A stretch of DNA of 64,000 bases from Flagellimonas profundi (GTDB lineage: Bacteria > Bacteroidota > Bacteroidia > Flavobacteriales > Flavobacteriaceae), in assembly GCF_017313275.1 (NCBI RefSeq), contig NZ_JAFLNM010000004.1, positions 124,001 through 188,000 on the forward strand, read 5' to 3'. Made by a program: the position numbers and the translations under genes. Positions 1-64,000 of the stretch are shown here, one piece after another. The notes beneath the pieces were generated by a model. That model ran no database searches. It was given only the letters and a program-made list of their open reading frames with translations, and was not told where the DNA came from. Each line of letters begins with the position of its first letter. The first letter of the stretch is position 1.

Positions 1-1456
1 ATTTAGCTCTGCTATCCAATTTGTTTCCGTTTACAACTACCGTAGGCTGACCTGGCACTTTGAACTTAAACTGGCTTACAGCAAGGTTCAAGTCAAAATC
101 GAAGTCTTCCAACATAGCGCTTACCGTTGCAATTTCGAGGTTGTTCTTTGGCATTTTAATGCTACCGGACTCTCCACGAACGGTACCGCTAGGTCTTGGA
201 ATATCCTTGATACGGAATTCAGACGAAGTACGGATTCCCTTACCATCGGGCAATGTACCCGAAGCAGTAATGGTTACAGACCTACCTGTTCCTGGGTTCA
301 TAACATACTGGCTTCCGCTTCTTCTGCTCAATCCTGGAGCTGATGCAGATACTTTGTTGTCAGGGATACCTGGAATAGAGATGGTCATTGGGTTAGCAAC
401 ACCACGGTAAACCACGTTCATTTTATCTGCAGAGATAACTGCTGCATTAGGCATGGAGATAGTTGCAAAAGTATTGTTCACTTCTACCGGCACCTCTTCA
501 CCATCTTGCATGAATGTCATGGTTCCTTTAATCGTGTGATCACCTGGAGTACCGGCACTGATCAACATTTTGATACCACCAGCTTCCAATTCGTAATCCT
601 TGCCTTCTGTCAATGGCCTTCCGTCCAAAGTCAATTCAGCCTTTACAGGAGTGGAAGTCTTGTCAGTCTTGCTAACAATGATCTTACCATCGTATTTCTC
701 TCCAGAGTAGTATGCTGTTTTTGGAGCATTCAATGAACTTGCAAAGTTGGTCAAGGATACAGCCTCCGTCAACTCACCTTCCAAAAGCGTTTTCAACACC
801 TCTTGCTCGGTAGTTTTGATATCGGCCTGTAACTGGGTCATCTTTGTCAAAGAGGCTACCAATGGGAACCCTTCGTAGTGATAGTTGATCCAATCTTGAC
901 GTGTACCGTCTCTCTTCTCAACTTTACCATCATCTTTTTTACCATCACTGGTAGCAAAACGGGTTTTAACTGCTGATTTCAAAGATTCGAACTCGCCTTC
1001 TGGTAAAGCGTTGATCACACCTTCACGGTAAGTCTCAATCTGCTCCATGAACTTTTTACCTTCTGGGCCCAAATTGTCGCCCTGAAAGAATTTTTGGTCC
1101 AAGTAGTCAGACTTGTCCATAACCACATAGTCTTTGTCATCTTCCAAATCTGCGGTCATTTCTTTCTTCAATCCTTCCAAATAACTGTAGTAAGAATCTG
1201 AAAGTTGTTTGATCTGCTGAGCATCTTCGTACAGTTCGCCATACTCTTCTTCGTTTTCGGAAGCTTTGGTTTCCAAGCTTGCAAAAAAGCTAGCATTATT
1301 GGCGTCCATGTTTGTGTTGGAAGTCTCTAGCTTTTCGTTCATTAGTCCGAAAGCGGCAAGTACTTCCTTGCTCATATTAAGTGCCAACATCGCGATGAAG
1401 ATCAAGTACATAAGGTTGATCATCTTCTGACGTGGTGTTTGTTTTCCTCCTGCCAT
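1..1456 (-). CDS. gldM: GldM, type IX secretion/gliding motor protein (partial, C-terminus outside window)
   Basis: About 485 N-terminal residues are visible and the frame stays open to the window edge. The start MAGGKQTPRQKMINLMYLIF and the single hydrophobic segment around residues 12-34 match the GldM family, whose one transmembrane helix packs with GldL in the inner membrane. The long periplasmic part spans to the GldK/GldN ring and transmits motion powered by the proton gradient. The visible periplasmic region is rich in short beta-type stretches, as expected of its Ig-like D domains. It is the third gene of a gldK-gldL-gldM run, 67 bases after gldL; gldN would be expected next, outside the window. 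No frameshift or stop is seen. Identity is very likely; only completeness is unknown. Confidence 0.95.
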   Translation of the reverse strand, partial: MAGGKQTPRQKMINLMYLIFIAMLALNMSKEVLAAFGLMNEKLETSNTNMDANNASFFASLETKASENEEEYGELYEDAQQIKQLSDSYYSYLEGLKKEMTADLEDDKDYVVMDKSDYLDQKFFQGDNLGPEGKKFMEQIETYREGVINALPEGEFESLKSAVKTRFATSDGKKDDGKVEKRDGTRQDWINYHYEGFPLVASLTKMTQLQADIKTTEQEVLKTLLEGELTEAVSLTNFASSLNAPKTAYYSGEKYDGKIIVSKTDKTSTPVKAELTLDGRPLTEGKDYELEAGGIKMLISAGTPGDHTIKGTMTFMQDGEEVPVEVNNTFATISMPNAAVISADKMNVVYRGVANPMTISIPGIPDNKVSASAPGLSRRSGSQYVMNPGTGRSVTITASGTLPDGKGIRTSSEFRIKDIPRPSGTVRGESGSIKMPKNNLEIATVSAMLEDFDFDLNLAVSQFKFKVPGQPTVVVNGNKLDSRAK

Positions 1457-1523
1457 GTTTTTCTAATTAGATTTAATAATTAATTTGATTTGGTTTTGTT
1501 TTCTGTTGATTAAAAACCTCTAA

Positions 1524-2180
1524 TTAGTTTTTTCCTCCCATGGCGGTAAGCATACCTCCGTATACTCCGTTCAAAGATGAAAGGTTAGTGGCCAAAGACT
1601 CCATTTGGTCTTTCAGGGCACCAGCATTCTGAACTACTTCTTCGTTGATGGAAGCTTGTCTGCTTGCGCTTTCCAACTGTACTTTGTACAAGCTGTTCAA
1701 AGATTCCATTTGAGCTGCGGCGTGAGACAATTCCTCGGAGTATTTTTTAGTGTGCTGAATAGCATCTGTTGTAGGAGTGATATTCTTGGCGGCACCTTCA
1801 AAACTCTTGATACTTTCACCCAAGTTGGAGAAAAGCTCGGAATCGATTTTAGCTTCTTTAAGAAGACTATCCAATTTCTTGGAAAGAAGTCCTTCGGCTT
1901 CTTGAGCATCCTTAGCTTGTTGTTTTCTGGAAGCATCTGCTTCTCCACCGGCCAATTCCGGGTATACCAAAGACCAATCGAATTCATCATCTACTGGTTC
2001 AAATGCAGAGATTGCGAAGATCAATGCTTCAGTAATAAGTCCAATCGCAAGAAGAAGTCCACCTGTAAGTGGTCCAAACTCCCAGTGAAGGATCTTGAAC
2101 AATGCACCAATAATTACTACCGATGCTCCAAGCCCGTAGGCCATGTTAAACAGCTTTTTTGTTGATTTTGACTGTGCCAT
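1524..2180 (-). CDS. gldL: GldL, type IX secretion/gliding proton-driven motor subunit
   Basis: A 218-residue protein with two N-terminal membrane helices (about residues 13-31 and 38-57) followed by a cytoplasmic region rich in helical, coiled-coil-like sequence. In the known GldLM motor, GldL forms a pentamer around the GldM helices and charged residues inside the membrane carry protons. Here Lys29, His32 and Glu51 lie in or next to the helices and are the likely equivalents of the conserved Lys, His and Glu of the family; this is inferred by position, not alignment. The ATG follows gldK by 85 bases containing a 12-bp inverted repeat. Length is normal for the family. Confidence 0.95.
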   Translation of the reverse strand: MAQSKSTKKLFNMAYGLGASVVIIGALFKILHWEFGPLTGGLLLAIGLITEALIFAISAFEPVDDEFDWSLVYPELAGGEADASRKQQAKDAQEAEGLLSKKLDSLLKEAKIDSELFSNLGESIKSFEGAAKNITPTTDAIQHTKKYSEELSHAAAQMESLNSLYKVQLESASRQASINEEVVQNAGALKDQMESLATNLSSLNGVYGGMLTAMGGKN

Positions 2181-2199
2181 AATTCTAGTTTTAATTAAG

Positions 2200-2247
2200 T
2201 TATATAAATAAGTATTTGGTTACTACTCTTACTTGTTATTTATATAA
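2200..2247. repeat. 12-bp inverted repeat between gldK and gldL
   Basis: TTATATAAATAA at 2200-2211 is exactly complementary to TTATTTATATAA at 2236-2247, with a 24-base loop. It fills most of the gldK-gldL gap. In the transcript it would fold into an AU-only hairpin. It has no GC core, so it is a poor intrinsic terminator; an mRNA processing or stability element that sets GldK:GldL ratios is a possible role. Confidence 0.6.
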
Positions 2248-2265
2248 TGTTCTCTCGTTGTTTTT

Positions 2266-3642
2266 TTATAGTCCGCTTCTTCCGTCGGTAGAATCTTCTT
2301 CTCCCATATAATCTTGAACCGTTCTGAAACCAATATAGCTTCTAGCGGAATCTTGATATTCATAATCTCTCGTACTCACCTGAAGGAAGTACGCTACATC
2401 TTTCCAGGAACCTCCACGGATCACTTTACGTTGATTGTCCTGTGAACCAATGTTCGGGTTCATGGTGGACAGATATTCGTAAGCACCTGGATCAAAACTG
2501 GAGTTGGTCCATTCGGATACGTTACCAGCCATGTTATACAAGTTGTAGTCGTTTGGTTCAAAGGATTTTGCCTCTACAGTATATAGGGCTGCATCGGCTG
2601 CATAATCACCACGTTGCGGTTTAAAGTTGGCCATAAAACATCCTGTGTCACTGATCACATAAGGACCACCCCAAGGATAAGTACCACCTTCGATTCCACC
2701 TCTAGCGGCATATTCCCATTCTGCTTCAGTTGGCAACCTAAATTGGTTCACGAACTGCTTTCCACGACTTTTTTGATCGTCGTTCTTGAATTTTGTTCTC
2801 CAGTTACAGAAAGCTTTTGCCTGCATCCAGTTTACTCCCACTACAGGATAATCGCTGTATGCATCGTGCCAGAAGTAATCGTTGTGCATTGGCTCGTTGT
2901 AACTATATTCGAAATCCCGAATCCACACGGTAGTATCCGGATAAATTTTCAGTTCCTCTTGCTTTATAAAATCTTTTCTGCTACCGGACCTAGCACGTGC
3001 AGCAGCTTCAATATCCATCCAGCTGTATTTGTATTTCAATTTGGTGACATCTATGCTTCTTACACCATTATAACTCTCTTCTTCAGGAAGATAGATGGAA
3101 TCCATGATCTCAGCATAGTATTCATCCGGATATTCGGAAGTATCCCATACCAAATCAACATCTTTATTCAATGCCCTACCTTCATACCCAGTATCTCCAA
3201 GGCCCGCATAGTTGTCGAGCATATACTTGTCATAAACGGATAATTCGGTAGTGTCGGTATCCTTAAAAGCATACTCACCAATACCTTCATCCTCAGGGCT
3301 AATACCTAACTCATCCGCCAAAATGGCCAATCTGGTTCTTACAATGGAATCCTTGACCCACTCCACAAACTGTCGGTACTCACTATTAGTGATTTCCGTA
3401 TCGTCCATATAAAAGGAACGTACGGTAACCGTTCTGGTGGGAGCATTCAATACTTTTGCCTGATCCTCATCGGCTTTACCCATTACAAAGGCGCCTCTGG
3501 GAATCAGTTCCATTCCATAGGGTTTTTCTGGATGCCATTTTTTTCCCTTTACCCCAACTAGTTCACCTTTTGACCTTGATTTAGAGCCACAACTGGTAAG
3601 CAAAAAAACAAGTGCTATAGATGAAAAGAATAGCTTTCTCAT
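2266..3642 (-). CDS. gldK: GldK, type IX secretion ring lipoprotein
   Basis: A 458-residue lipoprotein. The signal peptide ends in a lipobox LLTSC with Cys18. The rest has the formylglycine-generating-enzyme (FGE-sulfatase) fold, seen in EFVMGKADED-like N-terminal strands, LPTEAEWEYAARGG near the middle, and GNVSEWT, RGGSW and GFR near the C-terminus. In GldK this fold is structural: with GldN it makes the periplasmic ring of the T9SS beneath the outer membrane. It heads the gldKLM run, 122 bases after the arginase-like gene. The Asp/Glu/Tyr-rich middle part (residues 120-230) is an insertion typical of GldK relative to true sulfatase modifiers. It is complete and of ordinary length. Confidence 0.94.
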   Translation of the reverse strand: MRKLFFSSIALVFLLTSCGSKSRSKGELVGVKGKKWHPEKPYGMELIPRGAFVMGKADEDQAKVLNAPTRTVTVRSFYMDDTEITNSEYRQFVEWVKDSIVRTRLAILADELGISPEDEGIGEYAFKDTDTTELSVYDKYMLDNYAGLGDTGYEGRALNKDVDLVWDTSEYPDEYYAEIMDSIYLPEEESYNGVRSIDVTKLKYKYSWMDIEAAARARSGSRKDFIKQEELKIYPDTTVWIRDFEYSYNEPMHNDYFWHDAYSDYPVVGVNWMQAKAFCNWRTKFKNDDQKSRGKQFVNQFRLPTEAEWEYAARGGIEGGTYPWGGPYVISDTGCFMANFKPQRGDYAADAALYTVEAKSFEPNDYNLYNMAGNVSEWTNSSFDPGAYEYLSTMNPNIGSQDNQRKVIRGGSWKDVAYFLQVSTRDYEYQDSARSYIGFRTVQDYMGEEDSTDGRSGL

Positions 3643-3764
3643 ACTTTAGGTTAAATTGTTCGATTCAAGATTTAATAACTGTGCTACACAGGTTCATTAT
3701 TCTCAAAACTGATTTTTGAATGAATTATTGTGTAAAAACAATTAATGATCAAAATTTAATTTAT

Positions 3765-4922
3765 TTAGTTCAGGCCTTTTCTATAGGCTTTAAACCACCT
3801 TTCGGGAATGTTCTGGTTGCAAGCATCCAAATAGTCCTCTTCGGTGCATGGTAATAACGCCACCGAATTTGTTTTAGTATGTTCAGCTAAAATTGTTGGT
3901 ACTTCTACCCACCATCTTTCTGTGACATGGCTTTTAAAGAAGATCAATTCCTCCGTGTCCGTGGGTACAGTGAACTTTGTGAAGTCTTCGCTCTTGGAGC
4001 TCGGGTATTCTTTTATTCTATAACTCAAGCCCTCTATAAAATACCAAATGATCTGTGCTATCATCTGAAAAGCCTGGTGGGAGTTTTCCCCTTCGTAGAT
4101 ACCAAATAGGGAAACCTTGTCGCTGATACCTGCATAGCGGGCAATGGCACATATTTCCCTTCCCGTAAAACCATTGGGAGAAAAATTTCGGGCCATACCC
4201 ATTTCGCTGGCACGGATGGCCCGTAGATCCAAACTAACAATATCGCTACTGCGCAAAACGGGTTCTGCCAATTCTATGTTAGTGGCAATCTCACCCAATC
4301 GATAGGCATCAAAAAAAAGACGCTCCATCAAATCCTTTTCTTCCTGGGCGTTGAAATAACTCTGGTATCCTATGTTGGAAAAGTTGAAAAGATTATTGGG
4401 CTTGTCGGTTATGATCTTGCTCATATAAGAATGTGACGAAATCAGTTCATCGTCCTCACCGAAGTCGAAACGACTATCGATGGAGACCAGATTCACCATA
4501 TTCTTTATTTTATCAAAAGCACGGTAGGTAGGAAAAGTAATATCCTGGGTAAGCCCCAATACTATAGGTATAATGTTTTCCTCGAGCAGACCTGCCACGA
4601 TTTCCTTAACGACAAAATAAGTGTCCTCCACCGTATCACCTTCCTCCACATCCCCGATATCAATGATGGTAGAGTTCCAATTGCCCATCATTAATCGGTA
4701 CAACTGGATACGGACTTCGTCCAAATCGAGTTTCTCCGGTTTTTTCTCGAAAGCGTTCCTGGATTCCAACACACCGAAAATGGCAACATCGGCATGGGCG
4801 AATACCGGAAGTCCGTCTTTTTCCGTGTGCATGTGGATGTTTTTGCCCAATGCTTGTTCTGGCAGCAATTCGGAATGTGCCAATACCTTGTCCTTAACCG
4901 GAACCAGAAAATCGAAGGCCAT
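3765..4922 (-). CDS. Arginase/formimidoylglutamase-fold protein with degenerate metal site
   Basis: A 385-residue protein of the ureohydrolase (arginase) fold, the type usually labelled formimidoylglutamase in Bacteroidota. Active ureohydrolases bind two Mn ions through GGDHS, DAHxD and SxDxDxxDP. Here the matching places read LGLTQD (122-127), SIDSRFD (147-153) and SLDLRAIR (230-237). So the first His is Gln or missing, the middle His is Arg151 and the second Asp of the last motif is Arg234; only Asp149, Asp153 and Asp232 remain. Loss of three of six ligands argues against ureohydrolase activity (inference). The gene starts 1 base after the topA stop codon and is followed by gldK, so it is probably co-transcribed with topA. 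Its role is unknown; a structural or regulatory job linked to the gld genes is possible. Confidence 0.8.
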   Translation of the reverse strand: MAFDFLVPVKDKVLAHSELLPEQALGKNIHMHTEKDGLPVFAHADVAIFGVLESRNAFEKKPEKLDLDEVRIQLYRLMMGNWNSTIIDIGDVEEGDTVEDTYFVVKEIVAGLLEENIIPIVLGLTQDITFPTYRAFDKIKNMVNLVSIDSRFDFGEDDELISSHSYMSKIITDKPNNLFNFSNIGYQSYFNAQEEKDLMERLFFDAYRLGEIATNIELAEPVLRSSDIVSLDLRAIRASEMGMARNFSPNGFTGREICAIARYAGISDKVSLFGIYEGENSHQAFQMIAQIIWYFIEGLSYRIKEYPSSKSEDFTKFTVPTDTEELIFFKSHVTERWWVEVPTILAEHTKTNSVALLPCTEEDYLDACNQNIPERWFKAYRKGLN

Positions 4923-4923
4923 A

Positions 4924-7404
4924 CTATTTCTTAGCTTTTGTCTTGGCTTTTTTCTTTGGTGCTTTCTTTTCCAATAGGGTCTGTGCTTCCTCCAAGGTCA
5001 CTTTTGTGGCATCCACATCCTTGGAGAGTTCTACCTTGACCCTACCTTTTATAATATTATGTCTTCCCCAACGGGCTTTCTCGATCCTGATTTTTTCTTC
5101 AGGCCATTCTTGAACGAGCTTTTCAGCTTCCTTTTTCTTTTTGGCCTCGATCAATTCAGCGATATCCCCATCGGAAAGATTATCAAAATCATATTTCTTG
5201 TTCACATTGATGAACATGCCATCCCATTTAATAAAAGGTCCAAACCTACCTTTACCTTTGGTAACGTCCTTTCCTTCATAGGAGGCGATCGGCGCATCGG
5301 CCTTTTGCTTTTCTTTGATCAGTTCAATGGCGCGGTCCATATCCACATCAAAAGCGCTTTCGCCCTTGGCAAGTGAAATAAACTTTTTCCCGAACCTTAC
5401 GTAAGGTCCATAACGACCTACATTGGCCTCTACTTCCTCACCTTCGTAAACCCCCAATTTTCGTGGAAGCTCAAAAAGTGTCATCGCTTCCTCGAACGTA
5501 ATGGTTCCAATGGATTGATCGGGCAACAAACTGGCGAACTCGGGCTTTTCCTCATCGTCCACAGTACCTATTTGAACCATCGGTCCAAAACGGCCCAACC
5601 TTACGGAAACCTGTCTGCCGGATTTGGGGTCCGTACCCAATACACGTTCTCCGCTGGCACGTTCTGCATTTTCCTCGACCTCCAGCACATTGGGATGGAA
5701 ATCCTTGTAGAAATTTTTCATCATTTCCTGCCAATCTTCATCACCTGAAGCGATTTCATCAAAATCCTCTTCGACTTGGGCGGTAAAATTGTAATCGAGA
5801 ATTTGCGTGAAGTGTGTCACCAAAAAATCGTTTACGATCATCCCGATATCCGTTGGGACGATCTTCCCTTTCTCGGAACCTACGGTCTCTGTTAGTTGGC
5901 TATCGGATACTTTTGCGTTTTCCAGTACCAATTGCGCATATTTGCGTTCGGTTCCCTCAACGGTACCTTTTTCCACATACCCCCTATTTTGAATAGTGGA
6001 TATCGTTGGTGCATATGTAGATGGCCTACCAATTCCCAACTCTTCCAATTTCTTTACCAAAGAAGCTTCCGAATAACGGTAAGGTGGTCTGGTGAATCTT
6101 TCCGTGGCAGAAATATATACGTTCTGCAAAGGATCGCCAACATTCATAGCCGGCAGCATTCCTTCCTGCTCTTCGCCATCTTCGTCATCGGTTCCTTCCA
6201 GATATACTTTTAGAAAACCATCAAATTTCACTACTTCCCCGTTTGCAGAGAATTCTTCGTTATGGGTGCTCGCTTTTATTTTTACATTGGTCCGTTCCAA
6301 CTGGGCATCGCTCATTTGCGAAGCAAGCGTACGTTTCCAAATAAGTTCGTACAACTTGGCTTGGTCGCGCTCCAATTGGGGCGACTGTAGTTTCATATCG
6401 GTCGGGCGAATTGCCTCGTGAGCTTCTTGTGCCCCCTTGGACTTGCCTGTAAAGTTTCTGGTTTGACTGTATTCCTTGCCATAATTGTCCAAAATGGCAT
6501 CTTTTGCAGCTGCAATTGCTTCGTTGGATAGGTTAACGCTATCTGTCCTCATGTAAGTAATAAGCCCTGCCTCGTACAATCGCTGCGCCACCTGCATGGT
6601 TCGGCTTACCGAAAAATAAAGTTTTCTTGATGCTTCCTGCTGCAAGGTGGATGTAGTAAATGGTGCCGCTGGGGATTTTTTCGCTGGTTTTTTGGCCAAA
6701 TCGGAAACCGAAAAATCTGCTCCGATATTTTCTTCAAGAAATTTTTCGGCTGCTTCCTTCGTAGGAAATGTTTTGTTCAGCTTGGCCGCAAAAACATTGC
6801 CTCCATCTGTTTTAAATTCCGCTTTTATTCGGAAAGATGCCTCCGGAGTAAAACCTTCAATCTCGCGTTCACGTTCCACGATCAAGCGAACCGCTACGGA
6901 TTGCACCCTACCTGCGGAAAGTCCCGGTTTAATTTTTTTCCAAAGTACCGGTGATAGTTCATACCCAACCAAACGGTCCAACACCCTACGTGCCTGTTGC
7001 GCGTTGACCAAGTTGTAGTTGATGTCCCTTGGGTTTTCAATCGCCTTTTGGATAGCCGATTTTGTAATGGAGTTGAATACGATTCGTTTGGTCTTGTTTT
7101 TGTCCAGCCCCAACTCTTCTGCCAAGTGCCAAGATATAGCTTCTCCTTCACGGTCCTCATCACTTGCCAGCCATATGGTTTCCGCTTTTTTGGCCAAATC
7201 CTTGAGTTTTTTCACCAAGGCTTTTTTCTCCTTGTCCACCGTATACTTAGGCTTAAAATCGTTCTCCACATCTACGCCTAGCTCTTTTGATGGAAGGTCG
7301 GCAATGTGTCCGAAACTGGACTCTACTTGAAATTCTTTTCCTAGAAATCGTTCAATGGTCTTCGCCTTTGCGGGGGACTCTACAATAACTAAATTCTTTG
7401 GCAT
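4924..7404 (-). CDS. topA: DNA topoisomerase I (type IA)
   Basis: An 826-residue type IA topoisomerase that relaxes negative supercoils. The N-terminal Toprim domain begins KNLVIVESPAKAKTIERFLG and carries the acidic SDEDREGEA motif (81-89). The catalytic Tyr is Tyr284 in ITYMRTDS. GRPSTYAPTI follows in the gate domain. Instead of zinc-finger cysteines, the C-terminal third has repeated 'GRFGP / GRYGP...' modules (Toprim-C repeats), followed by a Lys-rich tail. All catalytic elements are intact. It probably starts the topA-arginase-like-gldKLM transcript, since the next gene begins 1 base after the stop codon. A TAnnTTTG promoter element lies just upstream. Confidence 0.96.
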   Translation of the reverse strand: MPKNLVIVESPAKAKTIERFLGKEFQVESSFGHIADLPSKELGVDVENDFKPKYTVDKEKKALVKKLKDLAKKAETIWLASDEDREGEAISWHLAEELGLDKNKTKRIVFNSITKSAIQKAIENPRDINYNLVNAQQARRVLDRLVGYELSPVLWKKIKPGLSAGRVQSVAVRLIVEREREIEGFTPEASFRIKAEFKTDGGNVFAAKLNKTFPTKEAAEKFLEENIGADFSVSDLAKKPAKKSPAAPFTTSTLQQEASRKLYFSVSRTMQVAQRLYEAGLITYMRTDSVNLSNEAIAAAKDAILDNYGKEYSQTRNFTGKSKGAQEAHEAIRPTDMKLQSPQLERDQAKLYELIWKRTLASQMSDAQLERTNVKIKASTHNEEFSANGEVVKFDGFLKVYLEGTDDEDGEEQEGMLPAMNVGDPLQNVYISATERFTRPPYRYSEASLVKKLEELGIGRPSTYAPTISTIQNRGYVEKGTVEGTERKYAQLVLENAKVSDSQLTETVGSEKGKIVPTDIGMIVNDFLVTHFTQILDYNFTAQVEEDFDEIASGDEDWQEMMKNFYKDFHPNVLEVEENAERASGERVLGTDPKSGRQVSVRLGRFGPMVQIGTVDDEEKPEFASLLPDQSIGTITFEEAMTLFELPRKLGVYEGEEVEANVGRYGPYVRFGKKFISLAKGESAFDVDMDRAIELIKEKQKADAPIASYEGKDVTKGKGRFGPFIKWDGMFINVNKKYDFDNLSDGDIAELIEAKKKKEAEKLVQEWPEEKIRIEKARWGRHNIIKGRVKVELSKDVDATKVTLEEAQTLLEKKAPKKKAKTKAKK

Positions 7405-7423
7405 GCACTGGGTTTTGTCTCAA

Positions 7424-7431
7424 CAAAAGTA
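7424..7431 (-). promoter_or_regulatory. Candidate -7 promoter element for topA
   Basis: Read on the minus strand this is TACTTTTG, a perfect match to the Bacteroidota TAnnTTTG element, 19 bases before the topA ATG. No TTG sits at the usual distance upstream, so only half of the promoter is convincing. Confidence 0.5.
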
Positions 7432-7509
7432 TATTAAAATTTAAACTTCGGCATTTACCAACATTGATTTAGTCCTAAAATCCAAAAAAATCCTGGTTCA
7501 AATTCAGAA

Positions 7510-7529
7510 ATCCCATATTAATATGGGAT
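7510..7529. promoter_or_regulatory. 20-bp perfect palindrome between topA and the BNR protein gene
   Basis: ATCCCATATT is followed directly by its reverse complement AATATGGGAT, giving 20 fully symmetric base pairs 63 bases before the BNR-protein ATG and 105 bases before topA (divergent). Such a long perfect dyad without a loop is more like a dimeric-regulator operator than an RNA hairpin. The regulator is unknown. Confidence 0.55.
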
Positions 7530-7592
7530 CATTGATGACACTGGTTAAAATAATTGTTATTTTTAGAAGTCTAACTCAATAACCCAACTAAA

Positions 7593-10500
7593 ATGACCAA
7601 CCGCTTTTTGATCATAGCCCTTGCCTTGCTATGTTTCTATCCCTCGAACGCTCAACGCAAAAAGAACAAAAACAATTCACCACAATTTAAGGAGTCCCTT
7701 TACAACGGTATGGAATATCGTATGGTGGGACCCCATAGAGGTGGTCGAGCCGGAACTGTGACCGGGGTTGCCAACGACCCTAACCTCTATTATATGGGTA
7801 CCGCTGGTGGTGGTGTTTGGAAAACCACGGATGCCGGTAATTCATGGGAATGTATTTCCGATGGCTACTTTGGCGGTTCCATAGGAGCCGTTGCCGTTGC
7901 CGAATCCGACCCAAACATTATTTATGTAGGCGAAGGAGAACAAACACTTAGAGGAAACGTTTCCTCGGGCAAAGGGCTATGGAAAAGTATGGATGCCGGT
8001 GAGACCTGGGAATTCATCGGATTGAAAGATTCCGAACACATAGCGCGTATTCGCATCCATCCCAAAAATCCCGACATTGTTTATGTTGCTGCCATTGGAA
8101 ACCTATGGAAACCCAATGAGACCCGTGGTGTTTTCCGTTCCACTGATGGAGGAAAAAATTGGGAAAAGATCTTATATGTAAGTGATAAGGCAGGTGCAGG
8201 AGACCTCGTCATGGACCCCAACAATAGTAGAATTCTTTATGCCGCCACATGGCAGATGAAACGAAACGGTTACCGCATGGATAGTGGTGGGCCCGACAGT
8301 AAAATGTTTAAAAGCACCGACGGAGGTGATACTTGGACCGACATATCGGAACATTCAGGATTGCCTGGCTTTCCATGGGGAATAGTGGGCATTACCGTAT
8401 CACCTTTGGATTCCGATAGGGTATTTGCCATAATCGAAGCTGAGGACGGTGGCGTATTCCGTTCTGATGATGCGGGAAAAACTTGGAAAAAAGTCAATGA
8501 AAACCGGGGACTAAGACAGAGAGCTTGGTACTATAGCAGAATATATGCCGACACCCAAAATATAGATAAGGTCTGGGTGATGAACGTGAGCTATGGCGTT
8601 TCCACAGATGGAGGAAACACCTTTACATTAAAAAATGCACCTCATGGAGATCACCACGATCTTTGGATAGACCCGAACAACAATCAAAGAATGATCATTG
8701 CCGATGATGGTGGGGCACAAATCTCCAACGACGGAGGAAATAACTGGACCACCTATTATAACCAACCTACTGCCCAGTTTTACCGAGTTGCAACAGATAG
8801 CATTTTCCCATATAGAATTTATGGAGCGCAGCAAGACAACACAGCACTGCGGATTTCTCACCGTTCTTCAGGTTCTGCCATCACTCAAGATGATTGGGAA
8901 CCCACAGCAGGTGGAGAAAGCGCGCACTTGGCGCCGGACCCTAAAAACAACCAATTGGTTTACGGAGGAACTTACAAAGGTTATATGAACCGTTTGGACC
9001 ATACCACGGGTCAGACCATTTCAACCAACATTTGGCCCGACAATCCCGCAGGTTCTGGAGCAGAGGTAATGAAGTACCGTTTTAATTGGAACTATCCATT
9101 GACGTTCAGTAGGCACGATTCCGACGTGCTTTTTGCAGGATCTAACTATTTGCATGCCACGACCGATGGAGGACAATCTTGGAAAACCATTTCTCCAGAA
9201 TTGGCAAGAGGTATACCTGAGACCATAGAATCATCGGGCGGACCAATTACGCAGGACAACACAGGTGCAGAATTCTATTCAAATGTTTTTGTGATTACGG
9301 AGTCCATCTTGGAAAAAGGAGTGATTTGGACCGGTAGCGATGATGGATTGATCCATGTAACCCGCGATAATGGCACAACATGGGAAGATGTAACACCACC
9401 AGCTTCAATGTCACCAAAACTGAACATGATCAACTCAATTGATGCCAGCCCATTTGATCCAGGAACGGTTTATGTGGCCGCCACTTCCTATAAGTTCGGT
9501 GATTACACTCCCTATTTGTACAAAACGGAAGATTACGGAAAAACATGGAAATTGATCACGGATGGTATCAAAGGAAATTATTACACACGTGTTATCCGTT
9601 CCGATAAGGTCCGTGAAGGTTTATTGTATGCGGGAACAGAATGGGGCATGTATATTTCTTTTGATGATGGGGAGCATTGGACTCCCTTCCAGTTGAACTT
9701 ACCCATTACCGCAATCCGTGACCTTCATGTAAGGGACAATGATTTGATTGTAGCCACCCATGGAAGAAGTTTTTGGATGATAGACGATCTAACTCCGCTC
9801 CATCAACTATCCGAAGAAGTATCCAATAGTGATTTTTATCTGTACAAACCGGATATGGCCTATAGAATGCACCAAGACCGATCTTGGCGAGAACCCAACA
9901 CCAAATTGGTAGGTGAAAACCATCCTAATGGGGCCATCATCAACTATTACCTGAAAACTTTAAAGGAAACCGATACCGTTACCATGGAAATTTTGGAAAC
10001 GGATGGCAGCGTGATCCAAACCTTTTCCAATCAGGCAAAACCTGATAGATTGGACCCCACCTCAACACAAAAATTGGAAGTAACCGAAGGAGGAAACCGA
10101 TTTATCTGGAACATGAGGTATCCTGGCTACCAGGAATTCGAAGGAATGGTGTTTTACTCATCACCCAACATTGGCCCTAAGGCAGTACCTGGAAATTACA
10201 AAGCAAGGCTTACTGTGAACGGAAACTCCATGGAGCAAATGTTCACCATTGTAAAAGATCCAAGGATTTCCCTAACCCAAAAAGATTTTCAGGATCAGTT
10301 TGACTTTGTCATGAAAGTGCGCGACCAAGTTTCCCGTGCCAACAATGCCATCATCAACATTAGGAACATTAAAAAGGATTTGGCTTATTTAAAAGAGAAA
10401 ACAAAGGACAATCCTGAAATCCAAAAAATGGCCAAGGATTTTGAAGAGGAACTTTCCGTTATCGAGAACAACATACACATGACGAAAAACCAAAGTAGAC

Positions 10501-10730
10501 AAGATCCTTTAAACTATGGTATTCGAATCAATAACAGAATGGCGTTTTTGATGGTAGACTCCCAACGTGGTGACCAAAAACCTACCCAACAAGCCCAGGA
10601 GTTTTTTGTAGAGATTACCAAAGAACTGGACAAAGAAATCAATGATCTTAATACTTTAGTGGAAAAGCAAGCCACCTTGATCAACCAAAAGGTGGAACAA
10701 AACCAAATCAAATTGATTTCCACACAATAA
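7593..10730 (+). CDS. Secreted VPS10/sortilin-like Asp-box (BNR) repeat protein
   Basis: A 1045-residue exported protein with a signal peptide ending near residue 20 (SNAQ). The first 730 residues form beta-propellers marked by at least ten Asp-box motifs of the form S/T-x-D-x-G-x-T/S-W, for example TTDAGNSW, SMDAGETW, STDGGDTW, SDDAGKTW, SNDGGNNW, TTDGGQSW and TRDNGTTW. The C-terminal 300 residues contain a beta domain and a helical, Lys/Glu-rich segment. Such proteins are often called glycosyl hydrolase or sialidase-like in Bacteroidota, but the Asp-box is a fold marker and I see no recognised catalytic set. It ends without a T9SS sorting domain. It stands alone, with a terminator after it and a palindrome before it. 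Confidence 0.85.
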   Translation: MTNRFLIIALALLCFYPSNAQRKKNKNNSPQFKESLYNGMEYRMVGPHRGGRAGTVTGVANDPNLYYMGTAGGGVWKTTDAGNSWECISDGYFGGSIGAVAVAESDPNIIYVGEGEQTLRGNVSSGKGLWKSMDAGETWEFIGLKDSEHIARIRIHPKNPDIVYVAAIGNLWKPNETRGVFRSTDGGKNWEKILYVSDKAGAGDLVMDPNNSRILYAATWQMKRNGYRMDSGGPDSKMFKSTDGGDTWTDISEHSGLPGFPWGIVGITVSPLDSDRVFAIIEAEDGGVFRSDDAGKTWKKVNENRGLRQRAWYYSRIYADTQNIDKVWVMNVSYGVSTDGGNTFTLKNAPHGDHHDLWIDPNNNQRMIIADDGGAQISNDGGNNWTTYYNQPTAQFYRVATDSIFPYRIYGAQQDNTALRISHRSSGSAITQDDWEPTAGGESAHLAPDPKNNQLVYGGTYKGYMNRLDHTTGQTISTNIWPDNPAGSGAEVMKYRFNWNYPLTFSRHDSDVLFAGSNYLHATTDGGQSWKTISPELARGIPETIESSGGPITQDNTGAEFYSNVFVITESILEKGVIWTGSDDGLIHVTRDNGTTWEDVTPPASMSPKLNMINSIDASPFDPGTVYVAATSYKFGDYTPYLYKTEDYGKTWKLITDGIKGNYYTRVIRSDKVREGLLYAGTEWGMYISFDDGEHWTPFQLNLPITAIRDLHVRDNDLIVATHGRSFWMIDDLTPLHQLSEEVSNSDFYLYKPDMAYRMHQDRSWREPNTKLVGENHPNGAIINYYLKTLKETDTVTMEILETDGSVIQTFSNQAKPDRLDPTSTQKLEVTEGGNRFIWNMRYPGYQEFEGMVFYSSPNIGPKAVPGNYKARLTVNGNSMEQMFTIVKDPRISLTQKDFQDQFDFVMKVRDQVSRANNAIINIRNIKKDLAYLKEKTKDNPEIQKMAKDFEEELSVIENNIHMTKNQSRQDPLNYGIRINNRMAFLMVDSQRGDQKPTQQAQEFFVEITKELDKEINDLNTLVEKQATLINQKVEQNQIKLISTQ

Positions 10731-10750
10731 TAACATATTTATTCTTTTGA

Positions 10751-10778
10751 AAAGCGCCCTCCAATAAGGGCGCTTTTT
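10751..10778. terminator. Intrinsic terminator between convergent genes
   Basis: AAAGCGCCCT (10751-10760) pairs with AGGGCGCTTT (10767-10776) around a 6-base loop and is followed by T residues. The flanking A and T runs allow it to work in both directions, suiting the convergent genes on each side. Confidence 0.85.
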
Positions 10779-10790
10779 GTTTTATCAAGA

Positions 10791-11519
10791 TTATACATCC
10801 ATGGAAATGCCCACGGCATCCTTGTAAATAAAATATATTGGGATTTTACTGAACATGGCCGTGAACAAAACTCCTATCAAACATAGGATCAAGCCCAGTT
10901 GTGACACCAACCCTGCAACCAATACCAATAAAAAAATCATTAACCAGTTTTTATTGCCCAAAGCAAAACCCGCTTTAACAATGTCCAAGGCCGAGAGCTC
11001 CTTGTCAAAGGCAAAAAATGCCGGAAACAGGGACATGGGGACCATCAAATAGATAATTCCAAGACCACAAGCCAGTATCCCCAACAATGATAGTCCCATC
11101 ATTATCAACGAAAGAATCAATGCCTTGACCAAATATTCCTTAGTAAAAAAATAGAAGTAATCGTCTTTTCCGGATTCATTAAGGTCATATTTTCTACAAA
11201 TCCTTAAAAAAGCTGCGTTCAAACAAACTCCAATAGTCATAACACCCACAGAAGATATGGGAGCGATCAGGCTCATTAAACCTGCAAAAGCAGGCGGCAA
11301 CTCTTGTTGGTCAAACGTATTGGGATCGCTTATGTCCATGGCTATCATGGGCAAATAGATCAACAAATAAAAAGGCAAAATGCTTACAAAAGTCAATACG
11401 AGCGTAATAAACCCCTGTAACCATACTTTTTTAAAAAGCTCCACGGAATTATTGAACACAGTTCCGAACTCTACTGGTGAACTATGGTTGATTCTATCCG
11501 AAATATTGGTGAAATTCAT
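10791..11519 (-). CDS. Multi-spanning membrane protein of unknown function
   Basis: A 242-residue, very hydrophobic protein with about five to six membrane segments: near residues 35-60, 80-105, 130-160, 165-185 and 195-225. The first 30 residues, containing FGTVFNNSVELFKKVW, resemble the amphipathic N-terminal helix of DUF975/YciC-type and related bacterial integral membrane proteins. There are no catalytic motifs. The gene is single, convergent with the BNR protein gene and divergent from miaB. In this phylum such proteins are sometimes mislabelled beta-carotene monooxygenase; nothing in the sequence supports that. The role is unknown. Confidence 0.75.
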   Translation of the reverse strand: MNFTNISDRINHSSPVEFGTVFNNSVELFKKVWLQGFITLVLTFVSILPFYLLIYLPMIAMDISDPNTFDQQELPPAFAGLMSLIAPISSVGVMTIGVCLNAAFLRICRKYDLNESGKDDYFYFFTKEYLVKALILSLIMMGLSLLGILACGLGIIYLMVPMSLFPAFFAFDKELSALDIVKAGFALGNKNWLMIFLLVLVAGLVSQLGLILCLIGVLFTAMFSKIPIYFIYKDAVGISMDV

Positions 11520-11600
11520 CTTTCAAATTGGTTATGTTTTAAGCTTGAAGGTAACACTAACAGGGGATATCGCAATATATTATTAAAAAATACTGCCATA

Positions 11601-11632
11601 TTGTCACTAAAATGTAATAAGCACTATCTTTG
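11601..11632 (+). promoter_or_regulatory. Promoter of miaB (TTG-N21-TAnnTTTG)
   Basis: TTG at 11601-11603 and TATCTTTG at 11625-11632 are separated by 21 bases, a full match to the Bacteroidota housekeeping promoter. The start site would fall near 11639, leaving a leader of about a dozen bases before the ATG at 11651. An in-frame TTG at 11630 lies inside the -7 element, so it cannot be the translation start. Confidence 0.8.
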
Positions 11633-11650
11633 CACCCCATTGAAACATTT

Positions 11651-13114
11651 ATGATAGAGGAAAAGAGCGTGGAAAAAATAATAGACGAAAGCCAACAGGG
11701 AAGTACCTTGTCGCTAGAAAATAAGGAAAACAACGGCAGAAAACTGTACATAGAAAGTTATGGCTGCCAAATGAATTTTTCCGATAGCGAAATTGTAGCA
11801 TCCATTTTGGCCAAGGAAGGTTTCAATACCACCCAAAATTTGGAAGATGCCGATTTGGTTTTGGTAAATACCTGTTCCATCCGGGAAAAGGCCGAACAAA
11901 CCGTTCGCAAACGTTTGGAAAAGTTCAATGCGGTAAAAAGAACCAAGCCCGATATGAAAGTTGGTGTTTTGGGCTGTATGGCCGAACGCCTGAAGAGCAA
12001 GTTCTTGGAAGAGGAAAAAATCGTGGACATGGTAGTAGGACCAGACGCCTACAAAGACCTGCCCAACCTTATCCAAGAAATCGATGAAGGTAGAAATGCC
12101 GTTAATGTTATCCTCTCCAAGGATGAGACCTATGGTGATGTGGCACCGGTCCGATTGAACACCAACGGAGTTTCCGCTTTTGTGTCCATTACACGTGGAT
12201 GCGACAACATGTGCACTTTCTGCGTAGTCCCTTTTACCAGAGGAAGAGAACGAAGCCGTGACCCACAATCCATTTTGGAAGAAGTAAACGACCTTTGGGA
12301 AAAAGGATTCAAGGAAATTACCCTTTTGGGTCAAAATGTGGACAGCTACCTTTGGTATGGCGGTGGGTTGAAGAAGGATTTTGACAAGGCCACAGATATG
12401 CAAAAAGCCACTTCAGTGAACTTTGCCGGACTATTGGAGCTTGTGGCACAGGCACAACCAAAGATGCGTATCCGTTTTTCCACATCCAACCCTCAAGACA
12501 TGACTTTGGATGTAATCGAGGCCATGGCCAAATACCAAAACATTTGCAAATATATCCACCTTCCCGTGCAAAGCGGGAGCAACCGGATTTTAAAAGCGAT
12601 GAACCGCTTGCATACGCGCGAGGAATATTTTGAGTTAATCGATAACATCAAAAAAATAATTCCCGATTGTGCCATCAGTCAGGATATGATAACAGGATTC
12701 CCCACGGAAACGGAAGAAGACCATCAGGATACCTTAAGTTTGATGGAATACGTGAAATATGATTTCGGTTTTATGTTCGCCTATTCCGAAAGACCCGGAA
12801 CATTGGCCGAACGTAAAATGGAGGACGACATTCCTGAAGCCATTAAGAAAAGACGTCTTACGGAAATCATTGAGCTGCAACAAGAACATAGCCATTATCG
12901 CACCCAACAGCATTTGGGAAAAATCGAAGAAGTCCTTATCGAGGGAACTTCCAAAAAATCAGATGCCCACTGGATGGGCCGAAATTCACAGAATACTGTT
13001 GTAGTCTTTCCAAAGGAAAATTACAAAGTGGGCGATTTTGTGAACGTAAAAATCAACGAATGCACCTCGGCTACTCTTATTGGAGAAGCCATTGAATATT
13101 CAAAGAACAATTAA
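11651..13114 (+). CDS. miaB: tRNA-2-methylthio-N6-dimethylallyladenosine synthase MiaB
   Basis: A 487-residue radical-SAM methylthiotransferase that adds a methylthio group to i6A37 of tRNAs reading UNN codons. The N-terminal UPF0004 domain supplies three Cys for the auxiliary 4Fe-4S cluster, in [20 protein letters not shown] and VLGCMAERL. The radical-SAM cluster motif CxxxCxxC is in [19 protein letters not shown]-terminal TRAM region follows (about residues 420-485). I chose the ATG at 11651 because an upstream in-frame TTG lies within the promoter. It is the first gene of a tightly packed run with the sigma-54 activator, lptE, a TPR protein and secG. Confidence 0.96.
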
Positions 13115-13117
13115 TAT

Positions 13118-14398
13118 ATGGAGAGTGTTCAATCCATAAAACAACGGTTCGAGCTCATCGGGAACGATGTGAAGCTCAACCGTGCCATAGAAAAAGCAAT
13201 ACAAGTGGCACCCACCGATATTTCGGTATTGGTAACAGGTGAAAGTGGTGTGGGTAAGGAATCCATTCCTAAGATCATACACTCGCTCTCCCACCGAAAG
13301 CATGCCAAATACATTGCGGTAAACTGTGGGGCCATTCCCGAAGGAACCATTGACAGTGAGCTGTTCGGACACGAAAAAGGAGCCTTTACAGGAGCCACCC
13401 AAACCCGTAGCGGTTATTTTGAAGTAGCTGATGGCGGGACCATTTTCTTGGACGAAGTAGGTGAACTTCCATTGACCACTCAAGTTCGATTGCTGCGTGT
13501 ATTGGAAAATGGGGAGTTCCTTAAAGTAGGGTCTTCACAGGTACAAAAAACAGATGTAAGAATTGTGGCTGCAACCAACATCAACATGTTTGAGGCCATC
13601 AAAAAGGAAAAGTTCAGGGAAGATCTGTACTACCGGTTGAGCACGGTAGAGATTCATTTACCCCCTCTTCGAGATAGAAGGGAAGACATTCACTTGTTGT
13701 TCAGAAAATTTGCTTCGGATTTTGGACAGAAATATAAGATGCCCACTATTCGATTGGAGGAGGATGCGGTCAATCTACTATTAAAATACCGTTGGCCAGG
13801 GAATATAAGACAGCTCCGAAACATAGCGGAACAAATTTCGGTGTTGGAAGAAAACAGAAGTATTTCCGCCGCAACCCTGAGCAGTTATTTGCCGGATGCA
13901 AACAGCTCCAATCTACCTGCTGTGATTGAGCAATCCAGGAAAGAAGGCGACTTCAGCAACGAACGGGAAATTTTGTACAAGGTCCTTTTTGATATGAAAG
14001 GCGACCTGAACGACCTTAAAAAATTGACCTTGGAACTTTTAAAGGACAACGACTCCAATAAAGTTCAGCGCGAAAATGAAGGTTTGATCCGTAAAATCTA
14101 CGGAAACCAACAACAAGAGGAAGATATAGAGCATGAGGAAACCCCAGCCGAATTACTACATCTCCCGGAACCTGTTGTAGAAGCATCAGCGCCTACAACA
14201 TCACAACAACCTCCGGAAGACAGGTATCATTTCGCAGAGGAAATTGAAGAGGAAGAAACCCTATCTTTACAAGAAAAGGAAATCGAGTTGATCAAAAAAT
14301 CGCTGGAGCGCAACAAGGGAAAACGAAAAGCTGCAGCCGCAGAACTCGGCATTTCGGAAAGAACGCTCTACAGAAAAATAAAGCAGTACGATCTTTGA
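13118..14398 (+). CDS. Sigma-54-dependent transcriptional activator (AAA+ and Fis HTH, no receiver domain)
   Basis: A 426-residue enhancer-binding protein. The AAA+ domain starts almost at the N-terminus and contains Walker A GESGVGKES, the sigma-54 contact loop GAFTGA, Walker B GGTIFLDEVGEL and the arginine-finger region REDLYYRLS. After a variable linker of about 130 residues comes a Fis-type helix-turn-helix (KRKAAAAELGISERTLYRKI) at the end. There is no response-regulator, GAF or PAS domain, so activity would have to be controlled by expression level or by a partner (inference). It lies 3 bases after miaB and immediately before lptE, so it may be co-transcribed with envelope genes. Its targets cannot be read from the sequence; a -24/-12-like site lies before groES. 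Confidence 0.9.
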   Translation: MESVQSIKQRFELIGNDVKLNRAIEKAIQVAPTDISVLVTGESGVGKESIPKIIHSLSHRKHAKYIAVNCGAIPEGTIDSELFGHEKGAFTGATQTRSGYFEVADGGTIFLDEVGELPLTTQVRLLRVLENGEFLKVGSSQVQKTDVRIVAATNINMFEAIKKEKFREDLYYRLSTVEIHLPPLRDRREDIHLLFRKFASDFGQKYKMPTIRLEEDAVNLLLKYRWPGNIRQLRNIAEQISVLEENRSISAATLSSYLPDANSSNLPAVIEQSRKEGDFSNEREILYKVLFDMKGDLNDLKKLTLELLKDNDSNKVQRENEGLIRKIYGNQQQEEDIEHEETPAELLHLPEPVVEASAPTTSQQPPEDRYHFAEEIEEEETLSLQEKEIELIKKSLERNKGKRKAAAAELGISERTLYRKIKQYDL

Positions 14399-14421
14399 TC
14401 AAGATCAAAAGTTTGAAAACA

Positions 14422-14943
14422 ATGGCGAAAAAACACGGAATAAAGATTGGATTGCTTGGATTGGTACTGTTCCTGCAAAGTTGTGGGGCCTATAACTTTT
14501 CTGGTGCCGATATAGGGACAGCCGAGAGTTTCCAGGTCAATTTTTTCCAGAATTATGCGGACCAAACCCCAGGATCCACCATTGTTCCAGGATTGGGAAG
14601 GGATTTCACCTTGGCGCTGCAGGATATGATCAATAACCTTACCAGTTTGTCCCTTACAGGAAGTAATGGTGATTTGGTCTATGAAGGAGAAATAGTGGAA
14701 TACAAAGTAGTACCCATGACGGCAACGGCCGATCAACGTACTGCTCAAAACCGACTTACCATGAGCGTGAATGTCCGGTTTTACAATACCACAAAGGAAG
14801 ATGCAGATTTTGAAAAACGGTTTTCCTTCTTTTATGATTTTGATGCGGCTGCGTCGTTGCCGTCCATTCAGGCTGCGGCACACGAGGAAATTTTTGAACG
14901 ACTCACCCAGGACATTTTCAATGCTTCTCTGGGAAATTGGTAG
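14422..14943 (+). CDS. lptE: LptE-family LPS assembly lipoprotein
   Basis: A 173-residue lipoprotein with an N-terminal signal and lipobox LFLQSC at about residue 21, followed by GAYNFSGADI, which is characteristic of Bacteroidota LptE. LptE plugs the LptD barrel and helps deliver lipopolysaccharide to the outer leaflet. The ATG at 14422 is preferred: the frame also opens at a TTG overlapping the preceding stop codon, but that would put nine extra residues before a good signal peptide. It lies between the sigma-54 activator and a TPR-like gene in a run of short gaps. The central 'DQRTAQNRLTMSVNVRF' segment fits the family's beta strands. Confidence 0.85.
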   Translation: MAKKHGIKIGLLGLVLFLQSCGAYNFSGADIGTAESFQVNFFQNYADQTPGSTIVPGLGRDFTLALQDMINNLTSLSLTGSNGDLVYEGEIVEYKVVPMTATADQRTAQNRLTMSVNVRFYNTTKEDADFEKRFSFFYDFDAAASLPSIQAAAHEEIFERLTQDIFNASLGNW

Positions 14944-14946
14944 ATT

Positions 14947-15843
14947 ATGAACGTTTCGGATTTCATACACATTCTTCAAAACTCAAATACCATCCTGTCT
15001 CCCAATCAAACCAGGGAATTGGAAGGCATTATTGAGGAATACCCCTATTTTCAAGCAGCTCGCGCCCTGCATTTAAAGGGACTTAAAAATCTGGACAGCT
15101 ATAAGTACAACAGTGCTTTAAAGGTAACTGCTGCCCACACGGCGGACAGGGATGTTCTTTTTGATTACATCACCTCAAAAGAATTCATCCAGAACAATAT
15201 TGCGGATACCATTGCTGGCAGGGGGGCCAAACTGGAAGACCAAGAAGCCGTTTCCGAAGAAATTCAGCCCAACCCGAATGCAGCAAGTATGCTTTCGGAA
15301 TCCAACGAACCTGCATTGCCTCAGAATTTAAACGATGCCGAGCAAATTCTCAACCCGGAACTTTTCGAATCGCGAACACAGGAAAAGGAAACAGAGAAAG
15401 AAACGGAAGACATAAAAGAATCGGAAACCGATCTAAACCTTGGCAAGCCGATTCCGTTCACAAAAAAGGAAAAGCATTCCTTTACCGAATGGCTCCAATT
15501 GACCTCCCATACCGAAGAACCCGAGAACAACCAGGGATCGGAAGCCTTAGAGGAGCTGGAGCGGAAGAAAAAATTCGAACTTTTGGACAAGTTCATCGAA
15601 AACAACCCCAAGATAGTTCCAAAGGAAACCAACCCAAAAGTCAATATAAAAGAGTCTACCAAAATCGACAAAAACGAGTTGATGACCGAGACTTTGGCCA
15701 AGGTCTATTTGGAGCAGAAAAAGTATAAAAAAGCCATTCAAGCGTTTAAAATATTGAGTTTGAAATATCCAGAAAAAAGTGGTTTCTTTGCAGACCAAAT
15801 TCAGGCGGTGAAGAAGCTGCAGAAAGAAAAAGATAAGAAATGA
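14947..15843 (+). CDS. TPR-like cytoplasmic protein, function unknown
   Basis: A 298-residue protein without signal peptide or membrane segment. The N-terminal 85 residues (IHILQNSNTILSPNQTREL, EYPYFQAARALHL) and the C-terminal 45 residues (LAKVYLEQKKYKKAIQAF, LKYPEKSGFF) look like tetratricopeptide helices. The 130 residues between them are acidic, Glu/Pro/Asn-rich and probably disordered. The same arrangement is common in Flavobacteriia directly before secG. The stop codon overlaps the secG start by 4 bases (ATGA), implying translational coupling and perhaps a role near the Sec translocon or LPS transport; this is inference from position only. Confidence 0.7.
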   Translation: MNVSDFIHILQNSNTILSPNQTRELEGIIEEYPYFQAARALHLKGLKNLDSYKYNSALKVTAAHTADRDVLFDYITSKEFIQNNIADTIAGRGAKLEDQEAVSEEIQPNPNAASMLSESNEPALPQNLNDAEQILNPELFESRTQEKETEKETEDIKESETDLNLGKPIPFTKKEKHSFTEWLQLTSHTEEPENNQGSEALEELERKKKFELLDKFIENNPKIVPKETNPKVNIKESTKIDKNELMTETLAKVYLEQKKYKKAIQAFKILSLKYPEKSGFFADQIQAVKKLQKEKDKK

Positions 15844-16202
15844 GCACGTTTACAATTTTTTTGGTACTGATAATTATCGTGTGCCTTTTGTTGGTCTTGG
15901 TCATTATGGTCCAAAACCCAAAAGGAGGTGGTTTATCCTCATCCTTCGGGGGAAGCGGAAACCAAGTTGTTGGTGGCGTAAAGAAGACGGGGGACTTTTT
16001 GGACAAGAGTACTTGGACCCTTGCAACCCTTTTGATTGTTTTGATATTGCTTTCCAATGTTTCCCTAAAAGGAAACTATAGCCAAGCAGATTCCAAACTA
16101 CTTCAAGGTGACGATACAGAAGTACCTGAAACGGTTCCAGAGGAAGTACCGGAACAACTTCCACCAGCCGACACTACAAGTCCAGTAGATACTATTGGAT
16201 AA
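15840..16202 (+). CDS. secG: Preprotein translocase subunit SecG
   Basis: A 120-residue protein with two membrane helices (about residues 3-24 and 57-76). They flank the signature loop VQNPKGGGLSSSFGGSGNQVVGGVKKTGDF, given here only as its key parts (NPKGGG, FGG, GGVKK). SecG assists SecYE in pushing proteins across the inner membrane. The C-terminal tail after residue 85 is acidic, with Pro-Glu and Val-Pro repeats, which is common in this phylum. It overlaps the preceding TPR-like gene by 4 bases and ends the operon at a strong terminator. Confidence 0.93.
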   Translation: MSTFTIFLVLIIIVCLLLVLVIMVQNPKGGGLSSSFGGSGNQVVGGVKKTGDFLDKSTWTLATLLIVLILLSNVSLKGNYSQADSKLLQGDDTEVPETVPEEVPEQLPPADTTSPVDTIG

Positions 16203-16222
16203 TAAAAAGTGACAAAGCATAG

Positions 16223-16258
16223 AAAAATGCCAGCTTGAAATGACAAGCTGGCATTTTT
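16223..16258 (+). terminator. Intrinsic terminator after secG
   Basis: ATGCCAGCTTG (16228-16237 region) pairs with CAAGCTGGCAT across the 6-base loop AAATGA. An A run precedes and TTTTT follows, giving a clear rho-independent structure that ends the miaB-secG run. Confidence 0.88.
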
Positions 16259-16279
16259 GTTTCCCAGAATGTCAGTTTT

Positions 16280-16306
16280 TGTCCATTGGCACAATTTCTG
16301 TCCATT
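16280..16306 (+). promoter_or_regulatory. Candidate groES control region: -24/-12-like site within TGTCCATT direct repeats
   Basis: TGGCAC at 16287-16292, five bases, then CTGT at 16298-16301 resembles the sigma-54 consensus TGGCAC-N5-TTGC, but the -12 C is T. The site sits between two copies of TGTCCATT (16280-16287 and 16299-16306), which could instead be a regulator-binding direct repeat. No TAnnTTTG element occurs in the gap before groES, so some non-standard control of the chaperonin operon is plausible. Confidence 0.35.
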
Positions 16307-16348
16307 AGATACAAGAATTTTTAAAACAAACACCTAAAAATTAAAAAT

Positions 16349-16627
16349 ATGGCTAAAGTAAATATCAAACCATTGGCAGACAGGGTTTTGATCGAGCCGC
16401 TACAGGCCGAGACCAAAACTGCCTCCGGTATCATCATTCCGGACAACGCAAAAGAAAAACCACAAAAGGGAACTGTTGTGGCCGTTGGACCTGGAACCAA
16501 GGACGAAAAAATCACCGTAAAAGTTGGTGATACCGTTCTTTATGGAAAATATGCCGGTACCGAACTTAAATTCGATGGTACCGACTATTTGATGATGCGC
16601 GAAAGCGATATTTTGGCAATAGTGTAA
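16349..16627 (+). CDS. groES: Co-chaperonin GroES
   Basis: A 92-residue Hsp10. It contains the domain start [16 protein letters not shown], the mobile loop [12 protein letters not shown] (the region that docks on GroEL) and the closing [15 protein letters not shown] and ESDILAIV. The heptameric ring caps GroEL during folding. Length and motifs are standard. It is followed after 99 bases by groEL, with a pair of REP-like hairpins in between, which is unusual in a two-gene operon that must give fixed subunit ratios. Confidence 0.97.
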
Positions 16628-16633
16628 CCAATA

Positions 16634-18361
<1,728 letters not shown>

Positions 18362-18389
18362 TAAAAAATCTTATTCGGATTTAAATAGG

Positions 18390-18417
18390 AACGCCCCGAT
18401 TTGCATCGGGGCGTTTT
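18390..18417 (+). terminator. Intrinsic terminator after groEL
   Basis: AACGCCCCGAT (18390-18400) pairs with ATCGGGGCGTT (18405-18415) around TTGC, with TTTT after it. This is a strong GC stem closing the groESL operon. Confidence 0.9.
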
Positions 18418-18465
18418 CTTTTTCTTATCAGTTGCATGGTTCCGCTCAGAGAACCGATATCCAAG

Positions 18466-18561
18466 TTACTTCTTCTTTCCAGTAGCTTGGGCAGTCTTCT
18501 TGGCAACAGGCTTTACAGCTTTTGCAGGAGATGACTTTCCGTTTGACTTTGCTTGTTTCAT
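18466..18561 (-). CDS. Very small lysine-rich basic peptide (31 residues)
   Basis: A short frame with ATG at 18561 and stop TAA at 18466, lying in the gap between groEL and the copper operon. The product has 10 Lys, 6 Ala and 2 Pro in 31 residues, no acidic residue, no aromatic residue and no Arg. It contains KAVKPVAKK and ends in GKKK, which resembles a histone H1 or H1-like bacterial tail. Codons are normal for the neighbourhood and the composition is far from that of random reading frames here. It could bind nucleic acid or the ribosome; that is inference from charge only. A chance frame is possible because it is so short and no strong promoter is seen. Confidence 0.5.
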   Translation of the reverse strand: MKQAKSNGKSSPAKAVKPVAKKTAQATGKKK

Positions 18562-18647
18562 CAGTCAACAATTTAAAAACTGAAGTAAATGTATTTCAGA
18601 TTTGAATCCGTAGATTTTATTTGGCTAAATATTAACTAAAATAAAAA

Positions 18648-20381
18648 TCAATCAATAGTACCCACCACACTTCCACAGGTGAGCATGGCATCTCCATAAT
18701 ACGGATTTCGTATTTTTTCTTCGAGGCTGAGCCAATTGGCCCCTTTATCATTATTTGCCATAGGGCAGTGTTGCACATAAAGTTTTGTATCCAAACTTTG
18801 CATTTGTTGCCCTATTTGAATCATATTCTGGGAAAGGAGAACAAATCCTCCACGTTGGCCATCCAGATCCTCTTTTGAAGCCATATCCGTAAGTTGTTCC
18901 GCTAATTTGGACATATGGGTCTTTCCCATGTCATCCATTGGCATATCAATTATTTCTGAAGCCATTCCAGCTCCTTTTTGTGCCAATTTTTGCGTTTGCT
19001 CCCGATTTGATGTCACCAAAGCATCCTTCAAGTTCAAATATACTTCCAACAAATCTGCAAACTCGTCCTGTACTTCTTGAGAGAACTCCATTTTCATAGT
19101 ACTGCCCATGCTTGAATGACCTTCATGACCCATTTGCATTTCTTCTCCCTCTTGGTTCATCATGGATTTCTTTCCTTGCAATTGGGCTGCTGCATCTACC
19201 GTAAAAGTACCTTTCGCAACTACCAAATCTCCAGATTTTAATCCGGAATTGACCACATAACTTCCATTTCTTAAGTTACCAAGCTGCACTTCACGCATTT
19301 CAAAAATGGAGTTGTTGGCATCTGGCTGCACATAGACCAAGGAGCGTTTTCCAGTCCATAAAACCGCACTTTCGGGAATGGTCAACGATTCATCTTGAGC
19401 ATTTGAAACCTCAACTTCCGCTTGCACGAACATGCCCGGTTTAAGCAAACCTTTTTTATTGTCAAGCTCTGCACGAACTTCCAAAGTTCTTGTATCCTTG
19501 TTCAGTGTAGGAGCAACAAAGGAAACTTGTGCTCGAAATACTTCATTGGGATACGATGTTGTCGTTACGTTCAGCATCTGTCCTTCGTTAAACAAACTCA
19601 ATTGGTTTTCATAAGCATCAAAAATGGCCCAAACGGTATTTAAATTAGCAACTTTCACCAAAGGTGAACCGGTTTTTATATAATCACCTTCCTCCACCAT
19701 AATCTCGGAAACCACCCCTCCGACATTCGCGTATACCGGAAAGTTTTCCTGTACCTTTCCCGAACTCTCGATTTGGTCGATCTGGGCATCGGTCAACTTC
19801 CACAACTTTAATTTGTTGCGGACTGCTTTGTACAATTGGGATTGGGACTCCTTTAAATTGGCTGCCGTCAGTAATTCTTGTTGTGCAGAAACCAAGGACG
19901 GTGCGTAAATAGTGGCCAACTTTTGACCTTTTCTGACCTCTTCACCTTCAAAATTGACAAAGATGTTTTCGATTCTGCCATCAAAATAGGCTGATTGAAC
20001 CGCATCAGATTTCTGATTGACCGTTACTTTACCAGAAACCTTGATGCTTTCTTCACCATCTGCAGCAGCACCTACTTGAACTGTCTCTACCCCTGCCAAT
20101 ACCATGGCATTCTCGGACATTTTAATTTGATTCGCCATGAGTCCCTCCTCCGCACTATCCGCTGGGATCAGGTCCATTCCACAAATTGGGCAAGAGCCCG
20201 GCTCTGGTTGCATGATCTGCGGATGCATGGAACAGGTCCACATTTCGCCCGAAGCTGTTTCGGCGCTGTGATCATGTTCTGTTTCGTTGGTAACATTAGA
20301 GTGGCCTCCAAATATGAGATAACCGACCAACAATCCGACCACTACGGCAATTCCTATGTATATGATGTTTTCCTTTTTCAT
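18648..20381 (-). CDS. CusB-type RND efflux periplasmic adaptor with N-terminal metal-binding module and C-terminal copper-binding domain
   Basis: A 577-residue membrane-fusion protein. A membrane anchor (residues 5-24) and a His-rich stretch come first. Next is a heavy-metal-binding module WTCSMHP...SCPICGMDL (about 48-70). The HlyD-type core follows, with barrel-sandwich, alpha-hairpin and beta-barrel parts (for example VSEIMVEEGDYIKTGSPLVKVAN and KPGMFVQAEVEV). From about residue 430 a DUF3347-like helical domain ends in QHCPMANNDKGANWLS and NPYYGDAMLTCGSV, with Cys, Met and His suited to Cu(I). It links the CusA pump to the TolC channel. It is the last gene of the copper operon, far from its pump gene, and begins 4 bases after the PepSY gene. 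Confidence 0.92.
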   Translation of the reverse strand: MKKENIIYIGIAVVVGLLVGYLIFGGHSNVTNETEHDHSAETASGEMWTCSMHPQIMQPEPGSCPICGMDLIPADSAEEGLMANQIKMSENAMVLAGVETVQVGAAADGEESIKVSGKVTVNQKSDAVQSAYFDGRIENIFVNFEGEEVRKGQKLATIYAPSLVSAQQELLTAANLKESQSQLYKAVRNKLKLWKLTDAQIDQIESSGKVQENFPVYANVGGVVSEIMVEEGDYIKTGSPLVKVANLNTVWAIFDAYENQLSLFNEGQMLNVTTTSYPNEVFRAQVSFVAPTLNKDTRTLEVRAELDNKKGLLKPGMFVQAEVEVSNAQDESLTIPESAVLWTGKRSLVYVQPDANNSIFEMREVQLGNLRNGSYVVNSGLKSGDLVVAKGTFTVDAAAQLQGKKSMMNQEGEEMQMGHEGHSSMGSTMKMEFSQEVQDEFADLLEVYLNLKDALVTSNREQTQKLAQKGAGMASEIIDMPMDDMGKTHMSKLAEQLTDMASKEDLDGQRGGFVLLSQNMIQIGQQMQSLDTKLYVQHCPMANNDKGANWLSLEEKIRNPYYGDAMLTCGSVVGTID

Positions 20382-20385
20382 AACG

Positions 20386-21093
20386 CTATTTTTTTCGTTT
20401 AACGACTTTCCTCACCGTTGGTGACGAGGTAAACCAAAGTAAAAATCCGCTCAACACGGTGATCAGCCCCAAAAGCGAAAAGGCCCGGAGCACGGTGGTA
20501 TTAAAATCATCCCTACTTTCATAATCCATTGTATGGGTCATCCAAAGAAAATCGAACCACCGCCAGTCGCGATGCCTTACGGTTTGAAAAGACCCATCGG
20601 CCACCGAAACGTAGGCCTTGATATTTTCGGGGGAATCGTAGGTGATCACATAAGCGGGCAACTTCCTTTCCCGATACTCGTGATGCTTATCGGTCTCATC
20701 AATCACCTCAACGCCTTTTACCTTTAATTCAGGTGACATTTCGCGTTCTGCCACGGCCAATGCTTCTGCTTCGGTAATCCCCTCTTTATGGTCTCCTGTT
20801 TTGGCATCCACCAAATATTCGTTATTGATCCAGTAATAAGGCTGTCCTGCAATCTCCTTTAAGCTCAACGAACTGATTTTATCGGGCAAATTGATTTGGG
20901 AAAACCCGATAAGCCCATCAAAAGCAGCGGGTTCATGATCCATGTTTCTAAAATGGTCTCCATGGATCTCATCAATATCGGTCCAGCTAAAATATAATCC
21001 ACTGGCTGTCCACATGATGAATTGTATGCCCAAAAATATTCCCAAATACCTATGGGCCTTTCTAATTTTAACCGCTGTTGTCCGTTTTACCAT
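20386..21093 (-). CDS. PepSY-domain membrane protein of the copper operon
   Basis: A 235-residue protein with one membrane helix near the N-terminus (about 18-36) and one near the C-terminus (about 203-222) around a periplasmic PepSY region. AHRYLGIFLGIQFIMWTASGL matches the first helix of the PepSY_TM family, and WMTHTMDY precedes the last helix. Conserved His residues near both helices are reminiscent of heme-binding PepSY reductases, but the protein has only two helices. It sits between copA and the adaptor gene, with gaps of 6 and 4 bases, so it belongs to the copper system. A role in reducing Cu(II) to Cu(I) or in assembly is inference. Confidence 0.8.
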   Translation of the reverse strand: MVKRTTAVKIRKAHRYLGIFLGIQFIMWTASGLYFSWTDIDEIHGDHFRNMDHEPAAFDGLIGFSQINLPDKISSLSLKEIAGQPYYWINNEYLVDAKTGDHKEGITEAEALAVAEREMSPELKVKGVEVIDETDKHHEYRERKLPAYVITYDSPENIKAYVSVADGSFQTVRHRDWRWFDFLWMTHTMDYESRDDFNTTVLRAFSLLGLITVLSGFLLWFTSSPTVRKVVKRKK

Positions 21094-21099
21094 ATTGTT

Positions 21100-23601
21100 T
21101 TAGTCGATTGATTTAGTTCGTAATCTTAATGCATTGGCTATTACCGATACCGAGCTAAAGCTCATGGCCAAGGCAGCGATCATAGGTGAGAGCAAAATCC
21201 CAAAGAAGGGATAAAGCACTCCAGCTGCAACCGGCACTCCGATGGTGTTGTATATCAATGCAAAAAATAGATTTTGTTTTATGTTTTTCATGACGGCCTC
21301 ACTGAGGTTACGTGCTTTTACAATTCCATGAAGGTCTCCTTTTACCAAAGTGATCATGGCGCTTTCAATAGCCACATCGGTTCCGGTTCCCATGGCAATA
21401 CCCAGGTCACTTTTGGCCAATGCGGGAGCATCGTTTATTCCATCTCCTGCCATGGCAACTACTTTGCCCTCTCCTTGCAAGCGCTCTACCTCTTTCATTT
21501 TGTCCTCAGGTAGGGTCTCCGCTTTAAAATCGTTCAAATGCAGTTCGCTGGCTACAGCTCGTGCCGTGGTCGCATTATCTCCGGTGAGCATGATTACCGC
21601 TATACCCTTATCCTGTATCGCTTTGATTGCCTTACCACTGGTCTCCTTGATTTTATCTCCAATGGCCACAAAACCATGACAGATGCCATCAACGGCCAAG
21701 TAAGAAACCGTTTTTCCCTCTTCTTGTGCTTTTTTCACCTTTTCCTTCATCTGATCGGAAATCTCCACTTTGGCTTTTTCCATCAACTTGATGTTCCCCA
21801 AAAGAATTTCAGAATTCTTGACTTTGCCTTCAACACCCATACCGGTAACGGCATTGAAAGCCTCCGTTTTTAGAATTTGAATGTTTTTTTCCTTACCGTA
21901 CTTTACAGTAGCCTGAGCCAAGGGATGTTCGCTATTGGTATTTACAGATACCAAGTATTGCAGTAGATCTTCTTTTGAATACTCATCAGAAAAGGTTTCC
22001 AAATGGTCAAAAGTGGGCTTACCTTCGGTAATGGTTCCTGTTTTATCAATGATCAAGGTGTCCACATCGGCCATTTTCTCCAGAGCTTCTGCGTTTTTGA
22101 TCAGCACACCATTTTGGGCACCTTTCCCAACCCCGACCATCACCGACATGGGTGTCGCCAAACCAAGTGCACAGGGACAGGCTATGATCAGAACCGCGAT
22201 GGCATTGATCAAGGCGTAAACATAGGTGGGCTGAGGACCCCAAATGGCCCAAACGGCGAAAGTCAAGATGGAAACAACGACCACCGTTGGCACAAAATAG
22301 GCCGATACCCTATCCGCCAAATTCTGAATGGGTGCTCGACTTCTACTGGCTTCGTTTACCATATTGATGATTTGCGACAGCAGGGTATCACTACCTACTT
22401 TTTCGGCCTTCATCAAAAACGTTTGATTCCCATTAATGGTACCGCTGCTTACTGTATCTTCAACTCCTTTTTCAACAGGAATGGGCTCGCCCGTGATCAT
22501 GGATTCATCCACGGAAGTTTCTCCCTCGGTAATGATTCCATCCACAGGAATTTTTTCTCCAGGTTTTACACGGAGGATATCATCCTTTTCAATATCATCA
22601 ATACTTACCTCTACTTCTTCACCATCTACCACCTTGACAGCTTTATTGGGAGCCAATTTCAACAATTCCTTAACGGCATTATTGGTTTTGCTGTGCGCCC
22701 TCGCTTCCAGTAATTGTCCCAAAAGCACCAAGGTTAGGATTACGGTCGCCGCCTCAAAATAAACATGTACCGCCCCGGATTCACCTTTAAATTGATCAGG
22801 GAAGAATCCTGGAAACAACAATCCCAACACGCTGAACACAAATGCAACACCGGCCCCAATACCAATCAATGTAAACATGTTCAGATTCCATGTTTTGATG
22901 CTTCGATAAGCTCTTTCAAAGAACATCCAAGTAGCATAAAAAACTACAGGGATCGATAGTCCAAACTGCACCCAATTCCAATATTTTGGAGCCATTACAT
23001 CATGCAATGGATTGTTGGTCAACATATCGCTCATGGCAATAAGAAAGATGGGCAAAGTAAAAGCTACCGCCAACCAAAATTTCTTGAGCAGTTTTTTATA
23101 TGTTTTCTCTTCCGCACTGGCTTCTGGTTCTTTGGGTACCAGATCCATTCCACAAATAGGGCATGAACCCGGGCCATCCTCCACAACTTCGGGGTGCATG
23201 GGGCATGTCCATTGCTGTTTGGAGCTTGCAGAGGTGTTTTGTTCCTCTATCAAATCCATCCCACAAACCGGACAGTCGCCAGGCTTGTCATATGTTTTAT
23301 CTCCCTCGCATTGCATAGGACAGTAAAAGGTGCCATTCCCGTTGGAAACAGGCTTTTTTTCCTTCTTCTTCGGTTTATGATGGTGTCCTCCGTTCGCATG
23401 AATAGTGTATCCGCCCCCATCACTTTCCAGCGCTTCTTCAAACCTTTGGATCGGGATATGTTCCTCCATCTGGATTACGGCCTCGGCTTTTTCCAGACTT
23501 ACCTCGACAGCATTGACCCCTTCCACTTTGGAAAGTGTTTCCTCTACATGACTTCTACAGCCATTACAGCTCATTCCGTGTATGTGATAGGTATGTTTCA
23601 T
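21100..23601 (-). CDS. copA: Copper-translocating P1B-type ATPase CopA
   Basis: An 833-residue Cu(I) exporter. The N-terminal HMA domain has GMSCNGC (Cys12, Cys15). Two heavy-metal-binding modules follow, FYCPMQC...CPVCGMDL (about 92-117) and WTCPMHP...CPICGMDL (about 132-157). The ATPase body has the membrane metal-binding [10 protein letters not shown], the phosphorylation motif [11 protein letters not shown], the SEHPLAQA nucleotide site and [29 protein letters not shown] near the end supplies Met and Ser of the class 1B-1 transport site. It moves Cu(I)/Ag(I) from cytoplasm to periplasm using ATP. It lies between the AraC regulator and the PepSY gene in the copper operon. The double extra module makes its cytosolic N-terminus longer than that of E. 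coli-type enzymes with HMA domains only. Confidence 0.95.
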
Positions 23602-23668
23602 CTTGTTTGTTTTTTGTTCAAAACTAGCTGAAAACCAGTCAAAAGCCTTTTACAATTCTGGATGTCTT

Positions 23669-24220
23669 TTATACAATTTCATCCAAGGGCTTCCGATTCC
23701 AATCTTGTACTTTTCGATATTCGCTCATGGACATTCCCGTTATCGATTTAAATTGTTTGGCCAAATGGCTGCTGCTTTTATAATTCAAATCGTAAGCGAT
23801 TTCCGAAAATGTTTTGCTTTCCATCTGGATTTCTTCCTTTACCCTTTCAATTTTTAAAAGGATGAAATACTTTTCGATGGTAAGGCCTTCTTTAGCACTG
23901 AACATCTTACTGAGTGCCGAATAATCCTTGTTCATTTTTCCTGATAGGTATGTCGAGAGATTCTGGCGCAAATCATCGTTCACGGCATTGATCAAGTGTT
24001 TTTTAACATCAGTAATATAACTGTCATTTACATCCTCGATCAATTCAAAACCATTTTTGACCAAAATCTCCCGAATACGCTCGATTTGTTCTTGGGCCCC
24101 ATCAGAAAATTGGACTTCTCCCAAGTCCATATGTACCACCTCAATGCCAGCATTCCGAAACTCTTGTTTCAAAACACCTTTACACCTGTCGCAAACCATA
24201 TTTTTCACTTTGATGCGCAT
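23669..24220 (-). CDS. AraC-family regulator with N-terminal CxxC metal-binding domain
   Basis: A 183-residue protein. Residues 1-70 look like a heavy-metal-associated fold, with VKNMVCDRCKGVL (Cys10 and Cys13) where HMA domains place their metal site. The C-terminal 100 residues form an AraC helix-turn-helix pair: KYFILLKIERVKEEI, FSEIAYDLNYKSSSHLAKQFK, GMSMSEYRKVQ. The likely meaning is a one-component cytosolic sensor that binds Cu(I)/Ag(I) directly and controls the operon that surrounds it (inference). It is inside the operon, between the metal-binding lipoprotein gene and copA, rather than divergent as for CueR or CopY. Similar proteins occur in other Bacteroidota metal loci. Confidence 0.82.
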   Translation of the reverse strand: MRIKVKNMVCDRCKGVLKQEFRNAGIEVVHMDLGEVQFSDGAQEQIERIREILVKNGFELIEDVNDSYITDVKKHLINAVNDDLRQNLSTYLSGKMNKDYSALSKMFSAKEGLTIEKYFILLKIERVKEEIQMESKTFSEIAYDLNYKSSSHLAKQFKSITGMSMSEYRKVQDWNRKPLDEIV

Positions 24221-24242
24221 TGCTGGTACAATTCTAACTTAA

Positions 24243-24608
24243 TTAATTATGGGTATGTCCGTCTGCCATATGCTCCTCGTTCAACACATAGGTCATCCCG
24301 CAAACTGGGCATTTACCCTCTTCATCGCTTCCACTACCCTCACAATGCATTGGGCAAACATATTTAGAGGTATACTCCTTGCCTTCCATTTTGGCAGTTT
24401 CCATGCCCTCCATATCATGGCCTTCATGATCCATGCTATCCATGTCGTGGTCCATGTTTTCCATGTCATGGCCTTCGTGTTCCATGGTCGCTTCGGTAGA
24501 TGTATCCTTTGCTTCCTCGGTTTTTCCCTTGCACGATACGGTAAGTACCAATACTGAAGCAACTGCGATTCCGATAATTGTTCTAATGTTTGTTCTCATT
24601 TTTGACAT
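24243..24608 (-). CDS. Met/His-rich heavy-metal-binding lipoprotein
   Basis: A 121-residue lipoprotein (or about 118 if the second Met at 24599 is used). The signal peptide ends in a lipobox VLTVSC. The next 50 residues are dominated by His, Met, Asp and Glu, with repeated 'EGHDMENM', 'DHDMDSM' and 'EGHDMEGM' units typical of Cu/Ag-chelating periplasmic proteins. The last 40 residues hold the metal module with YVCPMHCEG and KCPVCGM, then a His-rich end. Metal buffering or hand-over to the adaptor in the periplasm is the probable task, similar to what CusF does in E. coli, though unrelated in sequence. It sits between the tolC-like and araC genes, 7 and 22 bases away. Confidence 0.87.
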   Translation of the reverse strand: MSKMRTNIRTIIGIAVASVLVLTVSCKGKTEEAKDTSTEATMEHEGHDMENMDHDMDSMDHEGHDMEGMETAKMEGKEYTSKYVCPMHCEGSGSDEEGKCPVCGMTYVLNEEHMADGHTHN

Positions 24609-24615
24609 ATTAAAT

Positions 24616-25836
24616 TTACTTGTTAATTAAATAATTGATGATGGCAGATTGCAGGTAATACAACTGCACTGATTGTATTTGATTCGTCTGGAACTTTAGC
24701 TGCAACTCCTGAATGTCCAGCACATCGTTAAAATCGATGGTTCCCGTTTCATAGTTTTTGATCAGGATTTCTTCGGCATCCTTGGCCTGTTTCAGGTTTT
24801 TAGTTTGGGTTTGATGGGCAATACGTGCCTGGTTTCTTTTCGAAACTGCATCGGCATAGGCATTTTCCAATACATTCAACCGCTCTTCTTTTTGAAGTTC
24901 TATTTCCTTGTGACGAAGCTCGTTCTGCTTGGTAATAGACTTGAACTTGTTATTGAAAATGGGGATGGAAAAAGTTACCATCGGCATTACAATATCCTTT
25001 CCATTATCGCTAAAAACCATATCGTCGCGTTCCGAAACAGGGATATAATCGAGCCCGATTCCAAAACTCGGGGCATTCTCCTTTTGGTTGAGCAATTCCG
25101 ATTGCGTTACCGATTCGTACAATTGGTCGTACTTGAGCAGTTCTGGATTAAGACTCAAATCTTCCCTGTCAAGAATAGGGTCGCTCTCGGGAACGTCCAT
25201 ATTGTTGACTACCTCAACTCCAATACTTTCATCACGATTCAACAAATTGTTGAAAATGGCCTGCTCAGCCAAGTAGGATTGTTCCAACACTTCTTTCTGC
25301 TGCTGCAGTTCGTTTTGGCGAATTTGGAGTCTCAAAACATCCACGGCCGATGCCTTTCCAACTTCCACAGAGGTCAGGGCCAAGGTCTCATAGGTTTTGA
25401 GCAGATCAATATTTTCCACTAATACTTTTTGTTTGGCCCGAATCCCGTACAATTTATAGTAGGACTGTGCTACGGAAAGGGCCAACTTTCGTTTGGCTAT
25501 CACAATTTCCGCGAATTCAGTGTCCGCCATGGAGCTGGCATAATTTTCACGGGTTGTAATGGTTCCGAACCAGGGCAACATCTGAGATACTGAAAACTTG
25601 GCTCGCTGCGCCCCTGTTCTGGTCTCAGGTTCACTGATAAAATATCCAGCTCCAATAGTGGTATTGGGCAAGGTGTTTACCTCGTTTACCTTTTCTTTGG
25701 CAATATTATAGCGCAATTCCAAGGCCTGAATCATGGGACTGTTCAATTCCGCTTCCTCAAGATAACTCTCCAAGGACTGGGCATTCACGCCAATAGTCGT
25801 TAAAACGAATACTATATAAATGAAGCTTTTTCTCAT
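24616..25836 (-). CDS. TolC-family outer-membrane efflux channel (CusC-like)
   Basis: A 406-residue outer-membrane factor with a cleaved signal peptide (MRKSFIYIVFVLTTIGVNAQ). The mature part is two repeats of long alpha-helical hairpins with Gln/Glu/Leu-rich helices (SVEVGKASAVDVLRLQIRQ; YETGTIDFNDVLDIQELQL) characteristic of TolC and CusC. It forms the exit duct for the RND pump. The start overlaps the cusA stop by 4 bases (ATGA), showing translational coupling to the pump. There is no lipobox, unlike E. coli CusC. It is somewhat shorter than proteobacterial TolC but normal for Bacteroidota metal-efflux channels. Confidence 0.92.
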   Translation of the reverse strand: MRKSFIYIVFVLTTIGVNAQSLESYLEEAELNSPMIQALELRYNIAKEKVNEVNTLPNTTIGAGYFISEPETRTGAQRAKFSVSQMLPWFGTITTRENYASSMADTEFAEIVIAKRKLALSVAQSYYKLYGIRAKQKVLVENIDLLKTYETLALTSVEVGKASAVDVLRLQIRQNELQQQKEVLEQSYLAEQAIFNNLLNRDESIGVEVVNNMDVPESDPILDREDLSLNPELLKYDQLYESVTQSELLNQKENAPSFGIGLDYIPVSERDDMVFSDNGKDIVMPMVTFSIPIFNNKFKSITKQNELRHKEIELQKEERLNVLENAYADAVSKRNQARIAHQTQTKNLKQAKDAEEILIKNYETGTIDFNDVLDIQELQLKFQTNQIQSVQLYYLQSAIINYLINK

Positions 25837-28800
25837 CGGTTTTGCATTTTAAGTTGCAATTCACTTTTCCAACTGTACAGCACTGGTACCACAAACAATG
25901 TGACTAATGCAATCAACATACCCCCAAAGCTTGGAATGGCCATGGGTATCATAATGTCGCTTCCCCTACCTGTACTGGTAAGCACGGGCAATAGCGCTAA
26001 AATTGTAGTCGCCGTGGTCATCAAACAAGGTCTGATTCGTTTTTGACCTGCTTCCAAAACCGAAGCATGAATACCTTTCAAGTTGTCGGGTCGGTTCTTA
26101 TCAAAAGTTTGGGTAAGATATGTAGCCATCACTACCCCATCATCCGTGGCAATACCGAACAGCGCAATAAATCCTACCCATACCGCCACACTCAGGTTGA
26201 TAGTGTGCATTTGAAAAAGGTCCCTCAGGTTTTCACCCATAAAACTAAAGTTGAGGAACCAATCCTGACCGTAGAACCATATCATTAAAAATCCGCCGGC
26301 AAATGCTACCATAATCCCAGAAAACACCATCAAGGATGTGGCAACCGACCTAAACTGGAAGTAGAGAATCAAGAATATGATCAACAATGCCAATGGAACC
26401 ACCACGGACAAGGTTTTCTTGGCCCGCAACTGGTTTTCATACGAGCCCGTAAACTGGTAGCTGATGCCTTTGGGCACCGTCAATTGCCCGCTTTCAATCT
26501 TTTCCAGGATCTTGGCCTGTGCATTTTCGACCACGTCCACTTCAGCATAGCCGTCTTGTTTATCGAACAGCACGTAGCCCACTAAAAAGGTATCCTCACT
26601 TTTAATGGCTTGCGGTCCTTGCTCGTATCGGATGGTTACCAATTCGCTCAACGGCACCGGACTGCCTTTTTGCACTGGAACATAAATGTTTCCGATATCG
26701 GTGGGATTCTCCCGAAGCTCCCTTGGGTAGCGCACGCGAACACTGTAGCGCTCCCTTCCTTCAACGGTTTGGGTCAGCGTCTTCCCGCCAAGGGCAACCT
26801 CCAGAATTTGCTGGACATCTTCTATCACTAGACCGTAGCGAACAAGTTTTTCGCGATCAATATCGATAAGGAGATAGGGCTTGCCAACGATTCGGTCGGC
26901 AAAAACCGCTTCATCTTTTACCCCGGCAGCTTCTTTTAAAATGGGTTCCAATTGAAGTCCAAAGTTTTCGATTTCCTTTAAATCCTGACCTTTCACTTTA
27001 ATGCCCATGGGAGCTCGCATCCCGGTTTGAAGCATTACCAAACGCGTTTCAATTGGTTGTAATTTGGGAGCTGAAGTAACCCCGGGCAACTTGGTAACTT
27101 TCACTATTTCGTTCCAAATATCGTCTGGACGCTCTATTTCCGGACGCCAGTTTCTAAAGTATTCACCGTCTTCATCCGGAATCAAAAGGTCCCTATCTAT
27201 TCGTAATGGTTCGCTCACATGGTTTTCGGCATAGTTCTGCTCATTGCTTACTTCTAAATTTGGATTGGCGAGCACTTTTCCGTTGCTCAACTCAAAATAA
27301 CCATCCGTATTTACCTTGAATCGCTGCGGACTTCCCGCTTCATTTTTTTGATACTCCGACCTGTATTGTATAATGTTCTCGTACATGGAAAGGGGTGCTG
27401 GATCTAAAGCGGATTCCGTTCTACCCGCTTTTCCTACCACGGTTTGAATCTCGGGAATGGTGGCAACAGCCATATCTAGCTGCTGCAGGACCCGTTTGTT
27501 TTCTTCCACCCCGGCATGTGGCAGTGAAGTGGGCATCAATAAGAAGGAACCTTCATTTAAGGAAGGCATGAACTCTTGGCCCGTGTTCCGCATGATCATA
27601 AATCCGAAGACCACAATTACGGTAGGAATGGAAAGGAACAGTAATTTGTTTTCCAAGGCCCAGGTCAAAATACGACCGTAATATTGTCTAAAGAGGTAAA
27701 ATACGCCCAATAGACCACCACATATCAACCCAACAAAAAACAGATTTATACCAATACTCCGATCAAAGCCCAACGGTCTCCAATAAGCGGCCAACAAGAA
27801 AATAATCGTAACAACACAAATACCCACATTGAGCATTCCTGCCCATTTTTCATCAATAACCTCTCTCCATTTTAGGATTCCCGAAACACCAAAGGCGATC
27901 AAGGCCAAGCCCAACCAATATCCGAAAGCGATGGCCGCCAACCCCAAGGCGATCAAAAGACCGTTCCAAATGTATTTGAAAATTTGATTTACACTTTTCT
28001 TTCTAAAAATTGCAGCTGCAAAAGGTGGGATCAAAAAGAGGGCAACGATTATGGAAGCCGTCAATGCCATGGTTTTAGTAAAGGCCAGGGGTCGGAAGAG
28101 CTTTCCTTCGGCCCCCACCATGGTAAACACAGGAATAAAACTGATGATGGTAGTCAGCACCGCAGTCAAAATAGCGCCTGACACCTCGGAAGTCGCATTA
28201 TAGACCACTTCATTGGTCGACAAGCTTGCATCGTTCTCATCCATATGACGAATAATGTTCTCCGAGAGAATCACCCCAACATCTACCATGGTTCCAATTG
28301 CAATGGCGATACCTGATAGTGCTACGATATTGGCCTCTACCCCGAACATTTTCATAGCGATGAACACCATGAGCACTGCAACGGGCAGCAGTCCAGAAAT
28401 CAAAACGGAGGCCCTAAGATTAAATACCATGACCACAATCACCAAAATGGTGATCAGAATTTCAAGGGTCAAGGCTTCATTGAGTGTTCCAAGTGTTTCT
28501 TGGATAAGTTCGGTTCTATCGTAAAAAGGTACAATGGTGAGCTGTGAAGTGGTTCCATCCTTTAATTCTTTGGAAGGTAGTCCTGCACTCAGCTCCTTTA
28601 TTTGTTCTTTTACGTTATTGATGACTTCCAACGGATTGGCGCCATAACGGGCTACAACCACACCGCCTACCACTTCGGCACCCTCCTTGTCCAGAATCCC
28701 ACGGCGAACAGCTGGCCCCAAAGAAACCCGGGCCACATCCTGAACGCGAATGGAAGTATAGTCTGTTGCAGTAACTACAGCATTTTTTATATCGTCCAAA

Positions 28801-29573
28801 GATTTAATGTAGCCAAGCCCACGCACCAAATATTCGGCTTTATTGATTTCCAAGGTCTGTGCACCAATATCCCGATTGCTCTGTTTTACGGCTTTCACCA
28901 CTTGATCCAAACCAACATTGTACTGTTTCATCAGTTCGGGGTCCACATCCACTTGGTATTCCTGAACAAAACCTCCGATGGATGCCACTTCGGATACACC
29001 GGATGCAGAAGAAAGAGCGTATTTTACATAGTAATCCTGTACACTACGAAGTTCCTGCAAATCCCATCCTCCAGTCACATTGCCTTCTTTATCGCGACCT
29101 TCCAGCGTATACCAGAAAATCTGTCCCAAAGCCGTGGCATCGGGTCCCAAAGCAGGGTTTACACCATTTGGCAACAAGTTATTGGGAAGCGAATTGAGTT
29201 TTTCCAAAATACGGCTTCGACTCCAGTAGAATTCCACATCCTCCTCAAAAATGATGTATATGCTGGAAAAACCGAACATAGAAGAACTTCGAATGGTCTT
29301 GACCCCTGGAATGCCCAATAACGAAGTGGTCAACGGATAGGTGATCTGATCTTCTATATCTTGTGGAGAACGACCTGGCCACTTGGTAAAAACAATTTGT
29401 TGGTTTTCGCCAATATCGGGAATTGCATCCACGGCAACGGGGTTACTGGGCAAAATGCCGCCAGTATCCCAATTAAAAGGAGTACTAACAATACCCCATG
29501 CCATAAAAAATAGCAGGAGCAGCACAGCTACCAATTTGTTCTCTATTAAAAATTTGATGCTCTTGTTCAGCAT
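25833..29573 (-). CDS. cusA: CusA/CzcA-type heavy-metal RND efflux pump
   Basis: A 1246-residue inner-membrane pump. The N-terminus FLIENKLVAVLLLLFFMAWG is the first helix; AVDAIPDIGENQQIVFTKWPGRSPQDIE is diagnostic for heavy-metal RND pumps. Asp431 in GTMVDVGVI is the expected proton-relay residue. Met residues at LLMPTSLPHAG (Met680), DPAPLSM (Met730) and TRLVMLQTGM match the three Met of the CusA Cu/Ag site, so Cu(I)/Ag(I) is favoured over Zn/Co/Cd. An extra hydrophobic block at residues 535-628 adds about four membrane segments absent from E. coli CusA, making the protein about 200 residues longer. It is the second gene of the operon, after a 91-base gap holding nested inverted repeats. 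Confidence 0.95.
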   Translation of the reverse strand: MLNKSIKFLIENKLVAVLLLLFFMAWGIVSTPFNWDTGGILPSNPVAVDAIPDIGENQQIVFTKWPGRSPQDIEDQITYPLTTSLLGIPGVKTIRSSSMFGFSSIYIIFEEDVEFYWSRSRILEKLNSLPNNLLPNGVNPALGPDATALGQIFWYTLEGRDKEGNVTGGWDLQELRSVQDYYVKYALSSASGVSEVASIGGFVQEYQVDVDPELMKQYNVGLDQVVKAVKQSNRDIGAQTLEINKAEYLVRGLGYIKSLDDIKNAVVTATDYTSIRVQDVARVSLGPAVRRGILDKEGAEVVGGVVVARYGANPLEVINNVKEQIKELSAGLPSKELKDGTTSQLTIVPFYDRTELIQETLGTLNEALTLEILITILVIVVMVFNLRASVLISGLLPVAVLMVFIAMKMFGVEANIVALSGIAIAIGTMVDVGVILSENIIRHMDENDASLSTNEVVYNATSEVSGAILTAVLTTIISFIPVFTMVGAEGKLFRPLAFTKTMALTASIIVALFLIPPFAAAIFRKKSVNQIFKYIWNGLLIALGLAAIAFGYWLGLALIAFGVSGILKWREVIDEKWAGMLNVGICVVTIIFLLAAYWRPLGFDRSIGINLFFVGLICGGLLGVFYLFRQYYGRILTWALENKLLFLSIPTVIVVFGFMIMRNTGQEFMPSLNEGSFLLMPTSLPHAGVEENKRVLQQLDMAVATIPEIQTVVGKAGRTESALDPAPLSMYENIIQYRSEYQKNEAGSPQRFKVNTDGYFELSNGKVLANPNLEVSNEQNYAENHVSEPLRIDRDLLIPDEDGEYFRNWRPEIERPDDIWNEIVKVTKLPGVTSAPKLQPIETRLVMLQTGMRAPMGIKVKGQDLKEIENFGLQLEPILKEAAGVKDEAVFADRIVGKPYLLIDIDREKLVRYGLVIEDVQQILEVALGGKTLTQTVEGRERYSVRVRYPRELRENPTDIGNIYVPVQKGSPVPLSELVTIRYEQGPQAIKSEDTFLVGYVLFDKQDGYAEVDVVENAQAKILEKIESGQLTVPKGISYQFTGSYENQLRAKKTLSVVVPLALLIIFLILYFQFRSVATSLMVFSGIMVAFAGGFLMIWFYGQDWFLNFSFMGENLRDLFQMHTINLSVAVWVGFIALFGIATDDGVVMATYLTQTFDKNRPDNLKGIHASVLEAGQKRIRPCLMTTATTILALLPVLTSTGRGSDIMIPMAIPSFGGMLIALVTLFVVPVLYSWKSELQLKMQNR

Positions 29574-29578
29574 AAAGG

Positions 29579-29669
29579 TTTGATTTAAACATTAGATCAA
29601 TACAAAACGCGCATAAATGCAGACGCCCGACCAAATAAGTCGGGTAATTCAATCCAAGTTTAAATCAAA
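29579..29669. promoter_or_regulatory. Nested inverted repeats just before cusA
   Basis: TTTGATTTAAAC (29579-29590), starting 5 bases beyond the cusA ATG, is exactly complementary to GTTTAAATCAAA (29658-29669), which overlaps the stop codon of the preceding gene. Inside lies a GC-rich hairpin CCCGAC-CAAATAA-GTCGGG (29626-29644). The two arms plus inner stem could fold as one branched RNA in the gap between the first and second cistrons. No T run follows, so simple termination is unlikely. RNA processing or control of cusA translation is possible. Confidence 0.55.
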
Positions 29670-30051
29670 TAAGGAAAGTCTGGTCAAGAACCTGTACGTC
29701 CCGTATCAATGGGGGCGGATTATATTCACCGAAAGTAACGGGTTCTTGAGAATCAATTTCGAAAAGCTGAAAATAGGTTTGGACAAAGCTTACCAAGAAG
29801 ACTTGTTGGTCCAAATCAAAGTTCTCAAAGGAAATTTTTAGGTCATGCTGACCTTGAAGGGTAAAAGTTTCATCATCACAACAGGATTTTTCCATTTCCA
29901 TGTCCATACCGCAGTCATCGGCATGGGCAAATAAGGAAATATCCATCACTTTCCCCATACAAATATGCTTGTCGACCGTCCACGAAACTGTAGAGGCCAA
30001 GACCAAAAGGGCCATTAATGAGGATACTATTTGATGAAAAATCTGTTTCAT
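29665..30051 (-). CDS. HYC_CC_PP family small exported protein
   Basis: A 128-residue protein with a signal peptide (residues 1-25). It shows the three features that name this Bacteroidota family in modified form: HICMG (His-x-Cys) near residue 33, the Cys pair KSCCDDE near 58, and PPP near 113. Met, His, Cys and Asp between them (HADDCGMDMEMEK) suggest metal binding. Proteins of this family are regularly found next to copper and mercury efflux genes; the biochemical role is not known. It is the first gene of the copper operon here, 91 bases before cusA. The length is typical and a TAnnTTTG element lies immediately upstream. Confidence 0.8.
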   Translation of the reverse strand: MKQIFHQIVSSLMALLVLASTVSWTVDKHICMGKVMDISLFAHADDCGMDMEMEKSCCDDETFTLQGQHDLKISFENFDLDQQVFLVSFVQTYFQLFEIDSQEPVTFGEYNPPPLIRDVQVLDQTFLI

Positions 30052-30058
30052 TCGATTA

Positions 30059-30088
30059 CAAAACTACAAAATATCAACAATTATTGTT
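30059..30088 (-). promoter_or_regulatory. Candidate copper-operon promoter with adjoining dyad
   Basis: On the minus strand TAGTTTTG (30059-30066) is a perfect -7 element only 7 bases from the ATG of the first operon gene, so the transcript would be nearly or fully leaderless if used. Just upstream AACAAT-T-ATTGTT (30076-30088) is a 6-6 inverted repeat between the -7 and -33 positions, a natural place for an activator or repressor such as the operon's AraC protein. No TTG lies at the normal spacing, which fits an activator-dependent promoter. Confidence 0.45.
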
Positions 30089-30136
30089 TTGCTTAACAGA
30101 ACTTTATCTGTTTTCAACATGTAAGCTCTCTTTAAT

Positions 30137-30168
30137 TTGTCGTACAAATCCACTATTCAATACATTTG
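30137..30168 (+). promoter_or_regulatory. Promoter of the GAF-domain gene (TTG-N21-TAnnTTTG)
   Basis: TTG at 30137-30139 and TACATTTG at 30161-30168 are 21 bases apart, the same spacing as the miaB promoter. As there, an in-frame TTG inside the -7 element extends the reading frame, but transcription starts after it, so the ATG at 30187 is the start. Confidence 0.78.
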
Positions 30169-30186
30169 CAAAAAAAAAATCATCTC

Positions 30187-30639
30187 ATGCTAAAATCATT
30201 GGAACCCAAGTTACTCGAAATCGTAAAGGATGAAACCAAATCCGTGGATACCCGTTTGGGCGAAATCTGCGAACTTTTACAAACCAATGTGGATTATTAC
30301 GATTGGGTAGGGTTTTATTTTAAAAATGGGGATAAAGAGGAATTGAAACTGGGACCCTACGCTGGCGAACCGACCGATCATACCATCATACCGTTTGGAA
30401 AGGGCATCTGCGGACAAGTGGCCGTGAGCAATGAGAACTTTGTGGTACCCGATGTGGCCGCTCAAGACAATTATATCGCCTGTAGCATTACGGTAAAAGC
30501 AGAAATTGTGGTTCCCTTGTTTGTAAACGGTGAAAATGTGGGCCAAATCGATATCGATTCCAATACTCCGGACCCATTTACAGAGGAAGATGAGCGCTTT
30601 TTGGAATTCATCAACCAGAAAGTGGCGGAGATTCTGTAA
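30187..30639 (+). CDS. GAF-domain protein, free methionine-(R)-sulfoxide reductase-like
   Basis: A 150-residue single GAF domain. The sequence follows the fRMsr family: WVGFYF, KLGPYAGEPTDHTIIPFGKGICG, DNYIACS, AEIVVPLF and GQIDIDS, with each motif in order. Of the three Cys used by E. coli fRMsr (Cys84, Cys94, Cys118), the equivalents of Cys94 (GICG, Cys75 here) and Cys118 (IACS, Cys99 here) are present. The first, in the 'G-x-x-A-C' loop, is replaced (GEPTDH). Activity may therefore need another reductant or be altered. It is a single gene with its own promoter, divergent from the copper operon, 93 bases before purH. Confidence 0.75.
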   Translation: MLKSLEPKLLEIVKDETKSVDTRLGEICELLQTNVDYYDWVGFYFKNGDKEELKLGPYAGEPTDHTIIPFGKGICGQVAVSNENFVVPDVAAQDNYIACSITVKAEIVVPLFVNGENVGQIDIDSNTPDPFTEEDERFLEFINQKVAEIL

Positions 30640-30691
30640 AACTTCTCCCAATTTATTGATAAACCGTGCTGCTTTTTAGCTTCAAAAAAAG

Positions 30692-30699
30692 TACTTTTG
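30692..30699 (+). promoter_or_regulatory. Candidate -7 promoter element for purH
   Basis: TACTTTTG is a perfect TAnnTTTG element 33 bases before the purH ATG. The -33 region (TGCTTTTT) lacks a clear TTG. Confidence 0.5.
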
Positions 30700-30732
30700 T
30701 GCGCTTAATAAATTGATTCTAAGACACAGAAG

Positions 30733-32262
30733 ATGACTGCAAAAAAAGCCGCTGCCGCATTAATTTCAGTATTTCATAAAGATGGGCTCGAACCCATCGT
30801 TAAAAAATTGGACGAACTGGGAGTAACCCTTTATTCTACAGGGGGGACCGAAAAATTTATCCGAGATCTTGGTATCGATGTGGTACCTGTTGAAGACGTA
30901 ACCAGCTACCCATCCATATTGGGTGGCCGTGTAAAAACATTGCACCCTAAGGTTTTTGGAGGCATTTTGAACAGGCAGGACAATGAGAGTGATGTGGCCC
31001 AAATGGAGGAATTTGACATTCCACAGTTGGACATTGTGATCGTGGACCTTTACCCTTTTGAAAAAACCGTTGCCAGTGGCGCATCGGAACAAGATATTAT
31101 CGAAAAAATCGATATCGGTGGTATTTCCTTGATCAGGGCTGCTGCCAAAAACTTCAAGGATGTACTCTGTGTATCTTCCATGGAGGATTACGAAGACTTT
31201 TTGAACGTGATTTCCGAAGGCAACGGAACCACCACCTTGGAAGACCGTAAACGTTTTGCCACCAAGGCCTTCAATATTTCATCACATTACGATACCGCCA
31301 TCTTCAACTATTTCAATCAGAACCATGAAGAAGCCGTATTGAAAATAAGCGAGACCAAGGGTCAGGTATTGCGCTACGGTGAAAACCCACACCAAAAAGG
31401 ATTCTTCTTTGGTGATTTTGATGCCATGTTCTCCAAACTGCATGGTAAAGAGCTATCCTACAACAATCTTTTGGACGTGGATGCTGCCGTAAATTTGATG
31501 GGCGAATTTAAAAATGACGACCCGACCTTTGCCATTCTAAAACACAACAATGCCTGCGGACTGGCCACCCGAAATACCATCCATCAAGCGTATGTGGATG
31601 CTCTGGCCGGCGACCCTGTTTCAGCATTTGGCGGTATTCTGATCTCGAATGTTGAAATTGACAAGCCAACGGCCGAGGAAATCCACAAATTGTTCTGCGA
31701 AGTGGTCATTGCCCCCAGTTATTCTGATGAAGCATTGGAAATCTTAAAGGGCAAAAAAAATAGAATCATTTTGATTCAAAATGAGGTTGAATTACCAGAG
31801 ACTTTGGTCAGAACTTGTTTGAACGGTGTTTTGGTCCAGGATAAGGATTCCAAGACCGATTCCAAAGAGGATCTTAACCCTGTAACGGACAAAAAACCGA
31901 CTCCGGGAGAAATCGAGGATCTGATTTTTGCCTCCAAGTTGTGCAAGCACACCAAAAGTAACACCATTGTTTTGGCCAAGAACAAACAATTGTGTGCAAG
32001 TGGTACCGGGCAAACCTCACGTGTTGATGCCCTGAACCAAGCCATCCATAAAGCAAAGTCTTTTGAATTTGATTTGAAAGGTGCCGTTATGGCCAGTGAT
32101 GCCTTCTTCCCATTCCCTGATTGTGTGGAGATTGCGGACAAAGCAGGCATTAAAAGTGTGATACAACCAGGAGGCTCCATCAAGGACCAATTGAGCATTG
32201 ATTATTGCAATGAAAATGGATTGGCGATGGTGATGACAGGTACTAGGCATTTTAAACATTAA
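30733..32262 (+). CDS. purH: Bifunctional AICAR transformylase/IMP cyclohydrolase PurH
   Basis: A 509-residue enzyme for the last two steps of IMP synthesis. The N-terminal cyclohydrolase (MGS-like) domain shows STGGTEKFIRDLGI, SYPSILGGRVKTLHPKVFGGIL and DLYPFEKT. The C-terminal transformylase shows RYGENPHQKG, the catalytic LKHNNACGLA (Lys-His), GDPVSAFGGI and SDAFFPFPD. It ends TGTRHFKH, close to the family's usual end. A short Lys/Asp-rich insertion (about residues 375-395, DSKTDSKEDLNPVTDKK) is typical for this phylum. It precedes mreB by 55 bases and may share its transcript. Confidence 0.97.
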   Translation: MTAKKAAAALISVFHKDGLEPIVKKLDELGVTLYSTGGTEKFIRDLGIDVVPVEDVTSYPSILGGRVKTLHPKVFGGILNRQDNESDVAQMEEFDIPQLDIVIVDLYPFEKTVASGASEQDIIEKIDIGGISLIRAAAKNFKDVLCVSSMEDYEDFLNVISEGNGTTTLEDRKRFATKAFNISSHYDTAIFNYFNQNHEEAVLKISETKGQVLRYGENPHQKGFFFGDFDAMFSKLHGKELSYNNLLDVDAAVNLMGEFKNDDPTFAILKHNNACGLATRNTIHQAYVDALAGDPVSAFGGILISNVEIDKPTAEEIHKLFCEVVIAPSYSDEALEILKGKKNRIILIQNEVELPETLVRTCLNGVLVQDKDSKTDSKEDLNPVTDKKPTPGEIEDLIFASKLCKHTKSNTIVLAKNKQLCASGTGQTSRVDALNQAIHKAKSFEFDLKGAVMASDAFFPFPDCVEIADKAGIKSVIQPGGSIKDQLSIDYCNENGLAMVMTGTRHFKH

Positions 32263-32317
32263 TTTTAGTACTTTAGCCGATAAATTTTACCGTTAATCCG
32301 AAATAGACGCTTTTTTT

Positions 32318-33346
32318 ATGGGATTTTTTGATTTCATGACCGAGGAAATAGCTATTGACCTTGGTACTGCAAATACCCTGATCATCCATTTGGACAAAGT
32401 GGTTGTTGACAGTCCTTCCATTGTGGCTAGGGACCGCGTATCAGGAAAAATTATCGCGGTGGGCCGCGAAGCCAATATGATGCAGGGTAAGACCCATGAA
32501 AACATCAAGACCATACGACCATTGAAAGATGGGGTTATCGCCGATTTTGATGCATCGGAAAAGATGATCAGCATGTTCATCAAAAATATTCCAGCGCTCA
32601 AGAAAAAGTGGTTCCCGCCTGCGTTGCGGATGGTCATTTGTATTCCTTCGGGTATTACAGAAGTGGAAATGCGAGCGGTACGTGAGTCTGCGGAACGCGT
32701 CAACGGTAAAGAGGTATACCTGATTCATGAGCCCATGGCCGCTGCCATCGGTATTGGTCTTGATATTATGCAGCCGAAAGGAAACATGATCGTGGATATA
32801 GGTGGTGGTACCACGGAGATTGCCGTAATCGCACTAGGAGGTATCGTTTGTGACAAGTCCGTAAAAATTGCGGGGGATGTGTTTACCAACGACATCATTT
32901 ATTATATGCGCACCCAACACAACCTATATGTGGGCGAAAGCACGGCAGAAGCCATCAAAATAGAGATTGGTTCGGCCACAGAGGATCTAAAATCCCCGCC
33001 AGAGGATAAATCCATCCAAGGACGTGATCTTTTGACAGGAAAACCAAAACAGGTCCAGGTTTCTTATCGGGAAATTGCCAAGGCCTTGGACAAGAGTATT
33101 TTACGAGTAGAGGACGCAGTTATGGAAACCTTGTCCCAAACGCCACCCGAACTTGCCGCCGATATCTACAATACAGGTATTTATTTGGCAGGTGGCGGAT
33201 CTATGCTTCGAGGATTGGACAGAAGGCTTTCCCTTAAAACCGATTTGCCCGTTTACATTGCCGAAGATCCTTTGAGAGCGGTTGTTCGAGGTACAGGTAT
33301 TGCGCTTAAAAACTTGGAACGCTATAAAAGTATTTTAATAAAATAG
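32318..33346 (+). CDS. mreB: Rod-shape determining actin homologue MreB
   Basis: A 342-residue bacterial actin. It starts MGFFDFMTEEIAIDLGTANT, where DLGTANT is phosphate loop 1. MIVDIGGGTTEIAV is phosphate loop 2, and YLAGGGSMLRGLD is the adenosine-binding motif. It forms membrane-attached filaments that guide lateral wall synthesis, with an amphipathic N-terminal anchor (GFFDFM). It leads the mreB-mreC-mreD-mrdA-rodA operon, in the classical order. Length is standard. The 65-base gap to mreC contains a small dyad CTGTAA-TCC-TTACAG. Confidence 0.97.
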   Translation: MGFFDFMTEEIAIDLGTANTLIIHLDKVVVDSPSIVARDRVSGKIIAVGREANMMQGKTHENIKTIRPLKDGVIADFDASEKMISMFIKNIPALKKKWFPPALRMVICIPSGITEVEMRAVRESAERVNGKEVYLIHEPMAAAIGIGLDIMQPKGNMIVDIGGGTTEIAVIALGGIVCDKSVKIAGDVFTNDIIYYMRTQHNLYVGESTAEAIKIEIGSATEDLKSPPEDKSIQGRDLLTGKPKQVQVSYREIAKALDKSILRVEDAVMETLSQTPPELAADIYNTGIYLAGGGSMLRGLDRRLSLKTDLPVYIAEDPLRAVVRGTGIALKNLERYKSILIK

Positions 33347-33411
33347 ACCTGTAATCCTTACAGTTCTATTACCTTCAAGGAGTTGAAAAACCTTCTTAAC
33401 GATACGATTGC

Positions 33412-34224
33412 ATGCAACGCATCATCAATTTTATTTTACGGTATCGAAATGCATTTTTGTATGTGTTTTTTGCGTTTATAGCCTTGGTGATGACCATTCG
33501 GTCGCACTCCTACCATCAATCCAAATTTTTTAATTCATCACGATGGGTCACGGGCAGTATTTATGGTGCCGGTTCCGATATGTCCTCATATTTCAACTTA
33601 CAAGAAGAGAACAAAAGATTGGTGGAGGAAAACAAACAGTTACGAAAAATGCTCTTCAACACCCAATATGATAGTATTGAACCCTTGGATTCCACTTTGG
33701 CCATCTACCAAGTTCTAGACGCCAAGCTTATCAAAAATAGTTTTACCTCCCCCCGAAACTATGTTTTAATAGACAAAGGAGAAGAAGACGGAGTGCACCA
33801 GGATATGGGCGTGATCACCACAGAAGGGATTTTAGGAATCGTGGAAAATGTATCCAACAGTTTTGCCACAGTGCAAAGTGTGCTCAATACCAAATCCAAC
33901 ATCAATGCCAAAATACAAGGTACCGAATACTTTGGCTCTTTGATTTGGGACACAAAAGACTATACCGTTGTCCAGCTCGTTGATATCCCCCGATTGGTTC
34001 CCTTGGTTGTGGGGGACACCATTGTTACTGGGGGCATGTCCAGTATTTTTCCAGAAAACGTACCCATCGGAACAATTAAAAAGTATGACCTTAACGATGC
34101 CAAGAGTTTTTACAACATTGATGTGCAATTGTTTTCCGATATGGCCAACATCAAAAATGTATACTTGATACAGAACAAGGACAAAGAGGAAATCGAGGAA
34201 CTAGAATCCAGAACCATAGAATGA
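33412..34224 (+). CDS. mreC: Rod-shape determining protein MreC
   Basis: A 270-residue protein with one N-terminal membrane helix (about 10-27), a coiled coil (about residues 60-80, LQEENKRLVEENKQLRKM) and a periplasmic beta domain with LIDKGEEDGVHQDMGVIT and TGGMSSIFPENVPIGTI, the typical MreC double-barrel motifs. It bridges MreB/MreD to PBP2 and the elongasome. The gene ends inside the mreD start (4-base ATGA overlap). It is normal in length and position. Confidence 0.94.
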   Translation: MQRIINFILRYRNAFLYVFFAFIALVMTIRSHSYHQSKFFNSSRWVTGSIYGAGSDMSSYFNLQEENKRLVEENKQLRKMLFNTQYDSIEPLDSTLAIYQVLDAKLIKNSFTSPRNYVLIDKGEEDGVHQDMGVITTEGILGIVENVSNSFATVQSVLNTKSNINAKIQGTEYFGSLIWDTKDYTVVQLVDIPRLVPLVVGDTIVTGGMSSIFPENVPIGTIKKYDLNDAKSFYNIDVQLFSDMANIKNVYLIQNKDKEEIEELESRTIE

Positions 34225-34727
34225 ACAACACCCTGGTCATAAATATTTTACGTTTTGTGTTGTTGGTCATCACACAGGTGCTGATTTTCAACAACCTGAA
34301 CTTTTTGGGCTTTATAAATCCTTTTGTTTACGTAGTTTTCTTTTATTGGTATCCTATCAAAGGGAACAGGGCCATTTTTATGCTCACCGCTTTTTTATTG
34401 GGACTGGTCATAGATATTTTCTCGGATACACTTGCCCTAAATGCTTTGGCTTCGGTAACCATTGCCTATGCCAGACCAGCGATCATGCGATTTTGTTTCG
34501 GGGTAAATTATGATTTCCAGAGTTTCAGTTTTAAGAACACGACCAAGGTGCAGCGGATCACGTTTTTGGCCTTACTTGTACTTTTGCATCACCTGATATT
34601 CTTTTCGTTCGAAATTTTAAGTATTGCCCATATCCTATTAATTTTGAAAAAAGTTTTTGCCACAGGTGTTGTAACTTTAATACTTTGTGTATTATTCAGT
34701 TCACTTTTTAGTCCAAAAAGCGAATAA
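34221..34727 (+). CDS. mreD: Rod-shape determining protein MreD
   Basis: A 168-residue membrane protein with about five helices (10-28, 35-52, 53-75, 100-122, 132-160). Members of the MreD family are poorly conserved; the call rests on position between mreC and mrdA, the helix pattern, and small motifs such as GLVIDIFSDTLALNALASV, which resembles the family's central helix. It overlaps mreC by 4 bases. It works with MreC to regulate PBP2/RodA. Confidence 0.88.
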   Translation: MNNTLVINILRFVLLVITQVLIFNNLNFLGFINPFVYVVFFYWYPIKGNRAIFMLTAFLLGLVIDIFSDTLALNALASVTIAYARPAIMRFCFGVNYDFQSFSFKNTTKVQRITFLALLVLLHHLIFFSFEILSIAHILLILKKVFATGVVTLILCVLFSSLFSPKSE

Positions 34728-34781
34728 AAACGTAGTTTTTATCGTTGGGGTATATATGAGCCCCTAGAATTCAGGTTCATC

Positions 34782-36650
34782 ATGAAAAAATTATTGCTTT
34801 CATCGGTTGTTGTACTTATAGGTTTCACCTTTATAGGTAGGCTATCCTATTTACAATTGTTTCGGTTTTCACCCGATCAAATATTGGATGACCCTGCCAT
34901 AAAAAAAGTATATGACTATCCCGAAAGAGGTTACATCTACGATCGGGATGGCAAGCTATTGGTGGGCAATCAGCCAGCATATGACGTAATGGTGATCCCA
35001 AGAGAAGTAAAACCCTTGGATACCTTGGAATTCTGTAGCCTTTTGGGGATAGATAAACCTGAGTTCCTGACCAAAATGGAAAAAGCAAGAAGGTATTCCC
35101 CAAGACTGCCTTCGGTTTTGGTGCCTCAGCTTTCCAAAGAAGATTACGCAAAGCTTCAGGAAAAAATGCGCCATTTTACGGGCTTTTATATTCAGAAACG
35201 ATCATTGCGCTACTACAACACACAAAGTGCGGCTAATGTGCTGGGATATATTAGTGAGGTAAACGAATGGGACCTTAAAAACAACCCCTACTACGTTGCT
35301 GGGGAATTAAAGGGACGAACAGGTATTGAACAGCAATATGAAGAAATCCTAAGAGGTCAAAAAGGAGTGAAACATATTCAAAAAGACCGTTTCAACAGGG
35401 ATATTGGTCCTTACAAAGGCGGTAAACTCGATACACTGCCACAACAGGGCAAAGAAATACACATTACCATTGATAAAACCCTCCAAGAATACGGAGAAAA
35501 ATTGATGCACGGCAAACGTGGGGGCATTGTGGCCATTGAACCCAAAACCGGTGAGATATTGACTATGATCTCGGGCCCAACCTACGACCCAGCTTTGTTG
35601 GTGGGTAGACAACGATCAAAAAATTACAGTAAACTTCATTACGATACCATATCCAAACCTACTTGGGACCGTTCCATTTTAGCACAGCCATCTCCAGGTT
35701 CGCCCTTTAAAACTTTAAATGCTCTGGTTGGCCTTCAAGAAGGTGTTATAGATACAAGTACCAAGTTTCGGTGCTATCATGGGTTTTATGTTGGGAATAC
35801 GCTTCGAGGGTGCCATTGTGGTGGAGGTGTCCGAGATTTGAACTCTGGAATCTATCAATCCTGCAATGCCTATTTCGCAGGGGTTTTTCGTAGGATTTTT
35901 GACAAATATGAGACTACGGACGAGGGCATGGATATCTGGGAAAAACACATGAAAAGTTTTGGTCTCGGGGATTATTTGGGCACGGACCTTCCTACCGGCG
36001 CACCTGGAAGAATCCCGGATGTTGCCTACTATGATAAATGGTATGGAGATGGCAGATGGGCCGCATCCACCATCATATCCAACGCCATTGGTCAAGGAGA
36101 AATAGCGGCCACCCCTTTACAGCTGGCCAATATGACCGCTGCAATTGCCAATCGCGGGTATTTTTATACACCTCATGTGATCAAGAACATTGGTAGCAAT
36201 GGTGAAATAGACCCTAAATACACGGAGCCTAGGTATACCACTATCGATAGAAAATATTTTGATCCGGTAATTGAGGGCATGACCAATGTATATAACTATG
36301 GAACTGCAAGATGGGTTAAAATTCCAGGTATTGAAATCGCAGGAAAAACAGGTACAGTGGAAAACTATATTCGTGTTGATGGAGAACGGATGCAATTGAC
36401 GGACCACTCCGTTTTTGTCGCCTTCGCCCCTGTTGAAAACCCTCAGATAGCCTTGGCCGTATATATTGAAAACGGGTACTACGGATCACGCTATGCAGGC
36501 CATATCGCCTCACTTTTAATTGAAAAATACATTAAAGGAGAGATTACAAGGAAAGATCTGGAAAAGCGCATGTTGGAAAAAACGTTGGAGCACGAGTATG
36601 CCAAACCTTATAGTGGTGAACCTTTCGAAATAAACGAGTATGTCTGGTAG
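34782..36650 (+). CDS. mrdA: Penicillin-binding protein 2 (peptidoglycan transpeptidase)
   Basis: A 622-residue class B PBP. An N-terminal membrane anchor (residues 2-20) precedes the pedestal domain with YPERGYIYDRDGKLL and GRTGIEQQYEEILRG. The transpeptidase has the active-site SPFK (Ser-x-x-Lys, in PGSPFKTLNALVG), SCNAYF (SxN) and GKTGTVEN (KTG). It cross-links lateral wall peptidoglycan and pairs with the RodA polymerase. The stop codon lies 11 bases inside rodA. Two close Cys near the active site (GCHCGGGVRDLNSG) replace the more usual residues of proteobacterial PBP2 and are a feature I cannot explain beyond family variation. Confidence 0.95.
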   Translation: MKKLLLSSVVVLIGFTFIGRLSYLQLFRFSPDQILDDPAIKKVYDYPERGYIYDRDGKLLVGNQPAYDVMVIPREVKPLDTLEFCSLLGIDKPEFLTKMEKARRYSPRLPSVLVPQLSKEDYAKLQEKMRHFTGFYIQKRSLRYYNTQSAANVLGYISEVNEWDLKNNPYYVAGELKGRTGIEQQYEEILRGQKGVKHIQKDRFNRDIGPYKGGKLDTLPQQGKEIHITIDKTLQEYGEKLMHGKRGGIVAIEPKTGEILTMISGPTYDPALLVGRQRSKNYSKLHYDTISKPTWDRSILAQPSPGSPFKTLNALVGLQEGVIDTSTKFRCYHGFYVGNTLRGCHCGGGVRDLNSGIYQSCNAYFAGVFRRIFDKYETTDEGMDIWEKHMKSFGLGDYLGTDLPTGAPGRIPDVAYYDKWYGDGRWAASTIISNAIGQGEIAATPLQLANMTAAIANRGYFYTPHVIKNIGSNGEIDPKYTEPRYTTIDRKYFDPVIEGMTNVYNYGTARWVKIPGIEIAGKTGTVENYIRVDGERMQLTDHSVFVAFAPVENPQIALAVYIENGYYGSRYAGHIASLLIEKYIKGEITRKDLEKRMLEKTLEHEYAKPYSGEPFEINEYVW

Positions 36651-37923
36651 AGGGCCTTTTGGAAGGTTGGATTGGATAACCGTAATCCTATATGCCCTTT
36701 TGGTATTTATTGGTTGGATCAATATTTATTCCACTTCGGTGGGCGAGGTCAGTACTTCCATTTTTGACTTTTCCACGTTGTATGGCAAACAGCTCTTTTT
36801 TATAGGGCTCGCTGCCTTGGGCATTATCTTTGTTTTGTTTGTGGAATCTCAATTTTTTGAGCGCTTTTCCTCCATATTTTATATTGTTTCCATTGTGTTG
36901 TTATTGGGCCTGTTTGTTTTTGGAAAGACCATTGCAGGAGCAACTTCGTGGTACGATCTTGGTTTTTTCAACCTTCAACCTTCGGAGTTGGCCAAAGTGG
37001 CCACCTCCTTGGCACTTGCTAAATTTTTAAGTGACATACAAACCGATATTCGCACGGGCAAACACCAATTGTATGCATTGGTAATCATCCTGCTTCCTGC
37101 CATATTGATTTTACCACAACCCGACCCAGGAAGCTCGCTTATCTATTTTTCCCTGTTCTTTGTGTTGTTCAGAGAAGGGTTTCCCATCTACTATTTGGGT
37201 ATTCTCATCTTTGCAGTGGTATTGTTCGCCACAACCTTAATGTTCGGTACAGTCTGGGTTGCCATTGGATTGGTCATACTCACCTTATTGATCTACACCT
37301 TTAAAAAAGCATCCGTAAAAATTCCTATTCTTCCGGTTCTTGGGGTTATTGCAGTTTCGATACTCTTTTCCCTATCCGTAAATTTTGTGTTCGAAAATGT
37401 TTTTGAACAACGCCACAGAGATCGCTTTGCCTTATGGCTGAGTTTGGAAAAGGATGAAGAAAAACTGGACGAAATCCGAAAGACCATCGGTTATAACACC
37501 TATCAGTCCGAAAAAGCAATTGAATCGGGAGGATTTACCGGAAAGGGCTTTTTGGAGGGAACACGAACCAAAGGAGATTTTGTTCCCGAGCAACACACCG
37601 ATTATATTTTTAGCTCGGTGGGTGAAGAATGGGGCTTTTTAGGTACTTCGGCCGTTATACTGTTGTTCTCGTTGTTCTTTTTACGGTTGATATACATCGC
37701 CGAGCGGCAAAAAAGTGATTTTAGCCGAATGTACGGCTATGGCGTTATTTCGATATTGGTGTTCCACTACTTCATCAATATTGGAATGGTGATAGGATTG
37801 TTGCCCACCATTGGCGTGCCATTACCATTCTTTAGTTACGGTGGTTCAGGACTGATTTTCTTCACGATGTTATTGTTTATCTTTCTAAAACTCGACTCTA
37901 ACCGATTAAAGGACGGTATTTAG
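36640..37923 (+). CDS. rodA: Rod-shape determining peptidoglycan polymerase RodA
   Basis: A 427-residue SEDS glycosyltransferase with ten or so membrane helices. Typical motifs are AGATSWYDLGFFNLQPSELAK (split here as AGATSWYDL and QPSELAK), PDPGSSLIY, the large periplasmic loop with GFTGKGFLEGTRTKGDFVPEQHTDYIF (key parts GKG, DFVPEQHTDYIF), GEEWGF and GVPLPFFSYGGSGL. It polymerises lipid II for side-wall growth with PBP2. It begins inside mrdA (11-base overlap) and ends overlapping the convergent nuclease gene by 4 bases with no terminator between them. Confidence 0.95.
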   Translation: MSGRGPFGRLDWITVILYALLVFIGWINIYSTSVGEVSTSIFDFSTLYGKQLFFIGLAALGIIFVLFVESQFFERFSSIFYIVSIVLLLGLFVFGKTIAGATSWYDLGFFNLQPSELAKVATSLALAKFLSDIQTDIRTGKHQLYALVIILLPAILILPQPDPGSSLIYFSLFFVLFREGFPIYYLGILIFAVVLFATTLMFGTVWVAIGLVILTLLIYTFKKASVKIPILPVLGVIAVSILFSLSVNFVFENVFEQRHRDRFALWLSLEKDEEKLDEIRKTIGYNTYQSEKAIESGGFTGKGFLEGTRTKGDFVPEQHTDYIFSSVGEEWGFLGTSAVILLFSLFFLRLIYIAERQKSDFSRMYGYGVISILVFHYFINIGMVIGLLPTIGVPLPFFSYGGSGLIFFTMLLFIFLKLDSNRLKDGI

Positions 37924-38717
37924 AATTTCCATCCCCGTGCATCCACTTTGGATTCGATTTTTGATTGCCAAGCTTTAGGCTGTTTCTCAAAAAAATCAAT
38001 ACCTGTTTTTTTCTCGATCACATCAATGGAAACCAAAAAATTTTCAAGGGGTTCATCGGTTTCCGAAGCTGGAATCAAGAATGCTACCACCTTGGCACCC
38101 TCACCATTGCCTCTTAGCACAATTTTATAAAAAGTCTGGGGTACATCCACACCCTCCTCCCCTATTTCAGCAAGCCCAAACTCCAATACACCGCCGGTTA
38201 CTACCATTAAATCACCATATTTTTTACACCAAGTGCGTACCTTTTGCTCCAAACGGTTCCAAATACCAGCATTAAAATAGTTGTCCTGTGGACTGATGTT
38301 GCTCGTATAAAACGTTTCATTATAGGCCTGTTCCGAAAAGCGTCTGTCACCAGCAGGCACTAAATGTCCCCTATCGTATCCAGAGCCCCTATAATTTCTC
38401 CAATCCGCTGATTTGGTCTTCACCTTTGGATCCTCGATAAAATATGGTCGCTCTCTATCGTCGTAGGTCAAATGTTCTTTTTTGAGGATATAGGCCACCC
38501 ATTCTGCCTGTTCAAATGGTTCGCTATAAGAAAAGGTATAGTAGCTGTGCTCAACAACTTCACCGGTTGTGGAATTGGGCAAGTAGTCAGACTCCATTAC
38601 ATCAGCTTTAGAACTATCGGTACCGGAATAGGTGGCTGGCGTATAAAAGTTTTCGAACAGCCAAAAACCAACAATACAAATAAACATAAGTATTGCATAA
38701 ATGTTTCTATTCCTCAT
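37920..38717 (-). CDS. DNA/RNA non-specific endonuclease (NUC1 family), membrane-anchored or exported
   Basis: A 265-residue nuclease. The start is taken at the ATG at 38717, which gives MRNRNIYAILMFICIVGFWLF, a good signal-anchor; the frame runs further upstream only to a TTG. The catalytic signature is GYDRGHLVPAGDRR (Asp-Arg-Gly-His), followed by the metal-binding Asn in TSNISPQDNYFNAGIWNRLE. Such enzymes cut DNA and RNA with Mg and are usually periplasmic or extracellular nucleases for nutrient use. The C-terminal part, with the AFLIPASETDEPLENFLVSID segment abbreviated here to AFLIP, is family-typical. It is divergent from the bestrophin gene and convergent with rodA. Confidence 0.9.
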   Translation of the reverse strand: MRNRNIYAILMFICIVGFWLFENFYTPATYSGTDSSKADVMESDYLPNSTTGEVVEHSYYTFSYSEPFEQAEWVAYILKKEHLTYDDRERPYFIEDPKVKTKSADWRNYRGSGYDRGHLVPAGDRRFSEQAYNETFYTSNISPQDNYFNAGIWNRLEQKVRTWCKKYGDLMVVTGGVLEFGLAEIGEEGVDVPQTFYKIVLRGNGEGAKVVAFLIPASETDEPLENFLVSIDVIEKKTGIDFFEKQPKAWQSKIESKVDARGWKF

Positions 38718-38846
38718 TCTAGGTTTTGAATTGGTTTGATGGTTCAATTTTGCAAATAAATACATCCTAAAAAAATAAAACTCCTTGGGAATATTTCTAT
38801 CTTGAAGCAATCGAGCCAAAAAGCAGCCTTTAAAAAGACAATTTAC

Positions 38847-39740
38847 ATGATTATAAAACCTGTATTACCGATAAAATATGTTTTTAACGAGATTAAAGTT
38901 TCTTTGTTGGTGGTACTGCTCATCGTACTGGTTACCGATATTCCCGTCATCTTTTTTTCGCATCATTACACGGAGATTCCCCTGACCATTCCAACAACCT
39001 TGGGAATTGCGATATCCATTCTGATATCTTTTAAAGTGAACCAGTCCTACGATAGGTGGTGGGAAGCCCGAAAAATTTGGGGCGCCATCGTAAACGATTC
39101 GCGTACCCTTGTAATGCAATTAAAAATGTACACCGAAACGGACTGCCCTATGATAAAAACCATGGCTCTCCGACAAATTGCCTGGTGCTATTCGCTTGGA
39201 CAATCTTTACGGGGCCAAGATCCATTTGACAATTTGAAGGGGCTTATCCCAGAGGAAGAGCTTAAAAAATTACTATCACAAAACAATGTGCCTTTGGGGA
39301 TATTGGATCTTCAGACCGATTCGTTGAAAGAGCTGTACGATGAGGGTAAATTAGATAAGTTTTCCAGGCTTCAACTGGAGGAAACCATGGAACGGTTAAC
39401 GGCATCCATGGGCAAATGTGAGCGTATCAAAAACACGGTTTTCCCAACAACGTATAGAAAAGGGCTACACTTGGCGATATATCTTTTCGTTATCTTTCTC
39501 TCCCTCACAGAACCCTTAAACTTGAGCATTTTTATCGAAGTTCCGGTACTGGTGATTCTGTCCATGGTTTTCTTTTTTCTTGAAAAAGCGGCTTTTAGAT
39601 TACAGGATCCATTTGAAAACCGTCCTACGGACACGCCCGTAACCTCCATATCGCGGACCATTGATATTAACATAAAGCAACTTATCGGCGAGACAGATCT
39701 TCCCAAACCCATTGAACCAAAAGATTTTTATATCATGTAG
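38847..39740 (+). CDS. Bestrophin-family ion channel
   Basis: A 297-residue membrane protein of the bestrophin (UPF0187) family. Diagnostic parts are LGIAISILISFKVNQSYDRWWEARK, with the classic SYDRWWEAR, then RIAWCYSLGQSLRG-like helix and FFFLEKAAFRLQDPFENRPTDTP near the end. Four main helices form a pentameric anion or cation channel. The ATG at 38847 is preferred; the frame extends 15 codons upstream only to a TTG. It stands alone with a strong terminator after it, divergent from the nuclease gene. Confidence 0.9.
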   Translation: MIIKPVLPIKYVFNEIKVSLLVVLLIVLVTDIPVIFFSHHYTEIPLTIPTTLGIAISILISFKVNQSYDRWWEARKIWGAIVNDSRTLVMQLKMYTETDCPMIKTMALRQIAWCYSLGQSLRGQDPFDNLKGLIPEEELKKLLSQNNVPLGILDLQTDSLKELYDEGKLDKFSRLQLEETMERLTASMGKCERIKNTVFPTTYRKGLHLAIYLFVIFLSLTEPLNLSIFIEVPVLVILSMVFFFLEKAAFRLQDPFENRPTDTPVTSISRTIDINIKQLIGETDLPKPIEPKDFYIM

Positions 39741-39754
39741 TATTCTGATCAAAC

Positions 39755-39787
39755 AAAAAAGCCAGCTCCTTTTGAGCTGGCTTTTTT
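39755..39787. terminator. Intrinsic terminator shared by convergent genes
   Basis: GCCAGCTC (39761-39768) pairs with GAGCTGGC (39774-39781) around CTTTT. Six A before and six T after make it usable in both directions, for the bestrophin gene and the tail-specific protease gene. Confidence 0.88.
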
Positions 39788-39811
39788 GTTAAAGTTTATA
39801 AGGTAATTGAC

Positions 39812-41986
39812 TTATCCTTTTACGCTAGCCAATTCGTCGTTTTCCTTTTTCTTAATATTGTTCTTATGTAGATCTTTTAGCACGTTTACCGCTTCTTCCA
39901 CATAAATATCACGTGCCAAATCTTTGTGCCATCTATTCCTTTTTTCTCTGAGTACGGAATCTTGAGTAAACAACTCAGTCTCATATTGTAAAGAACCAAA
40001 AGATAATTTGGAATCATAATCCTTTAGGCTCTTGAACCTTTCAGATCTTTTTTTAGCTTCCTGCTCTTTGCTCACATAGGAATCATATTTAAGGGAAATC
40101 AAATTCTCGTCCTGTTGTTCCTTCAACCATTTTGCATTTTCCTCTATAAGTTTGATCTGCTCATTTTTGGACATACGGTCTTTACTGTTTTTCACAGCTT
40201 CGTCCAAATCAATATAACCATCCCATGCCTTGTAATCTGCTGGTGTGATTTTATCCCAACCCAATGGGTTTTGTTGATCGCGCTCACCTAAATCAATATA
40301 GCTGTACCTGTCTGGAACCACGATATCACTTTTAACCCCTTCCAACTGGGTTGATCCTCCATTGATTCGGTAGAATTTTTGAGTGGTCAATTTAATGGCA
40401 CCCAAATCTCCATGCTGATTTCCACGTACAATACCATCCAAAGGAATTACATTTTGAACCGTTCCTTTTCCGAAAGTCTGCTTACTTCCAATAATAACGG
40501 CTCTTTTATAATCCTGCATGGCAGCGGCTAAAATTTCAGATGCTGATGCGGACAGCTCGTTCACTAAAATAACCAACGGACCATCCCATTGAATACGTTC
40601 GTCCTTATCCTCGTGCACCTCTTTTCTTTGGCCAGAGGAACGTACTTGAACAATAGGGCCATCTTTAATAAACAACCCTGCCATTTCCACAACAGTTTTC
40701 AATGATCCCCCTCCATTGTCTCTCAAATCCAAAATAATGCCTTCTGCACCGGCCTCTTTAAGACGCTCCAACTCCTTGGCAACGTCTGTAGCTGCATTTC
40801 TTTCGGTATAATCTTCAAAATCCACATAGAACTTTGGAAGATCTATTAATCCATATTTTTGGTTGCCAGCTTCTATTGTAGCCGATTTTGCGTAGGATTC
40901 TTCCAATTCAACCACATCTCTGGTAATTGAGACCGTTTCTATGGTTCCGTCCACTTTTCTAACGGTCAATTCAACCACGGTACCCTTTGGGCCTTTGATC
41001 AATTTAATGGCATCGTCCAATCGCATACCAACGATATCGATAGGCTCTTCGCCTTTCTGGCCTACTTTAAGAATTTCATCGCCAACTTCGAGAGACTGAT
41101 CTCTCCAAACAGGTCCTCCTGAAATAATCTCAACGATTTTAGCACCTTCGGGTTTTTTCTGCAATCTGGCACCGATACCTTCAAACTTACCGGACATACC
41201 TATATCAAACTTTTCTTTTTCCTCTGGAGCAAAGTAAAACGTATGTGGGTCAAATTCTTCGACAATAGTATTCAAGTACTGCACAAACCAATCTTTGCGT
41301 TCCAAATCGTCCACAAAGTCAAAGAATTCATCCAGGGTGTTTTTTGTCACTTCCCTCGCTTCTTCTTCGGTAGCCGCTTTGTCCACGGCACTAGGGATTT
41401 GATTAAAGGCTAAAACTGTTTCCGCTTTTTCGTTCGAAGCTTGATCTAGCTCTGAAATCCGGTTATCTATCTTGTTATCAAAAACATTCAGCGTATTGTA
41501 TTTCAATTGTTTTCTCCAACGCTCTTTAAGTTCGTTTTTGTTGGAGGCAAAATCTTGTTCCGAATAATCGATTTCGATGGTTTCATCCACTGTGTAATCA
41601 AAAGGCTTGGAAAGCACTTCTTTGTAAATTTCCTTGGCCTCGTCCATTCGTAACATCAAGCGTTGATATACTGTATTGAAAAATTCGATGTCGGTATTTC
41701 TGATCTCATCATCGATCATAAACCTATATTTTTCAAATTCCCGTATATCGCTTTTTAAAAAGTATCTTTTGGTAGGATCTACGATGTCAATGAAATCATC
41801 AAAAACATTGGAACTGAATTTATCGTTTACTTCCTTGGGCTCATAATGCCCTCTTTCCAAAACATAAGTGATCAAATCGAGTAGAAGTTTATCCTTGTCG
41901 TCATTTCCAAAAGACTTATTGGTAAAACTGCAGGAGGCAACTGCAACAAGAATAACCAAAAGTGCCAAAATAAAGTTCTTTTTCAT
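39812..41986 (-). CDS. prc: Carboxy-terminal processing (tail-specific) protease, S41 family
   Basis: A 724-residue periplasmic protease. The N-terminus is a signal with a lipobox-like AVASC near residue 19, so a lipoprotein is possible. A long helical N-terminal region precedes the PDZ domain (about 245-335, with GMSGKFEGIGARLQKK and VGDEILKVGQ). The S41 core has LRDNGGGSL, the catalytic Ser in NELSASASEILAAAM and the Lys in IIGSKQTFGKGTVQ. A C-terminal DUF3340-type helical part follows. The enzyme trims the C-termini of periplasmic proteins and controls wall hydrolases in other bacteria. It is a single gene, ending at a shared terminator. Confidence 0.94.
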   Translation of the reverse strand: MKKNFILALLVILVAVASCSFTNKSFGNDDKDKLLLDLITYVLERGHYEPKEVNDKFSSNVFDDFIDIVDPTKRYFLKSDIREFEKYRFMIDDEIRNTDIEFFNTVYQRLMLRMDEAKEIYKEVLSKPFDYTVDETIEIDYSEQDFASNKNELKERWRKQLKYNTLNVFDNKIDNRISELDQASNEKAETVLAFNQIPSAVDKAATEEEAREVTKNTLDEFFDFVDDLERKDWFVQYLNTIVEEFDPHTFYFAPEEKEKFDIGMSGKFEGIGARLQKKPEGAKIVEIISGGPVWRDQSLEVGDEILKVGQKGEEPIDIVGMRLDDAIKLIKGPKGTVVELTVRKVDGTIETVSITRDVVELEESYAKSATIEAGNQKYGLIDLPKFYVDFEDYTERNAATDVAKELERLKEAGAEGIILDLRDNGGGSLKTVVEMAGLFIKDGPIVQVRSSGQRKEVHEDKDERIQWDGPLVILVNELSASASEILAAAMQDYKRAVIIGSKQTFGKGTVQNVIPLDGIVRGNQHGDLGAIKLTTQKFYRINGGSTQLEGVKSDIVVPDRYSYIDLGERDQQNPLGWDKITPADYKAWDGYIDLDEAVKNSKDRMSKNEQIKLIEENAKWLKEQQDENLISLKYDSYVSKEQEAKKRSERFKSLKDYDSKLSFGSLQYETELFTQDSVLREKRNRWHKDLARDIYVEEAVNVLKDLHKNNIKKKENDELASVKG

Positions 41987-42187
41987 AATGTGATTTTTCT
42001 GGAGCGAAATAATCTGACCTCATACTGTCAAATCTTCATTACGTCATCCGTCGTTTCTAATTGTATGAATTCCCTAATATACAGAAAAAACCGTGCCAGT
42101 CCTGAATGCTGGATTTAATTTTTTGTTAAACGCCAAAGGTTTCATATCCTTATGAAAAACGTATTTTTATGCCATTAATTATCCGAC

Positions 42188-42967
42188 ATGGAAAAACCGT
42201 TGATACTTGTTACCAATGATGACGGCATAACCGCTCCCGGGCTTAGGGCACTTATACGCACCATGAAAGAGCTTGGAGATGTAATTGTAGTGGCTCCCGA
42301 CAGTCCACAAAGCGGCATGGGACATGCCATTACGGTGGATAGCACTTTGTTTTCCAAAAAGGTGGTAGTAGACCATAAAGAAGGGGCTCCGAGCGAGTAC
42401 AGTTGCAGTGGAACCCCTGCCGATTGCGTAAAATTGGCACTTCGGGTAATTTTGGATCGCAGACCCGATATTTGTGTAAGCGGTATCAACCATGGGTCAA
42501 ATTCTTCCATTAATGTGATTTATTCGGGTACCATGAGTGCCGCGATCGAAGCTGGCATTGAAGGTATTCCAGCCATTGGTTTTTCATTGTGCGACTATTC
42601 CTGGGATGCCAATTTTGAACCGGCATTGGGACCGATCAAAAATATTGTTTCCGAAGCGTTGACCAACGGGATTCCAAAGGGTACGGTGTTGAATGTGAAC
42701 ATTCCCAAAACCAAAACTGTACCAAAAGGTGTTAAAATATGCAGGCAGGCCCGCGGCAATTGGAAAGAGGAGTTTGATAAACGAACAAGCCCCTCGGGAA
42801 AGGATTATTATTGGCTAACGGGAGAATTTGAACTTTTGGACAAAGGCGAAGACACCGACGAATGGGCATTGGCAGAAGGCTATATTTCCGTGGTACCCAC
42901 TCAATTTGACCTTACGGCACACCATGCCATACCACAAATAAACAACTGGAACTTAAATGAACAATAA
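42188..42967 (+). CDS. surE: 5'/3'-nucleotidase SurE
   Basis: A 259-residue phosphatase acting on nucleoside monophosphates. Metal-site residues are in VTNDDGITAPG (Asp-Asp), SPQSGMGHAIT, the Asn of SGINHGSNSS and YSGTMSAAIEA. These match the SurE family throughout. It leads a packed run with a small membrane protein, lpxB, an NlpC/P60 lipoprotein and comEC. The last 11 bases overlap the next gene. Length is normal. Confidence 0.95.
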   Translation: MEKPLILVTNDDGITAPGLRALIRTMKELGDVIVVAPDSPQSGMGHAITVDSTLFSKKVVVDHKEGAPSEYSCSGTPADCVKLALRVILDRRPDICVSGINHGSNSSINVIYSGTMSAAIEAGIEGIPAIGFSLCDYSWDANFEPALGPIKNIVSEALTNGIPKGTVLNVNIPKTKTVPKGVKICRQARGNWKEEFDKRTSPSGKDYYWLTGEFELLDKGEDTDEWALAEGYISVVPTQFDLTAHHAIPQINNWNLNEQ

Positions 42968-43244
42968 GAAAGAAATCATCATAGGATTTATAGTAGGAAT
43001 CATTGCAAATACCTTTGGCACCTTGCTTTATATTCTGCTATTTTCCGATTTGGGCATTGTTGAAACGTTTAATGCCGCGATAGATCAAGGGCACATTGGC
43101 AGCCTATTGGCATTGGGCGCCATATTAAACTTGGTCGCGTTTTTTGGATTTTTACGGATCAAGAGAGACCAACGGGCCAAAGGTGTTATGCTAGCGACTT
43201 TGGTAACGGCCCTGGTTATTCTATTGTATAAAGTGATGGCTTAG
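42957..43244 (+). CDS. Small membrane protein, unknown function
   Basis: A 95-residue protein with three predicted membrane helices (about residues 7-29, 48-64 and 76-92) and a basic loop (RIKRDQRAKG). No motif is recognised. It begins 11 bases inside surE and ends 11 bases before lpxB, so it is clearly part of this operon, and a comparable small protein is common between surE and lpxB in Flavobacteriia. It could support lipid A synthesis at the membrane; this is inferred from position alone. Confidence 0.75.
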   Translation: MNNKKEIIIGFIVGIIANTFGTLLYILLFSDLGIVETFNAAIDQGHIGSLLALGAILNLVAFFGFLRIKRDQRAKGVMLATLVTALVILLYKVMA

Positions 43245-43255
43245 TTTAGAAGTCT

Positions 43256-44368
43256 ATGAAATATTACATCATAGCTGGTGAAGCATCGGGGGACCTACAC
43301 GGATCCAATTTGATAAAGGCTCTCAAAAAAGAGGATGCCTCAGCAGAGATTCGTTGTTGGGGTGGTGATTTAATGCAGCAAGCTGGCGGTGAACTGGCCA
43401 AACACTACAAGGATATGGCCTTTATGGGTTTTTTGGAAGTGCTGATGAACATTCCCACCATCTTCAAAAACATTTCGTATTGCAAAGAGGATATCCAAAA
43501 GTTCAATCCCGATCAGATTATTTTTATTGATTTCTCTGGATTCAACCTAAGAATCGCAAAGTGGGCCAAAGAAAACGGTTTCAAAACCAATTATTACATT
43601 TCTCCGCAGATTTGGGCATCAAGGGAAGGTAGGATCAAAAAAATAAAGCGGGACATTGATAACATGTACGTCATCCTTCCTTTCGAAAAGGATTTTTACG
43701 AAAACAAACATGGCTACCCTGTAGAGTTTGTTGGGCATCCACTGATCGATGCCATTGAGAACACTCCACTGCAGGATAATGAAACATTCAGAAAAGAAAA
43801 CGGCCTAGACCCCGAAAAGCCCATCATTGCCCTATTGCCCGGTAGCAGGAAGCAGGAAGTTCAAAAAATGCTGGACGTGATGCTTTCCGTGAAAAAGGAT
43901 TTTCCCAACTACCAATTTGTAATTGCCGGGGCTCCCAGTCTACCCAATGAGTTTTACACCCCATTCCTTAAAGGGGATAAAGTGGAGTTTGTTACCAACA
44001 AAACCTACACCCTTTTAAAGCATTCCCATGCGGCGATGGTTACCAGTGGAACGGCCACTTTGGAAACCGCTCTTTTTGGCATCCCTCAAGTGGTTTGCTA
44101 CAAAGGAAATTGGATTTCCTATCAAATTGCGAAGCGCATCATCACGCTGGATTATATTTCCCTGGTCAATTTGATCATGAAGAGGGAAGTCGTCAAGGAA
44201 TTGATTCAGAATGATTTGACTGCAAAAAACCTAAAAGCAGAGCTTACCAAAATTGTGGATGGAGCTGAACGGAATCGCATGTTATCCGACTATAAATTGC
44301 TCAAAGAAAAATTGGGCGGGAAGGGCGCCAGTGAAAAGGCCGCCCAATTAATTGTGAAAAATGCGTAG
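43256..44368 (+). CDS. lpxB: Lipid-A-disaccharide synthase LpxB
   Basis: A 370-residue glycosyltransferase (GT19) that condenses UDP-diacylglucosamine with lipid X to the lipid A disaccharide at the inner membrane. Family motifs include YYIIAGEASGDLHGSNLI, FIDFSGFNLRIAKWAK, YYISPQIWASREGRIKKI, VGHPLID, LLPGSRKQEV and TSGTATLETALFG. All are present in order. It follows the small membrane protein gene by 11 bases and precedes the NlpC/P60 gene by 33. Together with lptE elsewhere in the window it shows an LPS- or lipid-A-bearing outer membrane. Confidence 0.96.
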   Translation: MKYYIIAGEASGDLHGSNLIKALKKEDASAEIRCWGGDLMQQAGGELAKHYKDMAFMGFLEVLMNIPTIFKNISYCKEDIQKFNPDQIIFIDFSGFNLRIAKWAKENGFKTNYYISPQIWASREGRIKKIKRDIDNMYVILPFEKDFYENKHGYPVEFVGHPLIDAIENTPLQDNETFRKENGLDPEKPIIALLPGSRKQEVQKMLDVMLSVKKDFPNYQFVIAGAPSLPNEFYTPFLKGDKVEFVTNKTYTLLKHSHAAMVTSGTATLETALFGIPQVVCYKGNWISYQIAKRIITLDYISLVNLIMKREVVKELIQNDLTAKNLKAELTKIVDGAERNRMLSDYKLLKEKLGGKGASEKAAQLIVKNA

Positions 44369-44401
44369 TTTTATCATCCAAGAAAGTAAATCTATTCTTG
44401 G

Positions 44402-44947
44402 ATGTTACGAAAAACCATAATCTTACTGTTGCTTTTTACCCTTGCCGCTTGCGGCCCAGGTAAAAAACGACGCACCTACAGCAAGACCCGAACCGTTACG
44501 GTAGAGGGGTCCACCACCGACACTTCCCCTAAACGAAAACCCAAAAAAGAGGGGCGTAAAAATGCTAAGGCCAACGAAATTATTTCCACCGCGTTGACTT
44601 TTTCAGGAACCCGTTACAAATATGGGGGGACCACAAAAAAGGGCATGGACTGCTCTGGATTGGTCTATGTTTCCTTAAAGGAAAACGACATTATGTTTCC
44701 CAGAACATCCTACCAAATGGCCTTGGAAGGTGAAAAAATCAGGGTAACCCATATCGAAAAAGGAGACTTACTGTTTTTTAAAACAAGTAAGACGGGGAGA
44801 CGCATCAATCATGTGGGTTTGGTGGTCGATGTGGATGGAAACGATATTAAATTTATCCATGCCACAACCTCACGCGGTGTACTGGTATCCTCGTTACGGG
44901 AAGGATATTGGAACAGCGCTTTTGTAAAGGCCATGCGCATCCTGTAA
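44402..44947 (+). CDS. NlpC/P60 (C40) cell-wall peptidase lipoprotein
   Basis: A 181-residue lipoprotein with lipobox TLAACG (Cys near residue 17), a basic linker rich in Lys, Arg and Thr (20-55), then the C40 domain. Catalytic Cys is in GMDCSGLVYVSL, His in INHVGLVVDV, and the third polar residue in FIHATTS. It would cleave peptide cross-links or stems of peptidoglycan from the periplasmic side. It lies between lpxB and comEC, 1 base before the latter. Length is normal for a single-domain NlpC/P60 lipoprotein. Confidence 0.9.
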   Translation: MLRKTIILLLLFTLAACGPGKKRRTYSKTRTVTVEGSTTDTSPKRKPKKEGRKNAKANEIISTALTFSGTRYKYGGTTKKGMDCSGLVYVSLKENDIMFPRTSYQMALEGEKIRVTHIEKGDLLFFKTSKTGRRINHVGLVVDVDGNDIKFIHATTSRGVLVSSLREGYWNSAFVKAMRIL

Positions 44948-44948
44948 G

Positions 44949-46964
44949 GTGCGTCAACTTAATTTTGTGTCCATAAAACTCACCTTGTGGGTTGCTTTGG
45001 GCATTATCATCGGCTTTTATTTTGATGTAGAACCACTTTTACCCCTACTATCGATGCTTGTTTTGATGCCAGCCCTTTTTTGGATCGGCAAAAAGCAGCA
45101 CAGAACTGGGTTCCCGTATTTTGAAGTGGTAACGTCGCTCATCACCATATGTTTGGGTGTTTTTGTTGTGGGTATATCCATGGGTGGTGGTATGCCCAAT
45201 CACTACTCAAAATCAGACCTTAAACAGGAAAAAGTTTGGCAATTAAAAATAAGTGAAGTACTCAAGCCCAACACGTTCTCCCATCGATATGTCGCCCAGA
45301 TCATTACTTCGGACAATGTTCAAGTATCGGGAAAATTACTTTTTAGTCTTTCAGTGGATTCAACAGTAAAACAATTACTGGTGGATGATGAGTTTTTTAT
45401 CTATGCCCAACCTGAAAGTATTCGTCCACCATTGAATCCACACCAATTTGACTACAAAGATTACCTTTTAAAACAAGGGATCCAACATCAGATCAGAACC
45501 AACTATGGCAACATTGTAAAAAAGGAACATGCTTCAAAAACCTTATTTGGTATAGCAAGCAACTTCCGGGAGCATATCATTTCCAAATTAGAGAAAAAAA
45601 ACTTTGGAACGGAAGAACTGAGTGTTATCCAAGCCTTGCTTTTGGGAAAACGTAACGATATTTCCGAAACCACCTATAACAACTACAAAAATGCGGGAGC
45701 TGTCCATATTTTGGCCGTGTCTGGGCTTCATGTTGGAATCATCCTGTTTTTATTGGAGTTTCTTTTGTCCCCATTGGAGGGTTTACCTAAAGGTAAAACC
45801 ACTAAGCTCATCCTGGTTGTTTTGCTACTTTGGGGCTACGCATTTTTGGCCGGGCTCTCCCCTTCCATTGTTCGTGCGGTGACCATGTTCTCTTTTGTGG
45901 CCTACGCACTTTACCTCAACCGGCCAACGAACTCATTCAACATTTTGGCACTTTCCATGTTGTTCATTTTACTGGTAAAACCATTGTTCCTGTTTCAAGT
46001 AGGGTTCCAGATGAGTTATGCGGCGGTGTTTGCCATTGTTTGGATCTATCCCAAGTTGCAAAAGTTTTGGTTTCCTGAGCATATCATCCTTCGTAAAATG
46101 TGGCAATTGTTATGCGTAAGTGTTGCCGCCCAATTAGGCGTTCTTCCTATGAGTCTGTTCTATTTTCATCAGTTTCCGGCATTGTTTTTTATTTCGAACC
46201 TGCTCATAGTTCCTTGTTTAGGATTGATTTTGGGCTTCGGAATCTTGGTCATCCTATTGACTTTGATTGATTACTTGCCCCAATTTATGGTCGATGGTTT
46301 CAACTGGATCATTCATCTAATGAATTCCATTGTAGGTTGGGTGGCCCAACAGGAAGGTTTCATCATCAAAAACATTCCTTTTGATTCGGTTCAGTTGCTA
46401 TTGGGCTATCTTATTATCATTGCCATGGTCCTATTTCTATCCCGACCCCGATGGAAATCAGCTTTGGTTTTCTTTGGAGGTCTGATCCTTTATCAAAGTT
46501 GGGTTATCTGGGGGCAATTTCAGGTACATCAAAAGGAAACCATTGTACTGGCACACCGAACAAGAAATACGGTTCTTTTGCATCAATTGGGTGACTCTCT
46601 TTCCATTCTTACTTCGGACAGATCCAACATCGGAAACATTGCGGACAACTATGCAGTGGCCGAACGGATTCAAAACGTAGATACAACCGCATTACAAAAC
46701 AGTTACCGTATTGGGGGCAAAAAACTGTTTGTTGTGGATAGTTTGGGCATCCTTCCTTTGGAAGAACATGTGGATTACCTGTTGCTCACGCAATCTCCCA
46801 AACTGAATCTTGAACGACTTCTTGATTCCATCAGTCCCAAAAAAGTAATCGCCGATGGCAGCAATTATCCATCTATGATCAACAAATGGAAAGCAACCTG
46901 TGCCCAAAAAGAAATCCCTTTCCACTACACCGGTGAAAAGGGATATTATTCTTTTAAATTTTGA
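44949..46964 (+). CDS. comEC: ComEC/Rec2-family DNA uptake channel protein
   Basis: A 671-residue membrane protein. An N-terminal soluble OB-like part (residues 85-200) is followed by the competence domain with many helices and the signature AGAVHILAVSGLHVGIIL and GLSPSIVRAVTMF. The C-terminal 120 residues lie where many ComEC proteins have a metallo-beta-lactamase domain, but no HxHxDH metal motif is visible, so nuclease activity there is doubtful. It begins with GTG one base after the preceding stop codon. ComEC carries single-stranded DNA through the inner membrane during natural transformation. It ends 8 bases from the convergent POT gene. Confidence 0.9.
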   Translation: MRQLNFVSIKLTLWVALGIIIGFYFDVEPLLPLLSMLVLMPALFWIGKKQHRTGFPYFEVVTSLITICLGVFVVGISMGGGMPNHYSKSDLKQEKVWQLKISEVLKPNTFSHRYVAQIITSDNVQVSGKLLFSLSVDSTVKQLLVDDEFFIYAQPESIRPPLNPHQFDYKDYLLKQGIQHQIRTNYGNIVKKEHASKTLFGIASNFREHIISKLEKKNFGTEELSVIQALLLGKRNDISETTYNNYKNAGAVHILAVSGLHVGIILFLLEFLLSPLEGLPKGKTTKLILVVLLLWGYAFLAGLSPSIVRAVTMFSFVAYALYLNRPTNSFNILALSMLFILLVKPLFLFQVGFQMSYAAVFAIVWIYPKLQKFWFPEHIILRKMWQLLCVSVAAQLGVLPMSLFYFHQFPALFFISNLLIVPCLGLILGFGILVILLTLIDYLPQFMVDGFNWIIHLMNSIVGWVAQQEGFIIKNIPFDSVQLLLGYLIIIAMVLFLSRPRWKSALVFFGGLILYQSWVIWGQFQVHQKETIVLAHRTRNTVLLHQLGDSLSILTSDRSNIGNIADNYAVAERIQNVDTTALQNSYRIGGKKLFVVDSLGILPLEEHVDYLLLTQSPKLNLERLLDSISPKKVIADGSNYPSMINKWKATCAQKEIPFHYTGEKGYYSFKF

Positions 46965-46972
46965 AACTGTTC

Positions 46973-48508
46973 TTAGTGTACGTTGCCCATCAATCTTTTG
47001 ATCAAAGGTGAAGCTATGATAACCAAAACCCCAGCTCCTAGAGCGTATTGTGCAATGAGCATAAATCCATCAGTATAAATATTGAGGGTACTAAAACCGC
47101 TTATATCGGCATCTGTGCTTTCGATGGCCAATTGCTTACCAATAAAACCGACCACTTGGAATGCAAATGCTGATGACAGGAACCAAACCCCCATCATAAA
47201 GGCTACGATCCGTTTTGGTGAAAGGTCTGTGATTTTTGACAGTCCCACGGGTGACATGAACAGTTCCCCTACCGATAACAAGAAATACATCAACAGCAAG
47301 TATGTGAACGGAACAAATCCATTTTCGTTGGCACTGGCTCCACTAACGGCCAGTGCATAAAAACTGATACCCGCAAACAAAAGTCCCATCCCAAATTTGT
47401 AGGGAGTTCGTGGATTGAGCTTCTTTTTGGACAACCATTGCCACATTAAGGAAATAGGAATAGCCAAAATAATGATCCACATGGAGTTCAAAGAATTTGT
47501 CTGAGAAGCTGACATAATTCCCTCCAAGTCCACATTTCGAGCTGCAAAAAGCGTAATTACACTACCTGAAAGCTCATGGAATCCCCAGAAAATGGTCATA
47601 AAAAAGGTGATCAGTACCGCTACAAAGAGTTTTTTACGCTCTTCTACTGTAGCTTTAAACATGATGTAGCCCAGATAAAACAAAATGGAAATACCGATCA
47701 ATTTAAAAATAACGTTTACAATGTTTTGATCCCCGAAAAAAGTTCCCTCTGCCCCCAGTGCCTTGTAGGCAGAAAGCAAATAAGCTATAATCGGAACTGA
47801 AGCAAATGCCAAAACTGGCACCAATATGCCTTGTTTCAATCCCAATACCTTCTTTTCAATATTTCCATTTTCTGGAGGAAGCCCTTTGTCTCCGAAAACC
47901 CCTTTTTTGATACCGCTCCAAAAAACAATCAGACCCGTAAGCATTCCAATGCCGGCAAGTCCGAATCCATAGTGCCATCCATATTTGGCCGCTAAAAAGC
48001 CACAAAGTAAAGGTGCCACCCATCCGCCAATATTGATTCCCATGTAAAAAATGGTGAATCCCGAGTCCTTTTTTGGGTCCCCATCCTTATAAAGCGAACC
48101 AACAAATGTTGAAATGTTCGGTTTAAAGAACCCATTTCCCGCTATTATAAGTGAAAGGGCAATAAAAAAAGTTACATGGTTTTCTATAGCCAGAACAAAA
48201 TGTCCTAAAGACATCAATATCCCTCCAAGAAAAATAGATCGACGCATTCCCAAAATACTATCGGAAATACGACCTCCAATAACTGTTGAAGCGTAAACCA
48301 ACGAACCATATGAAGAATAAACCGCTGCGGTTGCATAATCTCGTTCCATTAAAGCTGCGAATATTACATCCACCATATAAAGGGTAAGCAACGCTCGCAT
48401 TCCATAAAAACTGAAACGCTCCCATAACTCTGCAAAAAAGAGGTAAAACAATCCTCTTGGGTGCCCAAATAACTGCTTTTCACTTTCTGGTTTGGATACT
48501 TCTGACAT
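46973..48508 (-). CDS. Proton-dependent oligopeptide transporter (POT/PTR2 family)
   Basis: A 511-residue transporter with about 12-14 helices. POT family marks are the N-terminal FAELWERFSFYGMRALL (the ExxER-type motif), GGRISDSILGMRRSI, and FTIFYMGINIGGWVAPLL (PTR2 signature), with later AFMMGVWFLSSAFA. It brings di- and tripeptides into the cell with protons. The gene lies 19 bases after a dipeptidyl peptidase IV gene on the same strand, so both would make and import small peptides from proteins. There is no sign of damage. Confidence 0.93.
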   Translation of the reverse strand: MSEVSKPESEKQLFGHPRGLFYLFFAELWERFSFYGMRALLTLYMVDVIFAALMERDYATAAVYSSYGSLVYASTVIGGRISDSILGMRRSIFLGGILMSLGHFVLAIENHVTFFIALSLIIAGNGFFKPNISTFVGSLYKDGDPKKDSGFTIFYMGINIGGWVAPLLCGFLAAKYGWHYGFGLAGIGMLTGLIVFWSGIKKGVFGDKGLPPENGNIEKKVLGLKQGILVPVLAFASVPIIAYLLSAYKALGAEGTFFGDQNIVNVIFKLIGISILFYLGYIMFKATVEERKKLFVAVLITFFMTIFWGFHELSGSVITLFAARNVDLEGIMSASQTNSLNSMWIIILAIPISLMWQWLSKKKLNPRTPYKFGMGLLFAGISFYALAVSGASANENGFVPFTYLLLMYFLLSVGELFMSPVGLSKITDLSPKRIVAFMMGVWFLSSAFAFQVVGFIGKQLAIESTDADISGFSTLNIYTDGFMLIAQYALGAGVLVIIASPLIKRLMGNVH

Positions 48509-48527
48509 AACTGTATTGGTTTAAGTT

Positions 48528-50687
48528 CTAAAGATTTTCTTTAACGAAATTGGTCATTTTGGTATAAAGGTGCAATCTGGTATTGCCCCCATAGATCCCA
48601 TGGTTTTTATCCGGGTAAATCGCCCAATCGAACTGCTTATTGGCCTGTACCAAGGCCTCTATCATTCTCATGGTGTTCTGTACGTGCACATTGTCATCTC
48701 CCGAACCATGGACCAACAGATACTTTCCTTTTAACAATTCCGGATAATTGAATGGAGAGTTATCATCGTACCCCGTTGGATTTTCCTGTGGCGTTTGCAT
48801 ATAACGCTCCGTGTAAATGGTATCGTAAAAACGCCAAGAGGTCACAGGCGCTACGGCAATGGCCATTTCAAAAGTATCGTTGCCCTTAAGCAAACAGTTG
48901 GTGGACATAAAACCTCCATAGCTCCATCCCCAGATTCCGGTTCTGTTTTCATCGATATACGAACGTTCGCTCAATTTTTGAGCGGCTGCAATCTGGTCCT
49001 CCACCTCATATTTACCCAACTCTTTTTGAGTCAATTTTTTAAAGTCACGACCTTTTAATCCTGTCCCCCTGCCATCTACACAAGCTACAATGTAACCTTG
49101 CGATGCCAAGTGTTGGTGCCAATAATCATTGCTGCCCATCCATCGGTTGGCTACTTGTTGCGAACCTGGACCACTGTATTGGAACATGAAGAGTGGATAT
49201 TTTTTATTTGGATCAAAATCGGCCGGTTTGATCATATACATATTAAGGTCGTACCCATTTACATTGATGGTGGAGAACTCTTTGGGCGCAATCTCGTATC
49301 CATTCAACTTGTCCTGCAAAGCTGAATTGTCCTTGATCTCCTTGACCAATTTACCATTGGAAGCATCGTGCAACGTAAACCTGTAGGGCGTAGTCGCACT
49401 TGAATATGTGTTGATGTAATACGTAAAGTCCGTGCTAAAAGCTGCAGCATTGGTTCCTTCTTGGGTCGATAATTCCTTTTTACGTTTTCCTTTGGTGGAA
49501 ATACTGTAAACACCCCTGTTGATGGAACCATTTTCTACCGACTGATAAAAAATGCGGTCATGTTTTTCGTCATAGCCATAGTAACGGGTCACTTCCCAAG
49601 GTCCTTCGGTAATCTGGTTTTTTAGTTTCCCATTGCTGTCATACAAATACAAGTGGTTGTAGCCATCGGCCTCGCTTGTCCATATAAAGCTATCATCATC
49701 CAAAAAAGTAAGGTCGTCATCAATGTCCACATAAGCCGCATCGGTTTCTTCCAACAAAACGGTCGCTGAATTATCTTCCGCATTTACCGCATATAGTTTT
49801 AAATCGTTTTGATGCCTGTTCAATGTTTGGACACTTAGCGTGTTTGCATCGTGCATCCATTTGATTCTTGGAATGTAGTATGGATCATTCAGGTCAACAT
49901 TCGAAATAGCTCCGGAAGCAACATCATACATATGTAGGGTAACTACGGAATTCTTCTCCCCAGCTTTGGGGTACTTAAATTCGTATTGATATGGATATAA
50001 TCCCGTGCCGTAAAAATCCATGGAAAAATGTGGCACTTCCGTCTCATCAAATCTGAGGAAAGCAATTTTTGTTCCATCACTGTTCCATTCAAAAGCACGT
50101 ACAAATGCAAATTCTTCCTCATATACCCAATCGGTAACCCCGTTAATGATGGTACCCTTGTTACCATCGGTGGTAACTTGTTTGGTGGTTCGTTCGGCCA
50201 GGTCCATCACATATAAATTGTTGTCCAGAACATAGGCCACTTTGCCGCCATCAGGAGAAAGGGTCGGTTCTTGGATCTTCGTCTCGGAAATTTTCACCAA
50301 TTCTTTGGAGGCGATATCATACACGTAGTAAATGCCCAAGCGGGAACGTCTAAATATAGGCTCTACTTCGGTAGCCAAAAGCACCTGTGATTCATCATCA
50401 CTAAAGGTATAGGACGAAAAATAGGGCACGGCATCGGACGATGCCACAATGGTTTCCGCCTTTTGCAAGGTTTCGTAATCATACTTGTCCAAACTACTGG
50501 AACGCGGGGAACGTGTGGTATTTAAAACAGTGTATTGTGTACCATTGTTCATGGATCGTAGGACATCCATGTATTCTGTCCTAAACTCTCCTCCCCAAAT
50601 TTCTTCAAGGGTTATTTTTTTCTTTTGCGCTGTGGAAAAAGTAACAACTCCCAAAAGGAACAGGAATAGAAAAGATTGTTTGTTCAT
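48528..50687 (-). CDS. Dipeptidyl peptidase IV-like S9 serine peptidase
   Basis: A 719-residue exported enzyme with a signal peptide (ending STAQ). The N-terminal beta-propeller (about 60-440) has the glutamate pair of DPP IV in DWVYEEEFAF, which binds the substrate's free N-terminus. The C-terminal hydrolase shows Ser in GWSYGG, Asp in HGSGDDNVH and His in DKNHGIYGG. It removes Xaa-Pro (or similar) dipeptides from peptides in the periplasm. It is followed by the POT transporter, forming a peptide-use pair. An imperfect dyad lies in the divergent gap toward the HMG-CoA reductase gene. Confidence 0.94.
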   Translation of the reverse strand: MNKQSFLFLFLLGVVTFSTAQKKKITLEEIWGGEFRTEYMDVLRSMNNGTQYTVLNTTRSPRSSSLDKYDYETLQKAETIVASSDAVPYFSSYTFSDDESQVLLATEVEPIFRRSRLGIYYVYDIASKELVKISETKIQEPTLSPDGGKVAYVLDNNLYVMDLAERTTKQVTTDGNKGTIINGVTDWVYEEEFAFVRAFEWNSDGTKIAFLRFDETEVPHFSMDFYGTGLYPYQYEFKYPKAGEKNSVVTLHMYDVASGAISNVDLNDPYYIPRIKWMHDANTLSVQTLNRHQNDLKLYAVNAEDNSATVLLEETDAAYVDIDDDLTFLDDDSFIWTSEADGYNHLYLYDSNGKLKNQITEGPWEVTRYYGYDEKHDRIFYQSVENGSINRGVYSISTKGKRKKELSTQEGTNAAAFSTDFTYYINTYSSATTPYRFTLHDASNGKLVKEIKDNSALQDKLNGYEIAPKEFSTINVNGYDLNMYMIKPADFDPNKKYPLFMFQYSGPGSQQVANRWMGSNDYWHQHLASQGYIVACVDGRGTGLKGRDFKKLTQKELGKYEVEDQIAAAQKLSERSYIDENRTGIWGWSYGGFMSTNCLLKGNDTFEMAIAVAPVTSWRFYDTIYTERYMQTPQENPTGYDDNSPFNYPELLKGKYLLVHGSGDDNVHVQNTMRMIEALVQANKQFDWAIYPDKNHGIYGGNTRLHLYTKMTNFVKENL

Positions 50688-50742
50688 GAAGTGAAAAAAA
50701 TTGATTAAAAACTCCCAAGTTTACTAATATTTATCGGAAAAA

Positions 50743-50775
50743 TAAATTTTGATGTTGCGTTTGCAACAAAATTTA
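50743..50775. promoter_or_regulatory. Inverted repeat in the divergent DPP IV / HMG-CoA reductase gap
   Basis: TAAATTT (50743-50749) and TGTTGC (50753-50758) are matched by GCAACA (50763-50768) and AAATTTA (50769-50775) around GTTT, with three unpaired bases on the left side only. It could be an operator or a hairpin. It is placed 56 bases upstream of the DPP IV ATG and 91 bases upstream of the reductase ATG. Confidence 0.5.
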
Positions 50776-50838
50776 ACCTTTAAAACACCACTTCGAATTC
50801 AAAATAAATACGAGGCTCACCTAAATGGTCAATATCCG

Positions 50839-50846
50839 TATATTTG
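50839..50846 (+). promoter_or_regulatory. Candidate -7 promoter element for HMG-CoA reductase
   Basis: TATATTTG is a perfect TAnnTTTG element, 20 bases before the ATG. A clear -33 TTG is not seen. Confidence 0.5.
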
Positions 50847-50865
50847 AATGCTTTAACCCAGCTTT

Positions 50866-52182
50866 ATGAACACTCCCGTTGAAGGATTTTCCAAACTTAC
50901 CAAAACCCAAAAAATTGATTGGATAGCCACCAATTGCACCAAGGACCCGAAGGCCACCAAACAACTGTTGGAACAGTATTGGAACACGGACCCCAGAGTG
51001 CAGAAACTGCACGATGAGTTTATAGAGAATACCGTATCCAACTACTATTTGCCATTTGCCATAGCACCAAATTTCAGGATTAACGACGAACTCTATGCCA
51101 TACCCATGGCCATAGAGGAAAGCTCGGTGGTAGCGGCAGCAAGCAAGGCAGCGAAGTTTTGGTTGGAACGCGGTGGTTTTAAAGCCGAGATCATCGGTAC
51201 CGAAAAAGTAGGGCAGGTACACTTTATATATAAAGGAGATAAAGAAAAGTTTTCCGATTTCTTTGATTCGGCCAAACCAGAATTGCTTAAAAGTGTTGCC
51301 ACCATTACCCAGAGCATGGAAAAGCGGGGCGGAGGCATCAATGATATTGAATTAAGGGATCTATCGGATAAGATCAAAGGCTACCATCAGCTCCATTGCA
51401 CTTTTGAGACATTGGATGCCATGGGAGCGAATTTTATCAATTCCTGCTTGGAACAATTTGCCAAAACATTAAAGGAGCTCGCACTTACTTTTGATGGGTT
51501 TACCGAGGAAGAAAAAAACATTGAGGTAGTGATGAGCATCTTGTCCAACTATGTGCCCGATTGTTTGGTAAAGGCCGAGGTAAGTTGCCCCATTTCGGAA
51601 TTGGGCAATGCGGATATGCCTGCCGAGGAATTCGCCGAAAAGTTTGTACAGGCCGTGAACATAGCAAATGTGGAGCCATATAGGGCCGTAACACACAACA
51701 AGGGCATTATGAACGGCATTGATGCGGTCGTACTTGCCACGGGAAATGATTTTAGGGCCGTGGAAGCAGGCGTGCACGCCTATGCCGCAAAAGCCGGTCA
51801 ATATTCCAGCCTCACCCATGCAAAAATAGAAGACGGCATTTTCAAGTTTTGGATCGAGGTGCCCCTTGCTCTTGGAACCGTAGGCGGATTGACCACTTTG
51901 CACCCATTGGTAAAACTGGCTTTGGAGATCCTTCAAAATCCATCTGCAAAACAATTGATGCAAATTGTGGCCGTAGCCGGATTGGCCCAGAATTTTGCGG
52001 CAGTCCGTAGTTTGGTCACCACGGGGATTCAAAAAGGGCACATGAAAATGCACTTGCTGAACATGTTGAACCAGTTGGGGGCCACAGAAGCCGAAAAGCA
52101 ACAATTGGTCACCTATTTTAAGGATCAGACCGTAACCAATGCCTCGGTAAAAGAGGCTTTTGAAAGAATTAAATCAAACTAA
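50866..52182 (+). CDS. Hydroxymethylglutaryl-CoA reductase (class II type)
   Basis: A 438-residue enzyme making mevalonate from HMG-CoA. The catalytic residues of class II reductases are all visible: Glu in AIEESSVVAAASKAAKF, Lys in HNKGIMNGIDAV, Asp in ATGNDFRAVEAG, and His in IQKGHMKMHLLN. The ENVIG-type start of animal enzymes is absent, as in bacterial forms. Flavobacteriia make isoprenoids by the mevalonate route, so a biosynthetic role is expected even though the class was first described in degradation. The stop codon overlaps the GHMP kinase ATG by one base. Confidence 0.92.
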   Translation: MNTPVEGFSKLTKTQKIDWIATNCTKDPKATKQLLEQYWNTDPRVQKLHDEFIENTVSNYYLPFAIAPNFRINDELYAIPMAIEESSVVAAASKAAKFWLERGGFKAEIIGTEKVGQVHFIYKGDKEKFSDFFDSAKPELLKSVATITQSMEKRGGGINDIELRDLSDKIKGYHQLHCTFETLDAMGANFINSCLEQFAKTLKELALTFDGFTEEEKNIEVVMSILSNYVPDCLVKAEVSCPISELGNADMPAEEFAEKFVQAVNIANVEPYRAVTHNKGIMNGIDAVVLATGNDFRAVEAGVHAYAAKAGQYSSLTHAKIEDGIFKFWIEVPLALGTVGGLTTLHPLVKLALEILQNPSAKQLMQIVAVAGLAQNFAAVRSLVTTGIQKGHMKMHLLNMLNQLGATEAEKQQLVTYFKDQTVTNASVKEAFERIKSN

Positions 52183-53090
52183 TGGAGAAGGAGTTTTACA
52201 GCAACGGCAAGTTATTGTTAACGGGGGAGTATGCCATCTTGGATGGCGCATTGGGCTTGGCCATCCCCACCAGCTATGGACAATCGCTCCATGTAACTCC
52301 GACAAAATCGGGTTTTTTGGAATGGACCAGTTTTGATGAAAATGATCAAGTCTGGTTCTCCGCAAAGTTTGACCTCAAAAATTTAAATGTGGTTTCCACT
52401 TCGGATGAAAACATGGCCAAGACATTGATGTCCTTACTTTTGGAAGCCAATGCCCAAAACCCATTATTATTAACGGATAGTCATGGTTTCCAGATCGAGA
52501 CCCACCTTACATTCCCCAAATCTTGGGGCCTTGGAACATCTTCCACCCTTATAAACAATTTGGCACAATGGGCGCGTGTGGATGCCTATCAACTTTTATG
52601 GAATGCTTTTGGCGGAAGTGGTTACGATATTGCCTGTGCACAGCACAACTTACCTATCACCTACCAACTCCAAGATGGGGAACCTCATGTTAAGGAAATT
52701 GATTTTGCGCCTAGTTTTAAGGACTCGCTCTACTTCGTCCATCTTAATCAAAAACAGAGCAGTAAAGAGGCCATTGCCAACTACAGAGAGCAACAATTTG
52801 ACAAGCCAAAGTTGGTGAAACAGGTTTCGGACATTACAAGAAAAATGATTTCAGCTTCCACTCTATCCGGTTTTGAATCACTAATGGAAGAGCATGAAAG
52901 CTTACTTTCCCATATTTTAAAAATGGATCCCGTAAAGCAGCAACTTTTCCCGGATTATTTTGGAATGATAAAAAGCCTTGGAGCCTGGGGAGGGGATTTT
53001 GTAATGGCCACGGGTGATGATCAATCCATTTCCTATTTTAAATCCAAAGGGTACAACACTGTGGTTCCTTATTCAAAAATGGTTTTATAG
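52182..53090 (+). CDS. GYDIA-family GHMP kinase, probable mevalonate-pathway kinase
   Basis: A 302-residue kinase of the GHMP superfamily. The N-terminal GKLLLTGEYAILDGALGLAI is the first GHMP motif, PKSWGLGTSSTL (Gly-Leu-Gly-x-Ser-Ser) is the phosphate-binding loop, GGSGYDIACA gives the subfamily its name, and GAWGGDFVMATG is the C-terminal motif. Overlap by one base with HMG-CoA reductase strongly suggests it phosphorylates mevalonate or phosphomevalonate. The exact substrate cannot be assigned from the sequence. No membrane or signal segment is present; it is cytoplasmic. Confidence 0.88.
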   Translation: MEKEFYSNGKLLLTGEYAILDGALGLAIPTSYGQSLHVTPTKSGFLEWTSFDENDQVWFSAKFDLKNLNVVSTSDENMAKTLMSLLLEANAQNPLLLTDSHGFQIETHLTFPKSWGLGTSSTLINNLAQWARVDAYQLLWNAFGGSGYDIACAQHNLPITYQLQDGEPHVKEIDFAPSFKDSLYFVHLNQKQSSKEAIANYREQQFDKPKLVKQVSDITRKMISASTLSGFESLMEEHESLLSHILKMDPVKQQLFPDYFGMIKSLGAWGGDFVMATGDDQSISYFKSKGYNTVVPYSKMVL

Positions 53091-53209
53091 TCACTTTTAA
53101 GGGTCAAAGTAGTCCATATTAAACTCATCCGTAAACTCATATGGGGCATTCATCAATTGGTGAGGCCATAAACCCCCTGTTTTTTGCACTTTGAATCTGG
53201 AAGACAAAA

Positions 53210-53866
53210 ATGAAAGCTATGTCGTTCTGGGAATTCACACCTTTACTGAATAAGCGCAAAGCCGGTTTTTTAACCAAAAAGTTACTTTTACTTTTCTCGT
53301 TTCACTTTTTCTATACCATCTTTTTGACTGCTTACTATTGGTTAAACTGGAATGAGAGTTTTAAAGCACCCTTTGTTTATGCACAATTAGTTCCTCTGGC
53401 TTTAAATGCAACGGTTATTTACTTATTGATTAAGAATCATAAAACCTTGGAAGGAAAGTCCTATCAATTGACGACTCCGAAGAAAAGTGATAAGTATGAA
53501 AAAACAGGACTGTCGGAAGCATTTTCAACGGAACTAAAAACCAAGTTGGAAAGTTTGATGGAAAATAAAAAGCTATATCTAAATCACGATATCCGTTTGG
53601 ATGATATTGCTGAATTATTGAATATTTCAAGACATCACGCCTCACAAGTAATCAACGAAAATTTTAATATGAGTTTCTACGATTTTATAAATGGGTATAG
53701 AATTGAAGAAGCTAAGTCAATACTATGTTCCAATTTTGAGAAATCATCAGAGTCCATTTCAGATATTGCTTATCGATGTGGTTTCAACAACAGGGTTTCA
53801 TTCTACAAAGCATTTAAAAAAATAACCCATACCACCCCAAAAGAATATATTCAAAAAGCTGCATGA
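53210..53866 (+). CDS. AraC-family regulator with a short two-helix membrane part
   Basis: A 218-residue protein. Two membrane helices (about residues 22-43 and 56-73) precede a linker and an AraC DNA-binding domain with RLDDIAELLNISRHHASQVINENF and SISDIAYRCGFNNRVSFYKAFKKIT. In Bacteroidota this type of AraC domain normally follows a sensor of seven or eight helices, so most of the sensor seems missing. An in-frame TGA lies six codons before the ATG, so the start cannot extend upstream. It might be a reduced but working regulator, or a remnant. It sits between the mevalonate genes and the SusC/SusD cassette, and may control the latter. Confidence 0.75.
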   Translation: MKAMSFWEFTPLLNKRKAGFLTKKLLLLFSFHFFYTIFLTAYYWLNWNESFKAPFVYAQLVPLALNATVIYLLIKNHKTLEGKSYQLTTPKKSDKYEKTGLSEAFSTELKTKLESLMENKKLYLNHDIRLDDIAELLNISRHHASQVINENFNMSFYDFINGYRIEEAKSILCSNFEKSSESISDIAYRCGFNNRVSFYKAFKKITHTTPKEYIQKAA

Positions 53867-53932
53867 AAAGCACCTTCCCTTTGTTAATGTTAATCTTGGT
53901 CGGTAAATAAGTAAAGGTTAATAAGCGCTTAC

Positions 53933-54033
53933 AACCTCCGTAATTACTTTCATTTTTTTTGTTCCGCAATCCACAAGGTGGGGCTCTAAATCTTACTTCT
54001 TTCCGATTATTAGTTTTCATTGTTTCGGAGGTT
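53933..54033 (+). promoter_or_regulatory. Possible structured leader before susC-like gene
   Basis: AACCTCCG (53933-53940) is complementary to CGGAGGTT (54026-54033), which runs into TTTT like a terminator arm. The same right arm can instead pair as TCGGA (54025-54029) with TCCGA (54002-54006). Two competing pairings with a U run suggest an attenuator-like leader in the 239-base gap before the SusC gene. The signal is weak and may be chance. Confidence 0.3.
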
Positions 54034-54105
54034 TTTTGAATTAGCCTACAAAAGAGATTTATCCCCCCTTGCTTGGATGCATTAACTAACTCTAAATTAA
54101 TTTTT

Positions 54106-57100
54106 ATGATAATGAAAAATTATTGGATGATGCTAGTGCTGTTTTTTTGTTTCTTAACAGCATTCGCACAAGAAATGAATGTTTCTGGAACCGTAACCGG
54201 TCAGGATGGTTTTCCTCTTCCAGGAGTGTCAATTATTGTAGTCGGTACAACAAATGGTACACAAACCGATTTTGATGGCCACTATTCCATAATGGCAAGT
54301 ACCGGCCAAGTGCTTCGTTTTAGCTACATCGGTCAAAAAACTGTAGAAAGAACAATTGGTACGGCCCCTACCATTAACATACAAATGGAGGATGACGCAC
54401 AAGCATTGGATGAAGTTGTTGTTACCGGTGTGGCTGGTGCTACTAGCCGAAAAAAGCTATCGGTAACCGTAGCAAAAGTAGGTGGAAACGATATTCAGGA
54501 AGTTGTTGCAACATCAGCCGCAAGTGCACTTCAAGGTAAGGTGTCCGGTGTTTCAGTAAACAATTTAGGACAACCTGGTCAAGGAGCCAATATCATATTA
54601 AGAGGATCCACTAATTTCTATGGTTCTCAGGAGCCATTAGTGATTTTAGACGGTGTGTTTGTAGAAAACGGACTTCAGGATATCAACGTGGACGATATCG
54701 AAAGTATGGAAATCGTAAAAGGAGCATCTGCTTCTTCCCTATACGGTTCTAGAGCTGGTAACGGTGTTATTGTCATCACTACCAAAAGAGGTAAAGAAGG
54801 TAAAACCGAAGTTACTTTAAGAAATGAAATAGGCTTTACCAAACTCACAAACTTTGTTACTACCAACCAATCCCACCCTTACAAATTGGCAAGCGATTGG
54901 CAAAGCTTCGCAGGCCAGTATACAAAGTTTGAAGGTGTGATGTATCCAGATAATTTCCAAAGTATTTTGGCAGCAGCTGGACACCCAATGGCCACTATTG
55001 GAGGTAGAACCATCGACGACGATGGATACTCAGACAACCCATATGGGGTGTATAATGATTTTCAAGATTTAATTTTTAAAGAGGGATTGACAAGGACTAT
55101 GTATGGTTCTATTTCACAAGGTAGTAGCAAAGGAAATGTATTCTTTTCTTTTGAAGATTTTGACTATGAAGGCGTTCTTAAGTTAATAGAAGGATACCAA
55201 AGAAATAGTTACAGATTAAATGCCAGTTACCAGATTAATGATTGGCTGAAGTTTAGTACCAGCAATCTTTTTATAAATGTTAACGACTCCTCCCCTGTGG
55301 ACAATGATGACTTTTATCGTATCATCATGAGGTTATCACCCGATGCCAATCTACTGGCTACCAATCCAGATGGACAGCCTTATTATTTCAAACCAGACCC
55401 ATGGGAAAATGAGATAGACAACCCTTTGTATTCTCTTTACAATACAGATATAAAATCAACTCAACAACGCTTCTTGGGAGGATATAATTTGAATGTAAAA
55501 CTAACTTCTTGGCTTAACGCTGATTTAGAATATACTTTTGAAAGCGACAACTATAGATATAGTGATAACAACAAGTTCGATAGCTTCCAAGATGATGGGT
55601 CTGAAATTGGGTTTGGGTACTCCAAGGGAAGCTTATATAAATCAAGTAGTTACTCCCTAGCCCAAAAAGCACAAGCGACACTAAATTTTGCTAAAGAAGT
55701 TGGTGAATTAGAGCTTAAAGGAAAATTGAGCTACCTTAATGAAGATATAAAATATGAAAGCTTTTACTCCCAAGGTACGGATTATCTATATCCCGGAATT
55801 CCGAGTTTAGACAACTTTGATTCGGATAACCTTATAAGCGGTTCTGACTTTTCACAAACTATTGCTCAAAACTTTTTTGCCATAGGTGGATTGGTTTTTA
55901 AAGACAGATATATTTTGGATGGGCTTTATAGGAAAGATGGGTCTTCGTTATTTGGCGAGAATTATAAATGGAATGATTACTATAGATTATCAGGAGCATA
56001 CAGATTATCCGAAGATTTTAAAATCCCTGGAGTAGATGAATTCAAAATCAATTTTGCCATCGGGACTGCGGGTCAACGACCTGGATTTGAATGGCAATAT
56101 GAACAAATTGAAATCAACAATGGGTCATTAGACACTGACAGGATAAAAGGCAATCCTGATTTAAGACCTTCCTTAACCGAAGAAATGGAAGTTGGGGCAA
56201 ATTTATCAATGTTTAATGGCAGATTGAACTTTGAAGGTGCTTACTCCCAGCAAAAAACAAGCGATCAATTTATGTTAGTAAGTCTTTTCCCTCCAGCAAA
56301 CGAGGGTAAAAATAGACAATGGCAAAATGTTGGGGATTTGGAAGCGAATACTTACGAAGCATCATTGAACGCTACTGTAATATCAAATAAAAATTTCTCG
56401 TGGAATTTAGGTTTGAACTTTGCTACCACCGAAAATGTAATTACAAAACTTAACGCTCCAGAGCAACAGGTAGGTTCACAAGATCTATTCTTGTTAAGGG
56501 AAGGTATCGAATTTGGCACTATGTGGGGTCGAGTTTTTGTAGAAGACTTGGAAACAATGACTCAGCAGTTACCCGACGGTGGGTCAATCACCGATTATGT
56601 CGTTAACTCAGATGGTGTTGTAGTTCTAGCTAACACGATTGGGACTTCAGACGAAGCTCCCATTATAAAAGTAGATGAAGATGATATCCCGGTTTTTGAG
56701 GAAATTGGTAATCAAAATGCTGATTTCCGTGCCGGTATCAACTCAACTTTTAAATATAAGAACCTATCACTGTATATGTTATGGGATTGGAAACAAGGTG
56801 GGGATGTCTACAATAAGAATAGACAATGGTTAACAATCTCTAACAGAACTGATATCGTTGATCAATCTAATAAACCAGACTCAGAAAAGAAAACTACCAT
56901 TTACTATGGTAATCTATATGACACAAACAACAATAACAAATTCTGGGTAGAAGACGGAACCTTTGTAAAACTTAGAGAAGCTTCACTTTCATATAGGCTA
57001 CCAAAAAAGGCATTAGATCATTTGGATTTCTTCAATGAAATAAAGTTAAGCTTAATAGGCAGAAACCTATTGACATTTTCCAAATATACCGGTTGGGACC

Positions 57101-57207
57101 CCGAAGTTAATTCATATAGTGATGATACAAGTCAATACTTTTCGGTTGATTATGGAGTATATCCTGTCCAAACTTCCTACTCTTTATCAATACAACTAAA
57201 ATTTTAA
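54106..57207 (+). CDS. SusC/RagA-family TonB-dependent outer-membrane transporter
   Basis: A 1033-residue beta-barrel transporter. The signal peptide ends at TAFAQ. A carboxypeptidase-like beta domain follows (VSGTVTGQDGFPLPGVSI, TDFDGHYSI), then the conserved linker LDEVVVTG, the plug (QPGQGANIILRG, PLVILDGV, IVKGASASSLYGSRAGNGVIVITTK) and a 22-strand barrel ending in SLSIQLKF. With SusD it binds and imports a polymer-derived substrate; the substrate cannot be told. The ATG at 54106 is preferred to an upstream TTG. DNA here is visibly richer in A and T than in the flanking mevalonate genes, which suggests transfer. No hydrolase accompanies it. Confidence 0.94.
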   Translation: MIMKNYWMMLVLFFCFLTAFAQEMNVSGTVTGQDGFPLPGVSIIVVGTTNGTQTDFDGHYSIMASTGQVLRFSYIGQKTVERTIGTAPTINIQMEDDAQALDEVVVTGVAGATSRKKLSVTVAKVGGNDIQEVVATSAASALQGKVSGVSVNNLGQPGQGANIILRGSTNFYGSQEPLVILDGVFVENGLQDINVDDIESMEIVKGASASSLYGSRAGNGVIVITTKRGKEGKTEVTLRNEIGFTKLTNFVTTNQSHPYKLASDWQSFAGQYTKFEGVMYPDNFQSILAAAGHPMATIGGRTIDDDGYSDNPYGVYNDFQDLIFKEGLTRTMYGSISQGSSKGNVFFSFEDFDYEGVLKLIEGYQRNSYRLNASYQINDWLKFSTSNLFINVNDSSPVDNDDFYRIIMRLSPDANLLATNPDGQPYYFKPDPWENEIDNPLYSLYNTDIKSTQQRFLGGYNLNVKLTSWLNADLEYTFESDNYRYSDNNKFDSFQDDGSEIGFGYSKGSLYKSSSYSLAQKAQATLNFAKEVGELELKGKLSYLNEDIKYESFYSQGTDYLYPGIPSLDNFDSDNLISGSDFSQTIAQNFFAIGGLVFKDRYILDGLYRKDGSSLFGENYKWNDYYRLSGAYRLSEDFKIPGVDEFKINFAIGTAGQRPGFEWQYEQIEINNGSLDTDRIKGNPDLRPSLTEEMEVGANLSMFNGRLNFEGAYSQQKTSDQFMLVSLFPPANEGKNRQWQNVGDLEANTYEASLNATVISNKNFSWNLGLNFATTENVITKLNAPEQQVGSQDLFLLREGIEFGTMWGRVFVEDLETMTQQLPDGGSITDYVVNSDGVVVLANTIGTSDEAPIIKVDEDDIPVFEEIGNQNADFRAGINSTFKYKNLSLYMLWDWKQGGDVYNKNRQWLTISNRTDIVDQSNKPDSEKKTTIYYGNLYDTNNNNKFWVEDGTFVKLREASLSYRLPKKALDHLDFFNEIKLSLIGRNLLTFSKYTGWDPEVNSYSDDTSQYFSVDYGVYPVQTSYSLSIQLKF

Positions 57208-57212
57208 ACACC

Positions 57213-58676
57213 ATGAAAAAGTTCAATCATATTTATACAATATTGGCTTTTGCTCCCTTTTTGATAATATCATCATGTATGGAGTTTGAGACCGATTTAG
57301 AAGTTGAAAACTTAGAAAATCCAGATGACCAAACTCTGAATTTTGATGCTAGTGCCATCGAGGCCACAGCTTCAGGATTGTATCAAAACTTTTATATGAC
57401 AACATCAAGTACTGATGGCCTTGGTTTTGCGACCAATACTGCTGCGGATGTTTCAACGTGTTCATGGGGCAATTTTGGGATGCGAGATATTTCCAGTGAA
57501 CCAAGGGTAGCATACAATAATACCACTTCATACCCAAATGCAGTCATAATAGAAAATCCATTTAGCGCTTATTATTCCATATTGGCAGATGCAAATACAG
57601 TTTTAGCTCAGGTTAATGAAGGTGCGGATTTCAGTCAACCAAAATTAATTGAGACCATAGCCAAATTTACACAAGCATTGACACTTGGCTACAATGCATT
57701 ATTTTTTGACAAAGTCTGGCTATCCGACGAAACGGGTACTTTAAATGATGGAGAGCCAGTAAACTATGAGGAAGGAATGACATTTGCGTTGAAAAAATTG
57801 GATGAGGCTATCAATTTAGCCGACAACAATACATTCACTGTACCAGACAATTGGTTTCCGGGAAATTCTATGACCAATGTTGAACTTTCTCAACTAATGA
57901 ACAGTTATGGTGCCAGAATGTTGACTTTAAATTCCAGAAATAGTGTTCAAAAAAGTACCACAAATTGGAATAGAGTACTTTCCTACGCAAACAATGGAAT
58001 CAAAAATGATTTTAGTATTCTGCATGACGATACCACATGGTACGATTCCTTTAAGACATATTTGGTATATCCTGGCTGGGCAAGAATTGATATGTACGTT
58101 ATTAACTTAATAGATTCGAACACTCCTGATTATTGGCCATCAGGGGAGGTTACAATTCCCCCTTCAACAAGCGATGACTCCCGTTTGGTTACAGATTTCG
58201 AATATCTTGACAGTCAGGCTTTTCGACCAGAACGAGGTGAATACCATTATAGTAGTTATAGATACTCTCGATATGATAATTATATCACGCAATGGACTGT
58301 AGCAACTCCTGAAATTTACAAAGCAGAAGTAGATCTATATAGAGCCGAAGCCCAGCTACATTTAGGAAATATAGCAGCCGCAGCTGACCTAATTAACGCA
58401 GGGACTAGGGTAAATAGAGGGAATTTACCCCCTGTTTCTATTGACGCTTCAGCTGTAGCTGATGCTATCCATTATGAAAGAATGGTTGAAATGCCGATTC
58501 TTTCATCTGGGTTATCCTTCTTTGAAATGCGAAAAGAAGACTTGCTACAATCTGGCACTTTATTACATTTCCCTGCTCCCGCATCAGCTCTGCAAGCTAT
58601 TCCTGCGGATAGTTATACTTTCGGCGGGACGACTGGTGTAGCTGGGGAAGATTATTCAAATGGTGGATGGAGATAA
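57213..58676 (+). CDS. SusD/RagB-family substrate-binding lipoprotein
   Basis: A 487-residue outer-membrane lipoprotein with lipobox IISSC (Cys near residue 22). It is mostly helical with TPR-like units, for example AEVDLYRAEAQLHLGNIAAAADLINAGT and IHYERMVEMPILSSGLSFFEMRK, the two most typical SusD C-terminal motifs. It forms the lid of the SusC channel and captures substrate. The ATG is 5 bases after the SusC stop codon. It shares the AT-rich composition of the cassette. The ligand is not predictable. Confidence 0.93.
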   Translation: MKKFNHIYTILAFAPFLIISSCMEFETDLEVENLENPDDQTLNFDASAIEATASGLYQNFYMTTSSTDGLGFATNTAADVSTCSWGNFGMRDISSEPRVAYNNTTSYPNAVIIENPFSAYYSILADANTVLAQVNEGADFSQPKLIETIAKFTQALTLGYNALFFDKVWLSDETGTLNDGEPVNYEEGMTFALKKLDEAINLADNNTFTVPDNWFPGNSMTNVELSQLMNSYGARMLTLNSRNSVQKSTTNWNRVLSYANNGIKNDFSILHDDTTWYDSFKTYLVYPGWARIDMYVINLIDSNTPDYWPSGEVTIPPSTSDDSRLVTDFEYLDSQAFRPERGEYHYSSYRYSRYDNYITQWTVATPEIYKAEVDLYRAEAQLHLGNIAAAADLINAGTRVNRGNLPPVSIDASAVADAIHYERMVEMPILSSGLSFFEMRKEDLLQSGTLLHFPAPASALQAIPADSYTFGGTTGVAGEDYSNGGWR

Positions 58677-58698
58677 ATAATCATTAAAATAAAATATT

Positions 58699-59376
58699 AT
58701 GGAACTAAAATTTAACAAACTTAGAGGAATCACCTTATTATTGGTTTCCTGTTTAATAGTTACTTCTTGCTTTGAAGACAACGATATTGAATCAGACGTT
58801 CCAAAAGTGGTGCCTTTTGTCTATAATTTCACGGGGCCAATAGTTGGTTTTGTTAGCGAAACGGCTGAATATTCCGTAAGACCAAGAGGAGGTTCAGATT
58901 ATGTGTGGACCGTAAATGGTGCGGAAATGGCTCAGGTATCTGGTGCACCTCATAAAATAAATGTGACCTTTACCCAGTTTGATCAACCAGTATCGGTTTC
59001 AGTTTCTGAAATTGTTGCAAACGGTGAAGAATCCGAAACAAGCACCATGAATGTAACCGTTTTTGGAACACCCTGCACTTGGACTATTGAAATGCAAGAT
59101 TCCTATGGCGATGGATGGAATGGTGGATTTCTTTCCTTTAGCTATGATGGAGTTGCTGCTGGTGAAATTGCTTTAATTGAAGAAGAAGGAGCATCTGCTA
59201 CAAAAACAATTGATATTCCTAATGGCAGTGAGGTAGAAGTTGTGTACAACTCTGGCGAATATGATAAGGAGGTAACCTATCAGATCTATGATGCAAATGG
59301 AACTAAAATCTTTAACGATGGACCATCTCCAACAGTTGGTCTTGTGTTCAACTATACCAATGAGTGTCCCAACTAA
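58699..59376 (+). CDS. Cell-surface lipoprotein of the SusC/SusD cassette with a DSYGDGWNGG domain
   Basis: A 225-residue lipoprotein with lipobox VTSCF (Cys near residue 24). Residues 40-120 resemble a PKD/Ig-like beta domain (AEYSVRPRGGSDYVWTVNG). The C-terminal 100 residues hold CTWTIEMQDSYGDGWNGG, a recognisable beta-sandwich domain start found in many secreted proteins of this phylum, with a Cys near each end that could pair. It takes the position of SusE/SusF-type surface binding proteins, 22 bases after SusD, so a role in substrate binding at the surface is likely (inference). I do not recognise a named family for the whole protein. Confidence 0.75.
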   Translation: MELKFNKLRGITLLLVSCLIVTSCFEDNDIESDVPKVVPFVYNFTGPIVGFVSETAEYSVRPRGGSDYVWTVNGAEMAQVSGAPHKINVTFTQFDQPVSVSVSEIVANGEESETSTMNVTVFGTPCTWTIEMQDSYGDGWNGGFLSFSYDGVAAGEIALIEEEGASATKTIDIPNGSEVEVVYNSGEYDKEVTYQIYDANGTKIFNDGPSPTVGLVFNYTNECPN

Positions 59377-59412
59377 TATATTTTACAAATAAAGAACTTC
59401 CTTGTTTAGTTT

Positions 59413-59439
59413 ACCCCAAGAAGAAATTCTTCTTGGGGT
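59413..59439 (+). terminator. Hairpin after the SusC/SusD/lipoprotein cassette
   Basis: ACCCCAAGAAGAA (59413-59425) pairs with TTCTTCTTGGGGT (59427-59439), a 13-base perfect arm. No continuous T run follows, so termination would be weak or aided by other factors; the hairpin also protects 3' ends. Confidence 0.6.
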
Positions 59440-59549
59440 TCGCTTCGTACAATTAATTTATTTCTTTAAATAATTAATCTATTCACCATTTCCATAAACC
59501 CAAACACCCCATCCATCAATTAGCACTCATAAAATCAATGGTTTGCCCA

Positions 59550-59557
59550 TAAGTTTG
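59550..59557 (+). promoter_or_regulatory. Candidate -7 promoter element for the exported orphan protein
   Basis: TAAGTTTG fits TAnnTTTG and lies 29 bases before the ATG at 59586. A -33 TTG is not present at the usual place. Confidence 0.45.
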
Positions 59558-59585
59558 ATAGATATTCATCAAACTATCGTGTAGA

Positions 59586-60167
59586 ATGGTCCACATCTGT
59601 AAAAAAGCAATCGGCAATTCCCTAACATGGACAATGCTTCTTTCCATTACTTGTGCATTTTGCCAAGATCATCCAGAGGCCACCTATCGTCTCGATAACT
59701 TTATCAACAAAAGCTGTGAGACCGATTATAACAAGATGACTTCCGAGGCAGTAAAAAATATTTTAAAGTACGATGTGTTCCACATTACCCAAAAAACCAA
59801 AAACATTTATGGGGAAAAGGATACGGAAATCCATCAATTCATTGTCCTGGACAATGGCCAAAACGTAAAGCGGTTTGAGCATATCAACAGCAACACCAGC
59901 CTACCAGAACTGACCAGTTATATTCAGGAGGATTTTCGCCTAAACCAAGAAACTGCATTTGTTTTCCAATCCATGTTGGATGATATCTATCCTATTGCCG
60001 ACTGGAAACCGGATAAAAGAGAGTTCTTTTTAAAAAATGGCAAATGGTACTTTTTACGAGATGCTTATTTCCGGTCGAAACAGGGTTTCGAAATCACGGT
60101 AGATTCCACAGGGAAAATAACCAACATCTGTTATAAGATGAAATGGGACGAAGCAGAAAGCAAATAA
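59586..60167 (+). CDS. Exported protein of unknown function
   Basis: A 193-residue protein with an N-terminal signal peptide (hydrophobic residues 12-26, likely cleavage after CAFCQ). The rest is polar, with DVFHITQKTKNIYGEKDTEIHQFIVLDNGQ and a Trp/Lys/Phe-rich centre (DWKPDKREFFLKNGKWYFLRDAYF). The alternation of polar and aromatic residues suggests mostly beta structure with one Cys pair (Cys44 and a C-terminal Cys). I recognise no family. It is a single gene between the transport cassette and the convergent PpiD gene, with its own promoter-like element and terminator. Base composition is closer to the chromosome than to the AT-rich cassette. Confidence 0.7.
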   Translation: MVHICKKAIGNSLTWTMLLSITCAFCQDHPEATYRLDNFINKSCETDYNKMTSEAVKNILKYDVFHITQKTKNIYGEKDTEIHQFIVLDNGQNVKRFEHINSNTSLPELTSYIQEDFRLNQETAFVFQSMLDDIYPIADWKPDKREFFLKNGKWYFLRDAYFRSKQGFEITVDSTGKITNICYKMKWDEAESK

Positions 60168-60186
60168 TTCAGACTTCATCAAATAA

Positions 60187-60217
60187 AAAAAGCCTCCGTA
60201 AAAAATGGAGGCTTTTT
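60187..60217. terminator. Intrinsic terminator between convergent genes
   Basis: AAAAAGCCTCC pairs with GGAGGCTTTTT across the 9-base loop GTAAAAAAT. The A and T runs allow action on both strands, ending the orphan gene and the PpiD gene. Confidence 0.85.
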
Positions 60218-60237
60218 GTTTGCTTTGCTAAATCCTG

Positions 60238-62358
60238 TTAATAGAACGTAGCTCTCTTATCTTCTATCTCAGCTTTATCTTTTAAAGCATTGTAAACTGC
60301 TCCATTTACACGCGCGGCCGTACCACCCTGTAAGTTTTGGGCATAGGTACTGTAGTTTTCCACATCCGGTGCTTCGGTTTTGTTGGTCACTTGGATCATG
60401 AACACGCCACTATTACCTTCGATCAAATCCGAGGTTTGTCCTTGCTCCATGGAAAAGGCCTTACCTACAACAAAAGGTTCCCTACCAGCTCCAGGAATGG
60501 TTGGCGATGACATGGTAACCGCTGAAGCGGTATTTTGGGTCACATTGTTATCCGATGCGATGGCTTCCATGGTTTTCCCTTCATTGGCCGCAATGATCTG
60601 CGCTGCTTTACGCTCTTTTCTAATGGCCGGCAATGCACTCGCAGATGCATCCTCGGGAGCCATAAGTCCTTTTTTATACTTCTTGGTCAACTGCACTACG
60701 GCATAACCATTGTTTACGTTAAAACGTTTGATGTCGCCAACACTGGTGTCATCGTTAAACGCCCACTGAACAATACTACGCTGAGAGCCAAGACCAGGAA
60801 GATTCTCCTCCATCTCCTTTATTTTGTTTACAGGTCTCACCGTGTAGTTGCTTTCCTTTGCAATGTCACCAAAGTTTTCTGGCTCCGCATCCATCACGGC
60901 CATTTCGTATTTGGTAGCATCCGTGAACAAGGTGTTGATGGTTTGTTCAGATGGTTCTATTTCCCTTGCCATAGTGGCAATTTGAACTACATCTTGCTTA
61001 TCGTCTATTTTAATAACATGATACCCAAACTGAGTTTCTACCAAACCAACTGTTCCCGTTGGGTTACCGAAGCAGAAATCGTTGAACTCGTCCGCCATTA
61101 CACCTTCTTGAAAATAACCAAGGTCTCCTCCACGAGGAGCAGAAGGTCCATCGGAATTTTCTCTTGCCAAAGCTGTGAAGACCGCATCTTCTTTTCTGGC
61201 TTCGGCCAACAATCTTTCTGCCTCTGCTTCTGCCTCTTCTTTGGTTCTGGTTATAGATGGGTTGGCACGTTCCGCCCCTTCCCAAGTGATTAGGATATGA
61301 CTTGCTTTTACCGTTCCATTGGCTTTCTTGTCCATGATCTTGGAAACTTTATAAAAATCCCCATCCGTGTATGGTCCAAATACTTCACCAACATTCATGG
61401 CCATTAATGTGTCTGCCACAACAGCAGGCAAGTCTCTTTTGGCTTTGTATATGGTATCGAATTTAGTATCGGAGTATCTATCAAGGAAAGCCGCCATATC
61501 GTTGGTGTTTCTAAAACCAAGAATAGTATCGTTGGCATCCTTTGCTTCTGAATATTCAACAGAATCGTCCATCAATGCGGTAATCTCAGCTTTTACATTG
61601 CTCTCATCCTCTGCAGATGGCTTTTCTTCAAAATACACAAAGCGAATGTCGCGTGCCTTCTCCTGCTGGAACATAGCCTTGTGGTCGTTTATATAAGATT
61701 GAATCTCGCTTTTGGAGACTTCAATTTCACTATCTTCAATAGATGTGTAAGGTATACGTACATACTGAAGGTCAATTTTGTCATTGGCCATATTGTAATC
61801 CAATTTGCCTTCCGTAAGGGTAGCAGTCACCCCTCCTTTTACCAAGTTGAAATACATACGCTCTTTGGCCGCTTGGATAATGGATGCCTCATCTTGCAAC
61901 CAGGCATCGTAACGCAAAGGGTCGTTGGCTCTCCAGTCTGCAATGGCACTTTTAAAAACTTCCGCATTAAAAACTCCATTTTCATCTTGAAAGTCTGGAA
62001 TTTGGGCATATCCGGATGTTCTTACGAAATCAACGATCTGATCGCTTTCCACATCAATTCCCAAATCTTCGAACTGTTGGTTCAAAATGGTTTTTCTTAC
62101 TTCTTGCTCGTAAACCATGTTCACCAACTGTGTGGATGTAACTGTGGGTCCATATCTTCTGGAAGCTGTTTCTACTTGCGTTCGAAACTCATCGATCGGA
62201 ATATTTTCTCCATTTACCTCTGCAACCGAGGAGCCCACTTTTCCACCAGCAAAATTGTTACTGCTGAATACTCCTGATATTACGAATGCGAACAACGCCA
62301 AACCAATAATTAGAATCAGAACTGTTGTTCGTTTTCTAATATTCTCTAATATTGCCAT
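60238..62358 (-). CDS. PpiD-like periplasmic peptidyl-prolyl isomerase/chaperone
   Basis: A 706-residue protein. MAILENIRKRTTVLILIIGL starts with a membrane anchor (about 10-30), as in PpiD. A SurA_N-like helical region (35-200) follows, then one parvulin (PPIC) domain with ASHILITWEGAER, GDLGYFQEGVM and FGYHVIKIDD, and a long C-terminal helical part. It would assist folding of proteins leaving the Sec translocon and of outer-membrane proteins. The ATG at 62358 was chosen because the frame beyond it opens only at a TTG and the extra residues would precede the anchor without purpose. It lies 84 bases after the HlyC/CorC-type gene. Confidence 0.92.
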   Translation of the reverse strand: MAILENIRKRTTVLILIIGLALFAFVISGVFSSNNFAGGKVGSSVAEVNGENIPIDEFRTQVETASRRYGPTVTSTQLVNMVYEQEVRKTILNQQFEDLGIDVESDQIVDFVRTSGYAQIPDFQDENGVFNAEVFKSAIADWRANDPLRYDAWLQDEASIIQAAKERMYFNLVKGGVTATLTEGKLDYNMANDKIDLQYVRIPYTSIEDSEIEVSKSEIQSYINDHKAMFQQEKARDIRFVYFEEKPSAEDESNVKAEITALMDDSVEYSEAKDANDTILGFRNTNDMAAFLDRYSDTKFDTIYKAKRDLPAVVADTLMAMNVGEVFGPYTDGDFYKVSKIMDKKANGTVKASHILITWEGAERANPSITRTKEEAEAEAERLLAEARKEDAVFTALARENSDGPSAPRGGDLGYFQEGVMADEFNDFCFGNPTGTVGLVETQFGYHVIKIDDKQDVVQIATMAREIEPSEQTINTLFTDATKYEMAVMDAEPENFGDIAKESNYTVRPVNKIKEMEENLPGLGSQRSIVQWAFNDDTSVGDIKRFNVNNGYAVVQLTKKYKKGLMAPEDASASALPAIRKERKAAQIIAANEGKTMEAIASDNNVTQNTASAVTMSSPTIPGAGREPFVVGKAFSMEQGQTSDLIEGNSGVFMIQVTNKTEAPDVENYSTYAQNLQGGTAARVNGAVYNALKDKAEIEDKRATFY

Positions 62359-62442
62359 TTTACTGCTTGTTTTCTTTAAATTCAGTGGGCGAAAATACCA
62401 CTTTCTTTTCAAATAGGAAAGCTAAAAAAGGGTCGGAAATTA

Positions 62443-63732
62443 TTAATCTTCAGCATGAACGCGCACACTTACCAAATCTATTTTGGTATTGGACACCTCC
62501 AAAATCTTGAAAGTAAAATTATCTACCGTGACTTCTGAATCCTGCTCCGGTATTTCCCCTGTTTGGTTAACGATCAACCCACCCAAAGTCTCGTATTCTT
62601 CCCCTTCCGGAAGTTCCAGTTTATAATTTTCGTTAATGTAATCGACCTCCATTCGAGCTGAAAACTTATACTCGTTCTCACTGATTTGCTCTTCATAAAG
62701 ATCTGTGGAATCGTGTTCATCTTCAATTTCCCCAAAAAGCTCCTCGATAATGTCCTCGACCGTTAAAATTCCGGATGTGCCTCCATATTCATCGAGAACA
62801 ACCGCCATACTTTTTCTTTTTTTGGTCAACACATTCAAAATATCCTGGATGAGCATGGTTTCTGGAACAAACTCAACGGGCAGCAGTATGCTTTTGATGG
62901 TCTTTGGTTTTTTGAAGAGCTCATAGGAATGTACATATCCGATAATCTCGTCGATGCTTTCCTTAAATATCAAGATTTTGGAATAACCGGTTTCCGTAAA
63001 GAGCTTGGTCAAGTTTTTGGGTGTCTCGTTCTGTTCCACGGCGGTAATTTCGGTACGGGGAACCATCACCTCTCGTGCTTTTACGGTTGAAAACTGCAAT
63101 GCATTCTGAAAGATCTGGATCTCGGAATCCACATCGTCCTCTTCTTCAACGGTTTCCATTTGTTCGGTGATATAATCCCCAAGTTCCAGTTTTGTAAAGG
63201 ACAATTGTACTTCATCCCCTTCGTCCTTGAAAAATATTTTTAAAATAAAATCCGAAACTCTAATTACGAACCATGAAATCCCCGAAAACAAGAGGTAAAA
63301 AAAATAGGCAGGTACCGCAAATACCTTGAGCAATGCATTGGAATAGATTTGAAAGAAGACTTTTGGCAGAAACTCCGCGGTCAACAAGATCAAGAGTGTA
63401 GAAATAATGGTTTGTGACAGTAAGCTGAAATCGGTCAACAATACGTTAAGAAACTGATAATCGGTAGGAAGCATCCCCTGAAACCACTCCATTAACAAAT
63501 CACCCATAAAAAGGCCGTAGATGACCAATGCTATATTATTGCCAATGAGCATGGTGGCAATAAATTTTGAAGGTTTATCGGTAAGCCAGGTAAGTACCTT
63601 GGCCAGAAAGCCCTCCTGTTTTTTTTCTATTTCAATATGGATCCTGTTGGCCGAAACGAAGGCAATCTCCATTCCGGAAAAAAATGCTGAAAACAGCAGG
63701 GAAAGAACGATGATGATAATGGAAGAATCCAA
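62443..63732 (-). CDS. CNNM/CorC (HlyC)-type membrane protein with DUF21, CBS pair and transporter-associated domain
   Basis: A 429-residue protein. The N-terminal DUF21 domain has four helices with FFSGMEIAFVSANRIHIEIEKK and FIATMLIGNNIALVIYG, two CBS motifs follow (REVMVPRTEITAVEQ; VLDEYGGTSGILTVEDIIEELFGEIEDEHD), and the C-terminal CorC_HlyC domain ends the protein. The family is linked to Mg/Co efflux; in gliding flavobacteria a homologue is GldE, but GldE normally neighbours gldD, which is absent here. Translation appears to start at TTG, because a stop codon lies a few codons upstream and no ATG precedes the first helix. It is 2 bases after the small membrane protein gene. Confidence 0.88.
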   Translation of the reverse strand: MDSSIIIIVLSLLFSAFFSGMEIAFVSANRIHIEIEKKQEGFLAKVLTWLTDKPSKFIATMLIGNNIALVIYGLFMGDLLMEWFQGMLPTDYQFLNVLLTDFSLLSQTIISTLLILLTAEFLPKVFFQIYSNALLKVFAVPAYFFYLLFSGISWFVIRVSDFILKIFFKDEGDEVQLSFTKLELGDYITEQMETVEEEDDVDSEIQIFQNALQFSTVKAREVMVPRTEITAVEQNETPKNLTKLFTETGYSKILIFKESIDEIIGYVHSYELFKKPKTIKSILLPVEFVPETMLIQDILNVLTKKRKSMAVVLDEYGGTSGILTVEDIIEELFGEIEDEHDSTDLYEEQISENEYKFSARMEVDYINENYKLELPEGEEYETLGGLIVNQTGEIPEQDSEVTVDNFTFKILEVSNTKIDLVSVRVHAED

Positions 63733-63734
63733 TG

Positions 63735-63938
63735 CTATTGTTGATTATCCTTTTTTCGCTGTTCAAAACGTTTTCGATATCTTCTTCTAAAAGCGAACAT
63801 AGCGATAGATACGACCGCAAAGAAGATAAATATGTAGGTATCCTTTGGGTTTATGCTCCAAAGTGTGGCGATCTTATATATGGAAATGGCGGCTACCGCC
63901 AAATAAAGGTATTCTGTGTATCTTAAAATCTTGATCAT
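63735..63938 (-). CDS. Small membrane protein, unknown function
   Basis: A 67-residue protein with two membrane helices (about 8-24 and 34-51) and a strongly basic tail (FRRRYRKRFEQRKK) that should stay in the cytoplasm. It lies 1 base after the stop codon of the preceding partial gene and 2 bases before the CorC-type gene, so it belongs to an operon. Similar two-helix proteins with a basic tail occur at this position in other Flavobacteriia. No function can be read from it. Confidence 0.75.
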   Translation of the reverse strand: MIKILRYTEYLYLAVAAISIYKIATLWSINPKDTYIFIFFAVVSIAMFAFRRRYRKRFEQRKKDNQQ

Positions 63939-63939
63939 A

Positions 63940-64000
63940 CTATTCTTCTTCTTTAATCGTCATTAGGCCGTAAGTTTTATGGGCCTTAAAAAAGGTGAAG
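63940..64000 (-). CDS. C-terminal end of an unidentified gene (partial)
   Basis: The frame enters from the window edge and ends at TAG (63940-63942), giving the final 19 residues ending HKTYGLMTIKEEE. The stop is 1 base from the start of the small membrane protein gene, so it is the upstream member of the same operon. In relatives this place is often taken by an LPS-export (LptC) or similar envelope protein, but the visible part is too short to identify. Confidence 0.6.
   Translation of the reverse strand, partial: FTFFKAHKTYGLMTIKEEE

Follow-up and report, generated by a model that had tools for sequence, protein, structure and literature searches.

A putative copper-sensing regulator with an HMA-like domain joined to an AraC DNA-binding domain in a copper-efflux operon of Flagellimonas profundi

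The window, by which we mean the whole 64,000-nucleotide stretch of Flagellimonas profundi DNA analysed here, contains a run of minus-strand genes for metal efflux. Among them lies the gene for a small regulator in which a predicted HMA-like domain is joined to an AraC-type DNA-binding domain. The features of the locus are as follows.

18648..20381, minus strand: CusB-like periplasmic adaptor with HMBD and DUF3347
20386..21093, minus strand: PepSY-TM membrane protein
21100..23601, minus strand: CopA, a P1B copper P-type ATPase (HMA, two HMBD and the TM6 motif), next downstream of the regulator
23669..24220, minus strand: HMA-AraC one-component regulator of 183 aa, with HMA at residues 1-62 (C10, C13) and the AraC DNA-binding domain at about 64-172
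24017..24220, minus strand: HMA-like putative sensor domain of the regulator (codons 1-68), also modelled alone
24243..24608, minus strand: small protein with a heavy-metal-binding domain (HMBD), encoded just upstream of the regulator
24616..25836, minus strand: TolC-like outer membrane efflux protein
25833..29573, minus strand: CusA/CzcA-family heavy-metal RND pump (TIGR00914, 788.7 bits, over the cut-off)
29665..30051, minus strand: HYC_CC_PP family protein (NF047658), whose gene opens the operon
30052..30112, minus strand: operon promoter region with a candidate operator box, TTCTGTTAAGCAAAA (30087-30101), a dyad, AACAATAATTGTT (30076-30088), and a putative promoter element, TAGTTTTG (30059-30066)

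Read from the promoter, the order on the minus strand is HYC_CC_PP, CusA, TolC, HMBD protein, regulator, CopA, PepSY and CusB, and the TolC-like gene overlaps the CusA gene by 4 bp. CopA of the window scored 585.7 bits against the copper model TIGR01511 (cut-off 397); it also passed the cadmium-family model (397 against a cut-off of 313.5 bits), with the copper score the higher of the two. The locus thus has what defines a cop/cus operon, a copper-type P1B ATPase and an HME-RND CusA/CusB set running in one direction. The order CusA, TolC, regulator, CopA, CusB was kept in all 29 orthologous loci, which are named records from Flagellimonas/Muricauda (phylum Bacteroidota); HYC_CC_PP and a separate HMBD gene were each present in 28 of the 29 and PepSY in 26. 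Because these loci were found with motif-bearing patterns, they show synteny and not motif conservation, which we took instead from samples selected without the motif. The original prediction had placed the sensor inside its own operon, and the TIGR01511 and TIGR00914 scores over cut-off, together with the 29/29 synteny, support a place within a copper-efflux operon. The start of a divergent GAF-domain gene (30166-30639, plus strand) is some 115 bp away from the operon, and this gene has its intergenic region in common with the putative copper promoter. Relatives of the HYC_CC_PP protein that opens the operon (NF047658) also adjoin two paralogous regulators (L039 and L040).

The regulator open reading frame spans exactly 23669-24220 with an ATG start and encodes 183 amino acids. 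Pfam placed HTH_18 on residues 95-170 (E=4.5e-13) and HTH_AraC on residues 132-170, both over their cut-offs (PF12833, 49.7 bits vs 33.6; PF00165, 38.9 vs 26.6), and residues 65-181 of the predicted structure superposed on MarA with Z 14.9 (rmsd 2.3 over 114 residues). The protein therefore has the DNA-binding domain with two helix-turn-helix motifs by which AraC/XylS members are recognised and which it has in common with MarA, SoxS, Rob and AraC. It differs from AraC/XylS regulators in that its putative sensor is an N-terminal 62-residue HMA domain rather than a cupin or other ligand domain, within a total of 183 aa. No CueR, CsoR, CopY or ArsR family domain was present among its Pfam or NCBIfam matches.

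The stretch VKNMVCDRCKG is present in the protein as had been predicted, and C10 and C13 are its only two cysteines. C10, R12 and C13, along with M8, were invariant in 17 aligned rows of the family, 10 of which came from a search whose pattern contained the motif. Seven full-length or nearly full-length members are encoded in the F. profundi genome; these were found without the motif pattern, and all of them keep MVCxRC, with x being D, R, R, N, N, P and P. The invariance of C10, R12 and C13 and the retention of MVCxRC in the members found without the motif pattern argue that the CxxC motif is not due to chance. All seven members sit near metal-handling genes. Among the six paralogues, L006 has a P1B ATPase together with an HMA protein, L007 has its P1B ATPase some 5 kb downstream and an HMA-like match closer, and L004 has a P1B ATPase and a CDF transporter; L002 lies by an HYC_CC_PP protein, L003 by an HYC_CC_PP protein (a 36% match) plus an HMA protein, and L005, the weakest metal case among them, by an RND system and adaptor of general type.

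The HMA assignment of the N-terminal part rests on profile searches. Pfam gave nothing over cut-off in this part of the regulator; PF00403 (Pfam HMA) was absent from the regulator at E<=1 and from six paralogues at E<=0.1, and NCBIfam gave a weak CopZ match (residues 3-59, E=0.052, below cut-off). A profile of 15 N-domains searched against PDB sequences retrieved the ATP7B HMA domains (E=2.5e-8 and 2.9e-7), the copper ATPase CopA (1p6t, E=2.7e-4) and CopZ (E=3.6e-4), and the top 20 rows of this search were all copper or heavy-metal proteins. HMA domains encoded at the same loci, in CopA and other P1B ATPases and in a CopZ-like protein, matched in profile-profile comparison with E=1.9e-5 (probability 77.6).

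Predicted structures agree with this assignment. AlphaFold2 with 17 sequences modelled the regulator at pLDDT 87.8 with E2-6, H11-23, E28-32, E35-38 and H42-55, then helices; the N-domain modelled alone (pLDDT 87.1) followed the beta-alpha-beta-beta-alpha-beta order of HMA domains, with E59-63 closing the sheet. The MxCxxC loop falls at the end of strand 1 (M8-V-C10-D-R-C13). Among solved structures, the N-domain model was closest to TM0320 (Z 9.3, rmsd 1.9, 63 residues aligned), followed by Atox1/HAH1 (Z 8.5), GolB (8.4) and ATP7B, all within 8.2-8.5. ACT-type domains came nearly as close as the chaperones (Z 7.5-8.2), and Foldseek with the N-domain alone returned no match at E<=0.001 (best Atx1, 0.014). 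We therefore rejected the fold alone as proof of metal binding, and it is the sequence evidence that carries the HMA call. By profile and predicted model, the N-domain is an HMA domain of the copper-chaperone type. It has the fold and MxCxxC loop of CopZ/Atx1/Atox1 and of the ATP7B/CopA HMA domains, but it is fused to a DNA-binding domain, carries NMVCxRC in place of GMxCxxC and lies beyond the reach of Pfam HMA. Two elements of the original prediction, a small HMA-like domain and its fusion to AraC helices, are thus supported by the profile searches, the predicted fold and the Pfam HTH matches. Anatomy and context together are strong support for an HMA-AraC protein of the one-component type within a copper-efflux operon.

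We compared the promoter region across 28 orthologous promoters (L033 and L037, of the 29 orthologous loci, had no promoter and were left out). The TAGTTTTG element resembles the -7 box of Bacteroidota, and in 27 of the 28 TAnnTTTG precedes the start codon at a fixed place, by 6-8 bases. This would put the transcription start almost at the ATG, so that the message would be nearly leaderless, or else the element is something different. Upstream of it, TTCTGTTAA was found in 25 of the 28 promoters and CTGTTAA in 26; TTCTGTTAA was one base off in L034 and absent from L036. In L030-L032 and L035 (59-62% protein identity), the further-upstream sequence diverges and TTCTGTTAA is kept. Outside the promoters of the 27 orthologues, the longer pattern TTCTGTTAA[A/G]CnAA[A/G] occurred once in 4.18 Mb of strand sequence, at the window promoter. 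From this conservation, the TTCTGTTAA box is likely the operator. AraC/XylS regulators bind tandem direct repeats, and a candidate pair of TGTTAA sites about 19 bp apart was seen by eye in many of the orthologous promoters.

The dyad AACAAT-T-ATTGTT, which had been proposed as the binding site, did not hold up as a conserved operator. The sequence AACAATAATTGTT has one exact copy in the window (30076-30088), and among the 28 promoters it was exact in two, those of the window and of L009, whose regulator is 97% identical; with up to two mismatches the window contained 9 matches against 8.6 expected. The TTCTGTTAA box was likewise rejected as a regulon marker. Its pattern had two exact matches in the whole genome, the operon promoter and a site within a coding frame, and with up to one mismatch there were 9 genome matches against 16 for the reversed control, which is no enrichment. 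Four of the seven one-mismatch sites were located (the remaining three are on contig C4): two lie in coding frames and two are intergenic, preceding an ABC-transporter ATPase gene and an other-strand TPR-protein gene. No second metal target appeared among the two exact sites and these four.

Whether the same fusion occurs near copA in other genomes was a check put forward with the original prediction. With a 17-row profile (E<=1e-20), family matches were found in 96 of 198 Bacteroidota genomes and 59 of 103 genera. We surveyed 100 loci. Each of 91 genomes with listed coordinates contributed its best match, and nine second copies were added (for 4 of the 96 genomes with a match no coordinates were listed, and these are not in the set; the stretches L076 and L165 overlap). 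Metal genes were defined as P1B, CusA, CusB, HMA, HMBD, CDF, multicopper oxidase, four-helix Cu protein and HYC_CC_PP, and were called by phmmer (E<=1e-6) against proteins from the F. profundi loci in stretches of mostly 8.5 kb. Of the 100 members, 91 have CxxC and nine have SxxC. Metal genes lay within about 4 kb at 77 of the 91 CxxC loci and at none of the nine SxxC loci; the other 14 CxxC members had no metal gene in the stretch. All 77 metal-linked members, spread over many genera, keep the CxxC pair. The controls, 20 stretches shifted by 150 kb on the same contigs and 20 stretches that hold other AraC-domain genes from these genomes (hand-picked, one per genome, frames of 278-352 aa, no hybrid kinases), contained no metal genes. 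The nearest metal gene shared the strand of the regulator in 72 of the 77 cases. P1B ATPases numbered 67 at 65 of the 91 loci; 60 of the 67 were downstream on the same strand, 39 of them within about 400 bp. The fusion thus recurs beside copA in many genera.

A full-length HMA-AraC gene, followed by multicopper oxidase and RND efflux genes, is also found on plasmid pRUNSL02 of Runella slithyformis (L267). The plasmid is typed as conjugative, and the module may therefore move between Bacteroidota. Public plasmid records label members as 'AraC family transcriptional regulator', 'helix-turn-helix protein' or 'response regulator'. These generic labels, and the blindness of Pfam HMA to the domain in the seven proteins tested, may be why the family has gone unnoticed.

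The residues of the loop vary with the type of pump nearby. Beside CxRC members, 54 of 61 ATPases carry CPCA[L/M]GLATP, which from P1B typing we take to be the copper-type motif; two have CPH and five have a zinc-type motif. Beside CSHC members, five of six ATPases carry CPCGLVIS[I/V]P and one has SPC, and the copper motif occurs in none. NCBIfam was run on nine of the 67 ATPases, five at CSHC loci and four beside CxRC members. The five at CSHC loci were over the cadmium-family cut-off and under the copper cut-off; beside CxRC members, L126, L139 and L093 (CPH) were over the copper cut-off and L113, a zinc-type exception, was under it. At CxRC loci, four of the five exceptional zinc-type ATPases are encoded on the opposite strand. 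In L127 and L133, a second HMA-AraC gene with MVCSHC adjoins the ATPase on the strand of the ATPase; in L107 the stretch ends within a second copy, and in L113 no second HMA-AraC copy was seen in the stretch. CxRC and CSHC copies thus occur within the same stretch in L127 and L133, and members of the CSHC branch lie beside zinc/cadmium-type P1B ATPases at L105, L109, L116, L121, L124, L127:7851-8441 and L133:113-721. These data point to the loop as a metal selector, with the CSHC branch being one clade and hence one event.

A further search with an SxxC protein added 20 loci (L222-L241), picked by likeness to that one protein and so not a random sample, in which metal genes were found at 1 of 18 SxxC loci and 0 of 2 CxxC loci. 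Ser-form members overall had a metal gene near in 1 of 27 cases. The MVSxRC-like members are L135, L145, L146, L150, L155-L157, L166, L169, L222-L227, L229-L231 and L233-L241. A quick tree, in which many forks are weak, placed the Ser forms in one clade of 31 rows (SH-aLRT 95) made up of 26 Ser members without metal genes, one Ser member with metal genes and four Cys members without. Since the Ser and CSHC branches each form one clade, both correlations trace back to single evolutionary events. The association of the Cys-to-Ser change with metal context was rejected as statistical proof (Fisher p of about 1.6e-14, but one clade, and an independent-pairs test that with 2 pairs had no power), and it is a qualitative contrast only. 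The four CxxC members without metal genes in the Ser clade suggest that loss of context may precede loss of the cysteine. By eye, L135 and L145 have a hybrid histidine kinase gene next downstream (with PAS domains in L145) and then a small response-regulator-like gene; L146 has ferritin-like and YceI-like genes nearby.

We surveyed the 198 Bacteroidota genomes for CueR, CopY and CsoR. The curated CueR and CopY cut-offs were passed in none of them; among 14 control genomes, each of the two models had one with a match over the cut-off. Matches below cut-off were common, MerR-like in 86 genomes and BlaI/CopY-like in 99, and the best MerR protein came near the CueR cut-off (137.6 vs 147.4 bits). 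CsoR-family proteins were found in 61 of the 198 genomes but in 16 of the 103 genera. Given the lack of CueR and CopY over cut-off and the restriction of CsoR to 16 genera, HMA-AraC (59 of 103 genera) is a direct candidate for the sensor. Two weak CsoR-family matches in the F. profundi genome, at 52.4 and 49.4 bits, exceed the cut-off of 22.8, so the HMA-AraC protein need not be its only copper sensor. A mutual exclusion of CsoR and HMA-AraC was rejected; the two share 8 genomes (p=8e-12 by genome), but at genus level, where the heavy sampling of two genera no longer counts, the signal disappears (p=0.59).

A search of titles and abstract starts in the open-access literature found no description of an HMA-AraC sensor. 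The original prediction had called this arrangement a less studied solution; with matches in 96 of 198 genomes it is a phylum-wide family and no rarity. The regulator is built from two known domains whose order and pairing we did not find described. In the review PMC7558416, the cytosolic Cu(I) sensors of efflux genes are of four families, the MerR, CsoR, CopY and ArsR types, with an N-terminal DNA-binding domain and a C-terminal metal domain, and 'AraC' does not occur in it. CueR (MerR), CsoR, CopY and BxmR (ArsR) resemble the regulator as one-component proteins that control copper efflux in the cytosol through Cys ligands; HMA-AraC reverses their domain order and pairs other domains. In a survey of copper homeostasis in Bizionia argentinensis, a related flavobacterium with copA-cusB gene groups (PMC11213822), the MerR and CopY types that were found lacked copper sites, the ArsR types had two conserved Cys, and there were response regulators resembling CusR; 'AraC' does not occur in the text. 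The closest AraC-family parallel is YbtA of E. coli UTI89, which according to PMC8725597 responds to copper-yersiniabactin and needs a CXXC pair (C206, C209) for activity, with the actual intracellular signal left undecided by its authors. YbtA resembles the regulator in its family, its copper-linked activation and its CXXC pair; it differs in its Cu(II)-Ybt ligand, in the position of the CXXC far along a Cys-rich ligand domain, and in acting on siderophore genes rather than efflux (PMC8725597).

We consider it likely that the regulator is a Cu(I)-sensing one-component regulator of its own operon, and we infer the ligand, the dimerisation, the role of the box, co-transcription and activation. 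In the model that we propose, a rise in cytoplasmic Cu(I) would lead to Cu(I) being bound directly or passed on by CopZ-like HMA proteins, and the N-terminal 62-residue HMA domain would take up Cu(I), perhaps also Ag(I), through C10 and C13. The copper-loaded regulator, probably dimeric, would bind the conserved box, which lies 21-35 bases upstream of the -7-like element. Domains of the Atx1/CopZ type undergo Cu-bridged dimerisation, and dimerisation of the regulator may likewise be bridged by copper. The bound regulator would recruit RNA polymerase, and HYC_CC_PP-cusA-tolC-HMBD-regulator-copA-pepSY-cusB would be co-transcribed, the regulator's own gene included.

AraC-type DNA-binding domains are usually activators, and by eye there is no good -33 TTG at normal spacing, which suits an activator-dependent promoter; activation is therefore more likely than repression as the sign of control. 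The opposite sign, with repression of the operon by the apo-protein and its relief by Cu(I), would follow the CsoR, CopY and ArsR-type sensors. The -7-like element has both the conserved box and the dyad within about 45 bp, close enough for a bound protein to block polymerase as well, and according to PMC7558416 cytosolic copper sensors act as repressors except for the MerR types. Weighed against the properties of the DNA-binding domain and the promoter, we find repression unlikely. Sensing of another thiophilic metal (Zn, Cd or Hg), or of several metals, is somewhat more doubtful again. The CSHC branch beside Zn/Cd-type ATPases indicates that the scaffold can be retuned, the CusA/CzcA pump model is not copper-specific, and the window CopA does pass the cadmium-family cut-off. 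However, that CopA scores higher on the copper model, copper-type ATPases prevail beside CxRC members, and two of the four opposite-strand zinc-type exceptions have a CSHC paralogue as neighbour.

Two further explanations would take metal sensing away from the N-domain. CxxC pairs can form disulphides, and one paralogue has a weak glutaredoxin match (E=0.031, under cut-off), so that a C10-C13 disulphide might act as a thiol redox switch that signals oxidative or copper-caused stress. We hold this to be very improbable, since profile and predicted fold both identify the domain as HMA and the motif tracks pump type and context. MarA and SoxS act without a sensor domain, and a clade without the first Cys exists; the HMA domain might then be a decayed remnant or a docking domain, with the AraC part driven by its expression level. 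Retention of CxxC in every metal-linked member of the 100 loci would be unexpected for a remnant, and we give this explanation hardly any credence, marginally less than the redox switch.

Returning to Cu(I) sensing, we lean towards a broader reading in which HMA-AraC proteins would be the main Cu(I) sensor class of the Bacteroidota and a fifth family of efflux regulators, with CxRC forms for copper, CxHC forms for zinc/cadmium and the Ser clade recruited to a non-metal signal. The CxRC, CSHC and SxRC forms make a natural series for asking how the loop of a chaperone-type domain determines the metal, and a small regulator with two cysteines is suited to structural work and biosensors. HMA-AraC is a candidate cytosolic copper sensor for much of the Bacteroidota, and its relatives beside metal pumps in many genera may be an overlooked class of metal sensors.
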